64,000 nt of DNA, taken from the NCBI RefSeq assembly GCF_001687605.2, contig NZ_CP016539.2:2386501-2450500 (forward strand), read 5' to 3'. Shown in pieces: positions 1 through 64,000 of this stretch (positions are counted from its first letter, which is position 1; each line of letters opens with the position of its first letter). Under the pieces are notes generated by a model, which was given only the letters and a program-made list of their open reading frames with translations, was not told the DNA's origin and made no database searches. This stretch comes from Planococcus plakortidis. Its GTDB lineage: Bacteria > Bacillota > Bacilli > Bacillales_A > Planococcaceae. The translations under genes were made by a program, and so were the position numbers.

Positions 1-595
1 CGACATAATACGAGTTCGACGCAGCGATCAACCTGGCTTCGGCGAAGATGTCGACAACCGTGATCATGAACCCGAGGGAGATGGCTTTCATAACGACGAG
101 GAAGGCGCTACCGAATTCCGGCAATGCTTCAACGAGTGCCTGCGGCGTGATGATTCGCTTGAATGCCTGGAATGGTGTATATCCGAGTGATCTCGCCGCT
201 TCGATTTGCCCGTAGCTGACCGACAGGAACGAACCTCTGATCGTTTCGGCCTGGAAGGACGAGACCGTGAGAGACACCGCAACGATGAGAATCACAACCG
301 GTGAGATATTGTTCGCGTTGTAATCCAAATTCAGCAAGCCCGTGAAATAGCCGATGATGCTCGGCAAGGAATAATACATGATAAAGATGAACACAATCAG
401 CGGCGTGCCTCTCAAAAACAGCTTGAACAGCATGACTACTTGCTTCAGCACCGGCACATTGTATTCCTGGACCAGTGCCATCGCGGTCCCGATCAACACC
501 GACAGGATGAAAATGGTGATGGCCAACGCGACGGTTTGAGGGACGACACTTAAGATGCCGAAAAAGTTATCGACCAAAATATCCATGTTGAGCAT
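1..595 (-). CDS. amino-acid ABC transporter permease, second subunit (partial, 3' end outside window)
   Basis: Inner subunit of a polar amino-acid ABC importer. The visible part (198 codons from the ATG) has several hydrophobic segments and, near residue 155, the stretch EAARSLGYTPFQAFKRIITP, which is the EAA loop that contacts the ATPase. The start ATG (593-595) directly abuts the stop codon of the preceding permease gene, so translation is probably coupled. It is the last visible gene of the operon that begins with the GntR regulator near 4.87 kb. The C-terminus lies beyond base 1. The substrate cannot be read from sequence; the linked dehydrogenase suggests an opine or a related amino acid. 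Confidence 0.9.
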   Translation of the reverse strand, partial: MLNMDILVDNFFGILSVVPQTVALAITIFILSVLIGTAMALVQEYNVPVLKQVVMLFKLFLRGTPLIVFIFIMYYSLPSIIGYFTGLLNLDYNANNISPVVILIVAVSLTVSSFQAETIRGSFLSVSYGQIEAARSLGYTPFQAFKRIITPQALVEALPEFGSAFLVVMKAISLGFMITVVDIFAEARLIAASNSYYV

Positions 596-1306
596 TTACG
601 CCACCCTCTTTGCTTTGAGGCCTGAATCGAGCTTGAATTTCTGCGTTTTCTTCTCAAACAAGCGCACCATGCCATCTGATAGGAAGGTCACCACTATGTA
701 GATGGCTGCCACGATCAAGAACACTTGCACTTGGTTCATGCCGAATGAGGATGCGGCGATCAATTCCGCGCGGCCCATGATGTCAGCCACACCGAGTGCA
801 AACACAAGCGATGTATCATGGATCAAGTGAATGAGCGCATTGCCCCAGCCCGGCAACGCGACCGGCACCGTTTGCGGCAAAATGATGCGGAAGAATTTCT
901 TCGCCGGCGTGTAGCCCAGACTGTCGGCTGCTTCATGCTGTCCTTTGTCGACCGCCTTGTACGCAGCCCGCAACACTTCCGTCAAATAACCGCCGTGGTA
1001 AAGCGTCAAGGCCAAAATGGCCGCGACGGTCGCGCTCATGCTGGTGACATTGATGCCAAAATTCCCGAGCAATGGCGGCAACGCGTAATAGACAATGAAT
1101 AATTGAATGATAATCGGCACACTTCGGGTGAACGAAGAAATAACGACCGTAATTTGCTTCAGGACCGGAATATTCTTGACGTTGATCATAGTCAGCACAG
1201 CGCCTAATAATAAGCCCAGTACCGCCGACGCCAACAGAATGATAAACGTGATATGCGCGACATCTAGTAATAACGAAACGATTTCCCATGTGCTCGGTGT
1301 AACCAT
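596..1306 (-). CDS. amino-acid ABC transporter permease, first subunit
   Basis: 236-residue HisM/GlnP-type membrane permease with about five hydrophobic helices. The EAA loop is visible as EAADSLGYTPAKKF followed by IILPQ near residues 125-145. The length fits the family. The ATG is preceded by GGAGGC at good spacing. It forms a heteromeric channel with the neighbouring permease, served by the ATPase at 2.26-3.02 kb and the lipoprotein at 1.4-2.2 kb. An 89-bp GC-rich gap with an imperfect stem separates it from the binding-protein gene; such gaps often hold mRNA-stabilising structures behind a highly expressed binding protein, but that is inference here. Confidence 0.93.
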   Translation of the reverse strand: MVTPSTWEIVSLLLDVAHITFIILLASAVLGLLLGAVLTMINVKNIPVLKQITVVISSFTRSVPIIIQLFIVYYALPPLLGNFGINVTSMSATVAAILALTLYHGGYLTEVLRAAYKAVDKGQHEAADSLGYTPAKKFFRIILPQTVPVALPGWGNALIHLIHDTSLVFALGVADIMGRAELIAASSFGMNQVQVFLIVAAIYIVVTFLSDGMVRLFEKKTQKFKLDSGLKAKRVA

Positions 1307-1396
1307 ACAGCAAGCCTCCCCTTTCGCAACTGGCGCTCTCTCCTGAGGGGCCCATCCGCTTCCGCCCAGGAGGGTTCGCCATCAAATTTGGCCGAG

Positions 1397-2233
1397 CTAC
1401 TCTTTCTTCGTCACTTCATACTGGAACACGTCTTCTCCGTAGTATTCCTCCGAAATCTCAGAAAGCGTGCCTTCTTCTCTCAATTCCTTCAAGACCTGAT
1501 CCACTTCTTCCATCAGCTTTTCATTTTCTTCTGATTTGTAGATGAGCATGATCGTCTCGCCGACATAGATCGGATCTGGCTGCACCACTTTCAAGCCGAG
1601 CTCTTCGATGATTTCGTTCTGCCCTAGGTTCGCCGGACCGATGAATGCATCGTATTTGCCGTCGTCAATTTCTTTCAAGCGCTGTGCGTAAGGGATATCG
1701 CCACTGGATTCTTCCAGCTCAAGTTTATGATCAGGGTTCGCTTCCTGCCAGTCCAACACCACTTGCAAGGTTCCACCGCCCGCTGTAAATGGCGTGATTT
1801 TCTTGCCGACCAAATCTTCGAGCGTTTCAATGCCGCTGCCTTCTTTTACATACATTTTGATCAAGCTGCGGCCAGTCGGTTCAGATGGCACGAGGAATTG
1901 CTCTTCCCGTTCAGGCGTCGGGTAAAAACCGCCGACGTTCAACTCATACTTCCCTGTTTTCAATCCCGTTTCCTGCGCACTGTCCGCAACCGCTTGAATG
2001 TTAAATGCATAATCTTCGAGTTTTTCATCGATGGCCCGCAAGACGTCCGGCTCATAGCCAAGGATCTTGCCGTCCGCTGTCTGCCAGCTTAAGTTCTTCG
2101 ATGTTGGCGGGGTCGTCACTTCAATCGTCCTGACGTCGCCGTCCGCTTGCACTTCCGATGCCGGCTCATCGCCGCACGCTGCCAAAGCCATAACCGATCC
2201 CAATGTGAACACAGCCAATGTACGTTTCTTCAA
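1397..2233 (-). CDS. amino-acid ABC transporter substrate-binding lipoprotein
   Basis: Extracellular solute receptor of the importer. With a TTG start at 2231-2233 the protein begins MKKRTLAVFTLGS and has the lipobox LAAC about 20 residues in, so it should be a membrane-anchored lipoprotein of about 278 residues. I prefer this TTG over the ATG three codons upstream, because the AAAAAGGGG ribosome site touches that ATG but lies at normal distance from the TTG. The body resembles the family 3 (SBP_bac_3) fold, with early GYEPDVLRAI and a late EEGTLSEISEEYYGED segment. It sits between the ATPase and permease genes. Confidence 0.9.
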   Translation of the reverse strand: MKKRTLAVFTLGSVMALAACGDEPASEVQADGDVRTIEVTTPPTSKNLSWQTADGKILGYEPDVLRAIDEKLEDYAFNIQAVADSAQETGLKTGKYELNVGGFYPTPEREEQFLVPSEPTGRSLIKMYVKEGSGIETLEDLVGKKITPFTAGGGTLQVVLDWQEANPDHKLELEESSGDIPYAQRLKEIDDGKYDAFIGPANLGQNEIIEELGLKVVQPDPIYVGETIMLIYKSEENEKLMEEVDQVLKELREEGTLSEISEEYYGEDVFQYEVTKKE

Positions 2234-2257
2234 TAAAAACATCCCCTTTTTGTTTTT

Positions 2258-3022
2258 TTATGAATGAACTGCCATTAATTCCACTGCTTGCGGGTAATAC
2301 TGCTTGAGAAATTGCCGTGTCCGTTCGTTTTGCGATTGTTCGAAGATTTCTTCAGGCGACCCTTGTTCGACGATATGGCCTTTTTCCATAAAGACGATTT
2401 TATTCGATACTTTGCGGGCAAAGTCCATTTCGTGTGTGACGAGAAGAATCGTGACACCGGTCTGTGCAACGCGTTCAATGACTTTCAGCACTTCTGCGAC
2501 GAGTTCGGGGTCGAGTGATGAGGTCGGTTCATCAAATAGCACGACATCCGGTTTAACGGCCAAGGCCCGTGCAATGCTCACCCGTTGCTGTTGGCCGCCT
2601 GACAAGCGCGAAGGATACTCGTCTTTCTTTTCCAATAAGCCGACTTTCTCAAGTAGATCGATGCTTATTTCGTACGCTTCTTTTTTGGACTTTTTCTGGA
2701 CAGCGATTTGGGCATCCATGACGTTTTCAACAACTGTTTTGTTTTTGAATAAATTAAACTGCTGGAACACCATCGCCGTGTTGCGCCTTAATTGAAGAAT
2801 CTCTTTTTTATGGATTTTCTTGAAATCAACGCTGACATCCGAGAGCTGCATTTGCCCTTCGTCCGGTTCGACCAGGTAATTGACACATTTCAAAATCGTC
2901 GTCTTCCCCGTTCCACTCGGCCCGATAAACGTGACGACGTCGCCTTTATTGACCTGCAAATCCACGCCTTTCAATACTTCCTTATCCCCGAATGACACTT
3001 TCAAGTTTTGAATCGCTAACAT
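2258..3022 (-). CDS. amino-acid ABC transporter ATP-binding protein
   Basis: 254-residue cytoplasmic ATPase of the polar amino-acid uptake (GlnQ/HisP) type. Walker A GPSGTGKT is at residues 34-41, the Q-loop is at VFQQFN, the ABC signature LSGGQQQR is near residue 140, and Walker B VLFDEPTSS is near 160, followed by the H-loop in LVTHEMDFA. All catalytic motifs are intact. The ribosome site AAAGGAGTGA precedes the ATG. It follows the dehydrogenase gene after about 40 bp and precedes the binding lipoprotein, so the importer is encoded as ATPase, receptor, permease, permease. Confidence 0.96.
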   Translation of the reverse strand: MLAIQNLKVSFGDKEVLKGVDLQVNKGDVVTFIGPSGTGKTTILKCVNYLVEPDEGQMQLSDVSVDFKKIHKKEILQLRRNTAMVFQQFNLFKNKTVVENVMDAQIAVQKKSKKEAYEISIDLLEKVGLLEKKDEYPSRLSGGQQQRVSIARALAVKPDVVLFDEPTSSLDPELVAEVLKVIERVAQTGVTILLVTHEMDFARKVSNKIVFMEKGHIVEQGSPEEIFEQSQNERTRQFLKQYYPQAVELMAVHS

Positions 3023-3065
3023 GAACCCTCACTCCTTTACGGAATTATTGTCAATTGCATGTGTT

Positions 3066-4124
3066 TCAGTTAATTAGTTTTGCGGCGGCGCCGTAGCTGC
3101 TCAATTCTTCAAAGGTGATGTTCTCAAGATTGACGCCTTCTTTGCGGTAATCCACTGCCGACAGCAAGCAAGTGATGTCGATCAGCGAGTCGGTGTATGG
3201 AATTTCAATTCCGGCTTTTTTGGCAATTTCCGAAATGGCCACCAAGCCGAACGGAATGTCTTCTGTAAAGTAACGGTGATTCAAGGTGGTCGGCCCATTA
3301 CCTTCCGGGAACAAGCCAGGTAAGGCCTTGTACAAATCGGAATAATCGGTGCCGTAGAAATTGTTCAAGATGCTCAAAATGTCTTGGGTCTCGACGTGGA
3401 ACAGATCGGCAATCTTTCTGCGCTCTTCGTCCACTTTTTCGATGTACCGCACCGTCAATGGCGAGACGCCGTCCGGGTAAAAGCGGAACGCTTTCGAATC
3501 GTCGATGCGGCTGGCGTTGAACACCGAGATCGGCACATGGACGACGACGTTCGTGTTGTTGAACGAAGTCTCGAAAATGTTCTTGGATGGAATGAGATGC
3601 GGAAACCGTTCCCAGAACTGCAGCGGCAATGCCGGCTGCCCGTTAGCTGTCGCAAGCGTGCTGAGCAACACATTGCTCTTGATCCGCCGAATCACCACGC
3701 CCCCTGCATCGTCGGCGTTGCTGATGAACGGTTGTGCACTCGTCTCGGCGATCGTGATGTTTTTCGCTTCAATGTCACTTCCGAGAATCTGCTTGCACTC
3801 AATCGCTCCCCAGTATCCCGGAATAAAGACAATGGTCTGATTGGGCTCTAAATACGGCTGCATTTCCTTGATGACCGGCTTATGCCCGTCCGCCGTCGTC
3901 GAGACGATGATGATCTCAGCTCCACTCACTACTTGCTCCATCGAAGTCGACGCTTTCAGTAGAACCGAACCGGAATAGATGCCGGTTACGTCCAATCCAT
4001 CACGGGAAATCTGTTTCGCTCTGTGTTCATCTCTTGTGTACAACTTCACCTGTTCCTCGTTCAATGCCAGATAGCCAGCAATTGCTTGGCCTGTATTTCC
4101 TCCACCGATCACTGCATAAGTCAC
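3066..4124 (-). CDS. NAD/NADP octopine/nopaline dehydrogenase family protein
   Basis: 352-residue oxidoreductase. The N-terminal Rossmann fold is clear (GGGNTG at residues 7-12); the C-terminal half carries the helical domain typical of octopine/nopaline dehydrogenases, including HRYFTEDIPFGLV near residue 280. Known family members make or split opines (N-carboxyalkyl amino acids) from an amino acid and a 2-oxo acid with NAD(P)H. The start is GTG (4122-4124) behind AGGGGTGG. The gene lies between a GntR regulator and an amino-acid ABC importer on the same strand, which suggests the imported solute is its substrate or precursor. The real substrate and direction of reaction are unknown; some proteins of this family are uncharacterised. 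Confidence 0.85.
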   Translation of the reverse strand: MTYAVIGGGNTGQAIAGYLALNEEQVKLYTRDEHRAKQISRDGLDVTGIYSGSVLLKASTSMEQVVSGAEIIIVSTTADGHKPVIKEMQPYLEPNQTIVFIPGYWGAIECKQILGSDIEAKNITIAETSAQPFISNADDAGGVVIRRIKSNVLLSTLATANGQPALPLQFWERFPHLIPSKNIFETSFNNTNVVVHVPISVFNASRIDDSKAFRFYPDGVSPLTVRYIEKVDEERRKIADLFHVETQDILSILNNFYGTDYSDLYKALPGLFPEGNGPTTLNHRYFTEDIPFGLVAISEIAKKAGIEIPYTDSLIDITCLLSAVDYRKEGVNLENITFEELSSYGAAAKLIN

Positions 4125-4156
4125 AGAACCACCCCTAAGTTTAGTTTATGGCCAGG

Positions 4157-4867
4157 TTATTTCCCCTCGCTCGCTGCTTTGTTCGCGCTCTCGTATTGTT
4201 CGACTGCCTTGACCGCGACTTTCATCGCTTCAATGATGTGTTTTTCAATCTCCAGCTCCGCCCGGTCTTTATCCCGGTTGACCATGGCATCCAGAATGAC
4301 TTCGTGCTCATCGGAGGAAGTTTTGATCTCCACTAAATGCTGGTGCGCCAAATGTCGATAGCGATTAAGCCGGTCGTTCAACTGGAAGATGATCTTCACG
4401 ACCGTGGTGTTATTGCTGATGGTATAGATAGCGTTGTGGAACTTGCCGCCGAAATCCTCGGTGTCTTTGTAATTCTCTAAACGCGAAGTCAATTGCACCA
4501 TCTTTGTGAGATAGGATAAATACTCAATCGACTCATCCGTTAAATTATCGATGGCGTCGCGGATCAAGATTCCTTCGAGCTTGCTTCGCATAATAAACAG
4601 CTCTTTTACTTCTTTGATCGAAATGGGCGTGACACTGAAAGTGCCATTGTAATTACGCACCACTAACTCTTCCACTTCCAAGCGCTGCAACGCTTCACGA
4701 AGCGGCGTCCGGCTGATTTCCAGTTCTTTCCCAAGCTTCTCATTAACAATCGCCTGGCCAGGTTCCAACACACATTTCAAGATCTTTTCTTTAATTTGTT
4801 CATATGCAATATCTTTTGCGGATATTCTGCCTAAATTGCCTTCCATCGTCTCAAACAGGATGGCCAC
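4157..4867 (-). CDS. GntR-family (FadR/FCD type) transcriptional regulator
   Basis: 236-residue one-component regulator. Residues 17-75 form the winged helix, with SRTPLREALQRLEVE as the recognition region; the rest is an all-helical FCD ligand domain with the metal-type residues FHNAI, NDRLNRYRHLA and EHEVILDA. It is the first gene of the opine/ABC operon and probably senses the transported compound. The start is uncertain: a GTG at 4865-4867 almost touches AAAGGGGG, while the first in-frame ATG, seven codons on, has no ribosome site at usual spacing. The promoter region carries matching inverted repeats, so autoregulation is likely. Confidence 0.9.
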   Translation of the reverse strand: MAILFETMEGNLGRISAKDIAYEQIKEKILKCVLEPGQAIVNEKLGKELEISRTPLREALQRLEVEELVVRNYNGTFSVTPISIKEVKELFIMRSKLEGILIRDAIDNLTDESIEYLSYLTKMVQLTSRLENYKDTEDFGGKFHNAIYTISNNTTVVKIIFQLNDRLNRYRHLAHQHLVEIKTSSDEHEVILDAMVNRDKDRAELEIEKHIIEAMKVAVKAVEQYESANKAASEGK

Positions 4868-4894
4868 CCCCTTTAAATATTTTAATATCTGAAT

Positions 4895-4938
4895 AATTGT
4901 ATACAGTTATTATAACTTTAATTATTCAGAATACAATT
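4895..4938 (-). promoter_or_regulatory. promoter and candidate GntR operators of the opine/ABC operon
   Basis: Read on the minus strand there is a -35-like TTGTAT (4931-4936), a 16-bp spacer and a consensus -10 TATAAT (4909-4914). A perfect palindrome TGTATACA (4898-4905) lies just downstream of the -10, and AATTGTAT (4895-4902) is repeated inverted as ATACAATT (4931-4938) over the -35. Sites of this TGTATACA kind are commonly bound by FCD-type GntR regulators. Their position over the promoter suggests repression by the adjacent regulator. Confidence 0.6.
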
Positions 4939-4987
4939 ACTATTTTGATTTTTATTGAAATTAGTTTAGAATTTTTAATAATAAACA

Positions 4988-5024
4988 TAGAAAAAGCCCC
5001 CGATTAAATGCATCGACGGCTTTT
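4988..5024 (-). terminator. intrinsic terminator of the FemAB/GNAT-like gene
   Basis: On the minus strand a GC-containing stem (AAAAGCCGTCGAT paired with ATCGGGGGCTTTT, short mismatch) is followed by TTTTTCTATGTTT. It lies just after the stop codon at 5058. Confidence 0.75.
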
Positions 5025-5057
5025 CGAAAATTTAAAAATAAAATGTTATTTTATATC

Positions 5058-5987
5058 TCATGATTGTTTAGTAAATCGATATGCTGGAAAAAACTGAACC
5101 CGCTTATCTACCCTTCCTGCTGCGCATAGCTCCTGATAAACTTCTTCATTCCATATTTTTCGGCCAGTGCAAATTGGAGCAAGTAATGTTTCAATGGCCA
5201 TTCTCGAATGTAATTGCTCTTTTGGACTCCAAATTTTTTGGAGTCCTTTTTCTTTTGCCCAAATGTATAATGCGCACTTCAACAATTTATCAGTTTCAAA
5301 GTACTGAAGTCTCGAAGCTTTAGCATCAAATAAAGTATAGACGATGCTTTCTTGTACTTGGCTAAAGTTCATAGCTATTACTTTATTATTAAAGCTAAGT
5401 TCGACTGCTACATAATCGTCAAAACTGTCTACCTTTACAAAGGCAAGATACTGATTCAAGCTTTTATATGTTTCTTCATCAGAACGATGGACAAAGCTTT
5501 TGAATACGTTTATTGCAGCCTCCCCTTCAATCACCCTGTATTCTACACCGGAGTCTATGGCATTCCAAAGTTTGCTTAAATCTTCTTTACCAATTTGATC
5601 GAGCGGCTTTTCTAAATCCATACCGTATCTATCTCTTACATATTCAAGCTCGTAGCAATCCAGAAAATCTACTGCATTTGCAAAAGGGGAGCTAAACTCT
5701 ACTTCTTCACACACGATATTGTTTTCTAAACAGTATTTTTGAAATGCCTCTGTAAATTCAAAAACCAGATCCCATTTCCGTTCTGGAATGCAATTTATGA
5801 CTACTGGTCCTCCAAACCCTGGTGTTGGAACCAAGTCATAAAAAACTTCGCCATCGATCATTTTATCAATCGCACGTTTAGTGAAGATATGCTTTATATG
5901 GCCGGCTTCATTTTTGAATTCAAAAACTTCGTAATTATCAATTTTTGTAGTGTTATATAGTCCATCATTTAGAAAGATGTTTTTCAT
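5058..5987 (-). CDS. FemAB/GNAT-like acyltransferase of unknown substrate
   Basis: About 309 residues. The motif TPGFGGPVV near residue 60, the double-domain size and the C-terminal FFPAYR resemble FemAB/GNAT-fold transferases found at the edges of Gram-positive polysaccharide loci; this is recognition by pattern, not a firm family call. The ATG at 5985-5987 is chosen over one 11 codons upstream because AGCGAGGG lies at correct distance from it. It is transcribed in the same direction as the capsule operon but has terminators on both sides, so it is its own unit. A role in aminoacylating or acylating a capsule sugar is a guess. The moderate AT content fits the neighbouring capsule genes. Confidence 0.6.
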   Translation of the reverse strand: MKNIFLNDGLYNTTKIDNYEVFEFKNEAGHIKHIFTKRAIDKMIDGEVFYDLVPTPGFGGPVVINCIPERKWDLVFEFTEAFQKYCLENNIVCEEVEFSSPFANAVDFLDCYELEYVRDRYGMDLEKPLDQIGKEDLSKLWNAIDSGVEYRVIEGEAAINVFKSFVHRSDEETYKSLNQYLAFVKVDSFDDYVAVELSFNNKVIAMNFSQVQESIVYTLFDAKASRLQYFETDKLLKCALYIWAKEKGLQKIWSPKEQLHSRMAIETLLAPICTGRKIWNEEVYQELCAAGRVDKRVQFFPAYRFTKQS

Positions 5988-6065
5988 TTTGCTTTCCCTC
6001 GCTTTCTTTAGAATGAACATGTTATAGAAAGTGTAAAGAAGCTAGGTTAAAATCTCGTTAAACAG

Positions 6066-6104
6066 AAAAAACCACTTGATTCTGGTTCGAATCAAGTGGT
6101 TTTG
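6066..6104 (-). terminator. strong terminator of the capsule operon
   Basis: Perfect 12-bp stem ACCACTTGATTC/GAATCAAGTGGT (6071-6082, 6089-6100) with a 6-nt loop and TTTTTT on the minus strand, three bases after the last capsule gene. Confidence 0.9.
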
Positions 6105-6107
6105 CTA

Positions 6108-7274
6108 TTACTTCGTTACAGAAGCGGAATTTGTTACTCCAAGACATTGCTGGATTTTCGAGATAACTCGTGATTGTTGCTCTTCTGTCATATTTGAACC
6201 AGATGGCAAGCACAGTCCTCTTTCGAAAAGCTTCTCACTGACAATCTCATCGTCGCTATGAGCATAGAAGTCATTACCTTCAAACAATGGTTGAAGATGT
6301 AGCGGCTTCCATACTGGACGCGCTTCAATATTTTCTTCAGCTAATGCTTCGATAATTTCACCAGGCGTAACAGAGATTTTCTCAGGATCTAAAGTTAAAG
6401 TCGTGAGCCAGCGATTTCCGTAAGTACCTTCAAGCTCAGGCATAAAGTCTAAACCATCGATACCACCAAGTGTTTCCACATAGCGATTAAATACCGCCCG
6501 TCTCGCCAATACACGTTCATCCAACACTTCCAACTGAGCACGGCCGACCCCTGCCAGGATATTGCTGAGGCGATAATTATAGCCTACAACACTATGCTGG
6601 TAATGAACTGCTTGATCTCTTGCTTGCGTCGCCAAGAACCGGGCACGCTTCAAGCCTTGGACATCATTCGAGATGAGCATTCCTCCGCCGGAAGTTGTGA
6701 TAATTTTGTTCCCATTGAATGAAAAGATACCGTATTTGCCGAACGATCCACTTGGCTGTCCTTTGTAATAAGAACCTAATGATTCAGCCGCATCTTCTAC
6801 AATCGGAACCCCGAAGCGGTCACAAATGGCCATCAACTCATCCAGCATAGCGGACTGTCCATATAGATGAACAATGATAACCACCTTAGGTAGTTTGCCT
6901 TTTTGTTCAGCATCTTTTAATGCCTTCTCAAGAGCGACTGGGGACATATTCCATGTGGACTCTTCTGAATCGATGAAGACCGGTGTCGCACCTGTATACA
7001 AAATCGGATTCGCACTGGCGATGAAAGTCAGTGTCGAACAAAATACAGTATCTTCTTTACCAACTTCAAGCAATTCTAATGCCAAATGAATCGCAGCAGT
7101 TCCAGAACTCGTTGCTGCTGCATCTTCTACTTGTGCATACGCTGCGATTTCTTTTTCAAAACCGTCGACGTTTGGGCCAAGAGGAGCAATCCAATTCGAA
7201 TCAAAGGCGTAGTCAATATAAGATTTTTCGTTTCCACTCATATGCGGAGACGAGAGAAAGATTCTTTCCGTCAT
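6108..7274 (-). CDS. pglE: DegT/DnrJ/EryC1/StrS aminotransferase, PglE-like
   Basis: 388-residue PLP-dependent sugar aminotransferase. By family and context it should convert the UDP-4-keto-6-deoxy sugar made by the PglF-like enzyme (17.4-19.3 kb) to the 4-amino sugar. The fold is shown by TSSGTAAIHLALE near residue 55, DAAESLGSYYKG near 165 and the PLP-lysine region FSFNGNKIITTSGGGM near 185. The ATG follows TTAGGAGC. It is the last gene of the capsule operon, next to PglD- and PglC-like genes, which together specify a diacetylbacillosamine-type sugar. Confidence 0.88.
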   Translation of the reverse strand: MTERIFLSSPHMSGNEKSYIDYAFDSNWIAPLGPNVDGFEKEIAAYAQVEDAAATSSGTAAIHLALELLEVGKEDTVFCSTLTFIASANPILYTGATPVFIDSEESTWNMSPVALEKALKDAEQKGKLPKVVIIVHLYGQSAMLDELMAICDRFGVPIVEDAAESLGSYYKGQPSGSFGKYGIFSFNGNKIITTSGGGMLISNDVQGLKRARFLATQARDQAVHYQHSVVGYNYRLSNILAGVGRAQLEVLDERVLARRAVFNRYVETLGGIDGLDFMPELEGTYGNRWLTTLTLDPEKISVTPGEIIEALAEENIEARPVWKPLHLQPLFEGNDFYAHSDDEIVSEKLFERGLCLPSGSNMTEEQQSRVISKIQQCLGVTNSASVTK

Positions 7275-7284
7275 AAAATCGCTC

Positions 7285-7941
7285 CTAAGCTTTCCGATTG
7301 GCAGTGCTTACTGTCTGATCGGCTGTTTTGATAATGCGTGCCGGCACACCGACTGCTGTCGAATGTTCTTCAATATCATCGATTACGACAGATCCTGCAC
7401 CAATTGTACTCCAAGCTCCGATACTTTTTGTCGGGATAACCGTAGCCCCGGCTCCAATATGGACACCGTCGCCAACTAATACACCGCCAGTAATCATGGC
7501 CCCAGGAGAGACATGCGCGTAGTCGCCAATCACACAATCGTGTTCAATCACTAGACGTGTATTCAAGATGACATGGGAGCCAACTTTCGCGGCTGCGTTT
7601 ACAATGACTCCTGGCATAACGACTGTACCAGGGCCAAGTTCAGCACTCGGGCTGACGATTGCTTCTTTATGAATAATGGTCGCGTAGTTATCCTCTGATA
7701 AATTAAGCTTACTTGCAATTTTTTGTCGCACAGCGTTTGCACCGATGGCAATGACAACTTTGGCTTGTTCCTGGCGAATCAGCTCATGGACTGAAGAGCT
7801 TGGCCCATAGAAACATTCACCTCTTTTTTCAAGTTCTGAATACTTGTCATCTAATCTTGCAATTACTGTATCTCCATTGGATGTAACGTTATCCGCTATG
7901 ACACGCGCATGACCGCTATCCCCGATTAATATTACTTTCAC
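7285..7941 (-). CDS. pglD: sugar O/N-acetyltransferase, PglD-like (left-handed beta-helix)
   Basis: 218 residues. The N-terminal part is a Rossmann-like nucleotide-sugar binding domain (IGDSGHARVIADNV); from about residue 95 the sequence shows hexapeptide repeats (GPGTVVMPGVIVN, GVHIGAGATVIP, WSTIGAGSVVI), ending PARIIK, typical for the NeuD/PglD family. It would N-acetylate the UDP-4-amino sugar produced by the downstream aminotransferase, using acetyl-CoA. The GTG start is behind GGAGGTCGTAAT. It directly follows the PglC-like gene with one base between. Confidence 0.88.
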   Translation of the reverse strand: MKVILIGDSGHARVIADNVTSNGDTVIARLDDKYSELEKRGECFYGPSSSVHELIRQEQAKVVIAIGANAVRQKIASKLNLSEDNYATIIHKEAIVSPSAELGPGTVVMPGVIVNAAAKVGSHVILNTRLVIEHDCVIGDYAHVSPGAMITGGVLVGDGVHIGAGATVIPTKSIGAWSTIGAGSVVIDDIEEHSTAVGVPARIIKTADQTVSTANRKA

Positions 7942-7942
7942 A

Positions 7943-8548
7943 TTACGACCTCCTGGATGTCGAACTGCCTTTAAATTTTGTCATTGTCGCTTGGCCATCT
8001 TGGGAAATCCCTTCCGACTTGAATACTTTCATCACCGTCATAAAAAGAATCTTAATATCCAACCATAAAGATTGGTTCTCCACATACCAAACATCATATT
8101 CGAATTTCTGTTCCCATGAAATCGCATTTCGGCCATTTACTTGTGCCCAGCCCGTAATTCCCGGTCGAACAGCGTGGCGTTTCTTCTGCCTTTCATTATA
8201 TAAATCCAAATATTCCATTAGAAGAGGGCGCGGACCCACAAAGCTCATATCGCCTTTTAAAACATTTAGAAGCTGCGGGAGTTCATCCAAGCTCAATTTA
8301 CGCACGACTTTTCCGAAAGAGGTTAAACGGACATCGTCTGGCAACAATTCACCGTTCTCGTCTCGCTCATCTGTCATAGAACGGAATTTAATGACGTGAA
8401 ACGGTCGCTCTTCAAGCCCAGGTCTTTGTTGTTTAAACACTACTGGGGACCCGATTTTACTTCGTATTAAAAGAGCAGTTATTAAGATGACAGGCGATAA
8501 GACCATCAAAGCTATTAAACTTACTATGAAATCAAACAGTCTTTTCAT
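7943..8548 (-). CDS. pglC: undecaprenyl-phosphate sugar-1-phosphate transferase, PglC-like
   Basis: About 201 residues, the short monotopic bacterial sugar transferase type. It has one N-terminal membrane segment (residues 5-27), KFRSM near residue 57, [21 protein letters not shown] near 92 and [14 protein letters not shown] near 130. The reaction is transfer of a sugar-1-phosphate from UDP-sugar to undecaprenyl phosphate at the inner face of the membrane, starting the repeat unit. The ATG at 8546-8548 is preferred over an in-frame TTG three codons upstream. It overlaps the glycosyltransferase gene by 17 bp. Confidence 0.92.
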
Positions 8549-9719
8549 ATAACCCAACTTCTTCTGTTAAAGTATTAAAAAGTTCAATCTGTTTTGCTAG
8601 TACTTTTTGTTCGTCGAATAGTTCTTCTGCGATTTTTCTGCTTTCTTTGGAAAAAGATTTACGCAGATCACCATCATCTGCCATCATCTTCATTGAATTG
8701 TATAGCTCTTCGATATTTTCTTTTTCGAAGAGGAAGCCATTTCGATTTGGAAATACTTCTTCTCTACAGCCTCTAATATTTGAAGCAATAATAGGCAAGT
8801 TCATTCCCATTGCTTCAATGATAGACCTCGGCAATCCTTCACGGTGAGAAGGAAGTACAAAAGCATCGCTTATAGACAATAATTCTGCTGTATCATTCCG
8901 GAACCCTAAATGAAGAACCCCTGGAGAGGCTAACAATTTTTGTAACTCTGCAAAGCTTTCTTGATCTCTTTCACTATCGAGCAATCCGCCGATGAGTACC
9001 AGTTTGACTTTAGGATTCTCTTTATGAAGTCTGTTGAAAGCATGAAGTAGTTCGAAAACTCCCTTTTCCCTCACTAGACGCCCTATAAAAGTAAATACTA
9101 TATCCTGTTCTGCAATGCCAACTTCTTTTCGAAGAGTCGACACTTCTACAATTTCACGGTTAAACTTTGTCCAAATATCCACACCATTGCTTAAATGAAT
9201 CGTCCGTTCTTTTGAGCAAAAGCGATCATTGATGGCCAATTGATAATCCTCGATGCTTTGCAACAACAACCAATCTGTCATTCGCCTAGCTGCATGTTTT
9301 TCAATTTCATAAAACATTTTATAGACTTTAGGTGACATGTCATCATGAAAATAGAATCCATGCGCAGTGTAAACAACATTTTTCTGTCCCACCATTTTAG
9401 CTGCCACTCGAGCAAGCAAAGCAGCTACAGGCGTATGAACATGAACAATGTCGTATTTTTCTTTTTTCATTAAAGAAGCAAATGCACGGATTGTTTTTAA
9501 ATTCGAGATGGGTGATATCTTGCGTTCTATAGGCATGTTTATCATTGTAAGACCTTCAGCCTTTAACTGCTGAAAAAGGCCAGTATCTGCACATGCATTA
9601 TGAACTTCATACCCCTGCTTCATGCTTTCCTTAATGAGAGGCTTTAAAAGACGGTCTACGGAGAAATCTATCGCACAGACTTGCAGTATTTTAACAGGCC
9701 TACTATTTACAGTCTCCAT
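8532..9719 (-). CDS. glycosyltransferase family 4, PglA-like
   Basis: 395 residues, two Rossmann domains. The acceptor half has [18 protein letters not shown] and YTAHGFYFH near residue 120; the donor half has [16 protein letters not shown] near 210 and the EX7E motif region [16 protein letters not shown] near 300, which holds the UDP-sugar. It probably adds the second sugar to the lipid-linked unit started by the PglC-like protein. The start overlaps the dehydrogenase stop by 13 bp, so translational coupling is likely. The exact sugars are not deducible. Confidence 0.88.
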
Positions 9720-10987
9720 AATTCCAACTCTGCCGGTTTCTCTTCTTGTGGAAGCACACTCTTAATATCAACCACAATACCATCTTTTTCTTTCAAGAGT
9801 GACTGTACACCTTCCCAGCCTTTTTCTACATATTCTCTATGAGGAACCGCGAATACTACCGCATCTGATTTTTCTAACTCATCAAATGGAATTAACTCTA
9901 CTCCATATTCGCGAACCGCATCTTTCGATTCAGCCTCAGCATCTGTCACTTGAATATCCACATCATATTCTTGCAGCTCACGAATAACATCGATTACTTT
10001 AGAATTTCGAAGATCAGGAACATTCTCTTTAAATGTCAATCCAAGTACAGTTACTTTCGAACCTTGTACCCCAGCACCTTTTTTGATTAATTTTTTCACT
10101 AAAGTGCTTGCAATAAAGTTACCAAGATTATCATTCACACGACGTCCCGACAAAATTACCTCTGGTTGATATCCAACAGCTTGGGCTTTATGCGTTAGGT
10201 AATAAGGATCTACTCCTATACAATGTCCTCCAACAAGGCCCGGTGAGAACTTAAGGAAGTTCCATTTGGTACCTGCAGCAGCCAGAACTTCTGTTGTGTC
10301 TATATCTAAACGGTCAAATATTAATGCCAATTCGTTCATCAAGGCAATATTCACATCACGCTGGGTATTTTCAATAACCTTTGCTGCTTCTGCAACTTTT
10401 ATTGAACTTGCTTTATGTACACCAGCTTTTACAACACTCGCATATGTATCAGCAACTATTTCCAAGACTTCGGGAGTTTGGCCAGACACTACTTTTGTAA
10501 TTGTAGTAAAAGTATGTTCTTTATCGCCTGGATTGATGCGTTCAGGAGAATAGCCTACGAAGAAATCTTCTCCATACTTAAGACCTGAGAACTTTTCTAG
10601 TACAGGCACACAGACCTCTTCTGTTGCGCCAGGATACACAGTCGATTCATATACCACAATCGTTCCTTTTGATAAGTGTTTTCCTACTGTTTCCGATGCT
10701 TTAACTAATGGTGTTAAATCTGGCTGGTTGTGTTCATTAATTGGAGTCGGAACAGCCACGATCAAAAAGTCTGCTTCAGACAATTTACTTCCATCAGATG
10801 TGAAATCGATATTTGATGATTGCAACTCTTCATCTGCAACTTCATTTGTATAGTCTGTTCCGGATTTTAATGATTCAATCCGATTCTCATTGATATCAAA
10901 TCCGATAATATGATGCTCTTTTCCGAACGCAACCGCTACTGGTAATCCTACATATCCTAAGCCTACTAAACCAATTTTTCTGTCCAT
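9707..10987 (-). CDS. nucleotide-sugar 6-dehydrogenase (UDP-HexNAc dehydrogenase, WbpO/TviB type)
   Basis: 426 residues. It makes a UDP-uronic acid by two NAD-dependent oxidations. The Rossmann motif GLGYVG is at residues 8-13; the catalytic cysteine lies in GGHCIGVDPYYL near 265; the C-terminal domain has GLTFKENVPDLRNS near 325. The length and the VPTP and SPERINPGD motifs resemble the UDP-GlcNAc/GalNAc dehydrogenases (WbpO, TviB, CapL) more than UDP-glucose dehydrogenase, though that choice is not certain. The start overlaps the previous stop as TAATG. It feeds the uronic acid branch of the capsule together with the adjacent epimerase. Confidence 0.88.
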   Translation of the reverse strand: MDRKIGLVGLGYVGLPVAVAFGKEHHIIGFDINENRIESLKSGTDYTNEVADEELQSSNIDFTSDGSKLSEADFLIVAVPTPINEHNQPDLTPLVKASETVGKHLSKGTIVVYESTVYPGATEEVCVPVLEKFSGLKYGEDFFVGYSPERINPGDKEHTFTTITKVVSGQTPEVLEIVADTYASVVKAGVHKASSIKVAEAAKVIENTQRDVNIALMNELALIFDRLDIDTTEVLAAAGTKWNFLKFSPGLVGGHCIGVDPYYLTHKAQAVGYQPEVILSGRRVNDNLGNFIASTLVKKLIKKGAGVQGSKVTVLGLTFKENVPDLRNSKVIDVIRELQEYDVDIQVTDAEAESKDAVREYGVELIPFDELEKSDAVVFAVPHREYVEKGWEGVQSLLKEKDGIVVDIKSVLPQEEKPAELELWRL

Positions 10988-11997
10988 TATAATTTCACTC
11001 CATAATAGTCGACGTACCAGTCAACGAATTTTCCGACGCCATCTTTAATATTTGTTTGTGGTTGAAAATCGATATCCCTAAACAAATCCTCAACGTTTGC
11101 ATAGGTAGCTGGAACATCTCCAGCTTGTAACGGCATAAAATTCTTGATTGCTTCCTTGCCAGTCTTTTCTTCTATTGCTTCAATAAAATCCATTAACCTG
11201 ACAGGACTATTATTGCCGATGTTATAAATTTTATATGGAGCATAGCTTGTTCCTGGATCTGGTGATTCACCCGTCCAGTCGGGATTTGGCTGTGCTGGCT
11301 TATCAATCAAACGTGAAATGGCTTCTACAATATCATCGACATAAGTAAAATCTCGCATCATATCACCATTGTTAAACACATCAATCTGCTTACCTTCTAG
11401 AATATTTTTAGTAAACATGAATAGTGCCATGTCAGGCCGGCCCCATGGCCCGTAAACCGTGAAAAACCTCAGACCAGTAGTAGGAATATCATAAAGGCTG
11501 CTATATGTATGGGCCATCAATTCATTCGCTTTTTTCGTGGCTGCATACAAACTTAATGGATGATCTATATTGTCATGGACTGAAAACGGTAGAGAAGTAT
11601 TGGCCCCATATACTGAACTTGAAGACGCATAAATTAAATGCCTTACTTTACCATGTCTGCAAGATTCGAGGATGTTAGTAAAGCCCACGATATTAGAATC
11701 AATATACGCTTTGGGATTCTCTAAACTGTAGCGAACCCCAGCTTGAGCTGCTAGATTAATAACCACTTCCGGCTTTTCACTTTTAAATATACTATCGACC
11801 TTCTCACTATCTTCTAGATTAACTTTAAAAAACTCAAAATTATTTCCTTTAAGCAGACCTAATCGAGATTCTTTAAGTGAAACTGAATAATAATCATTAA
11901 GATTATCTATTCCTATTATTGTATGATTAAATTCCATTAATTTTTTAGCAAGTGTTGATCCAATAAAACCTGCCACTCCAGTAATTAAAATTCTCAT
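10987..11997 (-). CDS. NAD-dependent UDP-uronate 4-epimerase-like protein (CapI/LpsL type)
   Basis: 336-residue extended [17 protein letters not shown] at residues 7-20 binds [16 protein letters not shown] near 83 and the catalytic Ser and YAATK (Tyr-X3-Lys) near 150 are intact. [17 protein letters not shown] is the CapI/GlcUA-epimerase signature. It should invert C4 of a UDP-uronic acid, supplying a galacturonic-type residue. Both ends overlap neighbours by one base (TAATG), showing tight coupling between the adenylate-forming enzyme gene and the dehydrogenase gene. Confidence 0.88.
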
Positions 11998-13364
11998 TAG
12001 GACACCTCACAAATTATTCTTCTTGTTTTACCGCTACTGTCTTTTTTTAATTCATTAGTAATTTTAAACTCTAGTTCAACCGTATCTCCAAACCGTTTTC
12101 TAAATTCTTTGATAAGAATTTCTTTATCATTAATACTTAGTTCTTTATTATTTATTGTTTTTAAGTTTAGTGTAATTTTATTTAAATCCTTTTGAACAAA
12201 CTGACAATCTTCTACAGTGTCATTCTCTAGAAACCTAAATATAGCCATGGTAGAAGCAAAGCCGATTTTACTTTTATTTACAGCAATTAATTGCTCCCCC
12301 GTTCGTCCTTCTATAGACGAAACCACTGGATGTACACTTCCACAACTACATATCCTATCATTATCAAACTTAATAATATCACCTATGTCGTATCTTATTA
12401 AAGGTGTTCCGCTAGTAGTAAAACTAGTTATAATTGCTCCATTCTTATACTCTTCAATAACACCTGTTCTGATATCAAAATGTAATGTTCCTTTATAGCA
12501 CTCAGTAACAAAAGGTGCACCTTCTGCAGATGCGTATTGATTATAGACTTTGCAATTAAATACTTCTTCAATTAAAGACCTTTGAAAATCATATAGATTT
12601 TCAGAAGTTGTAAATACTGCTTTAAGTTGAAACTTAAACCTTAAATTATTTTGTTTCATATAAACTGCAAGATTATAAATAGGATTTGGATATCCATCGA
12701 TACTAACAGGTTTGTACTTGTTTAAGTTATTAAAGTAATACTTTAAGTTTTCTTCAGACATGTGATAAATAGAATAGTACCTTTGATTTAAAACGAAATT
12801 TTTTCGCCAAAAAATATTGTATGGGTTGGTATGGTTGTTACTAATAATTGTCTGAGCATTAAAGGTGGCTCTTTTTTTAAAATTTTTAACTCCCAATTTT
12901 TCTCTAAAATATTGATAATACGCCATCCTCTCCTTAAATTCACTAGGCACATATCGAATTTTAGTAGGTAGGCCTGAAGTCGTTCCACCTGTTTGAGCTT
13001 TAGTTGAATTTTTTGAAGAAATCGTATAAATTTCATTAACATTTTTTTTAAATTCATCCTTTTTAATGATTGGAAGAATTTTAATTTGTTCAATTTTCAA
13101 TAAATCTCTAATTTTTATATTTTTGTATTTCTCTCTATAATAATTACTTTCATAACAGGATTTCTTTATGAATTCTAAAAATCTATTTTCTTGATACTTT
13201 AATAATTCTTCTTTTGACCAACTATCACTTTCATGAAAAAATTTTTTGTAACTTCTAAAGTCATTATCGAACCTTTCTCTATACAATTTTATACCATAGA
13301 TGGATATTCCAATATTTTGCAAATAAGAAGGTACTTTGTCATAAATTCTTTTTAGACTACTCAT
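11997..13364 (-). CDS. PaaK/CapK-like adenylate-forming enzyme
   Basis: About 455 residues of the phenylacetate-CoA ligase-like family often found in capsule clusters as CapK. Visible are the AMP-binding loop [13 protein letters not shown] near residue 125, YASAEG near 280, [17 protein letters not shown] near 310 and a C-terminal GKTRRI lysine region. The ATG at 13362-13364 is chosen because AGGGGGAAGT sits in front of it; the GTG further upstream lacks a site. Family proteins activate a carboxylate by adenylation; here a uronic acid made by the neighbouring enzymes is a plausible substrate (amidation), but this is inference. The DNA is strongly AT-rich. Confidence 0.75.
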
Positions 13365-13365
13365 A

Positions 13366-14547
13366 TTACTTCCCCCTGATATCACTAAAAAACTTAGTAT
13401 ATAAATTATCTCGTTTATCTTTTAATCTATCCGGTAAATACTCATCTGCTTTTTTAATATTGGTAGAGGCTGCTTCTAACCTGCTACTCTCAATTTCTAT
13501 AAACGAATTAATTTTTTTGTAAAGCCTGTTATAATCATTGGGTTTATGTAGATGTTTCTCAGATAACAACTCAGGTATTCCACCTACATCTGAAGCAACA
13601 CAAGCACACCCTCTACTCATCGCCTCAATTAGGGCTCTAGGAAGCCCTTCGGTTTTACTAGGTTGTATGTAGACATCAATAGTGTCTAACCAATTGATTA
13701 CTTCATCGTTACTTAATTTCCCTTTAAATAAGACATTATCAGAAATATTCAATTCTGCAGCTTTCTTTTTCCATATACTAGATGAACCTCCTCCAACAAT
13801 TTCTAGTTTTATTTTAAGATCTTTATTTAATAGACTAAAGGCCTTAAGAGCATCATCTATCCCTTTATACTTAACGTTCAAGTTTCCAATTATACCGATT
13901 TTATAAATATATTTTTTCTCGCGAATCATTTTCATTCTTTTTTCTAAGACCTCTTGATCTTTTGAAGATAATAGAACATTAGAAGCACTAGCCCTCAGTC
14001 CTTGGGTAGGATATTTTTTTTGCAAAAATTCTTTAGATACGTATAAAACATAGGATGCTGATTTCAAAGATTTTTGATATTTCTTTTTTGCGGGTTTAGA
14101 ATAAAGCTTTCCTAACATTGAACCATGAAATTTGTATGCATCCTCAGGACACCCCACCATTTCAATAAGTACTGGTTTTTGTAATCCTTTAGCTATTTGA
14201 TATGTAAGTAATCCTATTTCACTAGGGAGTCTCACAATGACGCCATCAACACCACTTATAGATTCTTTTAATATATCTTTTGCGATTTTTCTGTTATGAT
14301 ACATATTTTTCAGACTTGAAATACTAGGAATTTTTTTAAAATAAACATTTTCCGCACTAGAAATGCCATAATTTGCAGTATCCTCTATTTTTTTTTCCAG
14401 TTGGCGAGAACACACTGTTAGTTCTATATCATGGCTTAGATACCTATTCCATAATTTTTTTGTGAATGTAGAACTATACATCAAGCCATCAGTAGTATTT
14501 TTTATTAGTGGCACATCATGGGCAAACAAAATTTTTAATTTATTCAC
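13366..14547 (-). CDS. glycosyltransferase family 4
   Basis: 393 residues. Donor domain: YKIGIIGNLNVKYKGIDDALKAF near residue 215, LEIVGGGSS near 250 and the EX7E region PSKTEGLPRALIEAMSRG near 290. The start is GTG (14545-14547) with AAGGAG in front and a 4-bp GTGA overlap with the polymerase gene. It is one of two GT4 enzymes inside the operon; acceptor and donor are unknown. The region has very low GC, unlike the flanking conserved capsule genes. Confidence 0.87.
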   Translation of the reverse strand: MNKLKILFAHDVPLIKNTTDGLMYSSTFTKKLWNRYLSHDIELTVCSRQLEKKIEDTANYGISSAENVYFKKIPSISSLKNMYHNRKIAKDILKESISGVDGVIVRLPSEIGLLTYQIAKGLQKPVLIEMVGCPEDAYKFHGSMLGKLYSKPAKKKYQKSLKSASYVLYVSKEFLQKKYPTQGLRASASNVLLSSKDQEVLEKRMKMIREKKYIYKIGIIGNLNVKYKGIDDALKAFSLLNKDLKIKLEIVGGGSSSIWKKKAAELNISDNVLFKGKLSNDEVINWLDTIDVYIQPSKTEGLPRALIEAMSRGCACVASDVGGIPELLSEKHLHKPNDYNRLYKKINSFIEIESSRLEAASTNIKKADEYLPDRLKDKRDNLYTKFFSDIRGK

Positions 14548-15857
14548 TTTTCAAACTCCTTTGTCCTCTCTACTTTTTTCGAGAAGTAATATTGCTTATA
14601 AACTTTATTAATCAAAAATATAACTAAAATGGGGATAATAATTTGCTTAGAAAATTGTGACATTAATGTAGCAAAGTCAGCTCTTGTAACATAAATTACT
14701 AGCGGCATGGTGAGAATGTATATGTTCATAATATAAAAGTTATTAGATCCATATTTATACAACAACTTAATTGTAAATCCTACCATAATACCCCACAATA
14801 TAACTCCAATCATCCCAAAGTTCAAATATCCTTCTCCAATAATAGAAAAGCCACTTCCTCCTCCTCTACTCAGTAGATTCGGATAAAATGTTTGATTAAA
14901 CCACAAAGTTGGACTACCAGCTATGTTAAGAAAAGCGCTTTGTATGTCCCAAATTAAAGTTTCACCATATTTAAAATCCCATTTACTTTGATTCAAAACT
15001 AGAGTCGCCAAATTTCTACTAGCAGCTACGAACTCTGAATTTACTATGCTAATAAATATATTGTCGTCCAAAGTCAAGTTAATCCCTTTAGTTGAAAAGC
15101 TTTTTAAGTTCTGTAAAAATGGCATTGTAATAATCACAAGAATCGCAATAAGCATTACTATTTTTTTAGAAATTTCACGATAATACACATGATATATGAA
15201 TATACCAACCCAAAATCCCTTTAACAGAAGATCTCTCTCTCCATTTACAGAAAAGACAATAATTAACCAAACTATGTAGATGAAATAAATGAGATAAGGG
15301 AACTCACGATTTTTATTTATTTTGTATATTAAGTAAAAAGAAAATGTGACAAACAAAAAGTTAAAAGAAAGAGCTAGAAAATCTATTGGTGATGAACTTA
15401 ATTTAATATCGTACTTCGAGGTTAGACCAGTGCTATAAAGATATACTATATAAAAAGAACCTAACACTGCTAAAATCACACTCACGACACGATAAACATC
15501 AAATTCAGATTTCATCCATTTCTTCTCTATTTTCAAAGTGTATACCTTAGGACTAATAACAACTATTAAGGTAACTAAAAAAACATACTGTATAATAAAC
15601 AATTCCCATGTAGCATTAGTATAAATCTCGTTTCCAAAAAGCACCAAAATCAAATTCCCGAATGAATATAGCGAGAAAATAGGGATATACCAAACAAAAG
15701 GATGGATAATATTTAATTTAACAGTCGAAATTATTACGGTGTTTAATATTACAATTGCAATTAAATTGCATATGGGATTAGGTATGCACGCAAAAACTAC
15801 ACTGATTGCACAACTCATCAATAAGAAAAAATAAACTAAATAATTTGCCCTGTTCAT
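14544..15857 (-). CDS. wzy: O-antigen/capsule repeat-unit polymerase, Wzy-like
   Basis: 437-residue polytopic membrane protein with about ten to twelve predicted helices and a large loop around residues 230-320 (FSTKGINLTLDDN, SRNLATLVLNQSK, SRGGGSGFSIIGEGYLNF). There is little primary-sequence conservation in this family, but the membrane plan, the loop ending in an EGYLNFG motif and the place between flippase and glycosyltransferase genes are typical. It would polymerise lipid-linked repeat units on the outer face of the membrane. The ATG follows AAAAAGGAGC. Confidence 0.75.
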   Translation of the reverse strand: MNRANYLVYFFLLMSCAISVVFACIPNPICNLIAIVILNTVIISTVKLNIIHPFVWYIPIFSLYSFGNLILVLFGNEIYTNATWELFIIQYVFLVTLIVVISPKVYTLKIEKKWMKSEFDVYRVVSVILAVLGSFYIVYLYSTGLTSKYDIKLSSSPIDFLALSFNFLFVTFSFYLIYKINKNREFPYLIYFIYIVWLIIVFSVNGERDLLLKGFWVGIFIYHVYYREISKKIVMLIAILVIITMPFLQNLKSFSTKGINLTLDDNIFISIVNSEFVAASRNLATLVLNQSKWDFKYGETLIWDIQSAFLNIAGSPTLWFNQTFYPNLLSRGGGSGFSIIGEGYLNFGMIGVILWGIMVGFTIKLLYKYGSNNFYIMNIYILTMPLVIYVTRADFATLMSQFSKQIIIPILVIFLINKVYKQYYFSKKVERTKEFEK

Positions 15858-15924
15858 AAATTGCTCCTTTTTAAAACCCGCTTTTTCTTAAGTGCTTAAT
15901 TCTAAAAAAAATAGATTTTGTGAT

Positions 15925-17154
15925 TTAACCGATAACCTTTTCAGTATTTTCAATTAGGCTCTTAATTCTTATATTAAAAAATAGCAATCTAAGAACTAAT
16001 TGTATGAATGATAATATTGCAAGGGAAAAAGCTGCCCCAACTATTCCATAAGAAGAAATAAGAAATATACTCACTGGTAAACTCAGTAGCAAGACTATAA
16101 TTACGATTTTGAGCTGGATAGTAATATAATTAATCCCCATTAAAGCAGTGTCAAAGTTCCAACTCAGTAAACCAATAGCATTTGAAATCGAAACTACAAG
16201 TAAAACTTGACTATATTCTGCATACTCAACTCCATAAATGATTCTCAAAAGAGTTTCTCCGAAATAGTAAGTAAGAATGATCATTAGAAAACCTAATACT
16301 AAAGCAGTCGAAGATAAATATATATATGTAATTTCTTTAATTTTTTTGTAGTTTTTATCTTTATATAATCTAGAAATTTTAGGTAAAAAAACTTGTGAAA
16401 CAGAATTCATAAATAAATTTGATACCGTTATGATATACATTATTGCTGAGAAAAAGCCTAAAACCTTAGGACCTTCGAAATATTCTAAAACATATCTAGG
16501 AATATTGACATTCGCTGAAAAAATCATTTGAACTAGTCCTAAAGGAACCCCTAACCATAGAATCTTTTTAAAACTAACCATATTTACTTTCTTTATCGTT
16601 AAAAATTTGAAGGTATAGATTAATTTTTTTTCAATAAAAATTACGAAAAGTACTTGAATGAAAATTTGTGTTAGCAGTGCTAAAGTTAAATTTCCCCAAA
16701 AATACAAGACATAAGAGAAACCAATTAATATGCACAATTGTTTACATATCATTATTTTTCCTATTATCTCCAATTTATTTTTTTTGTGAGGAACTGCATA
16801 AAAAATATCAGATTGCAAATCTAATATTTTCGCCAACCCTACCAGGAATACTATAATAAAATATTGATTGTAAAAAATATAGGAAATTACAGATAATAAA
16901 AACAGAACTACTAGACTCATAAAATATCTTATAAGAATATAATCTTCAATATTTTCTTCCCTAGTAATATAGAGAGATCTTAATTTCATGTTTCCAAATA
17001 AAATAATCGGAGCACTAACTGCAAATGCTAAGGAATAAACACCTACTTCTACAGGAGATAGTCTGTTTGCGATTAAAATAATAATTAACCATTTACCTAA
17101 TGCGGAAAATATATTTGCAAAGAATATCCATGATAAATTTTTAATTATTTTCAT
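15925..17154 (-). CDS. wzx: oligosaccharide flippase, Wzx-like (MOP superfamily)
   Basis: 409 residues with about 12 hydrophobic helices. The N-terminal segment WIFFANIFSALGKWLIIILI and the charged ends of the helices match polysaccharide export (RfbX/MATE-like) proteins. It would flip undecaprenyl-linked repeat units to the outside. It is AT-rich and lies directly before the polymerase gene with a 67-bp gap. A 252-bp non-coding gap with a hairpin separates it from the PglF-like gene upstream. Confidence 0.85.
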   Translation of the reverse strand: MKIIKNLSWIFFANIFSALGKWLIIILIANRLSPVEVGVYSLAFAVSAPIILFGNMKLRSLYITREENIEDYILIRYFMSLVVLFLLSVISYIFYNQYFIIVFLVGLAKILDLQSDIFYAVPHKKNKLEIIGKIMICKQLCILIGFSYVLYFWGNLTLALLTQIFIQVLFVIFIEKKLIYTFKFLTIKKVNMVSFKKILWLGVPLGLVQMIFSANVNIPRYVLEYFEGPKVLGFFSAIMYIITVSNLFMNSVSQVFLPKISRLYKDKNYKKIKEITYIYLSSTALVLGFLMIILTYYFGETLLRIIYGVEYAEYSQVLLVVSISNAIGLLSWNFDTALMGINYITIQLKIVIIVLLLSLPVSIFLISSYGIVGAAFSLAILSFIQLVLRLLFFNIRIKSLIENTEKVIG

Positions 17155-17317
17155 AATTATTCTTCACTCTTTCATCTGACAATACGTCAATTATTTTATC
17201 GGTTATACTTTTAACAATTAAAAATATGTATTTTTATATTTAAAGATATTTTTGAAATTATAATTTGGTATATTATTAAAATACTTGCTTAATTAGACAA
17301 GTTGTTCCAAATAAATA

Positions 17318-17353
17318 ACATATAAGGCCATTTTTTTAAGAAACCTTATATGT
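17318..17353. repeat. perfect 10-bp inverted repeat, possible attenuator
   Basis: ACATATAAGG (17318-17327) and CCTTATATGT (17344-17353) are perfectly inverted around 16 nt, inside the 252-bp AT-rich gap between the PglF-like gene and the flippase gene. On the minus strand it is followed by TTATTTATTT, so it could end or slow part of the transcripts before the cassette genes. Nothing else recognisable lies in this gap. Confidence 0.5.
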
Positions 17354-17406
17354 CACCAATCTGATAATATTGTTAAATCAACCTTTGGACTTGAATATAA
17401 GATAAT

Positions 17407-19272
17407 TTAAAGTGCTTGAAATTGCTTGCTTTTAGTTTGTATTAATTCCTCGCTACTTAATTCAACATTTTTACGATTCGCAATACCCACTAGTACATCT
17501 TTCAGTTCTATACTATTCATTTCGTGAAGTTTCTCCATAACATATTTGAGTTCTAATTCAGCTATAGGATTTGCTTTGCCAATGAATATTTTGGGAAATA
17601 CTTGTTTGTTTTGAATTTCATCCGAATCAAGCAACTCTTCATACATCTTCTCTCCAGGTCGTATGCCTGAAAAGTTAATTTGGATATCAGCTTCAGAATA
17701 ACCAGATAAGCGAATTAGGTTTTTCGCTAAGTCTACAATTCTGACTGGCTCTCCCATGTCTAAGACGAACACCTCTCCACCACGAGCTAGGGTACCGGCT
17801 TGAATCACCAGCCGTGAGGCTTCTGGAATCGTCATGAAGTATCGGGTCATATCAGGATGAGTCACTGTTACAGGGCCACCAGCTGCTATCTGCTTTTTAA
17901 ATAGTGGAATAACAGAACCACGAGATCCAAGTACGTTGCCGAACCTTACTGCTACAAAGGTCGTTTCACTCCGCTTAGCCAAATTTTGAACTATCATCTC
18001 CGCAAAACGCTTTGATGCCCCCATCACATTTGGGGGATTGACCGCTTTATCAGTTGACACCATAACGAAGTTTTTCACTCCAGCCATATGCGAAGCTTCT
18101 GCTACGTTCTTAGTACCATAAATATTGTTCTTCACAGCTTCCATTGGATTTCTTTCCATTAAGGGAACATGTTTATGAGCTGCTGCGTGGTATACAACAT
18201 CTGGCTTGTACTCATCCATAATATCAATAATTCGCTCACGATCTTGAATATCTGCAATTAATGGAACAATTTCAGTTTCATTGCCTATAGACCTGCGAAG
18301 CTCCATATCAATTAAATAGATAGAATTTTCACCATGACCAAGTAATAAGAGTTGCTTTGGGCCAAAGCGAGAGATTTGTCGGCAGATTTCAGAACCAATC
18401 GAACCGCCTGCTCCAGTCACTAGGATCGTCTTGTCCGTCAATTGATCGGCAATTTTGTTCATATCAAGTTTCACTTCTTCGCGACCTAGAAGATCTTCAA
18501 TTTTCACGTCTTGAATATCTGTCACTGAAACTTTGCCAGTCATAACATCTTCAATAAGGGGGATAGTTTGAGTTTTGATCCCAGTGTCCATACAGTGCTT
18601 AATTAGTTCTGCAGCTTCTTGCTTGGAAAGTGAGGGAATTGCAATGATAATGCGCTCAATCGCATTGTCTTTTGCGATATCGCCAATATCTTTTGTCTCG
18701 CCATGCACGACACGAACATCGTAAATATCGAGACCATGCTTATTCTTGTCATCATCGACGAATAGTACCGGCAAAAATCCATTTTCAGGATTGTTCAATA
18801 ATTGGCGTGCAACAAGTGTGCCCGCTTTCCCAGCACCTACGATCATTGTTCTTTTCAGTTCTTGTTCTGAAGACTTTAACTTAAAAGCTCGACCACGCAT
18901 CACGCGCCATGAAAGGCGAGATCCACCAATTAAAAGCACATGAAGCATCCAAGTAATAGCTAGCGCACGAATTAGGATGTCGCCGCGATAGGAAAATTGC
19001 ACAAGTCCAATTGCGACAATGGATAAAGTCACAGCTTTTACAATAGACGAAAGTTCGCCAATCGAGGCATATTCCCATACTTTCCGATAAAGACCGAAGT
19101 ACATGGCAAAAACATGATGTGCGATAAAAATTGTTAAAGCGCTTGCTAGGAGGAATTGGTTCTGGAAGATATCTACGTAAGGGTAGAGGATGTAGTAACC
19201 AACGAAGATAGAGAAAAATACAATTAAGGAATCGACTACTATGAGTAAAGACATTCTGTTTTTCAGTGACAT
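17407..19272 (-). CDS. pglF: membrane nucleotide-sugar 4,6-dehydratase, PglF/CapD-like
   Basis: About 621 residues. Four membrane helices occupy roughly the first 110 residues; then a CoA-binding-like Rossmann domain with VGAGKAGTLVARQLL near 150; then the SDR domain with VTGAGGSIGSEICRQI near 290, AAAHKHVPLMERNP near 370 and DKAVNPPNVMGASKRFAE near 400 (SMK/YxxxK replaced by the MGASK type usual for this group). It would convert UDP-GlcNAc to the 4-keto-6-deoxy sugar that the PglE- and PglD-like enzymes finish. The ATG at 19270-19272 is behind AAAGGGTGG; a GTG six codons upstream is less likely. Confidence 0.92.
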   Translation of the reverse strand: MSLKNRMSLLIVVDSLIVFFSIFVGYYILYPYVDIFQNQFLLASALTIFIAHHVFAMYFGLYRKVWEYASIGELSSIVKAVTLSIVAIGLVQFSYRGDILIRALAITWMLHVLLIGGSRLSWRVMRGRAFKLKSSEQELKRTMIVGAGKAGTLVARQLLNNPENGFLPVLFVDDDKNKHGLDIYDVRVVHGETKDIGDIAKDNAIERIIIAIPSLSKQEAAELIKHCMDTGIKTQTIPLIEDVMTGKVSVTDIQDVKIEDLLGREEVKLDMNKIADQLTDKTILVTGAGGSIGSEICRQISRFGPKQLLLLGHGENSIYLIDMELRRSIGNETEIVPLIADIQDRERIIDIMDEYKPDVVYHAAAHKHVPLMERNPMEAVKNNIYGTKNVAEASHMAGVKNFVMVSTDKAVNPPNVMGASKRFAEMIVQNLAKRSETTFVAVRFGNVLGSRGSVIPLFKKQIAAGGPVTVTHPDMTRYFMTIPEASRLVIQAGTLARGGEVFVLDMGEPVRIVDLAKNLIRLSGYSEADIQINFSGIRPGEKMYEELLDSDEIQNKQVFPKIFIGKANPIAELELKYVMEKLHEMNSIELKDVLVGIANRKNVELSSEELIQTKSKQFQAL

Positions 19273-19397
19273 GTGGGTCCACCCTTTCACGAGGCATTAC
19301 TATTTACACAAGTTCTGGAAATCTGTTGCTAATTTTAACATGTATTTTCCAGTAAAGATAGAGCATAAATGTAAAATTCATACTAAAATATTAGGTT

Positions 19398-20165
19398 TTA
19401 AGCAAAGATATTCCACCACTTGCCCTTTTCTATGTCTTGTGGCTCAAGAACATACAAATCTTGATCCAGGAGGATGCGGTCATTGTTCTCGAGGAGTATG
19501 TCAATCATCTGGTGACGCTTCTTTTTTTCCAGTACATCGAGACCTGCATTGAAATGGAACGGTCGCACATCTTCGCTGTGAACATCCGAGCCATATACAT
19601 GGATCATATTGGCATCGATCAATTGAAGAGCCGTCTTTTGGATGCTTTTGCCGAAGCTACCGGAGAGTGATCCAGCTGTCACTTGCGCCATAGCACCGTG
19701 AATTAACAGTTTTTTCAAACGCTCAGGCTTTTGAATAATTCCTTGATTGCGTTCTGCATGAGCAATAATCGGAATATAATTAGCAGTAATTAATTGCTGG
19801 ATGACCGGCACTGTGTAAGCTGGAATCCCGGATGAGGGCAACTCTAATAATACATAACGTGATTCTGCTAAAGTCAGTGCCTCGCCATTTGCGAGTCGTT
19901 CCGGCAATTTATCCGACAAGCGACATTCCTGTCCACTATAGATTTCAAGCGGCAATTGCGCTTCTTTTACATAGTCTTTCACTGTTTTTAATTGCATATG
20001 AAGTGCTGCGATATCAGTCTTGAAATTCGGGTGGTGGCCGTGCGGGGTCGCGATAATGCCCGTCAATTGCTCATTGATCGCCATATTCAATAACCGCTTA
20101 GTGTGTTCCATTGTTCCTGCACCATCATCCAGCGCCGGTAAAATATGTGAGTGCGTATCGATCAT
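19398..20165 (-). CDS. PHP-type tyrosine-protein phosphatase, CapC/CpsB-like
   Basis: About 255 residues. The metal-binding motif DTHSHILPALDDGA at residues 3-16, ATPHGHHPNF near 42, IAHAERN near 135 and YGSDVHSEDVRP near 195 mark the PHP fold of CpsB/YwqE phosphatases. It removes phosphate from the tyrosine cluster of the CapB-like kinase and so tunes capsule assembly. The ATG at 20163-20165 follows GGAGGGAAC; the longer reading nine codons upstream has no site. It lies 183 bp after the kinase gene. Confidence 0.93.
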   Translation of the reverse strand: MIDTHSHILPALDDGAGTMEHTKRLLNMAINEQLTGIIATPHGHHPNFKTDIAALHMQLKTVKDYVKEAQLPLEIYSGQECRLSDKLPERLANGEALTLAESRYVLLELPSSGIPAYTVPVIQQLITANYIPIIAHAERNQGIIQKPERLKKLLIHGAMAQVTAGSLSGSFGKSIQKTALQLIDANMIHVYGSDVHSEDVRPFHFNAGLDVLEKKKRHQMIDILLENNDRILLDQDLYVLEPQDIEKGKWWNIFA

Positions 20166-20319
20166 GTCTAGTTCCCTCCTGTTGCTCGGCAATCATTTCT
20201 CAAGTCCAGGTATTCATTTCTCTATATGAGATCGCTATGTATTTGCTTGCGATTGATAGATTTGACAATTATGGCTAGCTTTAATTCTTTCTTTGAAGAA
20301 ATTGGGTATCGCATTTAAA

Positions 20320-20350
20320 AGAAAAAGCAAAAGGAGGAGATCCCCCTTTC
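20320..20350 (-). terminator. partial terminator/attenuator after the CapB-like kinase gene
   Basis: On the minus strand AAAGGGGGA pairs with TCCTCCTTT (one U-G pair) and is followed by TGCTTTTTCTTTT. It overlaps the kinase stop codon. As the phosphatase and the rest of the operon continue beyond, it may reduce rather than end transcription. Confidence 0.6.
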
Positions 20351-21053
20351 ACTCTTCAGCATTGCCGTAGTATTGGTAATAATAGCTGTCTTTAGCCAGC
20401 TCAAAATTGTTCAATACGGCGCCGATCAATTTGCTATTGGACGCTTCGATTGCTTCTTTTGCTTTGGCGGCCATTTCCTTTTCCGTGCTTCCGGAATTGA
20501 CAACCAAAATTGCACCATCGCATTTATTCGCCAACACCTGTCCGTCCGTTACAGACAATACAGGTGGAGCGTCAAAAATCACGACGTCATATCGTTTCTT
20601 CAAATCAGAGATAAGCATTCCCATTGCGTTGGAGGCCAATAGTTCTGCGGGGTTTGGCGGGATTGGCCCGCATGTCATCAAATCCAAACGCTCAATAGTT
20701 GTTGGACGGATTGCGTCTTCCACTGTTGCTTGACGCGTCAAAACGTTAGACAATCCGATCGTGTTCGGCATATGGAATGTATAGTGAGTGGTTGGTTTAC
20801 GCATATCGCCGTCTACAAGAAGGACATTTTTCCCTTCTTGTGCGAACACTGTCGCGAGGTTTGCAGAAGTGGTTGACTTCCCTTCGCCAGGTGCAGCGGA
20901 AGTAACCACGATTGAACGCAGTTCCAAATCAGGTGATGCGAAATTGACATTCGTCCGCAAGGTACGGAATTGTTCCGAGACAAAGGATTTCGGCGTTGTG
21001 TGCGTGATGACTTTACGGGCAGTTTGCTGCAAACTCTGTTTTTTCTTAGCCAT
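20349..21053 (-). CDS. BY-type tyrosine kinase, CapB/CpsD-like
   Basis: 234 residues. SAAPGEGKST at about 52-61 is Walker A; LLVDGDMRKP near 80 is Walker A'; VVIFDAPPVL near 155 is Walker B. The C-terminus carries the tyrosine cluster YYYQYYGN, the autophosphorylation site. It works with the membrane partner encoded just upstream (8-bp gene overlap) to control polymerisation or export, and is reset by the PHP phosphatase. All key residues are present. Confidence 0.95.
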   Translation of the reverse strand: MAKKKQSLQQTARKVITHTTPKSFVSEQFRTLRTNVNFASPDLELRSIVVTSAAPGEGKSTTSANLATVFAQEGKNVLLVDGDMRKPTTHYTFHMPNTIGLSNVLTRQATVEDAIRPTTIERLDLMTCGPIPPNPAELLASNAMGMLISDLKKRYDVVIFDAPPVLSVTDGQVLANKCDGAILVVNSGSTEKEMAAKAKEAIEASNSKLIGAVLNNFELAKDSYYYQYYGNAEE

Positions 21054-21780
21054 TCAATTCCGCCGCCTTTCTGCGATTGCTCGTTGTGGTTTCCAGTTCT
21101 GCTTTTTCTTTAATCGGTGATATCACACCTAATAATGGAACTCCAAGAATGTCTTCAATATCTTGTTCTGTCTTCATTGATGTGTCAAGGTATTCACGCA
21201 AGAATGCGATTCCGACGCCAAGCATTAAACCGACTACTGCAGCAATCGCCATATTTAAGATAGGGTTGGGTTCAACGGGACTTGGGTTTTCCTTCAATAT
21301 CGCTGGAGATAAAATTGATACGTTGTCTACGTTCATTAGCTCGCGAACATCGTTTTCAAACACTTCCGCTGTTGTGTTAGCAATTTCGACTGCCTGTGCT
21401 GGATCTTCATCGCGCACGACCACATTGACAACTTGTGAGTTTTCAGCTGTATTGACTGTAATTTTTTGCGTCAATTCTTCAGCACTCATATCCAAGTTCA
21501 TCTGCTCGATGACTGGATCGAGAATCGCCGGACTTTTAATGATGACCGAATATGTATTGATAAGTTGAAGGTCAGTTTGGATGTTTTGATTAGTCAGTTG
21601 TGAGGCTTCTGTTTGTTCTTGGTTGACGAGAATTTGTGTTGAGTTCTCATAAATCGGTGTCAGGAACAAAAACGAAACCGCTCCTGCAATCGTGATTGCC
21701 AGGATTGTCGTCAGTGCAATAATTCCTAGGTTTTTCTTTAATGTCTTGAATAAATCCTGTAAGCTAATAGTCTCTTCCAT
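21046..21780 (-). CDS. capsule chain-length/kinase-activator protein, CapA/CpsC-like (Wzz family)
   Basis: 244 residues with two membrane helices (about 18-38 and 170-190) flanking an extracellular domain, and the proline-rich PSPVEPNPILN stretch before the second helix that is characteristic of Wzz proteins. The short cytoplasmic tail activates the CapB-like kinase. It is the first gene of the capsule operon; its promoter region (21781-21957) is shared with the divergent SGNH-LCP genes. Confidence 0.93.
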   Translation of the reverse strand: MEETISLQDLFKTLKKNLGIIALTTILAITIAGAVSFLFLTPIYENSTQILVNQEQTEASQLTNQNIQTDLQLINTYSVIIKSPAILDPVIEQMNLDMSAEELTQKITVNTAENSQVVNVVVRDEDPAQAVEIANTTAEVFENDVRELMNVDNVSILSPAILKENPSPVEPNPILNMAIAAVVGLMLGVGIAFLREYLDTSMKTEQDIEDILGVPLLGVISPIKEKAELETTTSNRRKAAELNG

Positions 21781-21863
21781 GTAGTAAATGGCTCCTTCTA
21801 TTTCAATTTAAATAATAGACAAATTTAAACAACATAAGACAGTATATCACAGGAATATACCAT

Positions 21864-21892
21864 TTGGACTTCCAATTTTAAAAAGTTATATA
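21864..21892 (+). promoter_or_regulatory. sigma-A-like promoter of the SGNH-LCP genes
   Basis: TTGGAC (21864-21869), 17-bp spacer, TATATA (21887-21892), pointing to the gene at 21958. A short palindrome TTGGACTTCCAA overlaps the -35. The divergent capsule promoter must lie in the same 177-bp AT-rich gap, but I cannot place it firmly. Confidence 0.5.
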
Positions 21893-21957
21893 GGAACAAG
21901 GATGGATTTATGCTATCTTTAATTTATATAAATGGCTATTTTTGAAAGGAGCAAAGC

Positions 21958-22749
21958 ATGAAATTGTATAAATTAGGGGGACTCATTGCGGTCCTTGCTT
22001 GCCTAGGAATCCTTGTCTATTCTTACTTATCCTGGCAGGACAAACTGCAAGGGGCCGGCTTGCCTGACGAGACGGCAAGTGCCGAAACCCAAAACACCGA
22101 GACCAAAAACCAAAACACTGAAAACGGGTCAAGCAGTGACAATTCTGTGAACGAAGAATCGCTCGCCAATATGGATGAAGCCGTACAGGAACTGTTTCTC
22201 CAGAAAAGTTCCACAGGCGAAACGCTCGAATTGTTAATCGCGGGATCTGCAGCGCTTGAATCCGGCGAGCCCGGATATGCGGAGCGCTTGAAGGCTTCCT
22301 TGGAAGACGCTTACGGCGATTCGGTTGAAGTGTCGATTCAAGCGATCGACGGTACGTCCTATAATTTGCCGGAAGTCGATTTGTCTGCCGGCTACGACGT
22401 GGTCTTGCTTGAGCCGATGACGCTCATGAACAACGACCGCATCTCCATCGAGGATGAGCGTGAGGACGTCCGGGACTTCGCCGCCCGCATGGAAGCAGAA
22501 AATCCGGAAGCCCAGCTTGTATTGCACGCGCCGCAGCCGATCTACGGGGCCGGCTTCTATCTCGCGCAAGTGCAGGCACTGGAGGAATTCGCCAATCTGT
22601 ATGGCTATCCATACATCGAACATTGGAATGCATGGCCCGACACGGACGATATCGCCTTGAAGGAACATTTGACCGATGAAGCCGTCCCTAATAGCAAGGG
22701 CGCTGAAACGTGGGCATCTGAACTAAGCAGTTATTTTATTGCGGACTAA
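21958..22749 (+). CDS. SGNH/GDSL-hydrolase-like membrane-anchored protein, degenerate active site
   Basis: 263 residues: a single N-terminal membrane anchor (about 6-24), a low-complexity Thr/Asn/Glu linker (40-75), then a domain starting LLIAGSAALESGE. In active SGNH enzymes the first block is GDSL-like; here it is GSAAL, and no clear DxxH block is seen near the end (LTDEAVPNSKGAETWA instead). So it may be inactive or altered. It has an AAAGGAGC ribosome site, and the stop overlaps the region in front of the LCP gene. Position opposite the capsule operon suggests a role in capsule or wall polymer modification. Confidence 0.7.
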   Translation: MKLYKLGGLIAVLACLGILVYSYLSWQDKLQGAGLPDETASAETQNTETKNQNTENGSSSDNSVNEESLANMDEAVQELFLQKSSTGETLELLIAGSAALESGEPGYAERLKASLEDAYGDSVEVSIQAIDGTSYNLPEVDLSAGYDVVLLEPMTLMNNDRISIEDEREDVRDFAARMEAENPEAQLVLHAPQPIYGAGFYLAQVQALEEFANLYGYPYIEHWNAWPDTDDIALKEHLTDEAVPNSKGAETWASELSSYFIAD

Positions 22750-22762
22750 CGGAGGAACGAAT

Positions 22763-23683
22763 GTGAAAAAGAAACGCAAATGGCCGAAGTACGTGCTCAT
22801 CGCATTGCTTGTGGCACTCATCGCTGGCGGCATTTATGTCTATAGCGTCTACTCAAACTTCACCACCACACTGGACACGATGCACGAACCGGTCGAACGC
22901 GAACAGCCGTCTGTCGAACGGACTGAAATCGTCGAGTTCGACCAGCAAGACCCGTTCTCTGTGTTACTGCTCGGCGTCGACGAACGCGAAGATGACCGCG
23001 GCCGTTCGGACACGATGGTCGTCATGACCGTCAACCCGGAAACACAATCGACGAAAATGGTCTCCATCCCGCGTGACACATACACCGAAATCGTCGGACG
23101 CGGCACGACAGACAAGATCAATCATGCCTACGCATTCGGCGGCATCGAAATGTCGATGAACACGACTGAGAACTTACTCGATATCCCAATCGATTACGTC
23201 GTGCAAGTGAATATGGAAGGCTTTGAAGACATCGTCGATGCAGTGGACGGCGTCACCGTCAACAATGCGCTCGCCTTCGATAACTTCCCAGAAGGCGAAA
23301 TCGAATTGAACGGCGAACAAGCTCTCGACTACGTCCAGATGCGCAAGCAAGACCCGCGCGGCGACTTCGGGCGCCAGGACCGCCAGAAGCAAGTCATCCA
23401 AGGCATCATGCGAAAAGGCGCTTCCATCAACAGCCTGTGGAACTACAAAGACATCTTCGACGCGCTCGGGCAAAACGTCCGCACGAACATGACCTTCGAC
23501 GAAATGGTCGATGTGCAGCGTAATTACCAAGACGCGGTGGCGAATGTCGACCAGATGATCATCGAAGACGGCTACGGCGAAACGATCAACGGCATTTGGT
23601 ATTACATGATGGACGATGCGGAACTCGCGGAAATCCAGTCGACCTTGAAAGAGCATTTAGAATTGGAACAAGCAACGGAATAA
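22763..23683 (+). CDS. LytR-CpsA-Psr (LCP) family wall-polymer ligase
   Basis: About 306 residues with one N-terminal membrane helix (about 8-28) and an extracellular LCP domain. Signature parts: FSVLLLGVDERED near 70, RSDTMVVMTVNP, SIPRDTYTEI near 105, DKINHAYAFGG near 120 and DYVQMRKQDPRGDFGRQDRQ near 195, with the catalytic and lipid-phosphate-binding Arg/Asp residues. LCP enzymes move undecaprenyl-linked polymers to peptidoglycan. The start is GTG at 22763 after GGAGGAACGA; the longer TTG reading lacks a site. Next to a capsule operon it probably anchors the capsule. Confidence 0.93.
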   Translation: MKKKRKWPKYVLIALLVALIAGGIYVYSVYSNFTTTLDTMHEPVEREQPSVERTEIVEFDQQDPFSVLLLGVDEREDDRGRSDTMVVMTVNPETQSTKMVSIPRDTYTEIVGRGTTDKINHAYAFGGIEMSMNTTENLLDIPIDYVVQVNMEGFEDIVDAVDGVTVNNALAFDNFPEGEIELNGEQALDYVQMRKQDPRGDFGRQDRQKQVIQGIMRKGASINSLWNYKDIFDALGQNVRTNMTFDEMVDVQRNYQDAVANVDQMIIEDGYGETINGIWYYMMDDAELAEIQSTLKEHLELEQATE

Positions 23684-23690
23684 CAGAAAA

Positions 23691-23734
23691 GACAGCTGCA
23701 CTGGCCGATTAGGCATTGCAGCTGTCTTTTTTTA
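23691..23734 (+). terminator. terminator after the LCP gene
   Basis: Perfect 10-bp stem GACAGCTGCA/TGCAGCTGTC followed by eight T. Confidence 0.93.
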
Positions 23735-23863
23735 TATATAGTGAGACGACCTAGCTTTCGTTTCATTTGGAAGAGCCGCAGTGCCTGCTTGGTGCTGGAT
23801 GTCCCTTGCGGATCCCAAAAGCTATAGCGTGGGATGAGCTTCGGCCCCGCGCAAAGTCTTTCC

Positions 23864-23894
23864 ACACAAAAAATAGCCACCCTCAAAGGGCGGC
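23864..23894 (-). terminator. terminator overlapping the end of the first small HTH-like gene
   Basis: On the minus strand GCCGCCCT pairs with AGGGTGGC around TTG, followed by TATTTTTTGTG. It covers the stop codon at 23883-23885. Confidence 0.7.
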
Positions 23895-24122
23895 CATCCA
23901 TTCACCGGAGTTCAGTGCTTTTTTTTTAATGAGATCGAACTTGGCTGCCTGCAGTTGGCATTGCTGGACGAAGTGGACGAACGCGCGGCGCGGGATCCCC
24001 AGTTCCTTCGCCCCGACAGCGGGACCGAGATCTTTCTCGATGTAATACTCGTACATAATGTCGCCAATGGCTTGTTTGTGTTCTCTCTCTAATTGCTTTT
24101 TCACCAACTCATAATCTTTCAT
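23883..24122 (-). CDS. small HTH-like protein, paralogue A
   Basis: 79 residues, basic and acidic, no membrane segment. The core YIEKDLGPAVGAKELGIPRRAFVHFV... looks like a helix-turn-helix (A-x-x-L-G-I-P-x-x-x-F). It is clearly related to the second small gene at 24377-24571. The ATG follows GAGGAG. I do not recognise a named family. A DNA-binding or regulatory role is inferred only from the HTH-like pattern and location beside wall polysaccharide genes. It has its own terminator. Confidence 0.7.
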   Translation of the reverse strand: MKDYELVKKQLEREHKQAIGDIMYEYYIEKDLGPAVGAKELGIPRRAFVHFVQQCQLQAAKFDLIKKKALNSGEWMAAL

Positions 24123-24336
24123 GCCCCCGACACTCCTCTTGTATGGTGCGTTTAAATACAGTTTCTATAAGATATACCAATTATATTCCTTTTAAACCTT
24201 TTTGACTAGTCTTTTTTGAATATTTGTACCTACTTTATTTAAAGAACCAAATAATTTGTCTTTAAACCGGTCCATTTCTCCCTTTTCTATTGTGACGACC
24301 GAATCATTTGATGCGTCCGCCATAAAATTTTCGCAT

Positions 24337-24372
24337 AAAAAAACCGCCTCGTCTTAGAGCGAGGCGGTTTGT
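24337..24372 (-). terminator. terminator of the second small HTH-like gene
   Basis: Stem AAACCGCCTCG/CGAGGCGGTTT with a TCTTAGAG-type loop; minus-strand run TTTTTTTATG. It lies five bases after the stop. Confidence 0.9.
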
Positions 24373-24376
24373 ACAC

Positions 24377-24571
24377 TTACAGGCGCTGCAATTTATCCGG
24401 TTTTAAGTTGAATTGGTGGACGAAGTGCATGAATGCTTGTCTCGGGATCCCAAGTTCCTGCGCACCAGTGGCGGGGCCGCAATTCTTTTCGATATACACA
24501 TCGCGGATGATTTGTTCGAGCGGCTGCCCGTATTGTTTTTCTAAGCGGTGTTGGTATTCAGCGAATTCCAA
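24377..24571 (-). CDS. small HTH-like protein, paralogue B
   Basis: 64 residues, starting with TTG (24569-24571) behind AGGTGAG. It shares YIEK, GPAxGAxELGIPRxAFxHFVxQ and a trailing L/K pattern with the 79-residue neighbour, so the two arose by duplication; the N-terminal parts have diverged. Each has its own terminator, and a 254-bp gap lies between them with no other gene. No named family recognised; DNA binding is inferred. Confidence 0.7.
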   Translation of the reverse strand: MEFAEYQHRLEKQYGQPLEQIIRDVYIEKNCGPATGAQELGIPRQAFMHFVHQFNLKPDKLQRL

Positions 24572-24765
24572 TCAGGCTCACCTGCTTTCTGCTTATTGGG
24601 GGGTGACAGGAGTCCCTACCTGTTTTAACTAATTTTTATTATACAGGATGATTTCGCCAATTCCTAGACCGAATGGCATAATCAGAAAATAATTTTTTTA
24701 GTTTTCTCATCAACTTCATTTTAAAAAATAAATTGAAGGAACTTTCTGATTACTAACCACTTACG

Positions 24766-25917
24766 TCATAGGCCTTTCGCCCGTTGCAACTTGTCATTGG
24801 CCATCGCCAGGAAATCGTTCATCACGGCATCGATCTCGAATTTACGCGCTTTGTGCTTGCAACGCGCCGCCACTTTCCGGTAAGCGTTTTCCGACACGAG
24901 CAAGTTTTTCACCAATTCGCCGATCTCGTAAGTTTCCGGCGCTTCCCAGTACGATTCGCCCACTTCGTAAGGCGGCAGTTCGTGGAAATAGCCTTCTGAC
25001 AGGGCTTCGGCATCGTTCGCGCGCGACGTGATGCCCGGGATGCCGGAACCGCACGCCTGGATCATCATCGCGCCGGATCCGACAAAGCAGAAGCTGCCTT
25101 TCAGGATGTCTTCCATTTGGCCGGCTTTCGGCATCGGGTGCAGGAAGATATGATTTTTCGCTTCGGATTCGCTGATGCTTTTTTGCAGGCGGGCTTCGTC
25201 CGGGCCTCCCCCGTAGATATGATAAGTGAATGCCGGGTCGATCTGGATGAGCTCTTCCATCAATTCGATGACTTGTGCGTAGTGGGTGGTGAAGGCTTGG
25301 ATGGTGCCGATCGAAACGATGCGCCTTGAATGGGGGCTGCCGTAGTCCGTTTCGGGGCTTGGCTGTTCGATCGGCGGGGGCATGAATTGTTCCGGCATTT
25401 CCGTCTCGAGCGCCCGCGCGGTGTAGCGGCGGACGGTCGGGTTCATGAACACCAGCTTTTGATGGAATTCCTTGTCGACCGCTTTCAGCGCGCGGATGAT
25501 TTTCTTATTGCGCTCGAGTTTGTACAGTTCGGGCTGATAGACGCCCGACATGTGCACATGCGCCGGCAAGGCATACGACAATAACAAACCGGGTGGGCTG
25601 AAGGAGTACACGACATCGTATTTATCGGAGCGGACCAATTTATTCAGCACCGCTAAATCGAGCATCGGTTCCTTGTTGTCGTCGCGGGCGAAGAGCTTGA
25701 GCCCATTGACCTGTTTCAGGTGTTTGATGAGCGGTCCGCCGCCGCTGTACAGATAGACGCTCACTTCGTAGCCGTTCTCTGCGAGCCAGCGCGACATGCG
25801 GACAATGAGCGCTTCGACGCCGCCCGCTTTCATGTGTTTATGGACGAGGGCGATTTTCCGGACTTCGCCGTCCGGTTTTCGCCTGCTGTGTTGTTCAATC
25901 GTTTCGAATGGAATCAT
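24766..25917 (-). CDS. glycosyltransferase family 4 (capsular/teichoic-type)
   Basis: 383 residues. The N-terminal domain begins VRKIALVHKHMKAGGVEALI; the donor domain has RIVSIGTIQAFTTHYAQVIELMEE near 210, YHIYGGGPDE near 245 and FVGSGAMMIQACGSGIPGI near 295 in place of the standard EX7E site, so the catalytic region is atypical. The ATG follows GAGGTGACCC. It forms a likely operon with the epimerase upstream (36-bp gap). High GC, unlike the capsule cassette. Donor and acceptor unknown. Confidence 0.78.
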   Translation of the reverse strand: MIPFETIEQHSRRKPDGEVRKIALVHKHMKAGGVEALIVRMSRWLAENGYEVSVYLYSGGGPLIKHLKQVNGLKLFARDDNKEPMLDLAVLNKLVRSDKYDVVYSFSPPGLLLSYALPAHVHMSGVYQPELYKLERNKKIIRALKAVDKEFHQKLVFMNPTVRRYTARALETEMPEQFMPPPIEQPSPETDYGSPHSRRIVSIGTIQAFTTHYAQVIELMEELIQIDPAFTYHIYGGGPDEARLQKSISESEAKNHIFLHPMPKAGQMEDILKGSFCFVGSGAMMIQACGSGIPGITSRANDAEALSEGYFHELPPYEVGESYWEAPETYEIGELVKNLLVSENAYRKVAARCKHKARKFEIDAVMNDFLAMANDKLQRAKGL

Positions 25918-25953
25918 GGGTCACCTCGTGTCAACTGTCGTTTGGTTGATGCG

Positions 25954-26976
25954 TTATACAACTTCCCATAGCCGCTTTTTCGAAAGCGTCCACTCGATGG
26001 TGTCTTGAATGCCTTGGCCGAATTCTGTCTCGGGGACGAAATCAAGCTGCTGTTTCAATTTCTCTGCCGATACGGCAAAGCGGTGAGGCGCTTTCGCCCC
26101 GCCCGCCGGTTCGACAAAACGGATATGTTTCGTGTAGCTGTCATTTCCCGGGAAATGGCGGTCAAGCGCTGCGCAGATCCGCTCGACGATGTCGATTGTC
26201 TTGAGCGGCGCCTCGCCCCCTGCAAGATAGGTTTCACCCGCTTCGCCGAGATGGAACATGGTATCCGCGGCACGCCAGAAATCGGCGATGTAGAGCCAGT
26301 CGTGGACATCTTCTCCACCGGAATAGACGGGAATGACACTGCCGGTGAGCGCTTTTTGCAAAATGATCGGGATGAGCTTATCGTCCTGCTGATGCGGGCC
26401 GTAGACATTCGGCGCCTGCAAAATGACCGTATCCATCCCATAACTCTCATGGAATCCGCTGACCATGAGATCGGAACTTGCCTTGCTCGCGGCATACGGG
26501 CTGATCGGATCGTATTTCATCGTTTCATCCGCAAAGCCATGATCACGCGGCCCGTATACTTGGTCGGTCGAGATGTGCAAAAAACGCGAATCCGCATAAC
26601 GGGCTTTAGGTTCAAACGGCCCGTCCATCCATTGCTTGCGCGCACAATCGAGTACATGGAAGGTGCCGAGTACATTGGTTTCCGCAAAGATGCCGGGATT
26701 TCGCATCGACTCGCCGACATGCGTTTTCGCCGCAAAATGGATGACGTCATTGATCTCATAATGCTCGAATACTTGCGCGACGGCATCGCTATTGCGGATA
26801 TCGACCTGGTGAAACACATAGCGCTTATTTGCAAACAAGGGCCGCAGCAATTCGGGCACCTTGTCCGCTTCCCGGTCGATCGCCACGACTTGATAGGCCG
26901 GATATTTGACCAAAAGCTCATGGATAAAATGCGAGCCCAAAAAGCCGTGGCTTCCTGTCACCAACATCGTTCTCAT
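25954..26976 (-). CDS. NAD-dependent epimerase/dehydratase (dTDP-glucose 4,6-dehydratase-like)
   Basis: About 340-residue extended SDR. GSHGFLGSHFIHELL near residue 7 binds NAD; HFAAKTHVGESMRNP near 85, STDQVYGPRDHG near 135 and YAASKASSDLM (Tyr-X3-Lys) near 160 are the active-site blocks; a dehydratase-like Thr/Asp-Gln pattern (STDQ) is present. The ATG at 26974-26976 is chosen behind AAGGAGGAGCGG; a TTG two codons upstream is possible. With the following glycosyltransferase it looks like a small sugar-decoration unit. Confidence 0.82.
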   Translation of the reverse strand: MRTMLVTGSHGFLGSHFIHELLVKYPAYQVVAIDREADKVPELLRPLFANKRYVFHQVDIRNSDAVAQVFEHYEINDVIHFAAKTHVGESMRNPGIFAETNVLGTFHVLDCARKQWMDGPFEPKARYADSRFLHISTDQVYGPRDHGFADETMKYDPISPYAASKASSDLMVSGFHESYGMDTVILQAPNVYGPHQQDDKLIPIILQKALTGSVIPVYSGGEDVHDWLYIADFWRAADTMFHLGEAGETYLAGGEAPLKTIDIVERICAALDRHFPGNDSYTKHIRFVEPAGGAKAPHRFAVSAEKLKQQLDFVPETEFGQGIQDTIEWTLSKKRLWEVV

Positions 26977-27314
26977 CTTCAACCGCTCCTCCTTTCTATT
27001 TCCTTGGAATTGTGAACACATTCCCATCATTTCCCCCACCTCTTCTGCCGTTTTCTATAATTTACCGGTCAGAAGTTAAAAACAAGTTAAAACTTGTATT
27101 TAAAATAGTGGTTTAAGTATACAAAAGATTTAGGCAATATGGAATACTTTGGGTAAATTTTAAGAGACTTTAGTTATAACTATTTCAAGATATTATCCAG
27201 TTCCTTGCTAACTTCAAGGGAGAACTGCACTTTATCGTGTTTCATGTTGATAGAATGCTATTTATTTTGCAGTTATGTAGGAGGATTTGGATAGAAAGCA
27301 GGAGGGAATTGGTT
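26977..27314. other. intergenic stretch without recognisable gene
   Basis: 338 bp. The first 50 bp hold the ribosome site of the epimerase gene; the remainder is AT-rich and probably carries divergent promoters. I see no conserved RNA or repeat in it. Confidence 0.5.
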
Positions 27315-27479
27315 TTGTGGAGTCAAATTGGAGAGTTTCATATAGAAGACAGCCTGAATGGGTATGATACGGTAGAGAAAAGAAAGGAGAGATTAGGTAT
27401 CGAGTCTTCGATTGTTATGTATATTCTTTTCGTAGGAGCTGCACTCGTTATGGGGCCCTTTCTGCCATTATTTTCATGA
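27315..27479 (+). CDS. small membrane protein of unknown function (first of a coupled pair)
   Basis: 54 residues if started at the TTG at 27315, which has AGGAGGGA eight bases before it. The N-terminal half is charged (HIEDSLNGYDTVEKRKERLG) and the C-terminal half is one membrane helix ending GPFLPLFS. An ORF opening 26 codons earlier exists but has no ribosome site. Its stop overlaps the next start as ATGA, which supports both small genes being real. No family recognised. Confidence 0.5.
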   Translation: MWSQIGEFHIEDSLNGYDTVEKRKERLGIESSIVMYILFVGAALVMGPFLPLFS

Positions 27480-27664
27480 ACATCTACCGGAAGAATCATC
27501 GTGCAGGTTTGTTGGTGGGCATACTGAGCTTATTGTGGATCGTGTATCAAGTGTTCACGCTGGCCAATCTCTCCATATCGCTCGCTATCACGGTCGTAGT
27601 GATTTTCCTGTTTTTCTGGATTGCGGCATATCGGAAATTGAGAGCTGAAGGAGTTAGTGAATGA
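27476..27664 (+). CDS. small two-helix membrane protein of unknown function
   Basis: 62 residues with two hydrophobic helices (about 10-28 and 34-52) and basic ends. The ATG overlaps the stop of the preceding small gene (ATGA). No family recognised. Confidence 0.55.
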   Translation: MNIYRKNHRAGLLVGILSLLWIVYQVFTLANLSISLAITVVVIFLFFWIAAYRKLRAEGVSE

Positions 27665-27787
27665 GGGATGGATTGCGAGGTGGTTTCTTGGTAGTATTCG
27701 CAGTCGCCGCTTAGGGTTGAGCTCCCGCAATAAGCCGAGAAGAGCACTCGTCTTATTGCTTCGCTTCACCCATGGCGCGGAACTGCT

Positions 27788-28017
27788 TAGAGATTTCGCT
27801 GTTACTGGTTTGCGTGATGCGAGTGTTTCTATATAAATCACATGACTGGATCGACGCTTAGTGGTTGGAATGATTTCGAAAGCTTGCCTACTTCGCTGTC
27901 GACGTTACATGTTCACTTTGTTATTTCTATTCGTTCATTACAAAACGTGAAGATATTTTGTAACCACTCTACCATTAGAGATGAAGCGGAAAGCGTCGGC
28001 TTACAGCGAAATCTCTA
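27788..28017. repeat. intergenic repeat remnant with 15-bp terminal inverted repeats
   Basis: TAGAGATTTCGCTGT (27788-27802) is perfectly inverted as ACAGCGAAATCTCTA (28003-28017). The right part (27979-28003: GATGAAGCGGAAAGCGTCGG...) matches the end of the dispersed repeat seen near 48.3 and 56.3 kb. The whole 27665-28042 gap has no convincing gene. Confidence 0.6.
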
Positions 28018-28042
28018 CCACTCTTCATTCCTATATAAAACA

Positions 28043-28081
28043 TAAAAAAACAGGCCCGAGAAAATCTCTCGGGCCTGTTTG
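28043..28081 (-). terminator. terminator of the 5'-nucleotidase gene
   Basis: 12-bp stem ACAGGCCCGAGA/TCTCGGGCCTGT, loop AAATC, minus-strand run of seven T. Confidence 0.93.
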
Positions 28082-28085
28082 CTGT

Positions 28086-30101
28086 TTACTGGATTGTGTA
28101 GCCGTATTTCGCGAAGCCGTCTTGCGTGGCTTCGATGTACTGGATGTTCGGCTCGTTCTCAGCCAAGGATTGCGCTGAGTTCGATGTCTCGAACACGAGG
28201 TTCGGGTCGCCCGCTACCGGCGCGAATTGCCAGTTGCCGTCTGCGGACGGGTCAATGGTTCCGACTTCCACGATGTAGTCCTGGATCGCTTGGCGGTTCT
28301 CATATGCAAAGTCGATCGCTTCGGTCGCATTGCGGACGCCTGGGAAGTTGCCGCTTGCGCGGTAGTTGTTCGTCACAACGAGGAACTCCTGGTTCGGGTC
28401 GATCGCTTCCTCGTTATACTGCAAGTTCTCGATGCGTTCTGCGCCTTCATTGACAACTACACCTTCGCCGTCATATTTCGCTGGCTCGGTGATGTCGATG
28501 TCGTACGTGACGCCATCGATGACATCGAAGTTATACGTGCGGTAATTGTCGTTGATGAAGGTCTGCTCGCCTGTCGCGTTCGGGTCGATTTGCTTGAACT
28601 GGCCGGCTGACATTTCGAGCCATTCCTTCAGGTCTGCGCCTGTCAGTTTCAAGACGAAGACAGTGTTGTCGTAGACGTAAAGGTCTGCGACGTTCTTGAT
28701 GGCGATTTCACCGGTTTCGATGTTCGTGTAGTAATCGCCGCCGTTGCGCCCGCCTGCTTTAAACGGTGCCGCTGCGGATAGTAACGGCAGGTCAGCATTT
28801 GGTGTTCCAGCTAGTTGCTGCTCGGCGTACCATAGCTGTGCGTTGTTGACGATTTGTACGGATGGGTCATCTTGCACGAGTGAGAAATAGCTGTTGATCG
28901 GCGCTGTCGTTTCGCCGACCGGGCTGCGGATGTATTCCACCGTGCCTTCGTGCGTTTCTTTTACGGCTTCGATGACTTGCTCTGCGACTTCATCAGTCGT
29001 GGAATCGATTGCGCGCAGTTCCGCTTCGCCGTTTGTGATGCGCCATTTCTTGCCGCGTGGCTCAAGCGTCAAATCGATGACGCCGAGGTGGCTGCCGAAC
29101 TTACCTGGCATGACGACCGGCGTGCCGTTGATCGTGCCGTTTTCCTGGTCGACATTCGCCAGTTCGCTATAAGATCCCGGGAACACGTCGTGATTGTGGC
29201 CCGTGATGATGGCATCGACGCCGTCCACTTCCGTCAATTGATACGTGACGTTTTCTTCACCGACGGTATGCACTTCATCGCCCATGCCTGAGTGGGACAG
29301 CACGACAACGACGTCCGCTCCTGCTTTCTCGACTTCCGGAATGAATTTCTCGACCGTTTCAACGGCATCTTCAGCGATCACTTCGCCTTCCAGATGCGCG
29401 CGGTCCCATTCCATGATGCCCGGTGCGACGACACCGATGACGCCGACTTGGATCGTGTGTTTCTTGCCTTTGCGGTCGGTCACTTCTTTATCCATGATTG
29501 TGTATGGCGTGAAGCGGTTCTCGCCGGTTTCCGCGTCATACACATTGGCGTTGAGTACTGGGAACGGCGCTTCTTCCAACGCGTTATCGAGATAGTCGAG
29601 GCCGAAGTTGAACTCGTGGTTGCCGAGTGTCGAGGCATCGAAATCGAGTGATTCGAGTGCCGCGAACGCCGGATGCAACTCGTCGTCTTCGAGCGGATCG
29701 ACGCTCACTTTATAGCCGCCGAACGGAGTGCCTTGAATCAAGTCGCCGTTATCGAACAGCAAGCTATTGCTGTTTTCCTCACGCGCATCTTCGATCAGGA
29801 CGCCCGTTTTCGCGAGCGACAGGGAATTGGATTTCGCGTCGCGGTAATAATCGTAGTTGACGAAGTTTGTATGTAAATCTGAGGTGCCGAGAATCTGTAG
29901 TTCGACTTCTTTCAGTTTTCCTTTTTTGCCGTTTTCCTTCCATTGCTGGATGTGCTCTTTAAAGCTTTGCCCCTTGCCTTTGCCCGGGTTGTCCTGCGCG
30001 TGCGGATTGCTGTCTCCCGCCGCAATCGCCGGCGCACCGGCCGTCAAACTGCCAAGCGCCAGCACCGAAGCGGCGAGCGTCAAGGATAGTTTCTTGCTCA
30101 T
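28086..30101 (-). CDS. secreted bifunctional 5'-nucleotidase/2',3'-cyclic-nucleotide phosphodiesterase
   Basis: About 671 residues. A Sec signal peptide (MSKKLSLTLAASVLALGS.. ending near APAIAA) is followed by a metallophosphatase domain: LGTSDLHTNF near 70, DNGDLIQGTP near 115, GNHEFNFG near 160, VLSHSG near 265, GHNHDVFPG near 300. The C-terminal nucleotide-binding domain has GGRNGGDYYT and YDNTV near 450-480. It releases phosphate from extracellular nucleotides. No sortase motif is visible. The ATG at 30099-30101 follows AGAGGAGATG; the ORF upstream of it is not needed. Confidence 0.93.
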   Translation of the reverse strand: MSKKLSLTLAASVLALGSLTAGAPAIAAGDSNPHAQDNPGKGKGQSFKEHIQQWKENGKKGKLKEVELQILGTSDLHTNFVNYDYYRDAKSNSLSLAKTGVLIEDAREENSNSLLFDNGDLIQGTPFGGYKVSVDPLEDDELHPAFAALESLDFDASTLGNHEFNFGLDYLDNALEEAPFPVLNANVYDAETGENRFTPYTIMDKEVTDRKGKKHTIQVGVIGVVAPGIMEWDRAHLEGEVIAEDAVETVEKFIPEVEKAGADVVVVLSHSGMGDEVHTVGEENVTYQLTEVDGVDAIITGHNHDVFPGSYSELANVDQENGTINGTPVVMPGKFGSHLGVIDLTLEPRGKKWRITNGEAELRAIDSTTDEVAEQVIEAVKETHEGTVEYIRSPVGETTAPINSYFSLVQDDPSVQIVNNAQLWYAEQQLAGTPNADLPLLSAAAPFKAGGRNGGDYYTNIETGEIAIKNVADLYVYDNTVFVLKLTGADLKEWLEMSAGQFKQIDPNATGEQTFINDNYRTYNFDVIDGVTYDIDITEPAKYDGEGVVVNEGAERIENLQYNEEAIDPNQEFLVVTNNYRASGNFPGVRNATEAIDFAYENRQAIQDYIVEVGTIDPSADGNWQFAPVAGDPNLVFETSNSAQSLAENEPNIQYIEATQDGFAKYGYTIQ

Positions 30102-30402
30102 TTGTCCATCTCCTCTTTGTTCATAATGGTCAAGCTTGTTTATTATACAACTTCGGATTCCTAAATTGAATGCGTTTACAAAAAATTGCATCTATTGTAA
30201 TAAGATTTACATCATCGGTAGTTTGGAATGGGTTTATGGAGGACGAATAGTCACGGGGCGTTGTTGTTAGCTATGGAGGGGATATGAAGAGGATTTATTC
30301 TATATAGGGAGTTGATAGAGCCTGACAATGGTCAACCACGTGCAATCGCTTTTGTATACCGTTGAGGCAGGCTGGTGCAGTTGAGTATTGAAAGATCTTG
30401 AA
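30102..30402. other. intergenic stretch without recognisable gene
   Basis: About 300 bp upstream of the nucleotidase. The nearest 100 bp are AT-rich and probably hold its promoter; I find no conserved RNA or convincing ORF. Confidence 0.5.
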
Positions 30403-30450
30403 CCCAACAAAAAAAGAGCCGCCGTTGTGGCCGCTCCTTTTTGTGTTGGG
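30403..30450 (-). terminator. terminator of the Ltp-repeat protein gene
   Basis: Long imperfect stem: CCCAACA...TGTTGGG enclosing AAAAAGAGC(C)GCC/GGC(C)GCTCCTTTTT. Minus-strand T run at the 3' side. Confidence 0.8.
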
Positions 30451-30471
30451 TGTTGGATCATCTTTCTTAAG

Positions 30472-31506
30472 TTACAACCCGATGGCATCTACAGCGTAGA
30501 CGGCGTCCGCGTTGCTGAAACCTTCAAACTCCAGCTGTTCGATGAGGCCCGCTCTTGAAAATGGCGTGTAGTCCAGGTATTCCTGGGCTTTTTTCACGGC
30601 TTGTTCTGTCCAGTTGACGGAGATATTCTCCACGGCGTATGCTGCGTCTTCGTTGCTGAAGCCTTCAAAAACAAGCTGCTCGATCAAGCCGGATTTCGAG
30701 AAGGCCGAGTACGCCAAATAGTCTTTGGCCTTCTGCACACTTTGTGCTCTCCAGTCGACGTCGATTTTATCGACTGCGTAGACGGCATCCGCATTGCTAT
30801 AGCCTTCGAATTCCAATTGCTCGACTAGGCCGCTCTTCGAGAAGGCGGTAAAGCTGATGTAATTTTTGGCGTGTTCCACTGCTTGCTGCTGGGACAGTGT
30901 TCCGGCTTCGGCAGCCGCTTTTTCAGCAGCGGCTTTTTCGACTGCTTCCTCTTCAGCTGCAATGCGCGCTGCTTCTTCCTCGGCTTCACGTGCGGCTGCC
31001 TCCTCTGCTTCGCGGGCTGCTGCTTCTTCTGCTTCACGTTCCGCTTCCGCTGCCGCCTGTTCTTCTGCTTCTCTCGCTGCCGCTTCTTCCGCTTCTTTTT
31101 CCGCTGCTTCTTCCGCTTCGCGTGCAGCTTTTTCCTCTGCCTCACGTTTTTCCGCTTCTTCTGCTTCACGCTCTGCCTCTTCCTGCGCCTCACGTTCCGC
31201 TTCTTCTTCCGCCTCGCGGGCTGCGGCTTCTTCCGCTTCACGTTCAGCATCTTCATCGCTTGTTTCTTCTTCAGGAGGCGCCTCCGCTTCCACTTCCTCC
31301 ACTGCCGCAAGATCTTCCTCGACAGGATCCGCCGTGACTCCGAACATGACAAATGAAATCAAAACTGCCGGCACAAAATACATGACCGCTTTCTTCCTGT
31401 TGCGACCGGATTCCGGCAGCCACTTCAAGACGAGACCCGGTTTAATCATCCCTATCACCAAGGCAATCACAGAAACCAGAAACAGCAGCAAAAACACATT
31501 TTCCAT
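30472..31506 (-). CDS. membrane protein with Glu/Ala/Arg coiled coil and three Ltp-type repeats
   Basis: 344 residues. Two membrane helices (about 3-25 and 38-58) lead into a long low-complexity helix of AAREAEEE-type repeats (about 75-215), predicted coiled coil or single helix, then three repeats of about 48 residues with the pattern A-x-x-Y-L-x-x-x-x-F-S-x-x-G-L-x-E-Q-L-x-F-E-G-[FY]-S-N. These match the host cell surface-exposed lipoprotein (Ltp) repeat. In a lactic phage the Ltp protein blocks DNA injection of other phages; whether this chromosomal one does is unknown. No lipobox is seen. The ATG follows GAGGAGGAAATGAA. Confidence 0.82.
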   Translation of the reverse strand: MENVFLLLFLVSVIALVIGMIKPGLVLKWLPESGRNRKKAVMYFVPAVLISFVMFGVTADPVEEDLAAVEEVEAEAPPEEETSDEDAEREAEEAAAREAEEEAEREAQEEAEREAEEAEKREAEEKAAREAEEAAEKEAEEAAAREAEEQAAAEAEREAEEAAAREAEEAAAREAEEEAARIAAEEEAVEKAAAEKAAAEAGTLSQQQAVEHAKNYISFTAFSKSGLVEQLEFEGYSNADAVYAVDKIDVDWRAQSVQKAKDYLAYSAFSKSGLIEQLVFEGFSNEDAAYAVENISVNWTEQAVKKAQEYLDYTPFSRAGLIEQLEFEGFSNADAVYAVDAIGL

Positions 31507-31678
31507 TTCATTTCCTCCTCGTAGAAGTCGATTCCATGGCTTGGATGGTTTGAGGGCCGCAATCATTACTTTTGCACTGCGCAATATGTCTTATCCATCA
31601 TTATATAGGTTGATTATTGTTAAAACAATGAAAATTTTACTTTTTCGTGATGATATCCTTTTTTAATTACGGGCATAC

Positions 31679-31706
31679 AAAAAGCCCTGCACACGGCAGG
31701 GCTTTC
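31679..31706 (-). terminator. terminator of the small lipoprotein gene
   Basis: GCCCTGC/GCAGGGC stem with flanking AAA/TTT, minus-strand TTTTT. Confidence 0.88.
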
Positions 31707-31732
31707 TCCATTTATATGATTTAGTTGCGGGT

Positions 31733-32146
31733 CTATTGAAGGATCTTTTTCAAGTCTTGCGTCTGTTGGGCCGTCAGCCGGAAGAATTCCTGGTTTTCTT
31801 TATGGGACAGGACGTTGCGTTCGTTGGACATGATGGCCCGCCCGTTGTCGCGGTACCAGACGAAACGGCGGACTTCCTGGACGCCGTCGTCCGGGCGGTC
31901 GATGGTGAAGACGGCTTGCGGTTCCACCGACAGCCTGCGGTCGACCGACTCGAGTTCCGTCTCGTTTTGCAGGATGGTCTTGAGCGTCACAACGGAAGCC
32001 CGGTCGCTGATGTCTTTATGGAAATGCACCCCTTCGGTCAGGCCATCGGTAAATGGCACACCGACCCGGATGACTTCGTTGTGTGTGCATGCCGAAAGCA
32101 AGATCGCGACTGCCATCACAGCTCCCAGCCATATTGACTTTTTGAT
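31733..32146 (-). CDS. small lipoprotein of unknown function, unusual start
   Basis: The mature part (ACTHNEVIRVGVPFTDG...) follows a lipobox LLSAC. In frame, a perfect-looking signal KKSIWLGAVMAVAILLSAC begins right after an ATC at 32144-32146, with AAAGGGGTG about eight bases upstream; an ATG would be expected there. No ATG, GTG or TTG lies between this and the in-frame TAA just upstream. The first standard starts are GTG-ATG at 32114-32119, with GGGAG before them, but they give a signal peptide with no positive charge. So either initiation at AUC, a start-codon mutation or a sequence error, or a short signal. The body is not recognised. Confidence 0.65.
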   Translation of the reverse strand: MKKSIWLGAVMAVAILLSACTHNEVIRVGVPFTDGLTEGVHFHKDISDRASVVTLKTILQNETELESVDRRLSVEPQAVFTIDRPDDGVQEVRRFVWYRDNGRAIMSNERNVLSHKENQEFFRLTAQQTQDLKKILQ

Positions 32147-32357
32147 GCTATCACCCCTTTATGCCCATAAACCTTTCGAAACTTACAATTATATACAGCT
32201 TAACATGATATTCACTCTACTGCGACTGATTCTATCAAATTCATCAAATTTTTAACCAAGTACTTGAGCCGCTCTCTGCCACACTAACCATTTAGCACCT
32301 TCCGCAAGAGTCATATAGACATACACTTGCTATGAACTTGCTGCATCCACCCACTCC

Positions 32358-33383
32358 TTAAGGGACCAGCCGCCTCACTACCGGTGTCTTCTGCATCAGC
32401 CGGATGACCACATACGACAGGATGAAGATGACGATCCATGACAGCGGCACGCCGACCCAGACATTGACGGTGGATTCATTGAAATTAAACAACCGGTTCA
32501 AGTAGGTCTGGATGAGCGGATGGATAATGTAGACGCCGAACGTCGCCGTGCTGATGCGCGTGATGAGCGGCGTCGATTTCAAGTTGTTACCGAGCTGCTG
32601 GAACGCGACGAAGACGAAGAGCGAAACGAAGATCGCGTGCGGGTAATAATGTTCGTAGAAGAAGTCATCGAAATCGCCCGCTTCACGCCCCGTGTTTGCC
32701 GACACCGTGCCATAAAGCGTCACGGCGTAACCGATGATCGCCAGCACGCCGAGTGTCGGGAGCCAGCGCTTCGGCAGCGGGTACAGGACGAGATAAGCAC
32801 CGAGCAGGAAATAGCCGATATACGGCGCGAACAGCTGCCCAGCGAATGCCACTTCATAGCCTGTCGCCCGGGTGAAGACCGGCACCGCCGCCGAGAACAG
32901 GAACCAGAACGCGAAGAAATAATGGAACATCGTCTTGTCCATATGCTTGACGAGCAACCGCAGGAACGGCGCCATCAAGTACAGCCCCGTGATGATGTAG
33001 AGGAACCAGAGATGGTAGTAGACATCGTCCGACACAAAAGCGCCGATCATCTGCCCGACCGTGTATTCCTCTTCGAGCTGGAAAATATTATAAGCCAAGT
33101 AGACCGCGCTCCAGAACACCAGCGGCAAAAGCACCTTGCCGAGACGCTTGCGCAGGAATTCGCCGATCTGTTCTTTCGAGTCGCGCGTGAGCAGCAAGGC
33201 GCCGCTCAGCATGAAGAAAATCGGCACGCACCAGCGAAGCGCGCTGTCGATCGCATTTGCATAATGCCATTCCCAATCGCCTGTGGTATGGGTATTGATC
33301 ACTTTCGAGACGACGTGGACGCCGACGACCGTGACGATCGCGAACACCCGCATCCAGTCCATGTATCCGTATCTTCGTGCCAT
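32358..33383 (-). CDS. membrane acyltransferase, acyltransferase-3 family
   Basis: 341 residues with about ten helices. The motif VVGVHVVSK near residue 20 holds the family His; RWCVPIFFMLSGALLL near 50 and R-R-L-G-K-V-L-LP near 83 are conserved blocks; YHLWFLYIITGLYL near 125 follows. Such proteins O-acetylate cell-surface polysaccharides or peptidoglycan. The ATG follows AAGAGGTCAACCC. It stands alone between unrelated genes; the substrate is unknown. The 190-bp gap after it (32160-32357) shows nothing recognisable. Confidence 0.88.
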   Translation of the reverse strand: MARRYGYMDWMRVFAIVTVVGVHVVSKVINTHTTGDWEWHYANAIDSALRWCVPIFFMLSGALLLTRDSKEQIGEFLRKRLGKVLLPLVFWSAVYLAYNIFQLEEEYTVGQMIGAFVSDDVYYHLWFLYIITGLYLMAPFLRLLVKHMDKTMFHYFFAFWFLFSAAVPVFTRATGYEVAFAGQLFAPYIGYFLLGAYLVLYPLPKRWLPTLGVLAIIGYAVTLYGTVSANTGREAGDFDDFFYEHYYPHAIFVSLFVFVAFQQLGNNLKSTPLITRISTATFGVYIIHPLIQTYLNRLFNFNESTVNVWVGVPLSWIVIFILSYVVIRLMQKTPVVRRLVP

Positions 33384-33476
33384 TGGGTTGACCTCTTTTC
33401 ACTATGATTCCTCGCTTATTTTAACCGAGGCCCTTCTGTCATTACCACGACAAACGCATTACACTTCGATGACAAG

Positions 33477-34442
33477 TCATAACAAACGGCATAATCTGTC
33501 GAGTTCCGCGCTTTGCCTGTCGATCATCCGCTGCCCGACCTGCCGCAGCCGCGCGAGGTTTTCCGGCGTCACCCGGTCGAGCTGTTCGATGCCCGAATCA
33601 TCGGCGGGCAGTTTCTCCTGGAAGCGGAAATAACGCTGATCGTTTCCGCCGCTTTTCAATAAATGGCGCAGTTGGTGGTCGACCGAGTCGGAACTGCCGT
33701 CCATCATCACTTTCAAGAGCGAACGCGCCCAGCCGTAATGGAACCACGCCCGCCAGCCGGTCACTTCCACTTCGCGCTGCGCTTCCCCGGTACCGAGCGA
33801 CACGAGCAGGAACTCTTCTTCTTCGTCGCCGTACAGTTCGAGCCCCTCGGTATAGGCGCTGAGCCCGGGGTCATTTGCGAACACGCCGCCGTCGATGAAC
33901 GCCGCTTCCGGATAGCCCGGGACTTTCGCCGGCGCGAAATAGCTGGGCGCTGCGGTCGCGGCACGGATGATGTGGCGGATTTCGCTGTCGGGCTGCCGGT
34001 CATCCAAGTTGATGACGGTACTTTTGAAGAAATGCGCATTGCGCCCGTGGATATCGTAGCTCGGGATGACCGCCGGCTGGAGCAGGTCGGAAAGTTTCAA
34101 GTCGCTGAAGTAATGCTTGAGCACTTGCTCGAATTCGCGGTGGCTGTACTGGGTGTGGAGGAAACGCCCGACGACGCCGAATGCGCGGTGCAGGAAGGAT
34201 TTACGGAACATGCGCTCGGCTTCGGTTTCATAGAGGCCGTGGATGTCGTTCGCCGTATAGCGCGGCTTCTTGCCTTCGGGGACGAGGAGGCCGAGCGCCA
34301 GGATCGCGCCCGTCGAGGTGCCGACGAAGATATCGAATTGTTTGGAGACGGGTTTACCCGTCCGCCGCTCGAGTTCACAGAGCATCATGGCCGGCAAAAT
34401 CCCCCGTATGCCCCCGCCATCGATCGATAGAATCTTCTTCAT
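33477..34442 (-). CDS. patatin-like phospholipase
   Basis: 321-residue lipid hydrolase. The oxyanion block SIDGGGIRGILPA is at residues 6-18, the nucleophile Ser lies in FVGTSTGAILAL near 42, and the catalytic Asp in FIDGGVFANDP near 195, so the Ser-Asp dyad is complete. The layout (GGGIRG, GTSTG, DGG) resembles stand-alone bacterial patatins and the CBASS effector CapV, but no nucleotidyltransferase is next to it, so a defence role is not supported. The ATG follows AAGGAGGCTGTCCTT. Cytoplasmic by absence of a signal peptide. Confidence 0.87.
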   Translation of the reverse strand: MKKILSIDGGGIRGILPAMMLCELERRTGKPVSKQFDIFVGTSTGAILALGLLVPEGKKPRYTANDIHGLYETEAERMFRKSFLHRAFGVVGRFLHTQYSHREFEQVLKHYFSDLKLSDLLQPAVIPSYDIHGRNAHFFKSTVINLDDRQPDSEIRHIIRAATAAPSYFAPAKVPGYPEAAFIDGGVFANDPGLSAYTEGLELYGDEEEEFLLVSLGTGEAQREVEVTGWRAWFHYGWARSLLKVMMDGSSDSVDHQLRHLLKSGGNDQRYFRFQEKLPADDSGIEQLDRVTPENLARLRQVGQRMIDRQSAELDRLCRLL

Positions 34443-34559
34443 AAGGACAGCCTCCTTCTTTAGATATGTATTTCGTTTCTTCTATAAATAATCAACTCAT
34501 CGAGAATTGCTTGAGCAACACTTGTAATAGGCCGTTCTATGGTACACATGAAATCGTCC

Positions 34560-34883
34560 GGTACAGCAGCGCTTGGCGCTTTGGGCATGGCTTTCGTGAG
34601 GAGCCCGGAAAACCACCGGTCTCCCCACTTCGCCTAGCCCTTGGACGCGCCGGCGCTCGGGTCGGTTCATTGTGAGATGGGTGGAGCGGTTGGATTCCAT
34701 TGTTTTTAGTTCGTGGTGATGCGTAGAATGCGAGAGCGCTCCCAGCGCTTCACGCTGAGTCGCGGTGATTTGTATCACGTGTGCCTTCTGTTAATTGAAA
34801 AGTGAGCATGACTTGTAATGAATGAAATTAGGATGCTGGATATGGTATCTGGTACAGCAGCGCTTCACGCTGAGTCGCGGTGA
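34560..34883. repeat. three REP-like hairpin repeats
   Basis: A 26-bp unit starting CAGCGCTTCACGCTGAGTCG occurs at 34743-34768 and identically at 34858-34883; it contains the hairpin CAGCG/CGCTG. GGTACAGCAGCGCTT is shared between 34560-34574 and 34851-34865, and the first copy continues in the hairpin AGCGCTTGGCGCT. Same orientation in all three. Confidence 0.75.
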
Positions 34884-35047
34884 ATTGTACGAACGGTGAA
34901 GTGAAATTTTCTAGAATCGATCTGTGATTCGGTAAACTACTTACTTCTATAATTAGTGAGCAGAGACCCAAATCCGTAACAAACTCTCTGCAGGCAACAC
35001 CTAGTCACCAGTGGAATATGCTCCTTATTAATCCCTCTCAAACTGGA

Positions 35048-35170
35048 GATGAAGCGGAAATCGGCGACTCCGGGAGGATCAGCGAGACAATTGAGACCCT
35101 GCAGGAGCGCAGCGACGAAGCGGCTCAATGCGAGCCCTCCGGAAAGCGTCCGATTGCTGCGCAATCTCCC
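35048..35170. repeat. dispersed structured repeat, copy B
   Basis: Same family as copies near 48.3 and 56.3 kb. The outer stem is ATCGG (35060-35064) with CCGAT (35150-35154), where the other copies have GGCGG/CCGCC and GGTGG/CCACC. Internal CTGCAGGAGCGCAGCGA and GGAAAGCGTC are shared. Confidence 0.75.
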
Positions 35171-35522
35171 CCCCCACTTTAAAACTCCTATTAATTCCCG
35201 TATACCCCCAACCCACGAAAATAAAGCACTGAATGAATTGTTACAATTGTGTAACGAAGCTTTATTGCTATAATTTTTGATTTTTATATTAATTATATGA
35301 TTAAACTGACTAAAAAACTGCTGCAGAGGGACTCCTTGTCCCGATTTGGAAATTATAGGATCTAAATTTTAGCGAAAAATTCATTCCCTCGTAATATTTT
35401 GTCTATTCCAACACGCAAAAATTGCGTTTATTTCCCGTTTCTCAGAGAAATAAACATCGACTTGTAAATATTACCACCTTTCAAACCCTTTCTGTGACTG
35501 GATTTATGAGCAGTCATTCATT

Positions 35523-35539
35523 TGTAATATGGCTGTAAC
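35523..35539 (+). promoter_or_regulatory. walR box: WalR (YycF)-type binding box
   Basis: TGTAAT-N5-TGTAAC fits the known consensus TGTWAH-N5-TGTWAH exactly. It lies 21 bp upstream of the -35 of the NlpC/P60 wall-hydrolase promoter, the usual place for activation. Confidence 0.7.
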
Positions 35540-35560
35540 CTAAATGAAACTCCCCAGACA

Positions 35561-35589
35561 TTGTTTTTGTAGGGGGCAGTCTATATAGT
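35561..35589 (+). promoter_or_regulatory. sigma-A-like promoter of the NlpC/P60 gene
   Basis: TTGTTT (35561-35566), 17-bp spacer, TATAGT (35584-35589). A 5' leader of about 75 nt follows to the ATG at 35672. Confidence 0.6.
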
Positions 35590-35671
35590 AAGTGGCAGAG
35601 CAAATTAATGATAATCTTTATATCCACATAACATAAATTTAAAAAAACAATCCTTCGGAGGTACTGACTAA

Positions 35672-36400
35672 ATGAAAAAAGCATTCTTTACACTACTTGC
35701 AGCAGGCGCATTGGTCTTTTCTAGTTCAGCTACAGACGTCCAAAATACCGTGAACGCACAACCACAAAAAGCAGTCGCACAGAAAGCATCTGAGCCGGCG
35801 ATCGTCCAGGTTTCCAACAGCACGTATAAATTCAAATACGCTACAAACGTCCGCAGAGATGCCGGCACAAGCCACGGCGTCATCAAAGTCGCTCCTAAAG
35901 GCGCATCTGCAACTGTGACAAAATCCGCTACAATCGGCAGCGGCAAATGGTTCAAAGTCCGCACTGGCGGAACGCACGGCTGGGTACACAGCTCACTCGT
36001 GACTAAATCATCTGGTTCTGGCGTCGTCCAGGCTTCATCGAGCGTTTCTTCTTCAGCGGTCGTTTCCAAAGCGCTAGCACTTAAAGGCATCCCGTACCGT
36101 TTCGGCGGCACGACGCCAGCTGGCTTTGACTGCTCAGGATTCGTACAATATGCATTCAAACAAGCAGGCAAAAGCGTTTCACGCACGACGCTTTCCCAAT
36201 ATGCACAGTCTTATAAAGTTTCAAGCCCACGCCCAGGAGACTTGGTCTTCTTCGCGAACACTTACCGCCCAGGGATCTCACACGTTGGGATCTACATCGG
36301 GAACAACCAGTTCGTACACTCTGGCGGCGCTAAATCAGAAGTGAAAAGCTTGAACGGCCCATACTGGGGCAAGAAATTCCACAGCTTCAGACGTTTCTAA
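35672..36400 (+). CDS. secreted SH3-NlpC/P60 peptidoglycan hydrolase
   Basis: 242 residues: signal peptide (about 1-30), one bacterial SH3 domain (about 50-112, YATNVRRDAGTSHG... HGWVHSSLV), a Ser-rich linker, and a C-terminal NlpC/P60 domain. Catalytic Cys in GFDCSGFVQYAF near 152, His in GISHVGIYIG near 205, third residue in FVHSGG near 218. It cuts peptide cross-links in peptidoglycan outside the cell. GGAGGTACTG precedes the ATG. The WalR-type box upstream fits the known control of such autolysins by the essential WalRK system. Confidence 0.93.
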   Translation: MKKAFFTLLAAGALVFSSSATDVQNTVNAQPQKAVAQKASEPAIVQVSNSTYKFKYATNVRRDAGTSHGVIKVAPKGASATVTKSATIGSGKWFKVRTGGTHGWVHSSLVTKSSGSGVVQASSSVSSSAVVSKALALKGIPYRFGGTTPAGFDCSGFVQYAFKQAGKSVSRTTLSQYAQSYKVSSPRPGDLVFFANTYRPGISHVGIYIGNNQFVHSGGAKSEVKSLNGPYWGKKFHSFRRF

Positions 36401-36419
36401 GCTAAATATGTGATTCAGG

Positions 36420-36450
36420 GAGTATCCGAAATCTCGGGTGCTCTTTTTTT
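36420..36450 (+). terminator. terminator of the NlpC/P60 gene
   Basis: RNA stem GAGUAUCCGA/UCGGGUGCUC with two U-G pairs, loop of 4, then seven U. Confidence 0.85.
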
Positions 36451-36466
36451 GCGCATTTTTAAACTG

Positions 36467-36508
36467 AACGCAAAAAACAGCACGGGCACTGGCCTGCGCT
36501 GCTTTTTG
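36467..36508 (-). terminator. terminator of the GNAT-kinase operon
   Basis: Minus-strand stem GCAGCGCAGGC/GCCCGTGCTGT with wobble pairs, then TTTTTTG. Confidence 0.7.
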
Positions 36509-36520
36509 CGTTTTTCTACA

Positions 36521-37024
36521 TTAGAGGTGCCGCATATAGCGGACCGATACATGCCCCGAATCTTCCGGCATGTCGTACGCCGGTTCCTCGTATTGGAATT
36601 CGAAGCCGCGCGCTTCGTAGAACGGGATCGCCATGCCGTTGCCTTTGGCGACCGCGACCCATTGCGTCTTGGCGCCTCGGGATTTTTGGTCTTCTGTGAT
36701 CGCTTTGAGCAGTTTCGTGCCGATGCCTTGGTATTTGCGCTTCGGGTCCATATACAGTACATAGACTTCGGCCACTGCGTCATCCGTGAAGCCGCCGCCT
36801 CCTGCGCCGAGCACTTCTCCTTCGTCTACCGCGACGAACCAGCCGTTCCAGTCCTGGTTTGTGTTGCCGATTTCCTCACGTATGCGTGCTTCGTTATAGA
36901 ATTTCGCGATGACGCGTTCGATTTCTTTTTCCGGCAAGAGGCCAGCGTAGGTCACGCGGTTGCCGGCCGCGCAAACTTTGCGGATCCCTGCCGCGTCTTC
37001 CGGCTGTGCTATTCGGATGTCCAT
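36521..37024 (-). CDS. GNAT-family N-acetyltransferase
   Basis: About 167 residues. The acetyl-CoA-binding loop is YVLYMDPKRKYQGIGTKLLK near 85-105 (Q/R-x-x-G-x-G/A form), with GAGGGGFTDDAVAEV before it and AIPFYEARGFEF after it. The ATG at 37022-37024 is chosen because GGGGGAAAG lies before it. It is the last gene of a three-gene unit (P-loop kinase, 26-residue membrane peptide, this enzyme). The substrate is unknown. Confidence 0.88.
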   Translation of the reverse strand: MDIRIAQPEDAAGIRKVCAAGNRVTYAGLLPEKEIERVIAKFYNEARIREEIGNTNQDWNGWFVAVDEGEVLGAGGGGFTDDAVAEVYVLYMDPKRKYQGIGTKLLKAITEDQKSRGAKTQWVAVAKGNGMAIPFYEARGFEFQYEEPAYDMPEDSGHVSVRYMRHL

Positions 37025-37038
37025 GTTGCTTTCCCCCT

Positions 37039-37119
37039 TCACCTGATAATGGCGGATAAAATGAAGCCGGCAAGCATGCCGAGCGTGAAAAATAGAATGA
37101 GTTTGGGTGCTCTTTTCAT
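37039..37119 (-). CDS. 26-residue membrane micro-protein
   Basis: ATG at 37117-37119 preceded by AAAGGGGGAAAACG, stop TGA at 37039-37041. The peptide starts MKRAPKLILFFTLG and is a single membrane helix ending SAIIR. It sits between the kinase and acetyltransferase genes with tight spacing. The strong ribosome site and clean positive-inside helix support it as a real small protein; no known family. Confidence 0.55.
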   Translation of the reverse strand: MKRAPKLILFFTLGMLAGFILSAIIR

Positions 37120-37138
37120 CGTTTTCCCCCTTTAGTCA

Positions 37139-37732
37139 TTAATTGCTGATGAGATGATCGGCACTTGCTTTCGGTTTTACCGTCTCCAAGTAATGCGCTT
37201 CCGCTTTCCAATAACGTTGCTCGAACTTTTCCAGCTTCTTTTGCGTATCGGGGCTTTCCCTGTTGAACCGCTCACCGCGCGGGCTGTCGACATAGCAAAG
37301 GAAATCGAAATGCGCACGCCATTCGTCCCGTTGGAGAAACACGCCTTCTATGATGATGATCGCCTGTTCCGGAAGCGCAATGCGTTCTATCCGGTGCTGG
37401 TCCGTGGCTTCATCGTATGCCGCCAAGGAAAGTCCATTCGCCGTCCGGAGTGGCGCAAACAGCTCCCTTTTCAGCTGTTCCACATCCCATTGCAGGCCAT
37501 AATACTCTTTCCACGGCTCGGTTCCGGTTCCATACCGGCGCTTTCGTTCCACAATATAATCATCCAGATGGATAAGCACAGCGGGCACTCCCTGTTCTAC
37601 GTAATGGCCATGCAAAAAGTTTCCGATTGTCGTTTTTCCGGAACGGCTCAGCCCGTCGATTCCGACAACGATACGCTGGCCTTTTTCCGGCACCGGAATT
37701 TTAGCGGCCAATTGCAGGATTCCATTTTTCAT
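37139..37732 (-). CDS. uridine-kinase-like P-loop kinase
   Basis: 197 residues. Walker A is GLSRSGKTT near residue 26, followed by HLDDYIVERKRRYGTG near 55 and IIIEGVFLQRDEWR near 125, which is the order found in uridine kinase-like/phosphoribulokinase-fold proteins. It probably phosphorylates a small hydroxyl compound with ATP; the substrate is not known. First gene of the unit with the micro-protein and the GNAT enzyme. Confidence 0.82.
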   Translation of the reverse strand: MKNGILQLAAKIPVPEKGQRIVVGIDGLSRSGKTTIGNFLHGHYVEQGVPAVLIHLDDYIVERKRRYGTGTEPWKEYYGLQWDVEQLKRELFAPLRTANGLSLAAYDEATDQHRIERIALPEQAIIIIEGVFLQRDEWRAHFDFLCYVDSPRGERFNRESPDTQKKLEKFEQRYWKAEAHYLETVKPKASADHLISN

Positions 37733-37839
37733 TGCTTGTCCCCCCAGCGGTAGATTCTCGGCTATCGAAAGGATTTATCTTCATTACACAGAATTATACC
37801 TTAACGGTTAGGCCAATCCGAATAGGAGGAGGAAATTCA

Positions 37840-38217
37840 ATGATTGCGAAAATCGGGCAGGTCATGGTGTATGTCCGGGACCAGGATGCAGCCGCCAGGT
37901 TTTGGACAGAGCAGATGGGCTTTACGGTCATGCACGATGAGGAAAATGACGGCATGCGGTGGATCGAGATTGCGCCACGGAAAGATGCGGAGACGAGCAT
38001 CGTCTTGCACGACAAGAATTTGCTCGAACAGATGGATACGGGCTTGAGCCTGGAGACACCGTCGCTATTGTTTTACGCAACAGATTTCGAGCAGCTGCGC
38101 AATCGCTTGGCCGAAAAAGGCGTCACGGTCGGCGATATCGTTGAGATGCCGACGGGGCGCACCTTCAATTTCGCCGATCCGGAAGACAATTATTTCGCCG
38201 TACGCGAGACGGATTGA
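37840..38217 (+). CDS. VOC-family (glyoxalase/bleomycin-resistance fold) protein
   Basis: 125 residues, the normal size of a single VOC unit: beta strands GQVMVYVRDQDAAARFWTEQMGF at the start and GRTFNFADPEDNYFAVRE at the end, with the metal-type Glu/His pattern only partly visible. The ATG at 37840 has AGGAGGAGG in front; the longer ORF upstream is not coding. Many such proteins are uncharacterised enzymes acting on small molecules. Confidence 0.88.
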   Translation: MIAKIGQVMVYVRDQDAAARFWTEQMGFTVMHDEENDGMRWIEIAPRKDAETSIVLHDKNLLEQMDTGLSLETPSLLFYATDFEQLRNRLAEKGVTVGDIVEMPTGRTFNFADPEDNYFAVRETD

Positions 38218-38224
38218 AGCACGA

Positions 38225-38258
38225 AAAAGAGCTTGGAGAATTATCTCCAAGCTCTTTT
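38225..38258. terminator. bidirectional terminator between the VOC and peroxiredoxin genes
   Basis: Perfect 15-bp stem AAAAGAGCTTGGAGA/TCTCCAAGCTCTTTT, loop ATTA; serves the convergent genes on both sides. Confidence 0.95.
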
Positions 38259-38266
38259 CTATCGGA

Positions 38267-38770
38267 TTATTTCAAGTTCTTGCGGATGTACGCCGCGATC
38301 TTGCGCAATTCTTTTGCGTGCGGGCGGCCGAACGGGCTTGTTTGCTGTTGCTGATACATGATCTTGCCTTCCTCGTCGAGCAAATAATACGCCGGCTCGC
38401 CGTGGATGCCATGGTCCTCGTACGGGGAATCTTCGCCGTGATAATAGACACCGTACTGTTTCAGGATGTCTTCTGTCGCATCGGCCAGCACCGGGAAAGT
38501 CAAGCTGTGCTTGTCTTTCATGTCCTTGAGGTCTTGCTGGTTGTCCGTGGAAAGCGCCGTGAAATGTATGTCCTTGCCTTCGAAATACGATAGGCTGTCC
38601 TGGATTTCCTGCAATTCCTCATTGCACACCGGGCACCAGGAACCGCGGAAGAAAATGACGAAGCGCCATCCCGGGCGTTCGGTTATATCCTGTTGAAGCG
38701 AATATTCGCCGCCTTCAGCGCGCGGCAATGAAAACGAAGGGGCTAAATCCCCTAGTTGAAGTCTATTCAT
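38267..38770 (-). CDS. peroxiredoxin (AhpC/TSA, thioredoxin-like)
   Basis: About 167 residues. Thioredoxin fold with the reactive site FFRGSWCPVCNEELQEI near residue 47 (CPVC, a two-cysteine site) after the beta strand RFVIFFRG. FTALSTDNQQDLKDMK and FPVLADATEDILKQYG are the expected later blocks. It would reduce peroxides or act as a thiol-disulfide oxidoreductase in the cytoplasm. The ATG at 38768-38770 is behind GAGGAGGCATTCAC. Confidence 0.88.
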   Translation of the reverse strand: MNRLQLGDLAPSFSLPRAEGGEYSLQQDITERPGWRFVIFFRGSWCPVCNEELQEIQDSLSYFEGKDIHFTALSTDNQQDLKDMKDKHSLTFPVLADATEDILKQYGVYYHGEDSPYEDHGIHGEPAYYLLDEEGKIMYQQQQTSPFGRPHAKELRKIAAYIRKNLK

Positions 38771-38835
38771 GTGAATGCCTCCTCTGTTATACAAGTAATA
38801 TACCCGGAATAGTCTCCTTTAATCGTCTCCGCTGT

Positions 38836-39501
38836 TCATTTCCACTTCAATAAGCCCTTAAGGTCTGAAAAGACATAGTTTGGTTCGAGGCCGAGTTGTT
38901 CGACGGGCGCTTGTTTGCGGTTGATCCATGCCGTCCGGAAGCCGAAGTTCTTCGCTCCGGAAATGTCCCAGCCGTTCGAGGACATGAACAGCACTTCATC
39001 GCGCTCGATGCCCAATCGGCTCAATGCGTATTGATAAGCAGCTGGCGCCGGCTTGAATTGTCCGATGTCGTCGACGCTGAGGGCCTCGTCGAGCAAGCCT
39101 TGGATCCCTGCGTTCTCGATCAAGGGGTCAAGCATATCGTGTGAGCCGTTCGAGAACACGACGAGCTTGTGATTCTGCAGTTCACGCAGTACCGCTTCGG
39201 ATTCTTCGTAAAGCGGCAGATGTAAATAAGCGTCCATCAATTGGCGCTCAATGGCTTCCGTCGATTCGAGCCCCTCGCTTTCGAGTGCATATTTCAAGGC
39301 GCTGCGGGTGACTTCCGCAAAACTTATGTACTTCTCCATGAGCTGGCGCATCATGAAATATTCGACTTGCTTCGTGCGCCAGGTTTGGCTGATCGCTTCG
39401 CCGTGGCCCGGGAATAGTTCCTCGCATTGCTCTTTGATGGCGATGACGTCGAACAATGTGCCGTACACATCGAAGACGAACGCTTTGATCGGTTTGTCCA
39501 T
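38836..39501 (-). CDS. HAD-superfamily hydrolase, haloacid-dehalogenase type II-like
   Basis: 221 residues. Motif I FVFDVYGTLFD at 8-18 has the nucleophile Asp; motif II VVFSNGS near 113; motif III Lys in FKPAPAAYQYA near 148; motif IV FMSSNGWDISGAKNFGF near 170. This SSNxWD form is the signature of L-2-haloacid dehalogenases, but members with other substrates exist. The ATG is preceded by AGAGGGGGATC. It stands as a single gene. Confidence 0.87.
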   Translation of the reverse strand: MDKPIKAFVFDVYGTLFDVIAIKEQCEELFPGHGEAISQTWRTKQVEYFMMRQLMEKYISFAEVTRSALKYALESEGLESTEAIERQLMDAYLHLPLYEESEAVLRELQNHKLVVFSNGSHDMLDPLIENAGIQGLLDEALSVDDIGQFKPAPAAYQYALSRLGIERDEVLFMSSNGWDISGAKNFGFRTAWINRKQAPVEQLGLEPNYVFSDLKGLLKWK

Positions 39502-39569
39502 CTAGTGATCCCCCTCTACTTTCGCTACTTTTCCTTGTATCCCCGTTTGAGCGGAAAACTAACGGCATT

Positions 39570-39597
39570 AAAAAAAGCATCTTCTGTGAGATGCCGT
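39570..39597 (-). terminator. terminator downstream of the YhfM-like lipoprotein gene
   Basis: GCATCT/AGATGC stem, minus-strand TTTTTTT. Confidence 0.75.
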
Positions 39598-39655
39598 GGG
39601 AGTGTATTTAGTTGCCTCTTTTTCCTAAGCTTTAAGACTTTCGTTGAACCGCCCG

Positions 39656-40063
39656 TCAATCGAGCAGATGCTCTGATGAAAAAAAGCTGTACAGCCGTTC
39701 GGCATCGCGTTCTTCCATTGTATAGAGCGTATGGGTGTCTGCTGCATCCATGACGGACCCGTGATCTTCCGCGATCCATACATACAATTCCTGTTCACCG
39801 AAGCCCACTTTGAAATTCGGATCCACGACGTCTGCGACACCCGGGACTTTATCGGCGCGCAGAATGGCTTCTGCGAACAACTCGATCGTTTGTTCATCGG
39901 TTATTTCATAACGAGTGTTTTCTTTCACTTGCCCGAATCTTTCCATTTGGTGCAAGACGATTTTGTCGGCGGATTGTTGTTTAGCATTCAGCAAATTGTT
40001 CTGGCAGGATGATAGGAAGAATACCGAAACCAGGAGCACGAGGATGACTTGCAGTTTATTCAC
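39656..40063 (-). CDS. lipoprotein of unknown function (YhfM-like)
   Basis: 135 residues with a lipoprotein signal peptide (MNKLQVILVLLVSVFF, lipobox LSSC at about residues 17-20). The remainder (ADKIVLHQMERFG..., EITDEQTIELFAEAI, VWIAEDHGSVMD) resembles small Bacillus lipoproteins of the YhfM kind; function unknown. Its ATG overlaps the stop of the upstream P-loop gene by 4 bp, so the pair is translated together. Confidence 0.72.
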   Translation of the reverse strand: MNKLQVILVLLVSVFFLSSCQNNLLNAKQQSADKIVLHQMERFGQVKENTRYEITDEQTIELFAEAILRADKVPGVADVVDPNFKVGFGEQELYVWIAEDHGSVMDAADTHTLYTMEERDAERLYSFFSSEHLLD

Positions 40064-40629
40064 GCGCCATCACCCCTAGTGGCTATTTTAACAATGGAGG
40101 CAATCGCCGCTTCCACTTCGCCATTGTTTTCCAAACTAAACAGATAATCCGCCTCGCCTTCACTAGGAGTGACGCTAGGATTGCCGACAGATTCCTTTTG
40201 TTGACGTTCGAGTACGTCTTTGAATGAAGAAACGGTGCGCAAGATGGCGGTATCGCGCCGGGCTTGATCGATCCTTGTTCCCAACACCTCGTCCGCTATG
40301 TCAAAGTTTACCAGGACAGTGACGAAGCCTTTCATTTTGTAGAATTCCAGCAGCTTCAAGCGGCCTTGCCGGTTGCGGTTGGCGTTGCACAAAATGACAT
40401 GGCAATCGGTTCGTTCGACCGCATGATCAATGATCGTTTGGGTCAGGGCATATTTGATCGTATTCGCTCCCTCTTTCGGGACGAGTGCCGGATAATAGGT
40501 TTGCAGGAATTCTGCATGATTGTCCTGGTCGACGACAATAGCGTTGGCAAGCTGCCGCTCGAGCGCTTTGGCGAATGTCGTTTTTCCGCTATGGGTTTTG
40601 CCGACAGTGATGATCGCTACTCTCGCCAT
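40060..40629 (-). CDS. P-loop ATPase/small kinase of unknown substrate
   Basis: About 189 residues. Walker A TVGKTHSGKTTFAKAL near residues 8-22; DQDNHAEFLQTYYP near 35 and HVILCNANRNRQGRL near 78 look like an AAA_33-type zeta-toxin/kinase fold; ARRDTAILRTV follows as a lid region. The ATG at 40627-40629 is preferred; a GTG three codons upstream shares the same GGAG site. It is coupled to the following lipoprotein gene by a 4-bp overlap. Confidence 0.75.
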   Translation of the reverse strand: MARVAIITVGKTHSGKTTFAKALERQLANAIVVDQDNHAEFLQTYYPALVPKEGANTIKYALTQTIIDHAVERTDCHVILCNANRNRQGRLKLLEFYKMKGFVTVLVNFDIADEVLGTRIDQARRDTAILRTVSSFKDVLERQQKESVGNPSVTPSEGEADYLFSLENNGEVEAAIASIVKIATRGDGA

Positions 40630-40671
40630 AAATGCCACTCCATTCTTTTATCAAGCGGAGCCCGCCGCTTG

Positions 40672-41043
40672 CTATTGATTCGTCAGCGCGAATTCCTCGA
40701 CCTGCCCGTCCCATTTGATCTCCACTTTCAATTCGTCGCCTTGCTGGATGACCGCACAGCCTTCGCAGGTGCTTTTGCCGACCAGCACTTCGCCCCCGTC
40801 GACCATGGCGTTTCCACTCGATGCGCCGGCGGTCGATTCGATCGAATAGATGATCGAATCAGGCGGCGGTTCTTCGCCGGTGTAGACGATTTTTCCCGTT
40901 GCTTCCTTGCTGTCTGGCGACGTGACGTCAACTGTATAGAAAACGTCCCAATTATCGCCGCTCCCGTTAAAATTGTAGCGGTCGCCTTCCGCACATCCGC
41001 TTAAGATGAGCAGTATCGCCAATAACGATCCGATTTTTTTCAT
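40672..41043 (-). CDS. small secreted lipoprotein of unknown function
   Basis: 123 residues; signal MKKIGSLLAILLILSGC with lipobox LSGC at residues 14-17. The mature part contains two cysteines in STCEGCAVIQ and mostly beta-type sequence. The ATG follows AGAGGGGTC. It lies 20 bp after the alpha/beta hydrolase gene and 40 bp before the P-loop gene, on the same strand. No family recognised. Confidence 0.72.
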   Translation of the reverse strand: MKKIGSLLAILLILSGCAEGDRYNFNGSGDNWDVFYTVDVTSPDSKEATGKIVYTGEEPPPDSIIYSIESTAGASSGNAMVDGGEVLVGKSTCEGCAVIQQGDELKVEIKWDGQVEEFALTNQ

Positions 41044-41065
41044 GAGATGAAGACCCCTCTCCTGA

Positions 41066-41776
41066 TTAGTCGATGCGGCTTAGGAACAGTTCAAAGGTTT
41101 TCGCATGCAGTTCCGCCTGTTCGGCATGGACCAGATGCGACGCAAACGGGATGACCGAAACGTGGACATGATCATACTTGTCCGGGTAATACTGGACGCC
41201 TTTCGTTTCGTTCGGGTTGCCCTCGCCTGCGAGATAGAGGATCGGCGCGGCGATAGCGGACAGGTCTTTTGTTTCTTCGAATGGATACCAGTCCCGTTGC
41301 TGGCCGAGCGCAATGAGTTTCCGCCAATCACCTTTGTGCAATTGGTCGAAATACGCATTCGTTTCTTCGTATTCGAAAATCTGCTGCTGGTTGCGGGCTT
41401 CCTGTTCCCGCAGCTGCTCCCAATTGTCCGGCTGTTCCGCAGTGACGCCGGATATCGCCAGGCTTTTCACTTTGGAGGGGAATCGTTTCGCGAAGACGAT
41501 GCCGACCAAGGCCCCGAATGACGCCCCGACGATATGGGCCGTCTCGATGCCCAACTGGTCAAGCGTCTCGGCCAGATCCTGTGCATTGCGCTCAAAGATA
41601 TTGTCTAATTCCGTGCTGACGGAATCCCCGTGCCCGCGGAGGTCCGGCAAGATGATCCGGTAATGTTCCTTGAAATAATTGCGTTGGTATTCAAAGTCGC
41701 TGAGACCCGTCTGCAGCCCGCTGTGAAGGAATACGACCGCTTCTCCCTTACCGAAACTTTCGGTGTGTAAAATCAT
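41066..41776 (-). CDS. alpha/beta-hydrolase fold protein
   Basis: About 236 residues. The oxyanion HxG region is VVFLHSGLQTGLSDF near 15; DLRGHGDS near 44; the nucleophile elbow is VGASFGALVGI near 82; the catalytic Asp/His would be in the ILYLAGEGN region and in FASHLVHAEQ near 220. The ATG at 41774-41776 follows AGGGGAGATAAC. A general esterase/lyase-type enzyme; the substrate is unknown. Confidence 0.88.
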   Translation of the reverse strand: MILHTESFGKGEAVVFLHSGLQTGLSDFEYQRNYFKEHYRIILPDLRGHGDSVSTELDNIFERNAQDLAETLDQLGIETAHIVGASFGALVGIVFAKRFPSKVKSLAISGVTAEQPDNWEQLREQEARNQQQIFEYEETNAYFDQLHKGDWRKLIALGQQRDWYPFEETKDLSAIAAPILYLAGEGNPNETKGVQYYPDKYDHVHVSVIPFASHLVHAEQAELHAKTFELFLSRID

Positions 41777-41916
41777 GTTATCTCCCCTTATCTGGATGTC
41801 CCGGCCGCTTGTCACCAATCTTTTAAAATTGATAATATTGAAAATATGGATAATTCTAGTGTAACTTATTTCTCGTGTTTATACAGTACAAATTGTCAGG
41901 TTTTTACCGTTCCCGG

Positions 41917-41925
41917 TGGTATAAT
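41917..41925 (+). promoter_or_regulatory. extended -10 promoter for the 39-residue lipoprotein gene
   Basis: TGGTATAAT (41917-41925) is a consensus extended -10. No -35 at 17 bp is clear. A leader of about 100 nt with a small hairpin (CCTGC...GGCAGG) follows. Confidence 0.5.
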
Positions 41926-42031
41926 GGAATCAACAATAATCCATCCTCCTGCATCGAACGGCAGGTACTGGTGACGCCTATTCCCCTCTCCTTTTCTGCG
42001 CCTTGTACATAAATTTTGAGGAGGGGTTCCG

Positions 42032-42151
42032 ATGAAGCGCCAAGTAGTTGTGCTGTTTCTGGCCGGGGTGCTATTGCTTGCGGGATGCGGCGAACAGAAC
42101 AAAAAGCCGCAGTACGGGGCGATGGAACCGGTGGTTGCGGCAGAGATGTAA
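42032..42151 (+). CDS. 39-residue lipoprotein
   Basis: ATG at 42032-42034 behind GAGGAGGGGTTCCG, TAA at 42149-42151. MKRQVVVLFLAGVLLLAGC is a complete lipoprotein signal with lipobox LAGC; only about 21 residues remain after the cysteine. A promoter upstream and a strong terminator 40 bp downstream frame it as a single-gene unit. Function unknown. Confidence 0.6.
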   Translation: MKRQVVVLFLAGVLLLAGCGEQNKKPQYGAMEPVVAAEM

Positions 42152-42190
42152 CGTGGGATGGTGCAGGATTCCGGAGTGTGCCGCCGAAAG

Positions 42191-42230
42191 CCAAAAAAAC
42201 GGCAAAGCCGCTGCTTTGCCGTTTTTTGTT
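42191..42230 (+). terminator. terminator after the 39-residue lipoprotein gene
   Basis: 14-bp perfect stem AAAAAACGGCAAAG/CTTTGCCGTTTTTT with loop CCGCTG. Confidence 0.93.
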
Positions 42231-42313
42231 GCGCTTGTTCTCTTTGGGCTCCCTTTGTTTTTTCATAGTTCCATAGACTCCGGCTTGTTATATTGGAAGC
42301 AGGGGGAGTCGCC

Positions 42314-42853
42314 ATGTATAAAGTGTTTCTATATTCGCTTGTTTTTTCTATATTAGCGTTCATTGTGTGGGGGAGTTTCTTTGAAATTGAAATCAAAATC
42401 GCAATAAGCCTGATCATGCTGACGTTTCTGCCGGCTATCAGCAAGCGCTTTTACAGTTGGGACGCGACAATCCGAAAAATCAAGGCAGCCCTTTATGCAT
42501 CGCTGTTTTTGACTGGCTTTGCTTTGCTTCTGAGTATTGGTTCAATCATCAAAGGCCAACATATAGATTTCGCAAGTTTATGGTTCACGCTATTCTTGTT
42601 CTTGATTTTCCTGTTGGGATCCGTCGTATACGGGGTCCCGGTCTCGTCGTTTTCCGACCTGGCAACTGCCAGAGTGACACGCTATCGCTTTGCGCTCGCT
42701 TTTATCGTTCATCTAGGATTTGGCCTCATCTCTTACCTATTTCTCGGGCCGCTTATGTATTTCGCGTTGATTGTGGCCGTAGTGTTCTTCCTGTTCGATG
42801 AATTCTTGCGAAAACAGACATCGAAGCATCGCGAAACTAAAATGGCTACATAG
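42314..42853 (+). CDS. membrane protein of unknown function
   Basis: About 179 residues, five to six hydrophobic helices, with a conserved-looking loop VYGVPVSSFSDLATAR near residue 108. The ATG at 42314 follows GGGGGAGTCGCC. It has no partner gene; convergent with the copB gene and separated from it by a shared terminator. No family recognised. Confidence 0.7.
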   Translation: MYKVFLYSLVFSILAFIVWGSFFEIEIKIAISLIMLTFLPAISKRFYSWDATIRKIKAALYASLFLTGFALLLSIGSIIKGQHIDFASLWFTLFLFLIFLLGSVVYGVPVSSFSDLATARVTRYRFALAFIVHLGFGLISYLFLGPLMYFALIVAVVFFLFDEFLRKQTSKHRETKMAT

Positions 42854-42897
42854 CCTGCCAGCCGCCATACCGCCGTTCCATTCTGCCATCTAACCAA

Positions 42898-42932
42898 AAG
42901 AGCCTATACTCCCCGCGAGTATAGGCTCTTCT
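42898..42932. terminator. bidirectional terminator
   Basis: Perfect 14-bp stem AAGAGCCTATACTC/GAGTATAGGCTCTT, loop CCCGC, with T runs on both sides. Confidence 0.93.
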
Positions 42933-42940
42933 TTATCATT

Positions 42941-45058
42941 TTATGCTTTCAACAATTTCGCGTTGATGGCGACGATGACCGTACTGAGGCTCATCAAAAC
43001 GGCGCCGACTGCTGGGCTGACGACGATGCCCCACGGTGCCAGGACGCCTGCTGCGAGCGGAATCGCGAAAATATTATAGCCGGTCGCCCACCACAAGTTC
43101 TGGACCATTTTGCGGTAGGTCTTTTTCGACAGCTCGATGAGCGCGACGACATCGTTCGGGTTGCTTTTGACGAGCACGACGTCTGCCGTTTCCATCGCGA
43201 CGTCGGTCCCCGCACCGATTGCGATGCCGAGGTCTGCGGTCGCGAGTGCCGGGGCATCATTCACGCCATCTCCGGTCATCGCGACGCGCCAGCCTTGCTC
43301 TTTGATTTTCTTGATTTGGTTCGCTTTGTCATCCGGCAGCACTTCGGCATACACTTCACCGATGCCGAGTTGCGCGGCGACCCAGTTCGCGACTTTCTCG
43401 TTATCGCCCGTCAGCATGATCGAATGGATGTCTTTTTCCTTCAAGGCCGCAACCGCCTGTTTCGCCGTATCGCGCACCATGTCAGCAAGGGCGATCATGC
43501 CGGCTAATTTGTCATCGGCCAGGACGAAGACGACCGTCTTGCCCTCTTCCGACAAGGCGTCAAAGCGCTGTTCATCATAAGCCAAATTCTCTCCCTTGAT
43601 AAAGCCAGGGCTGACGGCGTTGATTTTCACACCGTCCACTTGCCCTTGAATGCCTTTACCGGTGATTGATTCAAAATCGGTGACTTTGCCGATCTTCAAG
43701 TTGCGCTCTTTTGCCGATTGGACGATTCCCGTCGCAATCGGGTGTTCCGAGTTCTGCTCGATCGCTGCGGCGAGCTGCAACACTTGTTCTTCGCTGTAGC
43801 CTTCGCTGGCGACGATGTCGGTAACCCCAAACTCACCCTTCGTCAGGGTTCCCGTTTTATCGAAGACGACGGCGTTCAAATTGCGCGAGCCTTCAAAATC
43901 GGCACGGTTGCGGATCAATAAACCTTGCTTCGCTGAAATCGAGGTCGATACCGCAACGACGAGCGGTGCTGCAAGTCCGAGTGCGTGCGGACAGGTGATG
44001 ACCATGACCGTCACCATGCGTTCGATGGCGATATCAAAGGAGTAGCCGAGTGCAAGCCAGGCGAACAGCGTGGCGAATCCGGCGGCGAGCGCCAAATAAA
44101 ACAGCCATTTCGCGGCGCGGTTCGTTAAATCCTGCGTTCTGGATTTTGATTCTTGGGCTTCCTTGACCATCGTGATGACTTGCGACAAATACGAATCTTC
44201 CCCTGTCTTCTCGACTTCCACGACGAGCGAACCTTCTTTATTGACCGAGCCGCCGATGACCGCATCGCCGTCTTGTTTTTCAATCGGGATCGATTCCCCC
44301 GTCAGCATCGATTCATCGACCGCGGAACGGCCTTCGACGATGACGCCATCGACCGGGATCTTCTCGCCCGGCTTGACCAATACCCAGTCCTTGTTGCGGA
44401 TTTCGGACAAGGGCACATCTTCGACTTGTTTATTGTCATCCAGACGGTGTGCTTCATTCGGCATCAATTTGACGAGCTGTTCGAGCGCGTTCGACGCCCC
44501 CATAATGGAGCGCATTTCAATCCAATGCCCAAGCAGCATGATGACGACCAATGTCGCGAGCTCCCAGTACAGTTGATTGCCGTCCCAGCCGAACACGACC
44601 AGCGTGCTATAGCTATAGGCGATGGTGATCGCGAGCGCAATCAAGGTCATCATGCCTGGCGCTTTGTCTTTCAGTTCAGCGATGCCGCCCACAAGAAACG
44701 GCCAGCCGCCGTAGAAAAAGACGATTGTCGACAGCGCGAACAACACATACATATCGTTGTCGAAGCGCCAATCGACGCTGAGAAAATGCTGGATCATCGG
44801 TGAAATCGCAAGGATCGGAATGGTCAAAATCAGCGAGATGAAAAAGCGCTTCTTGAAATCCTCCACCATGTCTTCATGTCCGCCGTGCCCGTGATGGCCG
44901 TGTCCGCCTCCGTGATCTTCCGAGTCATGTCCGTTATGCTCATGTTCTGTGTGCACATGCTCTTCCTGCACGGTCGAATCGTCTTCATGCATGCCGTGAT
45001 GGCCTGTACCTGGTGATTGATCGTCTGCATGCGGTTTCGTTTCGTCATGTTTTGCCAT
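42941..45058 (-). CDS. copB: copper-translocating P-type ATPase, CopB type
   Basis: 705 residues. A His-rich N-terminal tail (about 1-65) takes the place of Cys-x-x-Cys metal domains. There are about eight membrane helices; TGES near 255 is the A-domain; [11 protein letters not shown] near 357 is the CPH ion motif that defines the CopB-like P1B group; DKTGT near 402 has the phosphorylated Asp; EHPIA near 447 and [20 protein letters not shown] near 600 complete the catalytic parts. It exports copper/silver ions. The ATG follows AGAGGTGAAAG. It is divergent from the four-helix copper protein gene. Confidence 0.95.
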
Positions 45059-45113
45059 TAGCTTTCACCTCTCGGATTGTTTTTCGGTTCTCTTGACTAC
45101 ATTATAAGCGCCA

Positions 45114-45135
45114 ATTATCGAGAAATTATCGAGAA
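45114..45135. repeat. tandem 11-bp direct repeat, candidate copper operator
   Basis: AATTATCGAGA occurs twice without a gap (45114-45124, 45125-45135), in the 211-bp gap between divergent copB and the copper-binding protein gene. A one-helical-turn direct repeat is the usual target form for OmpR-family response regulators, one of which is encoded nearby. Confidence 0.5.
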
Positions 45136-45269
45136 CGGCCAATCGCGCTTTTTTGGAATTTGTGCAGTTTCTATGGAATTTTTATGGAGTTCGGCACATT
45201 CCGTTTACTTCCAGTTCAAGCGGGAAATTTCCTTACTGACAAGTTAAATCTAATGAGGAGGTTTTTGGA

Positions 45270-45602
45270 GTGGCTCACGAACAACACCAGCAATTGCTCG
45301 AAACGCTGCACGATTGCATGGCAGCGTGCAACCATTGCTTCGACGCTTGCCTAAAGGAAGACGATGTCAAGATGATGGCGGAATGCATCCGTTTGGACCG
45401 GGAATGCGCAGATATGTGCGCGTATCTGGAACAAGCGATTACCCGCAATTCACCGTTCGTTTCCCAACTGGCTAAAGTATGTGCAGAAATCTGCCAGACT
45501 TGCGGCGACGAATGCCAGAAACACGCCGATATGCACGACCATTGCAAACGCTGTGCAGAAGCTTGCCATAAATGCGCGGAAGCTTGCCGTTCAATCGCAT
45601 AA
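45270..45602 (+). CDS. four-helix-bundle copper-binding protein (Csp/YhjQ type)
   Basis: 110 residues with about thirteen cysteines spaced C-x-x-C or C-x-x-x-C along four helices (CMAACNHCFDAC, CADMC, CAEICQTCGDEC, CKRCAEACHKCAEAC). This is the pattern of copper-storage Csp proteins, which hold many Cu(I) ions inside the bundle. There is no signal peptide, so it is cytosolic. Start is GTG at 45270 behind GAGGAGG. With CopB and the nearby regulators it forms a copper-handling island. Confidence 0.9.
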   Translation: MAHEQHQQLLETLHDCMAACNHCFDACLKEDDVKMMAECIRLDRECADMCAYLEQAITRNSPFVSQLAKVCAEICQTCGDECQKHADMHDHCKRCAEACHKCAEACRSIA

Positions 45603-45609
45603 GACAGAG

Positions 45610-45643
45610 AGAGCCAGCTGGAACGTTTCCCGCTGGCTCTTTT
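45610..45643. terminator. bidirectional terminator
   Basis: AGAGCCAGC/GCTGGCTCT stem between convergent genes, TTTT on the plus side and a CTCTCTGTC-type tail on the minus side. Confidence 0.8.
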
Positions 45644-45649
45644 GTGCGT

Positions 45650-46327
45650 TTATTCGGCTTCATTCAACCATTTATAGCCGACGCCCCAAACGGTCAGAAA
45701 ATGCTTATCGATTGGAAAGCCGGATTGGCGGATTTTCTCCCGGACGTTGCGGACATGCGAATCGATCGTGCGCCCTTCTGTTTCAGAGTCATAGCCCCAG
45801 ATGAGCACAATCAATTGGTCGCGCGAAAACACTTTGCCGGGATTTTTCAATAATTGCCCGACCATGAAGAATTCTTTCGGCGTCAGTTTGATGGGCGTGC
45901 CCAAATAGCTCAGCTCGAAGCGTTCCTCGTCCCATTTCAAGCCGCCCACTTCGATGATGTTTTTCGGCGCCTGCCGCCTGAGCAGCGCTTCGATGCGGGC
46001 GAGCAATTCTTCTTCGTTGAACGGCTTGGTGATATAGTCATCCGCTCCGAGCTTGAGCCCTTTGACGATATCTTCCTGCTGTTCGCGCGCCGTCAGCATG
46101 ATGATCGGCACATCGGAAAAGCTGCGGATTTTGGCGCATAGCTCAAAACCGCTCATCTCGGGCATCATGATGTCGAGCAAGACGATATCGAACGCCTGCG
46201 TTTCCAAATAACGCAACGCTTCCCGTGGCCCTTGCGCTTTTGTGCATTGATACTGATGGGGCGTTAAATATAAGGACAATAAATCGAGCATGCGCTGCTC
46301 GTCATCGATCAATAAGATTTTATGCAC
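45650..46327 (-). CDS. OmpR-family response regulator
   Basis: 225 residues. Receiver domain with acidic pocket LLIDDE at 5-10, phosphoacceptor Asp52 in LLDIMMP, Thr/Lys in MLTARE and DDYITKPFNEEEL. The C-terminal winged helix has LTPKEFFMVGQLLKNPGKVFSRDQL and TIDSHVRNVREKI. The gene follows the kinase gene with an 8-bp overlap. Because of its place between copper genes it likely controls them, with the 11-bp direct repeat as a possible target; this is inference. Confidence 0.95.
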   Translation of the reverse strand: MHKILLIDDEQRMLDLLSLYLTPHQYQCTKAQGPREALRYLETQAFDIVLLDIMMPEMSGFELCAKIRSFSDVPIIMLTAREQQEDIVKGLKLGADDYITKPFNEEELLARIEALLRRQAPKNIIEVGGLKWDEERFELSYLGTPIKLTPKEFFMVGQLLKNPGKVFSRDQLIVLIWGYDSETEGRTIDSHVRNVREKIRQSGFPIDKHFLTVWGVGYKWLNEAE

Positions 46328-47708
46328 GCCCGTCCCCCCTTTTCAATGTAATGGTGACCGTCGTTCCCGATTTCGGCGCAGAATCGATGTTGATGTGGCC
46401 GCCGTGCGATTCGACCAGCTCCTTGGCGATTGCGAGCCCAAGACCGCTGCCGCCAAACTGACGGGACCTGGATTTGTCGACGCGATACAGGCGGTCGAAG
46501 ACAAACGGCAAGTCTTTTGGCGGTATGCCTTCGCCTGCGTCGGTCACGCTGAGTGTGATGGATTCCTCGTTTTGGCGCCCTTGCAAGATCACCGTAGTGT
46601 TCGGCTCGGAATGCTTGCGCGCATTGTCGAGGATATTCAGCAAGACTTGCTGGAAGCGCGCCGGGTCGATCCCCGCGGTGATTTCCGGATCGCATTCGAC
46701 CGAAATCGTGATGTTCTTGTCATTGAATGCCGGGCGCACGAGCGCGGCGACCGAATGGCATAGCGCATCGATCTGCACTTGTTCTTTTTGGATCGAAAAC
46801 TGGTTATGGTCGAGTTGTGCCAGTTCGAATAATTGCTTGATGAGCTTCGTCAAATGGCCGGTTTCCTCGCGGATGATCGCGAGGTATTCCTCCCGCTCTT
46901 GTTCTGTCAGTCCCGGGCGGCTTGCGATATCTGCGTAGCCTTTCATATAGGTGAGCGGCGTGCGCAGTTCATGGGAGATGCTCGCAAGAAAATCGTTGCG
47001 TTCTTGCTTGAGCCGGTCCAAATCATCGGATAGATGGGTGATGGCATTCGCCAGTTCACCGAGTTCGTCATTGCGTTCGATATGAAGCGCCACTTCGCTT
47101 TGGCCTTTGCCCAGTTTCTCGGTCGCTTCTTTCATGCGAATGAGCGGCAAGGTGATAAAGCGCGACAATAGGAATATGGTGATGACCGTCAATAGCACCG
47201 AGATCAAGCCGCCGAGAATGAATTGATTTCTCATGCGGTCGACCATTTCTTTAATATGGTTCGTTTCCGCGAACATAAAGACATGGCCGCGGTGCTCGCC
47301 TCCGATGGTGATCGGGCTGTCGGTCGCGATAAAGCGCTCGTCGCGCCAATTGTCCTCGAGGATTTCGCCTTGTTCCGGAATTTGTTCGATATCGGTATGG
47401 CCGAGCACGTCGAGCATTTCCGGTTCGATCCGGTCGGAATGGGTCAATTCGTTGCCGGTTTCATCCGTGATGATGACAACGAAGTCCGAGGAAGATTCCA
47501 TCATCGCGACGTGGGACAATGTCGTTTCGTTGAAGCTATCTTCGAGCACTTCGCTATGGGTATTGCCCCTCGCGAGTAGGTTTGACATCACTTCATCGAC
47601 GCGTTCGTTGACGTAGGTGATGTAGAGCGTCGAAAACAAGAACAATTCGATGCTGACGATGAAGACGAAAAATAATAGGCCGATTTTTAATGCCAGTCGA
47701 TTGAACAT
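46320..47708 (-). CDS. membrane sensor histidine kinase
   Basis: 462 residues. Two membrane helices (about 8-30 and 160-182) flank an extracellular sensor of about 130 residues; then HAMP (about 185-235), HisKA with FLASISHELRTPLTYMKGY near 245, and a HATPase_c domain with LLNILDNARKHSE (N box), DAGEGIPP (G1), FDRLYRVDKSR (F) and GGSGLGLAIAKE (G2). All motifs are intact. Unusually the kinase gene comes first and the regulator second. The ligand is unknown; the surroundings suggest metal stress. Confidence 0.95.
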   Translation of the reverse strand: MFNRLALKIGLLFFVFIVSIELFLFSTLYITYVNERVDEVMSNLLARGNTHSEVLEDSFNETTLSHVAMMESSSDFVVIITDETGNELTHSDRIEPEMLDVLGHTDIEQIPEQGEILEDNWRDERFIATDSPITIGGEHRGHVFMFAETNHIKEMVDRMRNQFILGGLISVLLTVITIFLLSRFITLPLIRMKEATEKLGKGQSEVALHIERNDELGELANAITHLSDDLDRLKQERNDFLASISHELRTPLTYMKGYADIASRPGLTEQEREEYLAIIREETGHLTKLIKQLFELAQLDHNQFSIQKEQVQIDALCHSVAALVRPAFNDKNITISVECDPEITAGIDPARFQQVLLNILDNARKHSEPNTTVILQGRQNEESITLSVTDAGEGIPPKDLPFVFDRLYRVDKSRSRQFGGSGLGLAIAKELVESHGGHINIDSAPKSGTTVTITLKRGDGRA

Positions 47709-48510
47709 ATACTCCCTCTTTCAGCGTGTCCGCCTGAATTTCATCAGGCTTGCGCTTTCATCTTATGCTTAAACTTCGAGCTACGCGTTCCTTTGTCCTG
47801 CCCTAAGCAAAGACAAAGCAAGTTTATCCTTTTAAGTGTACCGGATAAGTTTCGAGTTTTTGTGCATATCCGGAAAAAACAGCTTGCTTCTATCACGTGA
47901 AAACTTAATTAATTTCCAGAAAGATAAATTGTCACGTTTCCTGCACACATTATGCAGAACTTCGGGGTAGCTTAATCATAAGGGCATGATTAAGGCTTTA
48001 AGCTGTGGGTGGTCTGCATCGCGGTACTCTATTGTCTTGAAAGCCAAAAATGTAATCTGCTCGTTTTATATAAGTTGAATTACTATTTTGTAGATTCCAT
48101 CGCAATCGATATTCCGCAAAACAGATGAAAAGCTCGGCTCAACTCTCGCGCTGAACTAATTTAGGCACGTGTCCTAATGGACTTCAGCACTTCGTTGAAA
48201 CAGAGTTGGAAAGTTACTTCCGTTTCTAATCCCCAAGGAGACTGAGCTGTTTTGCTTCATATCTATTGAGTAAGTCAGATGAAAAAGCGAAAGGCGGCGA
48301 CTCCTGCGGGAGCAGTGACGGAGCATCGCGACGGAGCGACATGAGTCTTGAGACCCCGCAGGAAGCGCAGCGACCGAGGAGGCTCAAGCCATGCCCGCGG
48401 AAAGCGTCCGCCTGGAGCGATTTCATCACTTTCTCTAAGTGTATAGTTCAACTTGTATAGTATTCAATTTAATTCCAGGAAGCATACAACTAAGAAAAGA
48501 GGGGTAGAAA
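47709..48510. other. 0.8-kb gene-free region upstream of the DUF1541 lipoprotein gene
   Basis: It holds the ribosome site of the kinase gene, an AT-rich promoter-like stretch, one copy of the dispersed repeat (48278-48427) and the ribosome site AGAGGGGTAG for the next gene. No convincing gene or RNA family otherwise. Confidence 0.6.
48278..48427. repeat. dispersed structured repeat, copy A (most complete)
   Basis: About 150 bp, GC-rich, ends inverted: GATGAAA (48278-48284) with TTTCATC (48421-48427) and GGCGG (48293-48297) with CCGCC (48408-48412). Internal ACTCCTGCGGG and CCCCGCAGGA form a second hairpin. The right-hand 28 bp are nearly identical to copy C at 56.4 kb. Confidence 0.85.
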
Positions 48511-49140
48511 ATGATTAAAGACAAGATGATGATGGGTGCGATGTCGATTGTGGCTGCTTTGGCGCTAGGTGCGTGCAACGCAGATCCTTCGCCTTCCGAT
48601 GCACCGACGGATATGGACGAGCAGATGGATGAAAACATGGGAGAGAATTCCGATGAAATGAACGACCAAATGGATGAGAATATGGACGGCGAGGATGGCC
48701 ATATGATGAACCATTCCGGTTCCGGTGACGTTCCGGATGAATTACAGGAAGCACAAGATCCAACGTATGAAGTGGGAGAACAAGCCATTATCGAGACGGA
48801 TCATATGAGCGGCATGCAAGGCGCGGAAGCAACTATCGCCGGCGCATATGATACGACTGTTTACGTGGTGAGCTATACGCCTGAGGGCGGCGATCCTGTC
48901 GAAGACCACAAATGGGTCATCCACGAAGAATTAGAAGATGCACCTGAAGAACCCTATGCAGCCGGAGATGAAGTCGTACTCGATGCCGACCACATGGAAG
49001 GCATGGACGGCGCTTCTGCGACCATCGATTCCGCTGAACAGACGACTGTTTACATGATTGATTTCACAACAACCGATACTGAAGAAGAAGTGACCAACCA
49101 TAAATGGGTCACAGAAGATGAATTAGCGCCTGTTGAGTAA
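48511..49140 (+). CDS. YdhK-like lipoprotein with two DUF1541 domains
   Basis: 209 residues. Lipobox LGAC at about 19-22; a Met/Asp/Glu-rich linker (25-75) with DEQMDENMGE-type repeats; then two copies of the DUF1541 module, each with VDxDHMxGMxGAxATI...TTVYxxxxT...HKWV, near 85-145 and 150-205. The Met/His content and place beside copper genes suggest metal binding outside the membrane, but the family is not characterised in detail. Ribosome site AGAGGGG. Confidence 0.88.
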   Translation: MIKDKMMMGAMSIVAALALGACNADPSPSDAPTDMDEQMDENMGENSDEMNDQMDENMDGEDGHMMNHSGSGDVPDELQEAQDPTYEVGEQAIIETDHMSGMQGAEATIAGAYDTTVYVVSYTPEGGDPVEDHKWVIHEELEDAPEEPYAAGDEVVLDADHMEGMDGASATIDSAEQTTVYMIDFTTTDTEEEVTNHKWVTEDELAPVE

Positions 49141-49172
49141 CACACGACCAAAAAATCATAAAGGAGAGAGAG

Positions 49173-49628
49173 ATGATGAATAATTATTTGAAATTCGGAA
49201 TTATGATCGGAACGTCTACCTTCATTATGTATTGGCTGATGTATTTGAACGTTTTCCAACTGGGTCATATTTTCTACAGCGAAACACGGCTCTATATGGC
49301 GCTGATCATGGGCTCTGTCATGGCAATCGTCATGCTGCTGTTCATGTGGCCGATGTATAAGAACAAGAAAGCGAATGTCGGGATCCTGGCCGGCAGCGCA
49401 TTGATCTTTGCCTTATCGCTTTATCTCGTGCGCAGCCAGGTGTTGATCGAAGATACCGGCTGGATGAAAGCGATGATCCCCCACCACTCCATCGCGATTC
49501 TGACGAGTGAACGCGCGAACATTTCCGACCCGCGCGTGAGACAGTTGGCCGATGAAATCATCAAGGCCCAGCGCAAGGAAATTGACGAGATGAAGAAATT
49601 GATCGAGGATCTGGAGAATGAAGAGTAA
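49173..49628 (+). CDS. DUF305-like membrane protein
   Basis: 151 residues. Three membrane helices in the first 95 residues, then a helical tail with WMKAMIPHHSIAILTSERA near 107, the M-x-x-HH motif of DUF305 proteins, followed by a charged coiled end. DUF305 proteins often occur with copper efflux genes. The AAGGAGAG ribosome site serves a double ATG. It lies 32 bp after the YdhK-like gene, so both are probably one operon. Confidence 0.85.
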   Translation: MMNNYLKFGIMIGTSTFIMYWLMYLNVFQLGHIFYSETRLYMALIMGSVMAIVMLLFMWPMYKNKKANVGILAGSALIFALSLYLVRSQVLIEDTGWMKAMIPHHSIAILTSERANISDPRVRQLADEIIKAQRKEIDEMKKLIEDLENEE

Positions 49629-49670
49629 ACAAAGAGAAAGGCTTGCCGAATGTGGCAAACCTTTCTCTTT

Positions 49671-50924
49671 TTATGTGATAGAGCTGTCGCCTTTCATTGC
49701 AACTTCAGCCAGCTTGCTTTCTTTGGATTGCTTGAAACTCACCGCCACCAGCAATAGCGAGATCCCGAACATGACGGCGGTCGAGGCGATGACGACCGGC
49801 TGAACCGTCACAATTTCTGACGCAACACCGATAATCGCTGTCGTAACAATAATGAGCAATGCCTCAATAAGGCCGTAAACGCTGACAATCCTGCCCATGA
49901 CCTCGACCGGGATATTGTTTTGTGTAAAGGTGTGAAACCCGGTGTTGGCAAAAGCGAGCGAAAACGCCAAGATGAAAAACCCGACCGCGGCTCCCATGAA
50001 CGAGCTCGAGAACGCGTAGACAAGATACCCCGCCGATACCATGACCGAACCGCCCCCGATCAACGCAGCTACACTCAATCTTTTCGTGAAGACGGCATTG
50101 ACGATGGCGCCAACGATGATGCCAGCTCCCGCGACGCTCACAAGAAATCCGTATTCACCGTCTGTCAGGCCGAGCACCCGTTTGGAGAACGTCGCTTCCT
50201 GCGAATCGATGGCCGTAGCCATGACCATCAGGCAGCTGAACAAAAAGAATACCGCCATGATGAGGGCATGGTTTTTGCTGAAAGCGATGACCACTCCCCA
50301 GTCGGCGCGGATTATTTCCCAGGACATACGCTCGGGGAGTTCCGTGGAGACTGCAGTTTCGAGCTTTGGCATGGAACTCAAAACAAGCGCGGAAAAAACG
50401 AGCGCCAGTGCGTTCAAGTAAATAGCCGTCAACGGCGTGCCCATCATGAACAAGACGCCCGCGACTGCCGGCCCGATGAGAAATGCGCCCGAATCGATCA
50501 GGCTGCGGAATGCGTTGAAGCGCTGACGGTTTTTCTCCGGAATCAGTTTGGTGATATACGTCATTGACGCCGGTTCAAACATCGAACCCGCCATATTGAT
50601 GAGCAGCACGAATACGTAAATGAGCCATAACGTTGAAGCGAACGGCAAGCATGCGATAAGCACAGCCCGCACCACATCGAGCGTGATCATCAAATTGCGC
50701 TGGTTGGCCCGGTCGATGACGCTGCCTGACCAAAAGTTTGTCAACACCGCCGCCAGCGGCTTGACGATGTATAGACCCGCCACCGCAAGCGCCGATCCGG
50801 TCATATCGAGCACGGTCAAGTTCAAGGCGATCAAATACACCCACGCCCCGAAGTTCGCGATGCCGATGCCTGTGAGCAATATGGCTGGTTCCCGCCACTC
50901 CTTGTCATTCCATAGTTTTTTCAT
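49671..50924 (-). CDS. MFS transporter under T-box control
   Basis: About 417 residues, 12 hydrophobic helices in two halves. The first half has ILLTGIGIANFGAWVYLIAL and a loop NFWSGSVIDRANQRNLM, near 60-80, of the MFS_3 (EntS-like) exporter type; the second half starts near 215. The ATG at 50922-50924 has GGTGGCGGAG in front. A complete T-box leader with terminator precedes it, so it should be expressed when one amino acid runs short. The substrate may be that amino acid or a peptide, but exporters of this family normally handle other compounds; unresolved. Confidence 0.88.
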   Translation of the reverse strand: MKKLWNDKEWREPAILLTGIGIANFGAWVYLIALNLTVLDMTGSALAVAGLYIVKPLAAVLTNFWSGSVIDRANQRNLMITLDVVRAVLIACLPFASTLWLIYVFVLLINMAGSMFEPASMTYITKLIPEKNRQRFNAFRSLIDSGAFLIGPAVAGVLFMMGTPLTAIYLNALALVFSALVLSSMPKLETAVSTELPERMSWEIIRADWGVVIAFSKNHALIMAVFFLFSCLMVMATAIDSQEATFSKRVLGLTDGEYGFLVSVAGAGIIVGAIVNAVFTKRLSVAALIGGGSVMVSAGYLVYAFSSSFMGAAVGFFILAFSLAFANTGFHTFTQNNIPVEVMGRIVSVYGLIEALLIIVTTAIIGVASEIVTVQPVVIASTAVMFGISLLLVAVSFKQSKESKLAEVAMKGDSSIT

Positions 50925-50958
50925 CTCCGCCACCACTTCCCGTTTCTTTAGGGCAAAG

Positions 50959-51235
50959 AAAAAATCCCGCCTCCAAGACAATTGTCTTGGGGACGAGATT
51001 CCGGTCGCGGTGCCACCCCTGTTCGCCCATATGTCGCCATATGCGCCTCATTCGGTACATGAGATCTATACCTGAGCTCGGTAACGGGAGCAGACGCCGC
51101 ATCATCCCCGTCCGGTTCCGATGCGGTGCTCAGAGGCTTGTTTCACTGGCGCCCTTTTGCCCCGTTTCACCACCCCGGGGCTCTCTAGGAAATGGAATTG
51201 CCAGCTACTGTTCTCGTCATCGCACTGATTTTTGA
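50959..51235 (-). ncRNA. T-box riboswitch with terminator
   Basis: On the minus strand: Stem I base with K-turn GCGATGACGAG and AACAGTAGC (about 51205-51222), the AGAGAG block near 51181, GTGAA and CTCTGAGCAC of the specifier side (51125-51150), and the T-box GGGTGGCACCGCG at 51006-51019. A long stem (AATCTCGTCCCCAAGACAA with TTGTCTTGGAGGCGGGATT) followed by TTTTTT at 50959-51000 is the terminator that competes with the T-box antiterminator. The specifier lies in GAAACAAGCCTC; ACA, CAA, AAG or AGC are all possible, so I leave the amino acid open. Confidence 0.93.
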
Positions 51236-51301
51236 TTTTCATTAGATTACCACGAGCTAGACCGATCGGTACATAACAAGTTTCTGCCTGTTCGCTAAGA
51301 A

Positions 51302-51601
51302 TCATTCAACGACAACCCGCGAGGCCAGAAAATAAGGGATATCGGGGGTAGTATCAAACGGTGTCACTTTGACGCGATCGCCTTTTTCAAGCTGCTCAAA
51401 GGAACTTGCGGCGCCGATGAATTCGGTATGGTCGGTCAGGAAGATTTCCTGGGTCGGGGCTTGCCGCGCATCATCGGACTCGACTTCCAGGATGAAGCTC
51501 GCCTCGGCCTTTTCAGCCACGGTTCCCTCCAGGCTTCCACAGCCCGCCAACAAAATCGATGCAATGATTATCAAGCCTATCAACTTCTTGATTGTCTCCA
51601 C
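51302..51601 (-). CDS. small lipoprotein of unknown function
   Basis: 99 residues with lipobox LAGC at about 18-21 and an acidic, beta-rich mature part (EIFLTDHTEFIGAAS, GDRVKVTPFD). The start is GTG behind AGGGAAGGGA. It follows the 33-residue membrane peptide gene by about 30 bp. The downstream T-box leader begins within about 80 bp of its end. Confidence 0.7.
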   Translation of the reverse strand: METIKKLIGLIIIASILLAGCGSLEGTVAEKAEASFILEVESDDARQAPTQEIFLTDHTEFIGAASSFEQLEKGDRVKVTPFDTTPDIPYFLASRVVVE

Positions 51602-51630
51602 TCCCTTCCCTGCACTATTTTATGCACCGC

Positions 51631-51732
51631 TCACTTTTTAAAGCCTTCTATCGTTTTCTTCAACGCTTTCAATGCGAAATAAGCAAAGATGATGATGATA
51701 AGAAGCATGATGAGCATCGAAAGCGGCCCCAT
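51631..51732 (-). CDS. 33-residue membrane micro-protein
   Basis: ATG at 51730-51732 with AAAGGGGACGATACT in front; TGA at 51631-51633. The peptide starts MGPLSMLIMLLIIII, a single membrane helix, then a basic amphipathic tail (ALKALKKTIEGFKK). Such small helix-plus-basic-tail peptides are often membrane-active or regulatory, but nothing specific is known here. Likely co-transcribed with the small lipoprotein. Confidence 0.55.
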   Translation of the reverse strand: MGPLSMLIMLLIIIIFAYFALKALKKTIEGFKK

Positions 51733-51939
51733 AGTATCGTCCCCTTTCATCCGAGATAATTTAAATGGATATTATGGAAAATATTGATAATTAAAGGTTA
51801 TCATACATATTTATGCCAAGACATAGTTATTCTTAAGGAATTGAGGTGAAAACCACTAGTATTTATGTAACTTTTTGGAATAAAAATCGTATAGTTCTTT
51901 AGAGTGAACGTCAAAATGCTTTCTTGAGGAGGAACTAGA

Positions 51940-52155
51940 ATGCCCGATCACCGTAAACCAGAATACCAACGCGACTGCCTTCAGCTGAAAGACCAAAAAG
52001 ATCACGCCGGCAGCAATATCAACGACTCGACCCATCGCGCACAGAGCGGAATGCCCGATACACGCGGCATGGGATGGAGGGAAATCGGCGGGGTCATCTT
52101 GCTGCTGGTGATTTTGTTGATGGCTTATGGGGTGTATCAAGTGTTTTTCGGTTGA
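51940..52155 (+). CDS. small membrane protein of unknown function
   Basis: 71 residues: a hydrophilic, charged first half (KPEYQRDCLQLKDQKDH) and one C-terminal membrane helix (ILLLVILLMAYGVYQVFF). TTGAGGAGGAACTAG precedes the ATG at good spacing. It stands 31 bp before the next gene and probably shares its transcript. Confidence 0.68.
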   Translation: MPDHRKPEYQRDCLQLKDQKDHAGSNINDSTHRAQSGMPDTRGMGWREIGGVILLLVILLMAYGVYQVFFG

Positions 52156-52186
52156 GTAGTTGGCGTAATAGAAAGGATTTGGAAAA

Positions 52187-52687
52187 GTGGACAAGAAGAT
52201 TTTGATCGTGGTATTAAGCCTGATGGCGTTTGTCGGTTTGGTCGGCGGGACGCTTATTTTTCTAAAAAGCAACCCGCCGCTCGAAGCAATCACAGTAGCT
52301 TCAGATGAAAATCAGCATTTCGTCATTGTCGGAGTTGGCAATAAGGGCTGGGGGGACATCCAATTGACGGAAGTGGCCATAAATGATTTTGAACAGTCGG
52401 TCGCCAGTAAAATCCAGATGAGCAATACTGAGCTAGGGTTCGTCATGACCGACGATTTCGAGTCTGAAGAGGCGCATCCTTACCGCTTCACCGATATCGA
52501 CGCAGCTGTCATTAAAACCGGAACTTCTCCCACTGAAACTCTGGAAAAACAGAACAACGGCACCGCTTCCGAAGACGATGAAACATACGGGCTTACGGTT
52601 GTACATGACGAAGCCATCCATGCCGTTCACATCAAATACAGCTATTTTGGCATCAGCTTGTTTGAAGAAGTGGAGATAGCTTTCTGA
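52187..52687 (+). CDS. membrane-anchored protein of unknown function
   Basis: 166 residues, GTG start behind AAAGGA. One N-terminal helix (about 5-25) anchors an extracellular beta-rich domain (FVIVGVGNKGWGDIQLTEVA..., HIKYSYFGISLFEEVEI). No family recognised. A strong terminator follows directly. Confidence 0.72.
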   Translation: MDKKILIVVLSLMAFVGLVGGTLIFLKSNPPLEAITVASDENQHFVIVGVGNKGWGDIQLTEVAINDFEQSVASKIQMSNTELGFVMTDDFESEEAHPYRFTDIDAAVIKTGTSPTETLEKQNNGTASEDDETYGLTVVHDEAIHAVHIKYSYFGISLFEEVEIAF

Positions 52688-52699
52688 TATGAAGTTAAA

Positions 52700-52738
52700 A
52701 AGAACGGCGCAGCTTATTGAAAAAGCTGCGCCGTTCTT
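52700..52738. terminator. bidirectional terminator
   Basis: Perfect 16-bp stem AAGAACGGCGCAGCTT/AAGCTGCGCCGTTCTT, 7-nt loop, between convergent genes. Confidence 0.92.
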
Positions 52739-52747
52739 ATGTATTGT

Positions 52748-52939
52748 CTAATCTTCTCTCTGCTCAATCCGCCAAACGATGAACTTGACGATCTCGGCAA
52801 CGAAAAAGGCGCCGAGCACCCACGGAATATAGACGAAGCCTGCCCCGTCAGCCAACATACCCGAGATGATAATCGCGATGATGGCACCGCCCAGGAATGA
52901 CAGGTGGTAAGCCCGGTTTTCTTTTAAGAATTCTTTCAT
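52748..52939 (-). CDS. small membrane protein of unknown function
   Basis: 63 residues with two helices (about 12-32 and 38-55) joined by a short GFVYIPW loop. The ATG at 52937-52939 follows GGGAG. It lies 26 bp after the broken Nudix gene and may share its transcript. Confidence 0.68.
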   Translation of the reverse strand: MKEFLKENRAYHLSFLGGAIIAIIISGMLADGAGFVYIPWVLGAFFVAEIVKFIVWRIEQRED

Positions 52940-52965
52940 CACAACCACTCCCGTTCAACACAAGA

Positions 52966-53427
52966 TCATTTTATAATCGGCAACTCTGTATTGTTCACCC
53001 AATCCATGATGATGCGTTCTTGGTGTGAATTGATCTTTGGCAATTCGCCAGGGCTGAAAAAACGGTGCCCGTGGCTTTCAGCGCCTTCCTGGATCAGCTC
53101 GCCTGAAAATTGCTGCGCGCGAAAAATGATTTGCACGCTAAAGACCTGGTCGCCATTTTGGTATTCGGCATAGCCTTCTTCTCCTGAATAAAGGCCGAAT
53201 ATCTGTAAGTTCACTGCTTGCAGGCCGGTTTCTTCATACGTTTCCCGGATGGCCGTCTCGAGGAATGTCTCTCCCGGTTCCATGACGCCGCCAGGAATCC
53301 CCCAGACGTCTCAGTCTTTTCGGTGCTGAAGCAAGATTTGGCCGTCCTGTTCCAGAATGATTCCGCAGCCGACCGTCATCAATAGATTCGAGCCGATCAA
53401 CTGGCGCATGTCTTTTATATAATTCAT
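52966..53427 (-). pseudogene. Nudix hydrolase gene interrupted by one TGA
   Basis: The full frame starts at ATG 53425-53427 (MNYIKDMRQLIGSNLL) behind GGAGG and would give 153 residues, but codon 39 is TGA (53311-53313), in [16 protein letters not shown]. After the stop the frame continues with the complete Nudix box (GVMEPGET... ETYEETGL, glutamate residues intact). No frame shift is needed; a single base explains the break. An ATG right after it could restart translation but would lose the substrate-binding strand. It may be a recent pseudogene, a sequence error or read-through. Confidence 0.85.
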
Positions 53428-53605
53428 AGAAACCTCCCCAATACATGTATCGTAAAACCTTAAATCGTCCCCTGGCTTGCTATTCTTTTTGGTCTTTATA
53501 ATATACCAAAAAAATCCAACTACGAAATATAAAAATAAAGAAGAATTTAGATTCTCCTCTTTCGTCTTTCATAATCGATTTTTCACTAAGCCCTTGCATT
53601 TGATA

Positions 53606-54223
53606 TTACGGTATAATCTGCCCTTTCGGCAGCAAGATACGGTCCAAAGTTTTCCCCGTCACAGGCATAATGGCGTTCAAGATGAGCCCGCCGAAACAGA
53701 CAGTCAACACTGTCCCGATGCCGATTGGTCCACCGAAAAAAATGGCCAGGACCAGGAACATCAAATAGATGGCGGTTCTGGAGAAGAACAGATTGGTCTT
53801 CGCCAGTTCTTTTACGAGAAGCGTCAGACGGTCCACTGGAATCGGCGCGAAATTCGTGTGGAGATAAATTGCTGTGCCCACGCCTACTGCGAAGAGACCC
53901 GCTGTAAAGTAGAAAATCTGGCTGGTGATATCAACAGGTGCAATCGCTGTGCTCAATGTATGAAGCCAGAAGTCGATGCCAATCCCGACAATGACGGCGG
54001 TCATGATGCCGAGGAGTTCCGGTTTCTGCCGGCCGAGCATGGCGTTGCCGGCGATCATGATGGCAGCGATGATGATTTCCCAGCTTCCGACCGTCAAGCC
54101 GACATTAAAGCTGAGCCCGACCAATAATGCGTCGAATGGCGAAGTGCCAAGATCTGATAGTATCGTCAGCGCAATGCCAAATGACAGCAATAGCAGCCCC
54201 ATCACATAAAAGAAATATTTCAT
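53606..54223 (-). CDS. YczE/YyaS/YitT-family membrane protein
   Basis: 205 residues with five to six hydrophobic helices and the family motifs DLGTSPFDALLVGLS near 25, VGSWEIIIA near 48, NFAPIPVDRLTLLV near 125 and FGGPIGIGTVLTVCFGG near 165. Function is unknown in general; some members are linked to peptide antibiotic export or transport. The ATG at 54221-54223 has GGGGGAGGG before it. It is divergent from the MarR gene and shares its operator region. Confidence 0.85.
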   Translation of the reverse strand: MKYFFYVMGLLLLSFGIALTILSDLGTSPFDALLVGLSFNVGLTVGSWEIIIAAIMIAGNAMLGRQKPELLGIMTAVIVGIGIDFWLHTLSTAIAPVDITSQIFYFTAGLFAVGVGTAIYLHTNFAPIPVDRLTLLVKELAKTNLFFSRTAIYLMFLVLAIFFGGPIGIGTVLTVCFGGLILNAIMPVTGKTLDRILLPKGQIIP

Positions 54224-54286
54224 TTTTTCCCTCCCCCTTCTTGCATTGTCCGAATGGTTCTTGTACACTCAATATAATTCATTATT

Positions 54287-54300
54287 GTTGCATTTGCAAC
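54287..54300. promoter_or_regulatory. candidate MarR operator
   Basis: GTTGCATTTGCAAC, a perfect 6-bp inverted repeat around TT, lies in the 97-bp gap between the divergent YczE-like gene and the MarR gene, 21 bp before the latter. Its size and form fit MarR sites. Confidence 0.55.
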
Positions 54301-54320
54301 ATAAATTAAGGAGTTCCATT

Positions 54321-54773
54321 ATGGCAGAAATCCTGCGCGAAATCGGCATGATTGCCCGTGCCCTTGATTCCATCAGCAATATCGAATTCAAAGAGCTCGA
54401 GCTGACGAAAGGGCAATATCTTTACCTCGTCCGCATCTGCGAAAACCCGGGCATCATTCAGGAGCAATTGCTCGACCTCATCAAAGTCGACCGCTCCACC
54501 GCGACGCGTGCACTCCAAAAATTGGAGAGCAACGGCTTTATTGAAAAACATAGTGACCCGGACAATAAAAAAATCAAAAAGATCCATCCGACCGAAAAAG
54601 CTCGCCAGGCCTACCCGTTCATCATCAGGGAAAATGAGCATTCCAATGCGGTCGCACTCGATGGCTTCACGGAAGAAGAAGCGGCGGAGGTCGAACGCTA
54701 TTTGCGCCGCATCCGAAAGAATATCGAAGTCGATTTCGAATCGGTCAAAAAAGGCCAGAAGCGCGATTATTAA
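54321..54773 (+). CDS. MarR-family transcriptional regulator
   Basis: 150 residues. The winged helix includes TKGQYLYLVRICENPGIIQEQL (residues 30-52), recognition helix DRSTATRALQKLE near 61 and wing DPDNKKIKKIHPTEKA near 84. N- and C-terminal helices form the dimer. The ATG at 54321 follows TAAGGAG. It likely represses itself, the following paiA/paiB genes and perhaps the divergent membrane gene through the palindrome at 54287. Confidence 0.92.
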   Translation: MAEILREIGMIARALDSISNIEFKELELTKGQYLYLVRICENPGIIQEQLLDLIKVDRSTATRALQKLESNGFIEKHSDPDNKKIKKIHPTEKARQAYPFIIRENEHSNAVALDGFTEEEAAEVERYLRRIRKNIEVDFESVKKGQKRDY

Positions 54774-54795
54774 CGAGCAAAAGGAGCGAATTTTC

Positions 54796-55308
54796 ATGGC
54801 AAGCCTACGAAAATGCACAGCAAGTGATCTTCAAGAACTGCAAGACATCAGCATCCTCACCTATAAGGAGACTTTCGACGAGCACAATAGCGAAGAAAAC
54901 ATGAACGCCTATTTGGAAGCGGCTTATAATTTACCGAAGCTCGAGAAAGAACTCGCCACTCCCGCTTCCCATTTCTATTTTGCGATGGTTGACGGTGAAG
55001 TGGCAGGGTATTTGAAGATCAACACAGGGAATACGCAAACGGAACCGATGGGCGATACGGCGCTTGAAGTCGAACGCATCTACGTCAAGAAGAAATTCCA
55101 GAAAAACGGTGCCGGGAAAGTGCTGATGAACCAGGCGTTCGAGATGGCACAGAAGCTCGGCAAGCAGAAAATCTGGCTTGGCGTCTGGGAACATAACGAC
55201 AACGCCCGCGCCTTCTATGCGAAAAAAGGCTTTGTCGAAACCGGCAGCCATTCGTTTTTCATGGGCGATGATGAGCAGACGGATTTGATTTTGACGAAGA
55301 CACTTTAA
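54796..55308 (+). CDS. paiA: GNAT acetyltransferase, PaiA-like (polyamine/diamine acetyltransferase)
   Basis: 170 residues. Acetyl-CoA loop VERIYVKKKFQKNGAGKVLM near 88-107, WLGVWEHNDNARAFYAKKGF near 130-149; the pairing with a paiB gene downstream identifies it as PaiA, known in Bacillus to N-acetylate spermidine/spermine and affect sporulation and stress genes. AAGGAGCG precedes the ATG at 54796. It follows the MarR gene by 22 bp. Confidence 0.88.
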   Translation: MASLRKCTASDLQELQDISILTYKETFDEHNSEENMNAYLEAAYNLPKLEKELATPASHFYFAMVDGEVAGYLKINTGNTQTEPMGDTALEVERIYVKKKFQKNGAGKVLMNQAFEMAQKLGKQKIWLGVWEHNDNARAFYAKKGFVETGSHSFFMGDDEQTDLILTKTL

Positions 55309-55326
55309 TTGGAAAGGCGGTCTACC

Positions 55327-55941
55327 ATGTATATTCCGAAATACTATAAAGTGAATGACCCCGAAGAGATTCGCGAATTTATCCAGGCAAATGCGTTCGG
55401 CACCTTGATTACGACAAGAAAAGGGCGGCCGATCGCGACTCATCTCCCCTTGCAGTTGAAAAAGGAGGGCGAGGATTATTTTCTGACCGGCCATTTCGCC
55501 TATGGCAATCCGCAATGGCGAACGATTGAAGAGATGAACGAGATTCTCGTGACCTTCCAAGGCCCACATGCTTATATCTCGTAGTCCTGGTACGAGCAGA
55601 AAAACGTGCCGACCTGGAATTACCAATCAGCGCATGTCTACGGGACGGGGCGTTTGTTATCGGAAGACGAACTGCGGGCTGATTTAGTGACGCTGCTAGA
55701 AACTTACGAACAGTATCGCGACGAGCCGGTCCTATGGGACACTTTGCCGAAAGACATGCTAGAGCAGGAAATCAAAGGCATTATCGGCTTCCAGTTGAAG
55801 ATCACCGAAATCCAGGCAGCTTACAAGTTAAGCCAAAACCGCACAGCGAAAGACTACCAAAACGTCATTGACGGATTGCGCCAAGAAGACCATCCTGTTT
55901 CACACGAAGTCGCGGACGTCATGGATAAGAGACGCCCGTAA
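55327..55941 (+). pseudogene. paiB: paiB-like FMN-binding regulator gene interrupted by one TAG
   Basis: The frame begins ATG 55327 (MYIPKYYKVNDPEEIREF) after GGAAAGGCGG and would give 204 residues, the normal PaiB size. TAG at 55582-55584 breaks it in GPHAYIS*SWYEQKN, a conserved part of the family; the frame then continues correctly (VPTWNYQSAHVYGTG... ) to 55941. A single TCG-to-TAG change would explain it. PaiB is thought to bind a flavin and repress protease and sporulation genes. Recent pseudogene, sequence error or rare read-through are all possible. Confidence 0.88.
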
Positions 55942-55959
55942 CCGGCGAACCCTTTTTGC

Positions 55960-55988
55960 TTGAAGTCCAGAACCGTTTCTTATATAAC
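55960..55988 (+). promoter_or_regulatory. sigma-A-like promoter of the guanidine riboswitch unit
   Basis: TTGAAG (55960-55965), 17-bp spacer, TATAAC (55983-55988); the riboswitch begins about 25 bp later. Confidence 0.65.
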
Positions 55989-56010
55989 TAGGGTAATTGA
56001 ATGATTAAAA

Positions 56011-56137
56011 AAGGTTTTCTAGGGTTCCGCAGCATAGCTGGCCTGGTCCGAGAGAAAACACACAGTACCTGCTGTGACACGGAGGGACAAAAGCCTGGGA
56101 GAAACTGTTTTTACAGTTCTCCCGGGCTTTTTATTTT
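56011..56137 (+). ncRNA. guanidine-I (ykkC) riboswitch with terminator
   Basis: The conserved blocks are all present: TTCTAGGGTTCCGC (from about 56017), CTGGTCCGAGAGAAAAC (56043-56059), ACACGGAGGGACAAAAGCC (56077-56094). The last block leads into the terminator stem AAAGCCTGGGAGAA.../...TTCTCCCGGGCTTT followed by TTATTTT (to 56137). Guanidine binding should prevent termination and switch on the SMR genes at 56.5-57.1 kb, which fits the known guanidine export role. Confidence 0.93.
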
Positions 56138-56490
56138 AAAAGTATTTTATGAAATGACAAGTTAGGCAGCAAGATGTTTCACCAAGCCGCTGTGAACACC
56201 TTACTTAGCTTCACATTACTCTCAATCTTATTACTTTTATTCTTATGCATTCTATTAATCTGGATGAAAAGCGGAAGGTGGCGACTAATGAATAAGCGAG
56301 AGGAACTTGAGCTTGTTCATTTGCGACGCATCTGCCATGCAGATGTGGGAGCAGCTGCGTTTCGAACTGTTCCATCGGCGAACAAGAAGCGGCTCAAGCC
56401 ATGCCCGCGGAAAGCGTCCACCTGCAGCGATTTCATTAGCTGATTTGCTTTTTAGTTTTTCACTTTATTTATCACATAGGAGGAATTCCA
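56138..56490. other. 350-bp gap between riboswitch and SMR genes
   Basis: Contains the dispersed repeat copy C (56263-56437) and, before the ATG at 56491, the ribosome site AGGAGGAATTCC. An 89-codon reading frame across the gap has no ribosome site and crosses the repeat, so I do not count it. Confidence 0.6.
56263..56437. repeat. dispersed structured repeat, copy C
   Basis: Ends inverted: GATGAAA (56263-56269) with TTTCATT (56431-56437) and GGTGG (56277-56281) with CCACC (56418-56422). The right-hand part GGCTCAAGCCATGCCCGCGG and the following bases equal copy A at 48.4 kb; the middle has diverged. Confidence 0.85.
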
Positions 56491-56832
56491 ATGAATCTAC
56501 AATGGGGAAAAGTATTGATCGCGGCATTGTTTGAAGTGGCGTGGGTGATCGGATTAAAGCATGCGGATTCAGTCAGCGAATGGCTGATAACGGTCGTCGC
56601 GATCGCGGTCAGCTTCACCTTACTCATCGATGCCGGAAACAAATTGCCAGTCGGCACTGTTTACGCGGTGTTTGTCGGGCTCGGCACAGCCGGGACGGTC
56701 TTGTCGGAAATCGTGTTCTTCAATGAACCCATCAATGCCGCAAAGCTGATACTCGTCGGGATTCTGCTGCTCGGCGTCATCGGCTTGAAACTCGTGACAC
56801 CGGATGCTAAACCTGAAAGGAGTGAAGCGTGA
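56491..56832 (+). CDS. SMR-family guanidinium exporter subunit
   Basis: 113 residues, four membrane helices. The conserved Glu is in [15 protein letters not shown] near residue 15, and G-T-x-Y-A-V-F-V-G-L-G near 55 is the SMR core. With the riboswitch upstream it belongs to the Gdx/YkkC group that exports guanidinium in exchange for protons. It overlaps the partner gene by one base (TGATG), as in paired SMR systems. Confidence 0.92.
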
Positions 56833-57146
56833 TGGCGTGGATTTCATTGATACTGGCAGGGATTTTCGAAATGGTCGGCGTGGCAATGATCAATAAATGG
56901 CATCACGACCGCAAATGGCAATCACTCGCCATGCTCATCGGCGGCTTTGTCGCGAGCTTCTTATTCTTATCACTTGCGATGGAAACACTCCCGATGGGAA
57001 CGGCGTACGCGATCTGGACCGGCATCGGGGCGTCGGGTGGCGCGATCATCGGCATGCTGTTCTATAACGAATCGAAAGACTGGCGGCGCATCCTCTTTAT
57101 TGCGATGGTGCTTGGCTCTGCCGTCGGGTTGAAGCTCGTTTCTTAA
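56832..57146 (+). CDS. SMR-family exporter, partner subunit
   Basis: 104 residues with four helices. The essential Glu lies in AGIFEMVGVAMINKWHHD near 13; LPMGTAYAIWTGIGASG near 54-70 is the family core. The ATG at 56832 (one codon after an in-frame GTG) uses GGAGTGAAG. The pair should form a heterodimer like YkkC/YkkD; whether only guanidinium or also drugs are exported is open. Confidence 0.92.
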   Translation: MAWISLILAGIFEMVGVAMINKWHHDRKWQSLAMLIGGFVASFLFLSLAMETLPMGTAYAIWTGIGASGGAIIGMLFYNESKDWRRILFIAMVLGSAVGLKLVS

Positions 57147-57266
57147 TTAACAATGGCTAAACTCCCCCACTTCCGCTAGTATGGGAAGTAGAGATCATTG
57201 GCAGAAACATCCTTTTCTGCCAATACACCAAGACTTTCATCATCTATTCAAAGGGAGTGGGATGGA

Positions 57267-58163
57267 ATGGATTTCAAGAATGTCACGGTCGCAGGAAGCG
57301 GTGTGTTGGGGAGCCAAATCGCTTTCCAAGCTGCGTATCACGGATTTGATGTCGCAGTATACGATATCACGGAGGAAGCTTTAACTCGTGCAAAAGAACG
57401 TTTCGAGGTGCTGAAGAAGCATTTCAAGAAGGATTTGAAAGCGACAGATGAACAACTGGATGCGGCATACGGCCGTTTGTCGTTCCATACCGATTTAGGC
57501 GAAGCAGTAGAGAATGCCGATTTGATGATCGAAGCAGTGCCTGAAGTGCTCGACATCAAAAAGGAATTTTATACAGACTTGGCAAAAGTGGCACCGGAAC
57601 AGACCGTCTTTGCGACGAATACGTCGACGATGCTGCCGAGCACGTTCGCGGAATATACGGGACGCCCCGAGAAATTCCTGGCGCTCCATTTCGCCAACGA
57701 CATCTGGCGCAGCAATACCGCAGAGATCATGGGACATGGCGGCACGGACGAATCCGTCTTTAACGACGTCGTCGAGTTTTCCAAAGCGATCGGCATGGTC
57801 GCGCTGCCGCTCCACAAAGAACAGCCGGGCTATATTTTAAACACTTTGCTTGTGCCGTTCTTGAATTCGGCGCAGTATTTAGTCGTCAACGGCATTTCGG
57901 ATCCGCATACGGTCGATAAGACCTGGATGATCGCAACCGGCGCACCGCGAGGGCCATTCGCAATTTTGGATGTCATCGGCATCAACACCCCGTATCACTT
58001 GTCTGTCGCCAAAGCCAATGCCGGCGACGCGGAAGCGGCGAAAGTCGCGGACTATCTGAAAACGGAATTCCTCGACAAAGGCCGCATGGGCATCCAGAAC
58101 GGCAAGGGCTTCTATGATTACCCGAACCCGCGTTATATGGATCCGGATTTCTTGAAGGAATGA
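57267..58163 (+). CDS. 3-hydroxyacyl-CoA dehydrogenase
   Basis: 298 residues. Rossmann fold GSGVLGSQIAFQAAYHGFDV at 9-28; NTSTM near 120 and the catalytic His in FLALHFANDIW near 142 with its Glu partner; dimer domain with PGYILNTLLVPFLNSA near 195. The length is normal for the single-domain NAD-dependent enzyme of beta-oxidation or butanoate metabolism, though no acyl-CoA gene is adjacent. The ATG at 57267 follows AAAGGGAGTGG. Strong terminator downstream. Confidence 0.88.
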   Translation: MDFKNVTVAGSGVLGSQIAFQAAYHGFDVAVYDITEEALTRAKERFEVLKKHFKKDLKATDEQLDAAYGRLSFHTDLGEAVENADLMIEAVPEVLDIKKEFYTDLAKVAPEQTVFATNTSTMLPSTFAEYTGRPEKFLALHFANDIWRSNTAEIMGHGGTDESVFNDVVEFSKAIGMVALPLHKEQPGYILNTLLVPFLNSAQYLVVNGISDPHTVDKTWMIATGAPRGPFAILDVIGINTPYHLSVAKANAGDAEAAKVADYLKTEFLDKGRMGIQNGKGFYDYPNPRYMDPDFLKE

Positions 58164-58170
58164 CATAGCA

Positions 58171-58217
58171 AAACCCGCAACCCCATGTGTGATCCACACG
58201 TGGGGTTGCGGGTTTCT
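58171..58217. terminator. bidirectional terminator
   Basis: Perfect 15-bp stem AAACCCGCAACCCCA/TGGGGTTGCGGGTTT between convergent genes. Confidence 0.93.
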
Positions 58218-58283
58218 TCAGTTTCTGGCGGTTATGACCGATAAGCTTATGCCTAGAGGTGTCGTTTCCGCCACATGCAAACA

Positions 58284-58535
58284 CTATTGGCCGTGAGCTT
58301 GCTGCTCGGCATATAGGACGATTCCTTCATTTTCAAGAATGTCATGAAATTCTTCGATTTCCGTTTCGTGCGTCTGCACTTCTTCCTGGGTTTCAATCGC
58401 ATTTAGGATATCCGCATTTTCCGCTAAGACATGGATATTATTTTTGGCATACCCATGCGATTTCATCCCTTCCACTTTCGCTTCAAGTTCCTGTTCAGTA
58501 TAAGCTACTTCAAACACATGGTTTGTCGATTTCAT
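58284..58535 (-). CDS. general stress protein 17M-like (YflT) domain protein
   Basis: 83 residues; the start MKSTNHVFEVAYTEQELEAKVEGMK and HGYAKNNIHVLAENADI match the short alpha/beta YflT module found in Bacillus heat- or SigB-induced stress proteins. The C-terminal half is a Glu/His-rich tail. The ATG follows ACTGGAGGCTG. Function unknown. Confidence 0.78.
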   Translation of the reverse strand: MKSTNHVFEVAYTEQELEAKVEGMKSHGYAKNNIHVLAENADILNAIETQEEVQTHETEIEEFHDILENEGIVLYAEQQAHGQ

Positions 58536-58592
58536 ACTAACCAGCCTCCAGTGAATTGTCTTGCTCCATGTTTACCCGTTTATCGAAAAAGC

Positions 58593-58626
58593 TAAAACAA
58601 GAACCACCCTTAAAGTGGTTCTTGCA
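58593..58626 (-). terminator. terminator of the sucrose operon
   Basis: AAGAACCAC/GTGGTTCTT stem around TTTAAGG, minus-strand TTGTTTTAGC, about 50 bp after the fructokinase stop. Confidence 0.8.
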
Positions 58627-58676
58627 AGACGAAATATTGGGCAGTCAAATCAATACCCTACTCTTCCCTCAATGAT

Positions 58677-59642
58677 TTATTTCATCAATTCCAGCACCTC
58701 ATCTTTCGTTGGCAGCGAAGAAATCGCCCCTTTTCCAGTCGTGGCCAGCGCCCCGCTGGCGTTCGCGAAAGCGAGAATCTCTCCGTGATGGTCTTTCAGC
58801 AACGCCTCCACATTGTCCTGTCCTGCCCCCAACTTCAATAATTGGTGCAGGAAAGCGCCGGTGAAGGCATCGCCCGCCCCTGTCGTGTCTTCGACTTTCA
58901 CCGAATACCCCGCGGACGTGTATGTTTCATTTTGCAAATGAAGATCCGCACCCTTCGCGCCTTTTGTCAACACCACCGCTAATACATCGCCCGTGAACAA
59001 AGAGGCGATGGCGACCGACTCGTCCGCGATGCCGGTGATGAACTCCAGCTCGTCATCGGCGACTTTAAGGATGTGGGCTGTCGGGATGAATTCCTGGATG
59101 GTCTCGCGGCATTGCTTCGGATTGTCCCAAAGCGGCAGGCGGACATTGGGGTCGAAGCTGATGATCGCGCCATTCGTTTTGGCAGCCATGATCGCTTTCA
59201 CATGGGCTTTTTTCATCGGGCTGTCGACGAGATCGACCGAGCCGAAATGCAGCACATCGCCTGGCCCGAACCAGCTGTCATCCACTTCGGAAGCTTCCAG
59301 AAGCAAATCCGCAGAAGGGTTCCGGTAAAACGAAAAGTCCCGTTCCCCGTCGCCGCGCAACGAAACGAACGCAAGCCCGGTGTTCGCTTGTTTGGTGCGG
59401 GCGATCTTGTCGGTTTTCACCCCCACTTCAGCAAGCCGTTCCAGCAGGAAATCCCCAAACGCATCCTTTCCCACTTTGGTGATTAGTGAAGACGTCCCGC
59501 CAAACTTGGCTACGGCCGCCGCTACATTGGCAGGCGCGCCGCCCGGCACCCGTGTAAATGACTCCACATCTTTCAGCGCGATCCCTTTTTGGTGCGGGAT
59601 AAAATCGACCAGTATTTCACCGATCGAGAACAATTTGCCCAT
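58677..59642 (-). CDS. scrK: fructokinase, PfkB family
   Basis: 321 residues. GGAPANVAAAVAKFGG near residue 33 is the first PfkB signature; DTTGAGDAFTGAFLHQLL near 250, with the catalytic Asp, is the second; the length is normal. It phosphorylates fructose released by the preceding sucrose-6-phosphate hydrolase. GGAGAGGTGCTGA precedes the ATG. It is the second gene of a two-gene sucrose operon. Confidence 0.92.
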   Translation of the reverse strand: MGKLFSIGEILVDFIPHQKGIALKDVESFTRVPGGAPANVAAAVAKFGGTSSLITKVGKDAFGDFLLERLAEVGVKTDKIARTKQANTGLAFVSLRGDGERDFSFYRNPSADLLLEASEVDDSWFGPGDVLHFGSVDLVDSPMKKAHVKAIMAAKTNGAIISFDPNVRLPLWDNPKQCRETIQEFIPTAHILKVADDELEFITGIADESVAIASLFTGDVLAVVLTKGAKGADLHLQNETYTSAGYSVKVEDTTGAGDAFTGAFLHQLLKLGAGQDNVEALLKDHHGEILAFANASGALATTGKGAISSLPTKDEVLELMK

Positions 59643-59674
59643 TCAGCACCTCTCCTTTTCCGAACCTGCATTTA

Positions 59675-61153
59675 TCAATAGTCCCACTTCACCGCTTTAA
59701 AACCAGCTTGCCCGCCCTTTGCAAAGAACCGGATTTCCTGGCTCCGGATATCGGGGAAAATCCGGGCGGTAAACACTTCTTCGCCGTCGTTCACGAAAAT
59801 CTCCGCGGATGAGGAATCGACGAACAAATGGAATTTGTAGACATCCCCATCGATCCGGCATTTGCGTTCAGTGCCATGCTTGCTGCCGATCACCTTGCCC
59901 GACGCTGCGCGGTCCATGATCACTTTCCCCTGGGCGGCATCGAATTTGATCACCGTTTTTTCTTCATTGCTTGCACGGAATTCAATGCCATACTCCAAGG
60001 CGTCCCCCCGTTCGAATTCGCAGACCAGTTCATAGGTGATTCCTGAGAATCCGTCCACTGCTTTCGTTTCATCCCGAAGTTCGCCTTGTGCCTCGGTTTT
60101 GGTTTTGCGCAGCGATTGGAGTTCGGGGATCGGCGTCTGGATGAGTTTGCCGTCCCGGAGCGTCAACTCCCGGAGGATCGTCAGGCAATTGGCCCACCCG
60201 CTGCTGTCGGTCGGATACTCGATTTCCGGCAATCCCATCCAGGCGACCATGAGACGCCTGCCATCCGGGGCTTTCATCGTATGCGGGGCATAAAAATCGA
60301 ACCCTCTATCCAATTCGATGAAACCGCCATGGACGAGCTCCCGCCGCTCCAGGTCGATTTTCTCGCCGATCACATAGCCGGCCTGGTAAATGTTCTGGTA
60401 CAGATCCCCTTGCGGCTCCAGCCCTTGCGGAGAAAAAATCAGGATGCCGCGATCGCCCATCTCGAAATAATCCGGGCATTCCCACATAAAACCGAAATCG
60501 TCCAGCTCGGTATCGAGCTCCCCTTCGAATTTCCATTCCAGCAAGTTGGATGAACTCAGTAAACAGACTGTCCCGGTTTTATCGGTTCGCTGCGCGCCGA
60601 TGACCGCGTAATACTTGTCTTCCACTTTCCATAATTTCGGGTCGCGGAAATGTTCGGTATACCCTTCCGGCACTTGATCGAGCACGGATTTCTTCGATTT
60701 GATGATATTTCCTTCCTCGTCCATCAGCGCGATGCAGAGATACGGACGCCTCACGAGATTCTCATCCCGCGTATTGCCGGTGTAGAGCAAATATAATTGC
60801 CCATCGTGCTCGACCGCGCTGCCCGAATAGGCGCCGTGGCTATCGAAATACTCATCCGGCTTGATCGCGATCCCGACATTTTCCCAGTGGACAAGATCCG
60901 TCGATTTCGTGTGGTACCAGTACTTCAAGCCATGGAAAGGGCCGAGCGGATGCCATTGGTAATACAGATGAAACTCCCCGTTATAGAAACAGAAACCGTT
61001 CGGGTCATTGAGGAGCCCTGACACCGGTTGGATATGGAAGGTTTGCCGCCACGTGCAGCTATTGACCCTCAAAATCAAATTCTCGATGTCTTCCTCACTG
61101 ACCTGGTCGAGCCGTATATAACTTTTCCCCCGCGGTAACTCCATCTTTGTCAT
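59675..61153 (-). CDS. scrB: sucrose-6-phosphate hydrolase, GH32
   Basis: About 492 residues. The GH32 nucleophile is in SGLLNDPNGFCFYNGEFHLYYQ near 45, the RDP motif in HFRDPKLWKV near 165, and the acid/base Glu in MWECPDYFEM near 225. A C-terminal beta-sandwich follows (about 350-490). It cuts sucrose-6-phosphate to glucose-6-phosphate and fructose. Among three close in-frame ATG codons I take 61151-61153, ten bases after AAGGAG; the first ATG is too close to that site. No sucrose PTS gene or ScrR is in the window. Confidence 0.93.
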   Translation of the reverse strand: MTKMELPRGKSYIRLDQVSEEDIENLILRVNSCTWRQTFHIQPVSGLLNDPNGFCFYNGEFHLYYQWHPLGPFHGLKYWYHTKSTDLVHWENVGIAIKPDEYFDSHGAYSGSAVEHDGQLYLLYTGNTRDENLVRRPYLCIALMDEEGNIIKSKKSVLDQVPEGYTEHFRDPKLWKVEDKYYAVIGAQRTDKTGTVCLLSSSNLLEWKFEGELDTELDDFGFMWECPDYFEMGDRGILIFSPQGLEPQGDLYQNIYQAGYVIGEKIDLERRELVHGGFIELDRGFDFYAPHTMKAPDGRRLMVAWMGLPEIEYPTDSSGWANCLTILRELTLRDGKLIQTPIPELQSLRKTKTEAQGELRDETKAVDGFSGITYELVCEFERGDALEYGIEFRASNEEKTVIKFDAAQGKVIMDRAASGKVIGSKHGTERKCRIDGDVYKFHLFVDSSSAEIFVNDGEEVFTARIFPDIRSQEIRFFAKGGQAGFKAVKWDY

Positions 61154-61194
61154 TTCTCTCATTCTCCTTTATGAAAGCAGAATAAAACCGGAAA

Positions 61195-61208
61195 TGAAAG
61201 CGCTTCCT
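61195..61208 (-). promoter_or_regulatory. cre: cre (CcpA) site of the sucrose operon
   Basis: TGAAAGCGCTTCCT fits the cre core TGNAANCGNWNNCN. It lies 7 bp downstream of the -10, over the probable transcription start, a position that blocks transcription when glucose is present. Confidence 0.65.
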
Positions 61209-61215
61209 TAATTAA

Positions 61216-61244
61216 ATTGTATTATTTCCACAGGATATTATCAA
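61216..61244 (-). promoter_or_regulatory. sigma-A promoter of the sucrose operon
   Basis: On the minus strand TTGATA (61239-61244), exactly 17 bp, TACAAT (61216-61221). Confidence 0.72.
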
Positions 61245-61402
61245 TGCAACGAACTTGGATCTTCACCTATTCCGAACGGATTTATGGAAGGAATGTGTCT
61301 AATGGCGGCTAAAGTGGCCATCCTTTCCCTATCCAGTTCAATAGGAAAAGCCATGCCGAGTTTCTCTCCTGTTTCGCATGGATTGGCCCAAAACTGCACA
61401 AG

Positions 61403-61681
61403 CTAGGACAGGAGAGAACCGAAAATCAGTACCAAGGCAATGATGGCCATGTTGATGAAGGTGATGGCAAAAGCACTGGCGGAAACAAGGTTTCGCTTAA
61501 TTTTGTTAAGAATAAACATCATCGAAAAAATCAAGGTGATGGCTGCCCCGAATAGGATGAGATAGATCAACACGCCCGCTACGGCTTCAGATGATGCAGC
61601 GGCAATCGGGTCCAGGAAAACCATGAGCAAGGAAACCAGTAGGCTTAACAGTAGATAAATGGTGTTGAGGCTATTTTTCAT
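61403..61681 (-). CDS. small membrane protein of unknown function
   Basis: 92 residues with three hydrophobic helices (about 7-24, 34-57, 68-90). The ATG overlaps the end of the preceding small gene by 11 bp and has GGGAGGG in front. Last gene of a four-gene unit of membrane and lipoprotein genes. No family recognised. Confidence 0.72.
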   Translation of the reverse strand: MKNSLNTIYLLLSLLVSLLMVFLDPIAAASSEAVAGVLIYLILFGAAITLIFSMMFILNKIKRNLVSASAFAITFINMAIIALVLIFGSLLS

Positions 61682-61871
61682 CTTTATCCCTCCCCGCTTG
61701 TGAGCCTTTCATGTCGGAAACGCCGATAATGGGCGCAGTAATCAGGGCGCCGATATGGAGCCATGTCAGTGCCCAGTTTTCTCCCCAAGAAGTGAATAGA
61801 TAAACTAAAGCAAAAAAAGCGATGATCAGAAATCCATACTTCTCCATCAACTTTACATAGGAATTGAACAC
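61671..61871 (-). CDS. small membrane protein of unknown function
   Basis: 66 residues, GTG start behind GGGGAGTGAGGC. Two hydrophobic segments (about 10-28 and 34-52) and a charged tail. It overlaps the next gene and follows the lipoprotein gene by 32 bp. No family recognised. Confidence 0.7.
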   Translation of the reverse strand: MFNSYVKLMEKYGFLIIAFFALVYLFTSWGENWALTWLHIGALITAPIIGVSDMKGSQAGRDKDEK

Positions 61872-61903
61872 ACTGCCTCACTCCCCTACTATTTGCGCAG
61901 ATT

Positions 61904-62806
61904 TCATTCCAGCTTGAAATCCAAGCTGCTGTGGCCGAGAAGGTCTTCCCCGTCCCGCCATAAATATTGAACCGAATATTGTCTGCCGAGTTCTTGTTCG
62001 TTGACCTTTATTGTTATTGCGGAATTGTCAGCAGCGATGGTTTCTTCGCTTATTTTATCTCCATTATCGTCAATCTCGATCAGTATAACTTCGCTAGGAT
62101 TCGGTTCCATCGTTCCCCAGTCGATCACAATTCCGCTTCCTGCCTCCGCATCGCCCGAATGGACGTCGGGCACAGTATAGTTGCCATCAGCATCGCAATC
62201 ATTCCAGCAAACTTCCGAATAGCTATGGTCGAATGTTTCGCCATTCGGTTCAGCGGAATCGATTTTCGTAATCGAAGGCATGTCCATATGCGTAAATCCT
62301 GGAAGCTGCCCCGCCCGTTGTCCTACAGGCTCTTCGATGACGACATTCCCGATATACTGGGCTTCATCCTCCCGATCGATAAACCTCACTTCCAACACGT
62401 AATTCCCTTCGGTTCGCGGAAAACGGAATTCTCTCATATCATTCAGTTCAAGCTCCGTTTTTTCCCCGCCTTTCCATAAGGCTGCCGTGATTGTCGGATC
62501 TGTCCAGATATCCCCGCCGTTTTCTTCATTCTCCTTGAAATCCAAAGAAGCCGGCTGATTTGGCGCGACCGTTATGGCCTCTTGCGATAAGCCGAACTCT
62601 TCGATGTCAACGACCGTTTCCGACACGTCTCCGCTCGATGAACTCCAATCGATATTGGCTTCGGCCAACGGCACAGGCTGGCCCCGTAAGCTGTCATCTG
62701 CCAATAAATACGCCCTCGGGACGCCGACATCGTAATCCTCGGCAAAGCAGCCGGACAGTGCCGACATCAGTAGCATGGCCGAAACGAGCTTCAAGCTTTT
62801 CTTCAT
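61904..62806 (-). CDS. large lipoprotein of unknown function
   Basis: 300 residues: signal MKKSLKLVSAMLLMSALSGC with lipobox LSGC at 17-20; acidic, beta-rich mature part including a segment FPRTEGNYVLEVRFIDRE that looks like an immunoglobulin-like strand pair, and two close cysteines in EVCWNDCDADGNYT. The ATG at 62804-62806 follows AGGGGTGGC. It lies between the 161-residue membrane protein gene and two small membrane proteins, suggesting a common envelope complex. No family recognised. Confidence 0.75.
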   Translation of the reverse strand: MKKSLKLVSAMLLMSALSGCFAEDYDVGVPRAYLLADDSLRGQPVPLAEANIDWSSSSGDVSETVVDIEEFGLSQEAITVAPNQPASLDFKENEENGGDIWTDPTITAALWKGGEKTELELNDMREFRFPRTEGNYVLEVRFIDREDEAQYIGNVVIEEPVGQRAGQLPGFTHMDMPSITKIDSAEPNGETFDHSYSEVCWNDCDADGNYTVPDVHSGDAEAGSGIVIDWGTMEPNPSEVILIEIDDNGDKISEETIAADNSAITIKVNEQELGRQYSVQYLWRDGEDLLGHSSLDFKLE

Positions 62807-62856
62807 ATTAAAGCCACCCCTTGCAAATTTTGAACTGCCTTTCACGCAACCTCCCC

Positions 62857-63342
62857 TTATTTCGGCGTGAATTTCATGACCGCGTTGAACAGGTCAGATG
62901 TCGTTTCCTGCAATCCCCGCTCCTCGCCCTTGAAACTGTTGAGTAATGTATAGCCGAATACAACCCCGGCGATGGTTTGGGCTGTAGTGCCATTAAAGAG
63001 GATAAGGTTGAATGGATCATAAAAACTGGGATATGGGATGTTTTCGAGAGGCATGAATGGCAGAATGGATAGGATTATTACAGCAAATGTGGGTATGCCG
63101 ATTGCCAAGAATTTACTCCAATCAAATCCTTGGATCCGCCGTTCTTTTCGTTCCAACATGAACTTAGGCGTCCGCAATAATAGGCCGATAACCACTGGAA
63201 ACAGCGCAACATATATCCAATATGGCACTGGATTAAAGTTCATCTGCCCTCTTTCATTCACTAATTCCTGCAGCTGCAACCCTAGATACACGATAAATGC
63301 GATTGCGATGCTCCAAATGAAGTAATAAAGAAATCGTTTCAT
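62857..63342 (-). CDS. membrane protein of unknown function
   Basis: 161 residues with about four helices (5-25, 42-60, 78-100, 118-135). AAGGGGGAAAAG precedes the ATG. First gene of the four-gene unit running to 61403. The 247-bp gap upstream (63343-63589) is AT-rich and shows no gene or RNA; it probably holds divergent promoters. Confidence 0.75.
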   Translation of the reverse strand: MKRFLYYFIWSIAIAFIVYLGLQLQELVNERGQMNFNPVPYWIYVALFPVVIGLLLRTPKFMLERKERRIQGFDWSKFLAIGIPTFAVIILSILPFMPLENIPYPSFYDPFNLILFNGTTAQTIAGVVFGYTLLNSFKGEERGLQETTSDLFNAVMKFTPK

Positions 63343-63589
63343 TTCTTTTCCCCCTTATTTTTGATTGGTAATAATATATACTGTTGTCAACAGACAAGCG
63401 TTTCGTTTTATTTTGAGGTTGAGGATAAGTAAAACGAGTGGAATCGCTTAATGAAATTGTTTCAGTGTGTTCGTCATTATCCTCTTCTCGATGGAGCAAT
63501 GTGTTAAGTTCTATAAATATTCAATTCCATAATTTAACTATAACAGTTTGCTTCCAGAATCGATATACTCTTTAAAGAGGTGAGTGCTG

Positions 63590-64000
63590 ATGAATCCCAT
63601 TTATATATGCCAAGAAAGTTTTAATCTTAGAGATGAGTATTTTTTAATTGAGTCTGCCTCGAATCTCGCGAAATTATATATATCTCCGGTTAATGATGAA
63701 TATTACGATATCGAAACGCAGCAAATTTTAATCCACTTACTCATAGCCCAAAACAGTTTTCCGATACATCTAACCATTGAACTGTTCTCAGGAGTATACG
63801 ATGAGCTCAAAACCAGTTTTCAGAAACAAGCAATTAGTCATTCGATAACGAATAAACGGAATGGACGAAAAAATATCGCTCTGTTTCAGGCAATTCTAGA
63901 GAATCCGGATGCTATAGAATTTGCGATAACCAAAACCTTCTGGATTGCTAGTGCCAACCAATTTTACGCTCTTTCTTCCCCAGAGAGCTTGAGCTATTCT
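63590..64000 (+). CDS. hypothetical protein (partial, 3' end outside window)
   Basis: 137 codons open to the window edge, ATG at 63590 behind AAAGAGGTGAG. The sequence starts MNPIYICQESFNLRDEYF and contains a basic stretch SITNKRNGRKN; no membrane segment. AT-rich compared with the neighbours. No family recognised. Confidence 0.6.
   Translation, partial: MNPIYICQESFNLRDEYFLIESASNLAKLYISPVNDEYYDIETQQILIHLLIAQNSFPIHLTIELFSGVYDELKTSFQKQAISHSITNKRNGRKNIALFQAILENPDAIEFAITKTFWIASANQFYALSSPESLSYS

Follow-up and report, generated by a model that had tools for sequence, protein, structure and literature searches.

Arm covariation in a dispersed palindromic repeat of Planococcus plakortidis fits mobile DNA hairpins better than a selected RNA

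The region analysed here is a 64,000-nt stretch of the Planococcus plakortidis genome (hereafter the window), in which a dispersed intergenic repeat had been predicted at 35.05, 48.28 and 56.26 kb, with a remnant near 27.98 kb. All four places matched that description. The copies have in common a right-hand block, GCGGAAAGCGTCC..CTGCAGCG, found at 27986, 35139, 48397 and 56407 with at most three mismatches (0 expected, 100 shuffles), and their outer stems indeed read ATCGG/CCGAT at 35 kb, GGCGG/CCGCC at 48 kb and GGTGG/CCACC at 56 kb. The 35-kb copy (35043-35169, forward strand) is a palindromic rod of the T subfamily with outer arms GGAGAT/ATCTCC, matching the covariance model with 116 bits. 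The 56-kb copy (56260-56437, forward strand, 33.8 bits) belongs to the P subfamily and lies between a guanidine-I riboswitch (56008-56103) and two small multidrug-resistance-like ORFs (56491-57146). Its tip (about 56286-56383) has been replaced by other hairpin cassettes; such recurring cassettes (e.g. GCAGCTGGCGCGACAGGACGTCGCGC and GCATCTGCCATGCAGATG) also occur in, or in place of, rod tips at L003, L007, L121, L160 and L166. The remnant (27977-28016, forward strand) retains the outer arms only, and from its sequence looks like a full rod that lost its middle by deletion between two GCGGAA direct repeats. An analogous stub, with the repeat AAAGCG, is present at the 56-kb locus of the relative G021. 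The window also holds a T-box leader (50986-51229, minus strand) and an array of 24-nt direct repeats within an ORF (30922-31251).

The 48-kb copy lies where it had been placed (48278-48427), and that extent was slightly short: comparison with orthologs and a covariance model match of 103 bits delimit a P/Q-subfamily rod at 48276-48427 on the forward strand. It carries an extra 24-nt arm (about 48316-48340) that is absent from the G013 ortholog. Adjoining it in inverted orientation is a second rod, of the U subfamily (about 48108-48263, minus strand, outer arms GATAT..ATATC), which was recognised by eye and by its resemblance to U-type copies, model R2 making no call there. U-P inverted pairs of this kind are present at other loci as well. 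Both rods are enclosed by the inverted repeats of the unit that carries them, AAGTTGAATTA on the left (48072-48082, forward strand) and TAGTTCAACTT on the right (48444-48454, minus strand). These ends are of the AAGTTGAA type, not of the IS1182 type, and the left one is of the same type as that found at a clean insertion in block L443, described below.

A strict DNA pattern retrieved only four copies, hence covariance models were used. Model A3, built from ten own-genome copies, identified 78 rods with a palindromic core of ~127 nt in the 3.26-Mb genome. Each is one long rod whose outer arms vary; next come an internal loop of GGA/GGA type, which is conserved, and a stem of variable sequence (XXXXXCG / CG-T-XXXXX), then the stem TCC-T-GCGGG/CCCGCGGA and the inner stems, up to a small apex that often reads GCGNAGC. 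Rods encode nothing themselves, and 7 of 118 overlapped an ORF of at least 150 aa. All 36 genomes of the genus carry them, with 4 to 58 copies each among the matches listed; a second model counted 83 in G033 and 99 in G004. Of 24 genomes representing other families of the class, 4 had rods, and a DNA pattern matched named hosts all through Bacillaceae and Planococcaceae and also in Sporolactobacillaceae. A very high-scoring rod also appeared in a record named as an actinobacterium (L267, Arthrobacter beigongshangensis REN13), which is probably a mislabelled Planococcus assembly. Other multi-copy dispersed repeats were seen at L443:4245-4885 and L443:19556-19991, with many matches in each of four relatives; the former adjoins T-type rods.

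The original prediction held that the arms covary beyond what random decay would leave, and this was borne out. In the ten copies, 90.3% of pair cells were standard pairs, a value that fell to 38-45% when the partners were slid by 1-3 columns. Double changes affected 12 of 30 pairs, compared with 5.8 expected from shuffles, and none of 500 shuffles scored as high; four S-type copies, taken by themselves, gave seven pairs with double changes. Arm covariation was similar over 80 distinct copies, whose outer stem comprised 522 Watson-Crick pairs, 8 G.T and 4 A.C, and it extended to other genera.

Rods were also compared at sites shared between genomes. A first set held 27 rod pairs, 24 of them of the same subfamily and three of mixed subfamilies, at loci partly chosen by model score. 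Within these 24 pairs, 2.0% of paired and 3.5% of unpaired positions had changed, compared with about 11% in the flanks, and there were 25 one-sided pair changes (G.T 7, A.C 8) and no compensatory one. The estimate was repeated with nearly all G033 matches, which gave 18 own rods with a syntenic G033 locus. At 11 of these loci the rods were of the same subfamily, diverged by 2.65% (8.1% in the flanks) and showed, again, no compensatory change. Another five loci carried a rod of a different subfamily, 36-41% different between flanks that differed by 12-18%; at the remaining two, most of the rod was gone or it could be aligned only in part. Alignments of the swapped sites showed that outer arms and flanks were kept while the inner hairpin was exchanged together with its own matching arms. 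The combination of one-sided changes within subfamilies and whole-hairpin swaps indicates that the covariation arises because each palindrome is inherited, or exchanged for another, as a unit. The prediction was to count as refuted if recent transposition and drift alone explained the changes, and as regards transposition this is largely what we found: at shared sites, double changes occurred only where a whole palindrome had replaced another.

In-place divergence about three times slower than that of the flanks is not what inert relics would be expected to show; it weighs against a reading by mobile elements and leaves room for a host function. The rods might be palindromes kept by purifying selection, site by site, for a role of the DNA in the host, such as in supercoiling, the nucleoid or a replication structure. 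Besides the low divergence at shared sites, this explanation is favoured by the gdx (56-kb) locus, where the rod core is identical in G013, G009, G023 and G024 despite a 5′ flank only 57-79% alike. However, the presence of rods varies among close relatives, and it is common for a rod to be deleted, to have its tip replaced or to have its whole hairpin swapped: at the gdx locus itself, intact (G004, G009, G013, G023, G024), tip-replaced and stub forms are found across species. The conserved set is also small, the larger one having been partly chosen by model score. We therefore regard selection for a host DNA function as unlikely.

Alternatively, the rods could be RNA elements (mRNA stabilisers, terminators or regulatory leaders) maintained by selection on RNA folding. 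Their strong pairing, their conservation above the flanks and their frequent location near gene 3′ ends or within leaders would agree with this. To count mismatches without favouring either type, 207 copies were folded with Watson-Crick pairs only. Over about 5,976 pairs, 43 isolated G.T mismatches stood against 44 of A.C, showing no excess of G.T, whereas the acceptor and T stems of tRNAs from the same genome, under slightly different counting rules, gave 9 G.T and 0 A.C. The SAM riboswitch was equivocal as a G.U control, its variable stem being misaligned. Mapping of the rods against neighbouring genes revealed no strand-specific signal either, with 36 in sense and 34 in antisense orientation to co-directional neighbours, and with 40 convergent and 7 divergent sites. 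Unbiased orientation and equal numbers of G.T and A.C argue against a strand-specific RNA. Adding to this are the lack of compensatory changes at orthologous same-subfamily sites, the free replacement or deletion of the 56-kb tip and the absence of any Rfam match among rod copies, the T-box and guanidine-I being the only families found in the window. An RNA element is thus improbable. Of the selected hairpin that had been proposed, as RNA or cruciform, the RNA part is not supported by these results, and the better fit is a hairpin or cruciform that acts as DNA and is carried by mobile elements.

It is also conceivable that mutational template switching (quasi-palindrome correction) alone keeps the arms matched, neither mobility nor selection being involved. 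Near-perfect arms and equal G.T and A.C mismatches fit a DNA copying process; nevertheless, the 25 one-sided changes at orthologous same-subfamily sites came with no corrected pair, and swaps replaced ~80 nt of unrelated sequence, which makes this explanation very unlikely.

Evidence of mobility was obtained from empty sites. The 48-kb U-P pair is shared by G013 and G033 and absent in G019, G021, G023 and G026, and G004 has the U-type rod only; the empty site is not clean enough for a target duplication to be read. Block L443 holds three insertions that G000 has and the relatives compared lack. Two of them, 222 and 238 bp long, are S-type units, each set between two copies of a terminator of which relatives have just one (for example GTAAAGCCCATCCATTCATTGGATGGGCTTTTT). 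The terminator is duplicated whole: an S-type unit has 33-bp copies of it on both sides, and G004, G011, G033 and G026 have a single one. The remaining insertion, of U type, is bounded by AAGTTGAAC..GTTTAACTT and shows a GTAGCT target duplication. The family resembles MITEs in being short, noncoding and present in many copies, and its S-type and U-type units have terminal inverted repeats and target duplications at clean insertions. S-type and some P/W-type units had ends in common with an autonomous element; for units of the AAGTTGAAC type and for the copies in the window, no such element was found.

Rods were also found inside larger elements. In G021 and G013, IS1182-family elements carry a rod between the left inverted repeat and the transposase gene. 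The type-1 element, with a rod in all six copies examined, encodes a 618-aa transposase that matches PF13751 and, with 447 bits (cut-off 270), NCBIfam NF033551. The type-2 element has a broken transposase frame, whose halves scored 206 and 247 bits against NF033551, and contains a rod at L488:419-544; rods were present in two type-2 copies. One type-2 copy has duplicated terminators on either side and, next to it, an S-type unit whose end repeats are of the same kind. In the P. plakortidis genome itself, a type-1 relic with its rod lies at about 2384537-2385422, the alignment of the P-type copies L038 and L040 to the type-2 element continues past the rod, and 9-10 of 54 rods have IS1182-like ends (0.1-0.2 expected). 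Most rods, those of the window included, have no recognisable IS1182 ends, and PF13751 transposases were present in only 8 of 36 genomes, though every genome has rods. IS1182 elements as universal carriers, or the rod as a regular part of that family, were rejected, because six IS1182-family elements from other Bacillales plasmids had no rod; the link is thus lineage-specific. Leaders inspected in plasmid elements (L489-L494) showed terminator-like hairpins at or near the left end, upstream of the transposase. The type-1 copies L481-L486 have complementary feet on their two sides, such as AAAAGCT/AGCTTTT or AAAAC/GTTTT, which would be left if each copy had taken the place of a terminator hairpin.

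Other sources of mobility fared poorly. Movement of REP-like repeats by a RAYT (Y1 tyrosine transposase) might be suspected from the dispersal of the palindromes, their inverted pairs and the occurrence of Y1_Tnp genes in 20 of 36 genomes, yet genomes without such a gene (G004, G006, G016, G024, G035) have more than 50 rods, and none of the 27 Y1_Tnp loci searched with 1.5-kb flanks contained one, so that a RAYT origin is highly improbable. The Y1 transposase-like gene of those 20 genomes (L176-L200, ~200 aa) is usually single-copy and unlinked to rods. A phage or viral origin was rejected, with no viral contigs and no phage matches, as was a plasmid replication palindrome: among the plasmid matches looked at, three adjoin zwf-gnd genes and the fourth is a 1.6-kb linear piece.

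Taken together, these results make it rather probable that the rod is an imperfect palindrome of ~127 nt acting as a DNA-level structural module of mobile elements, MITE-like and partly borne by IS1182-family elements, with matched arms inherited or swapped whole. Short non-autonomous MITE-like units would spread the rods, and in at least two lineages autonomous-type IS1182-family insertion sequences contain one at the position described above. Copying or exchange may act on the rod as a unit of folded or cruciform DNA, so that arms would be replaced whole rather than repaired base by base. The folded DNA, as a cruciform or single strand, might be the feature recognised, and IS1182-like transposases might do the swapping; by analogy with IS1272, a member of the IS1182 family, transposases acting on hairpins would plausibly help. 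Gene conversion between rods could provide another route. A broader and tentative possibility is that Bacillales hairpins form a pool of interchangeable cassettes, in which IS1182-like, hairpin-recognising transposition replaces or duplicates folded palindromes, exchanging rods in place and copying terminators whole. If so, covariation in palindromes would be a signature of structure-dependent transposition and not of RNA function. Compensatory base changes are a standard argument for a functional RNA, and here a large and widespread family covaries strongly, apparently through mobile DNA palindromes. False RNA signals of this kind can be filtered out simply, by counting G.T versus A.C mismatches and by comparing orthologs in place.

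A search of the literature with the rod sequence matched only unrelated papers, and known systems were compared by their features. REP/BIME palindromes moved by RAYTs are likewise intergenic and often form inverted pairs, but measure 20-40 nt and, unlike rods, are linked to RAYTs. The bcr1-bcr3 repeats of Bacillus cereus are also short, dispersed, intergenic and MITE-like, with mobile-element features (PMC3446304, PMC6542083); bcr1, compared by description only, differs in that it is reported to be confined to the B. cereus group and to be associated with a TTTAT motif. Bhal-1, a 74-bp stem-loop family of Bacillus halodurans, is intergenic, structured, otherwise undescribed and from the same bacterial order (PMC2267715); judged by description, it could be the same family as the rods. 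Among IS1182-family insertion sequences, IS1272 in particular is a close parallel; it is reported to target hairpins and terminators, deleting the target stem-loop and making no duplication (PMC5678879, PMC4923244). In this analysis, two rod-bearing elements matched the IS1182 transposase model, and the type-1 feet are those expected from hairpin replacement. In contrast to IS1272, most rods are unattached to such an element, and with the S-type units and the type-2 copy the terminator is duplicated in full, which has been depicted solely as a hypothetical route, pathway b (PMC5678879). The duplicated terminators look like natural examples of a result so far only proposed for hairpin-targeting transposition.
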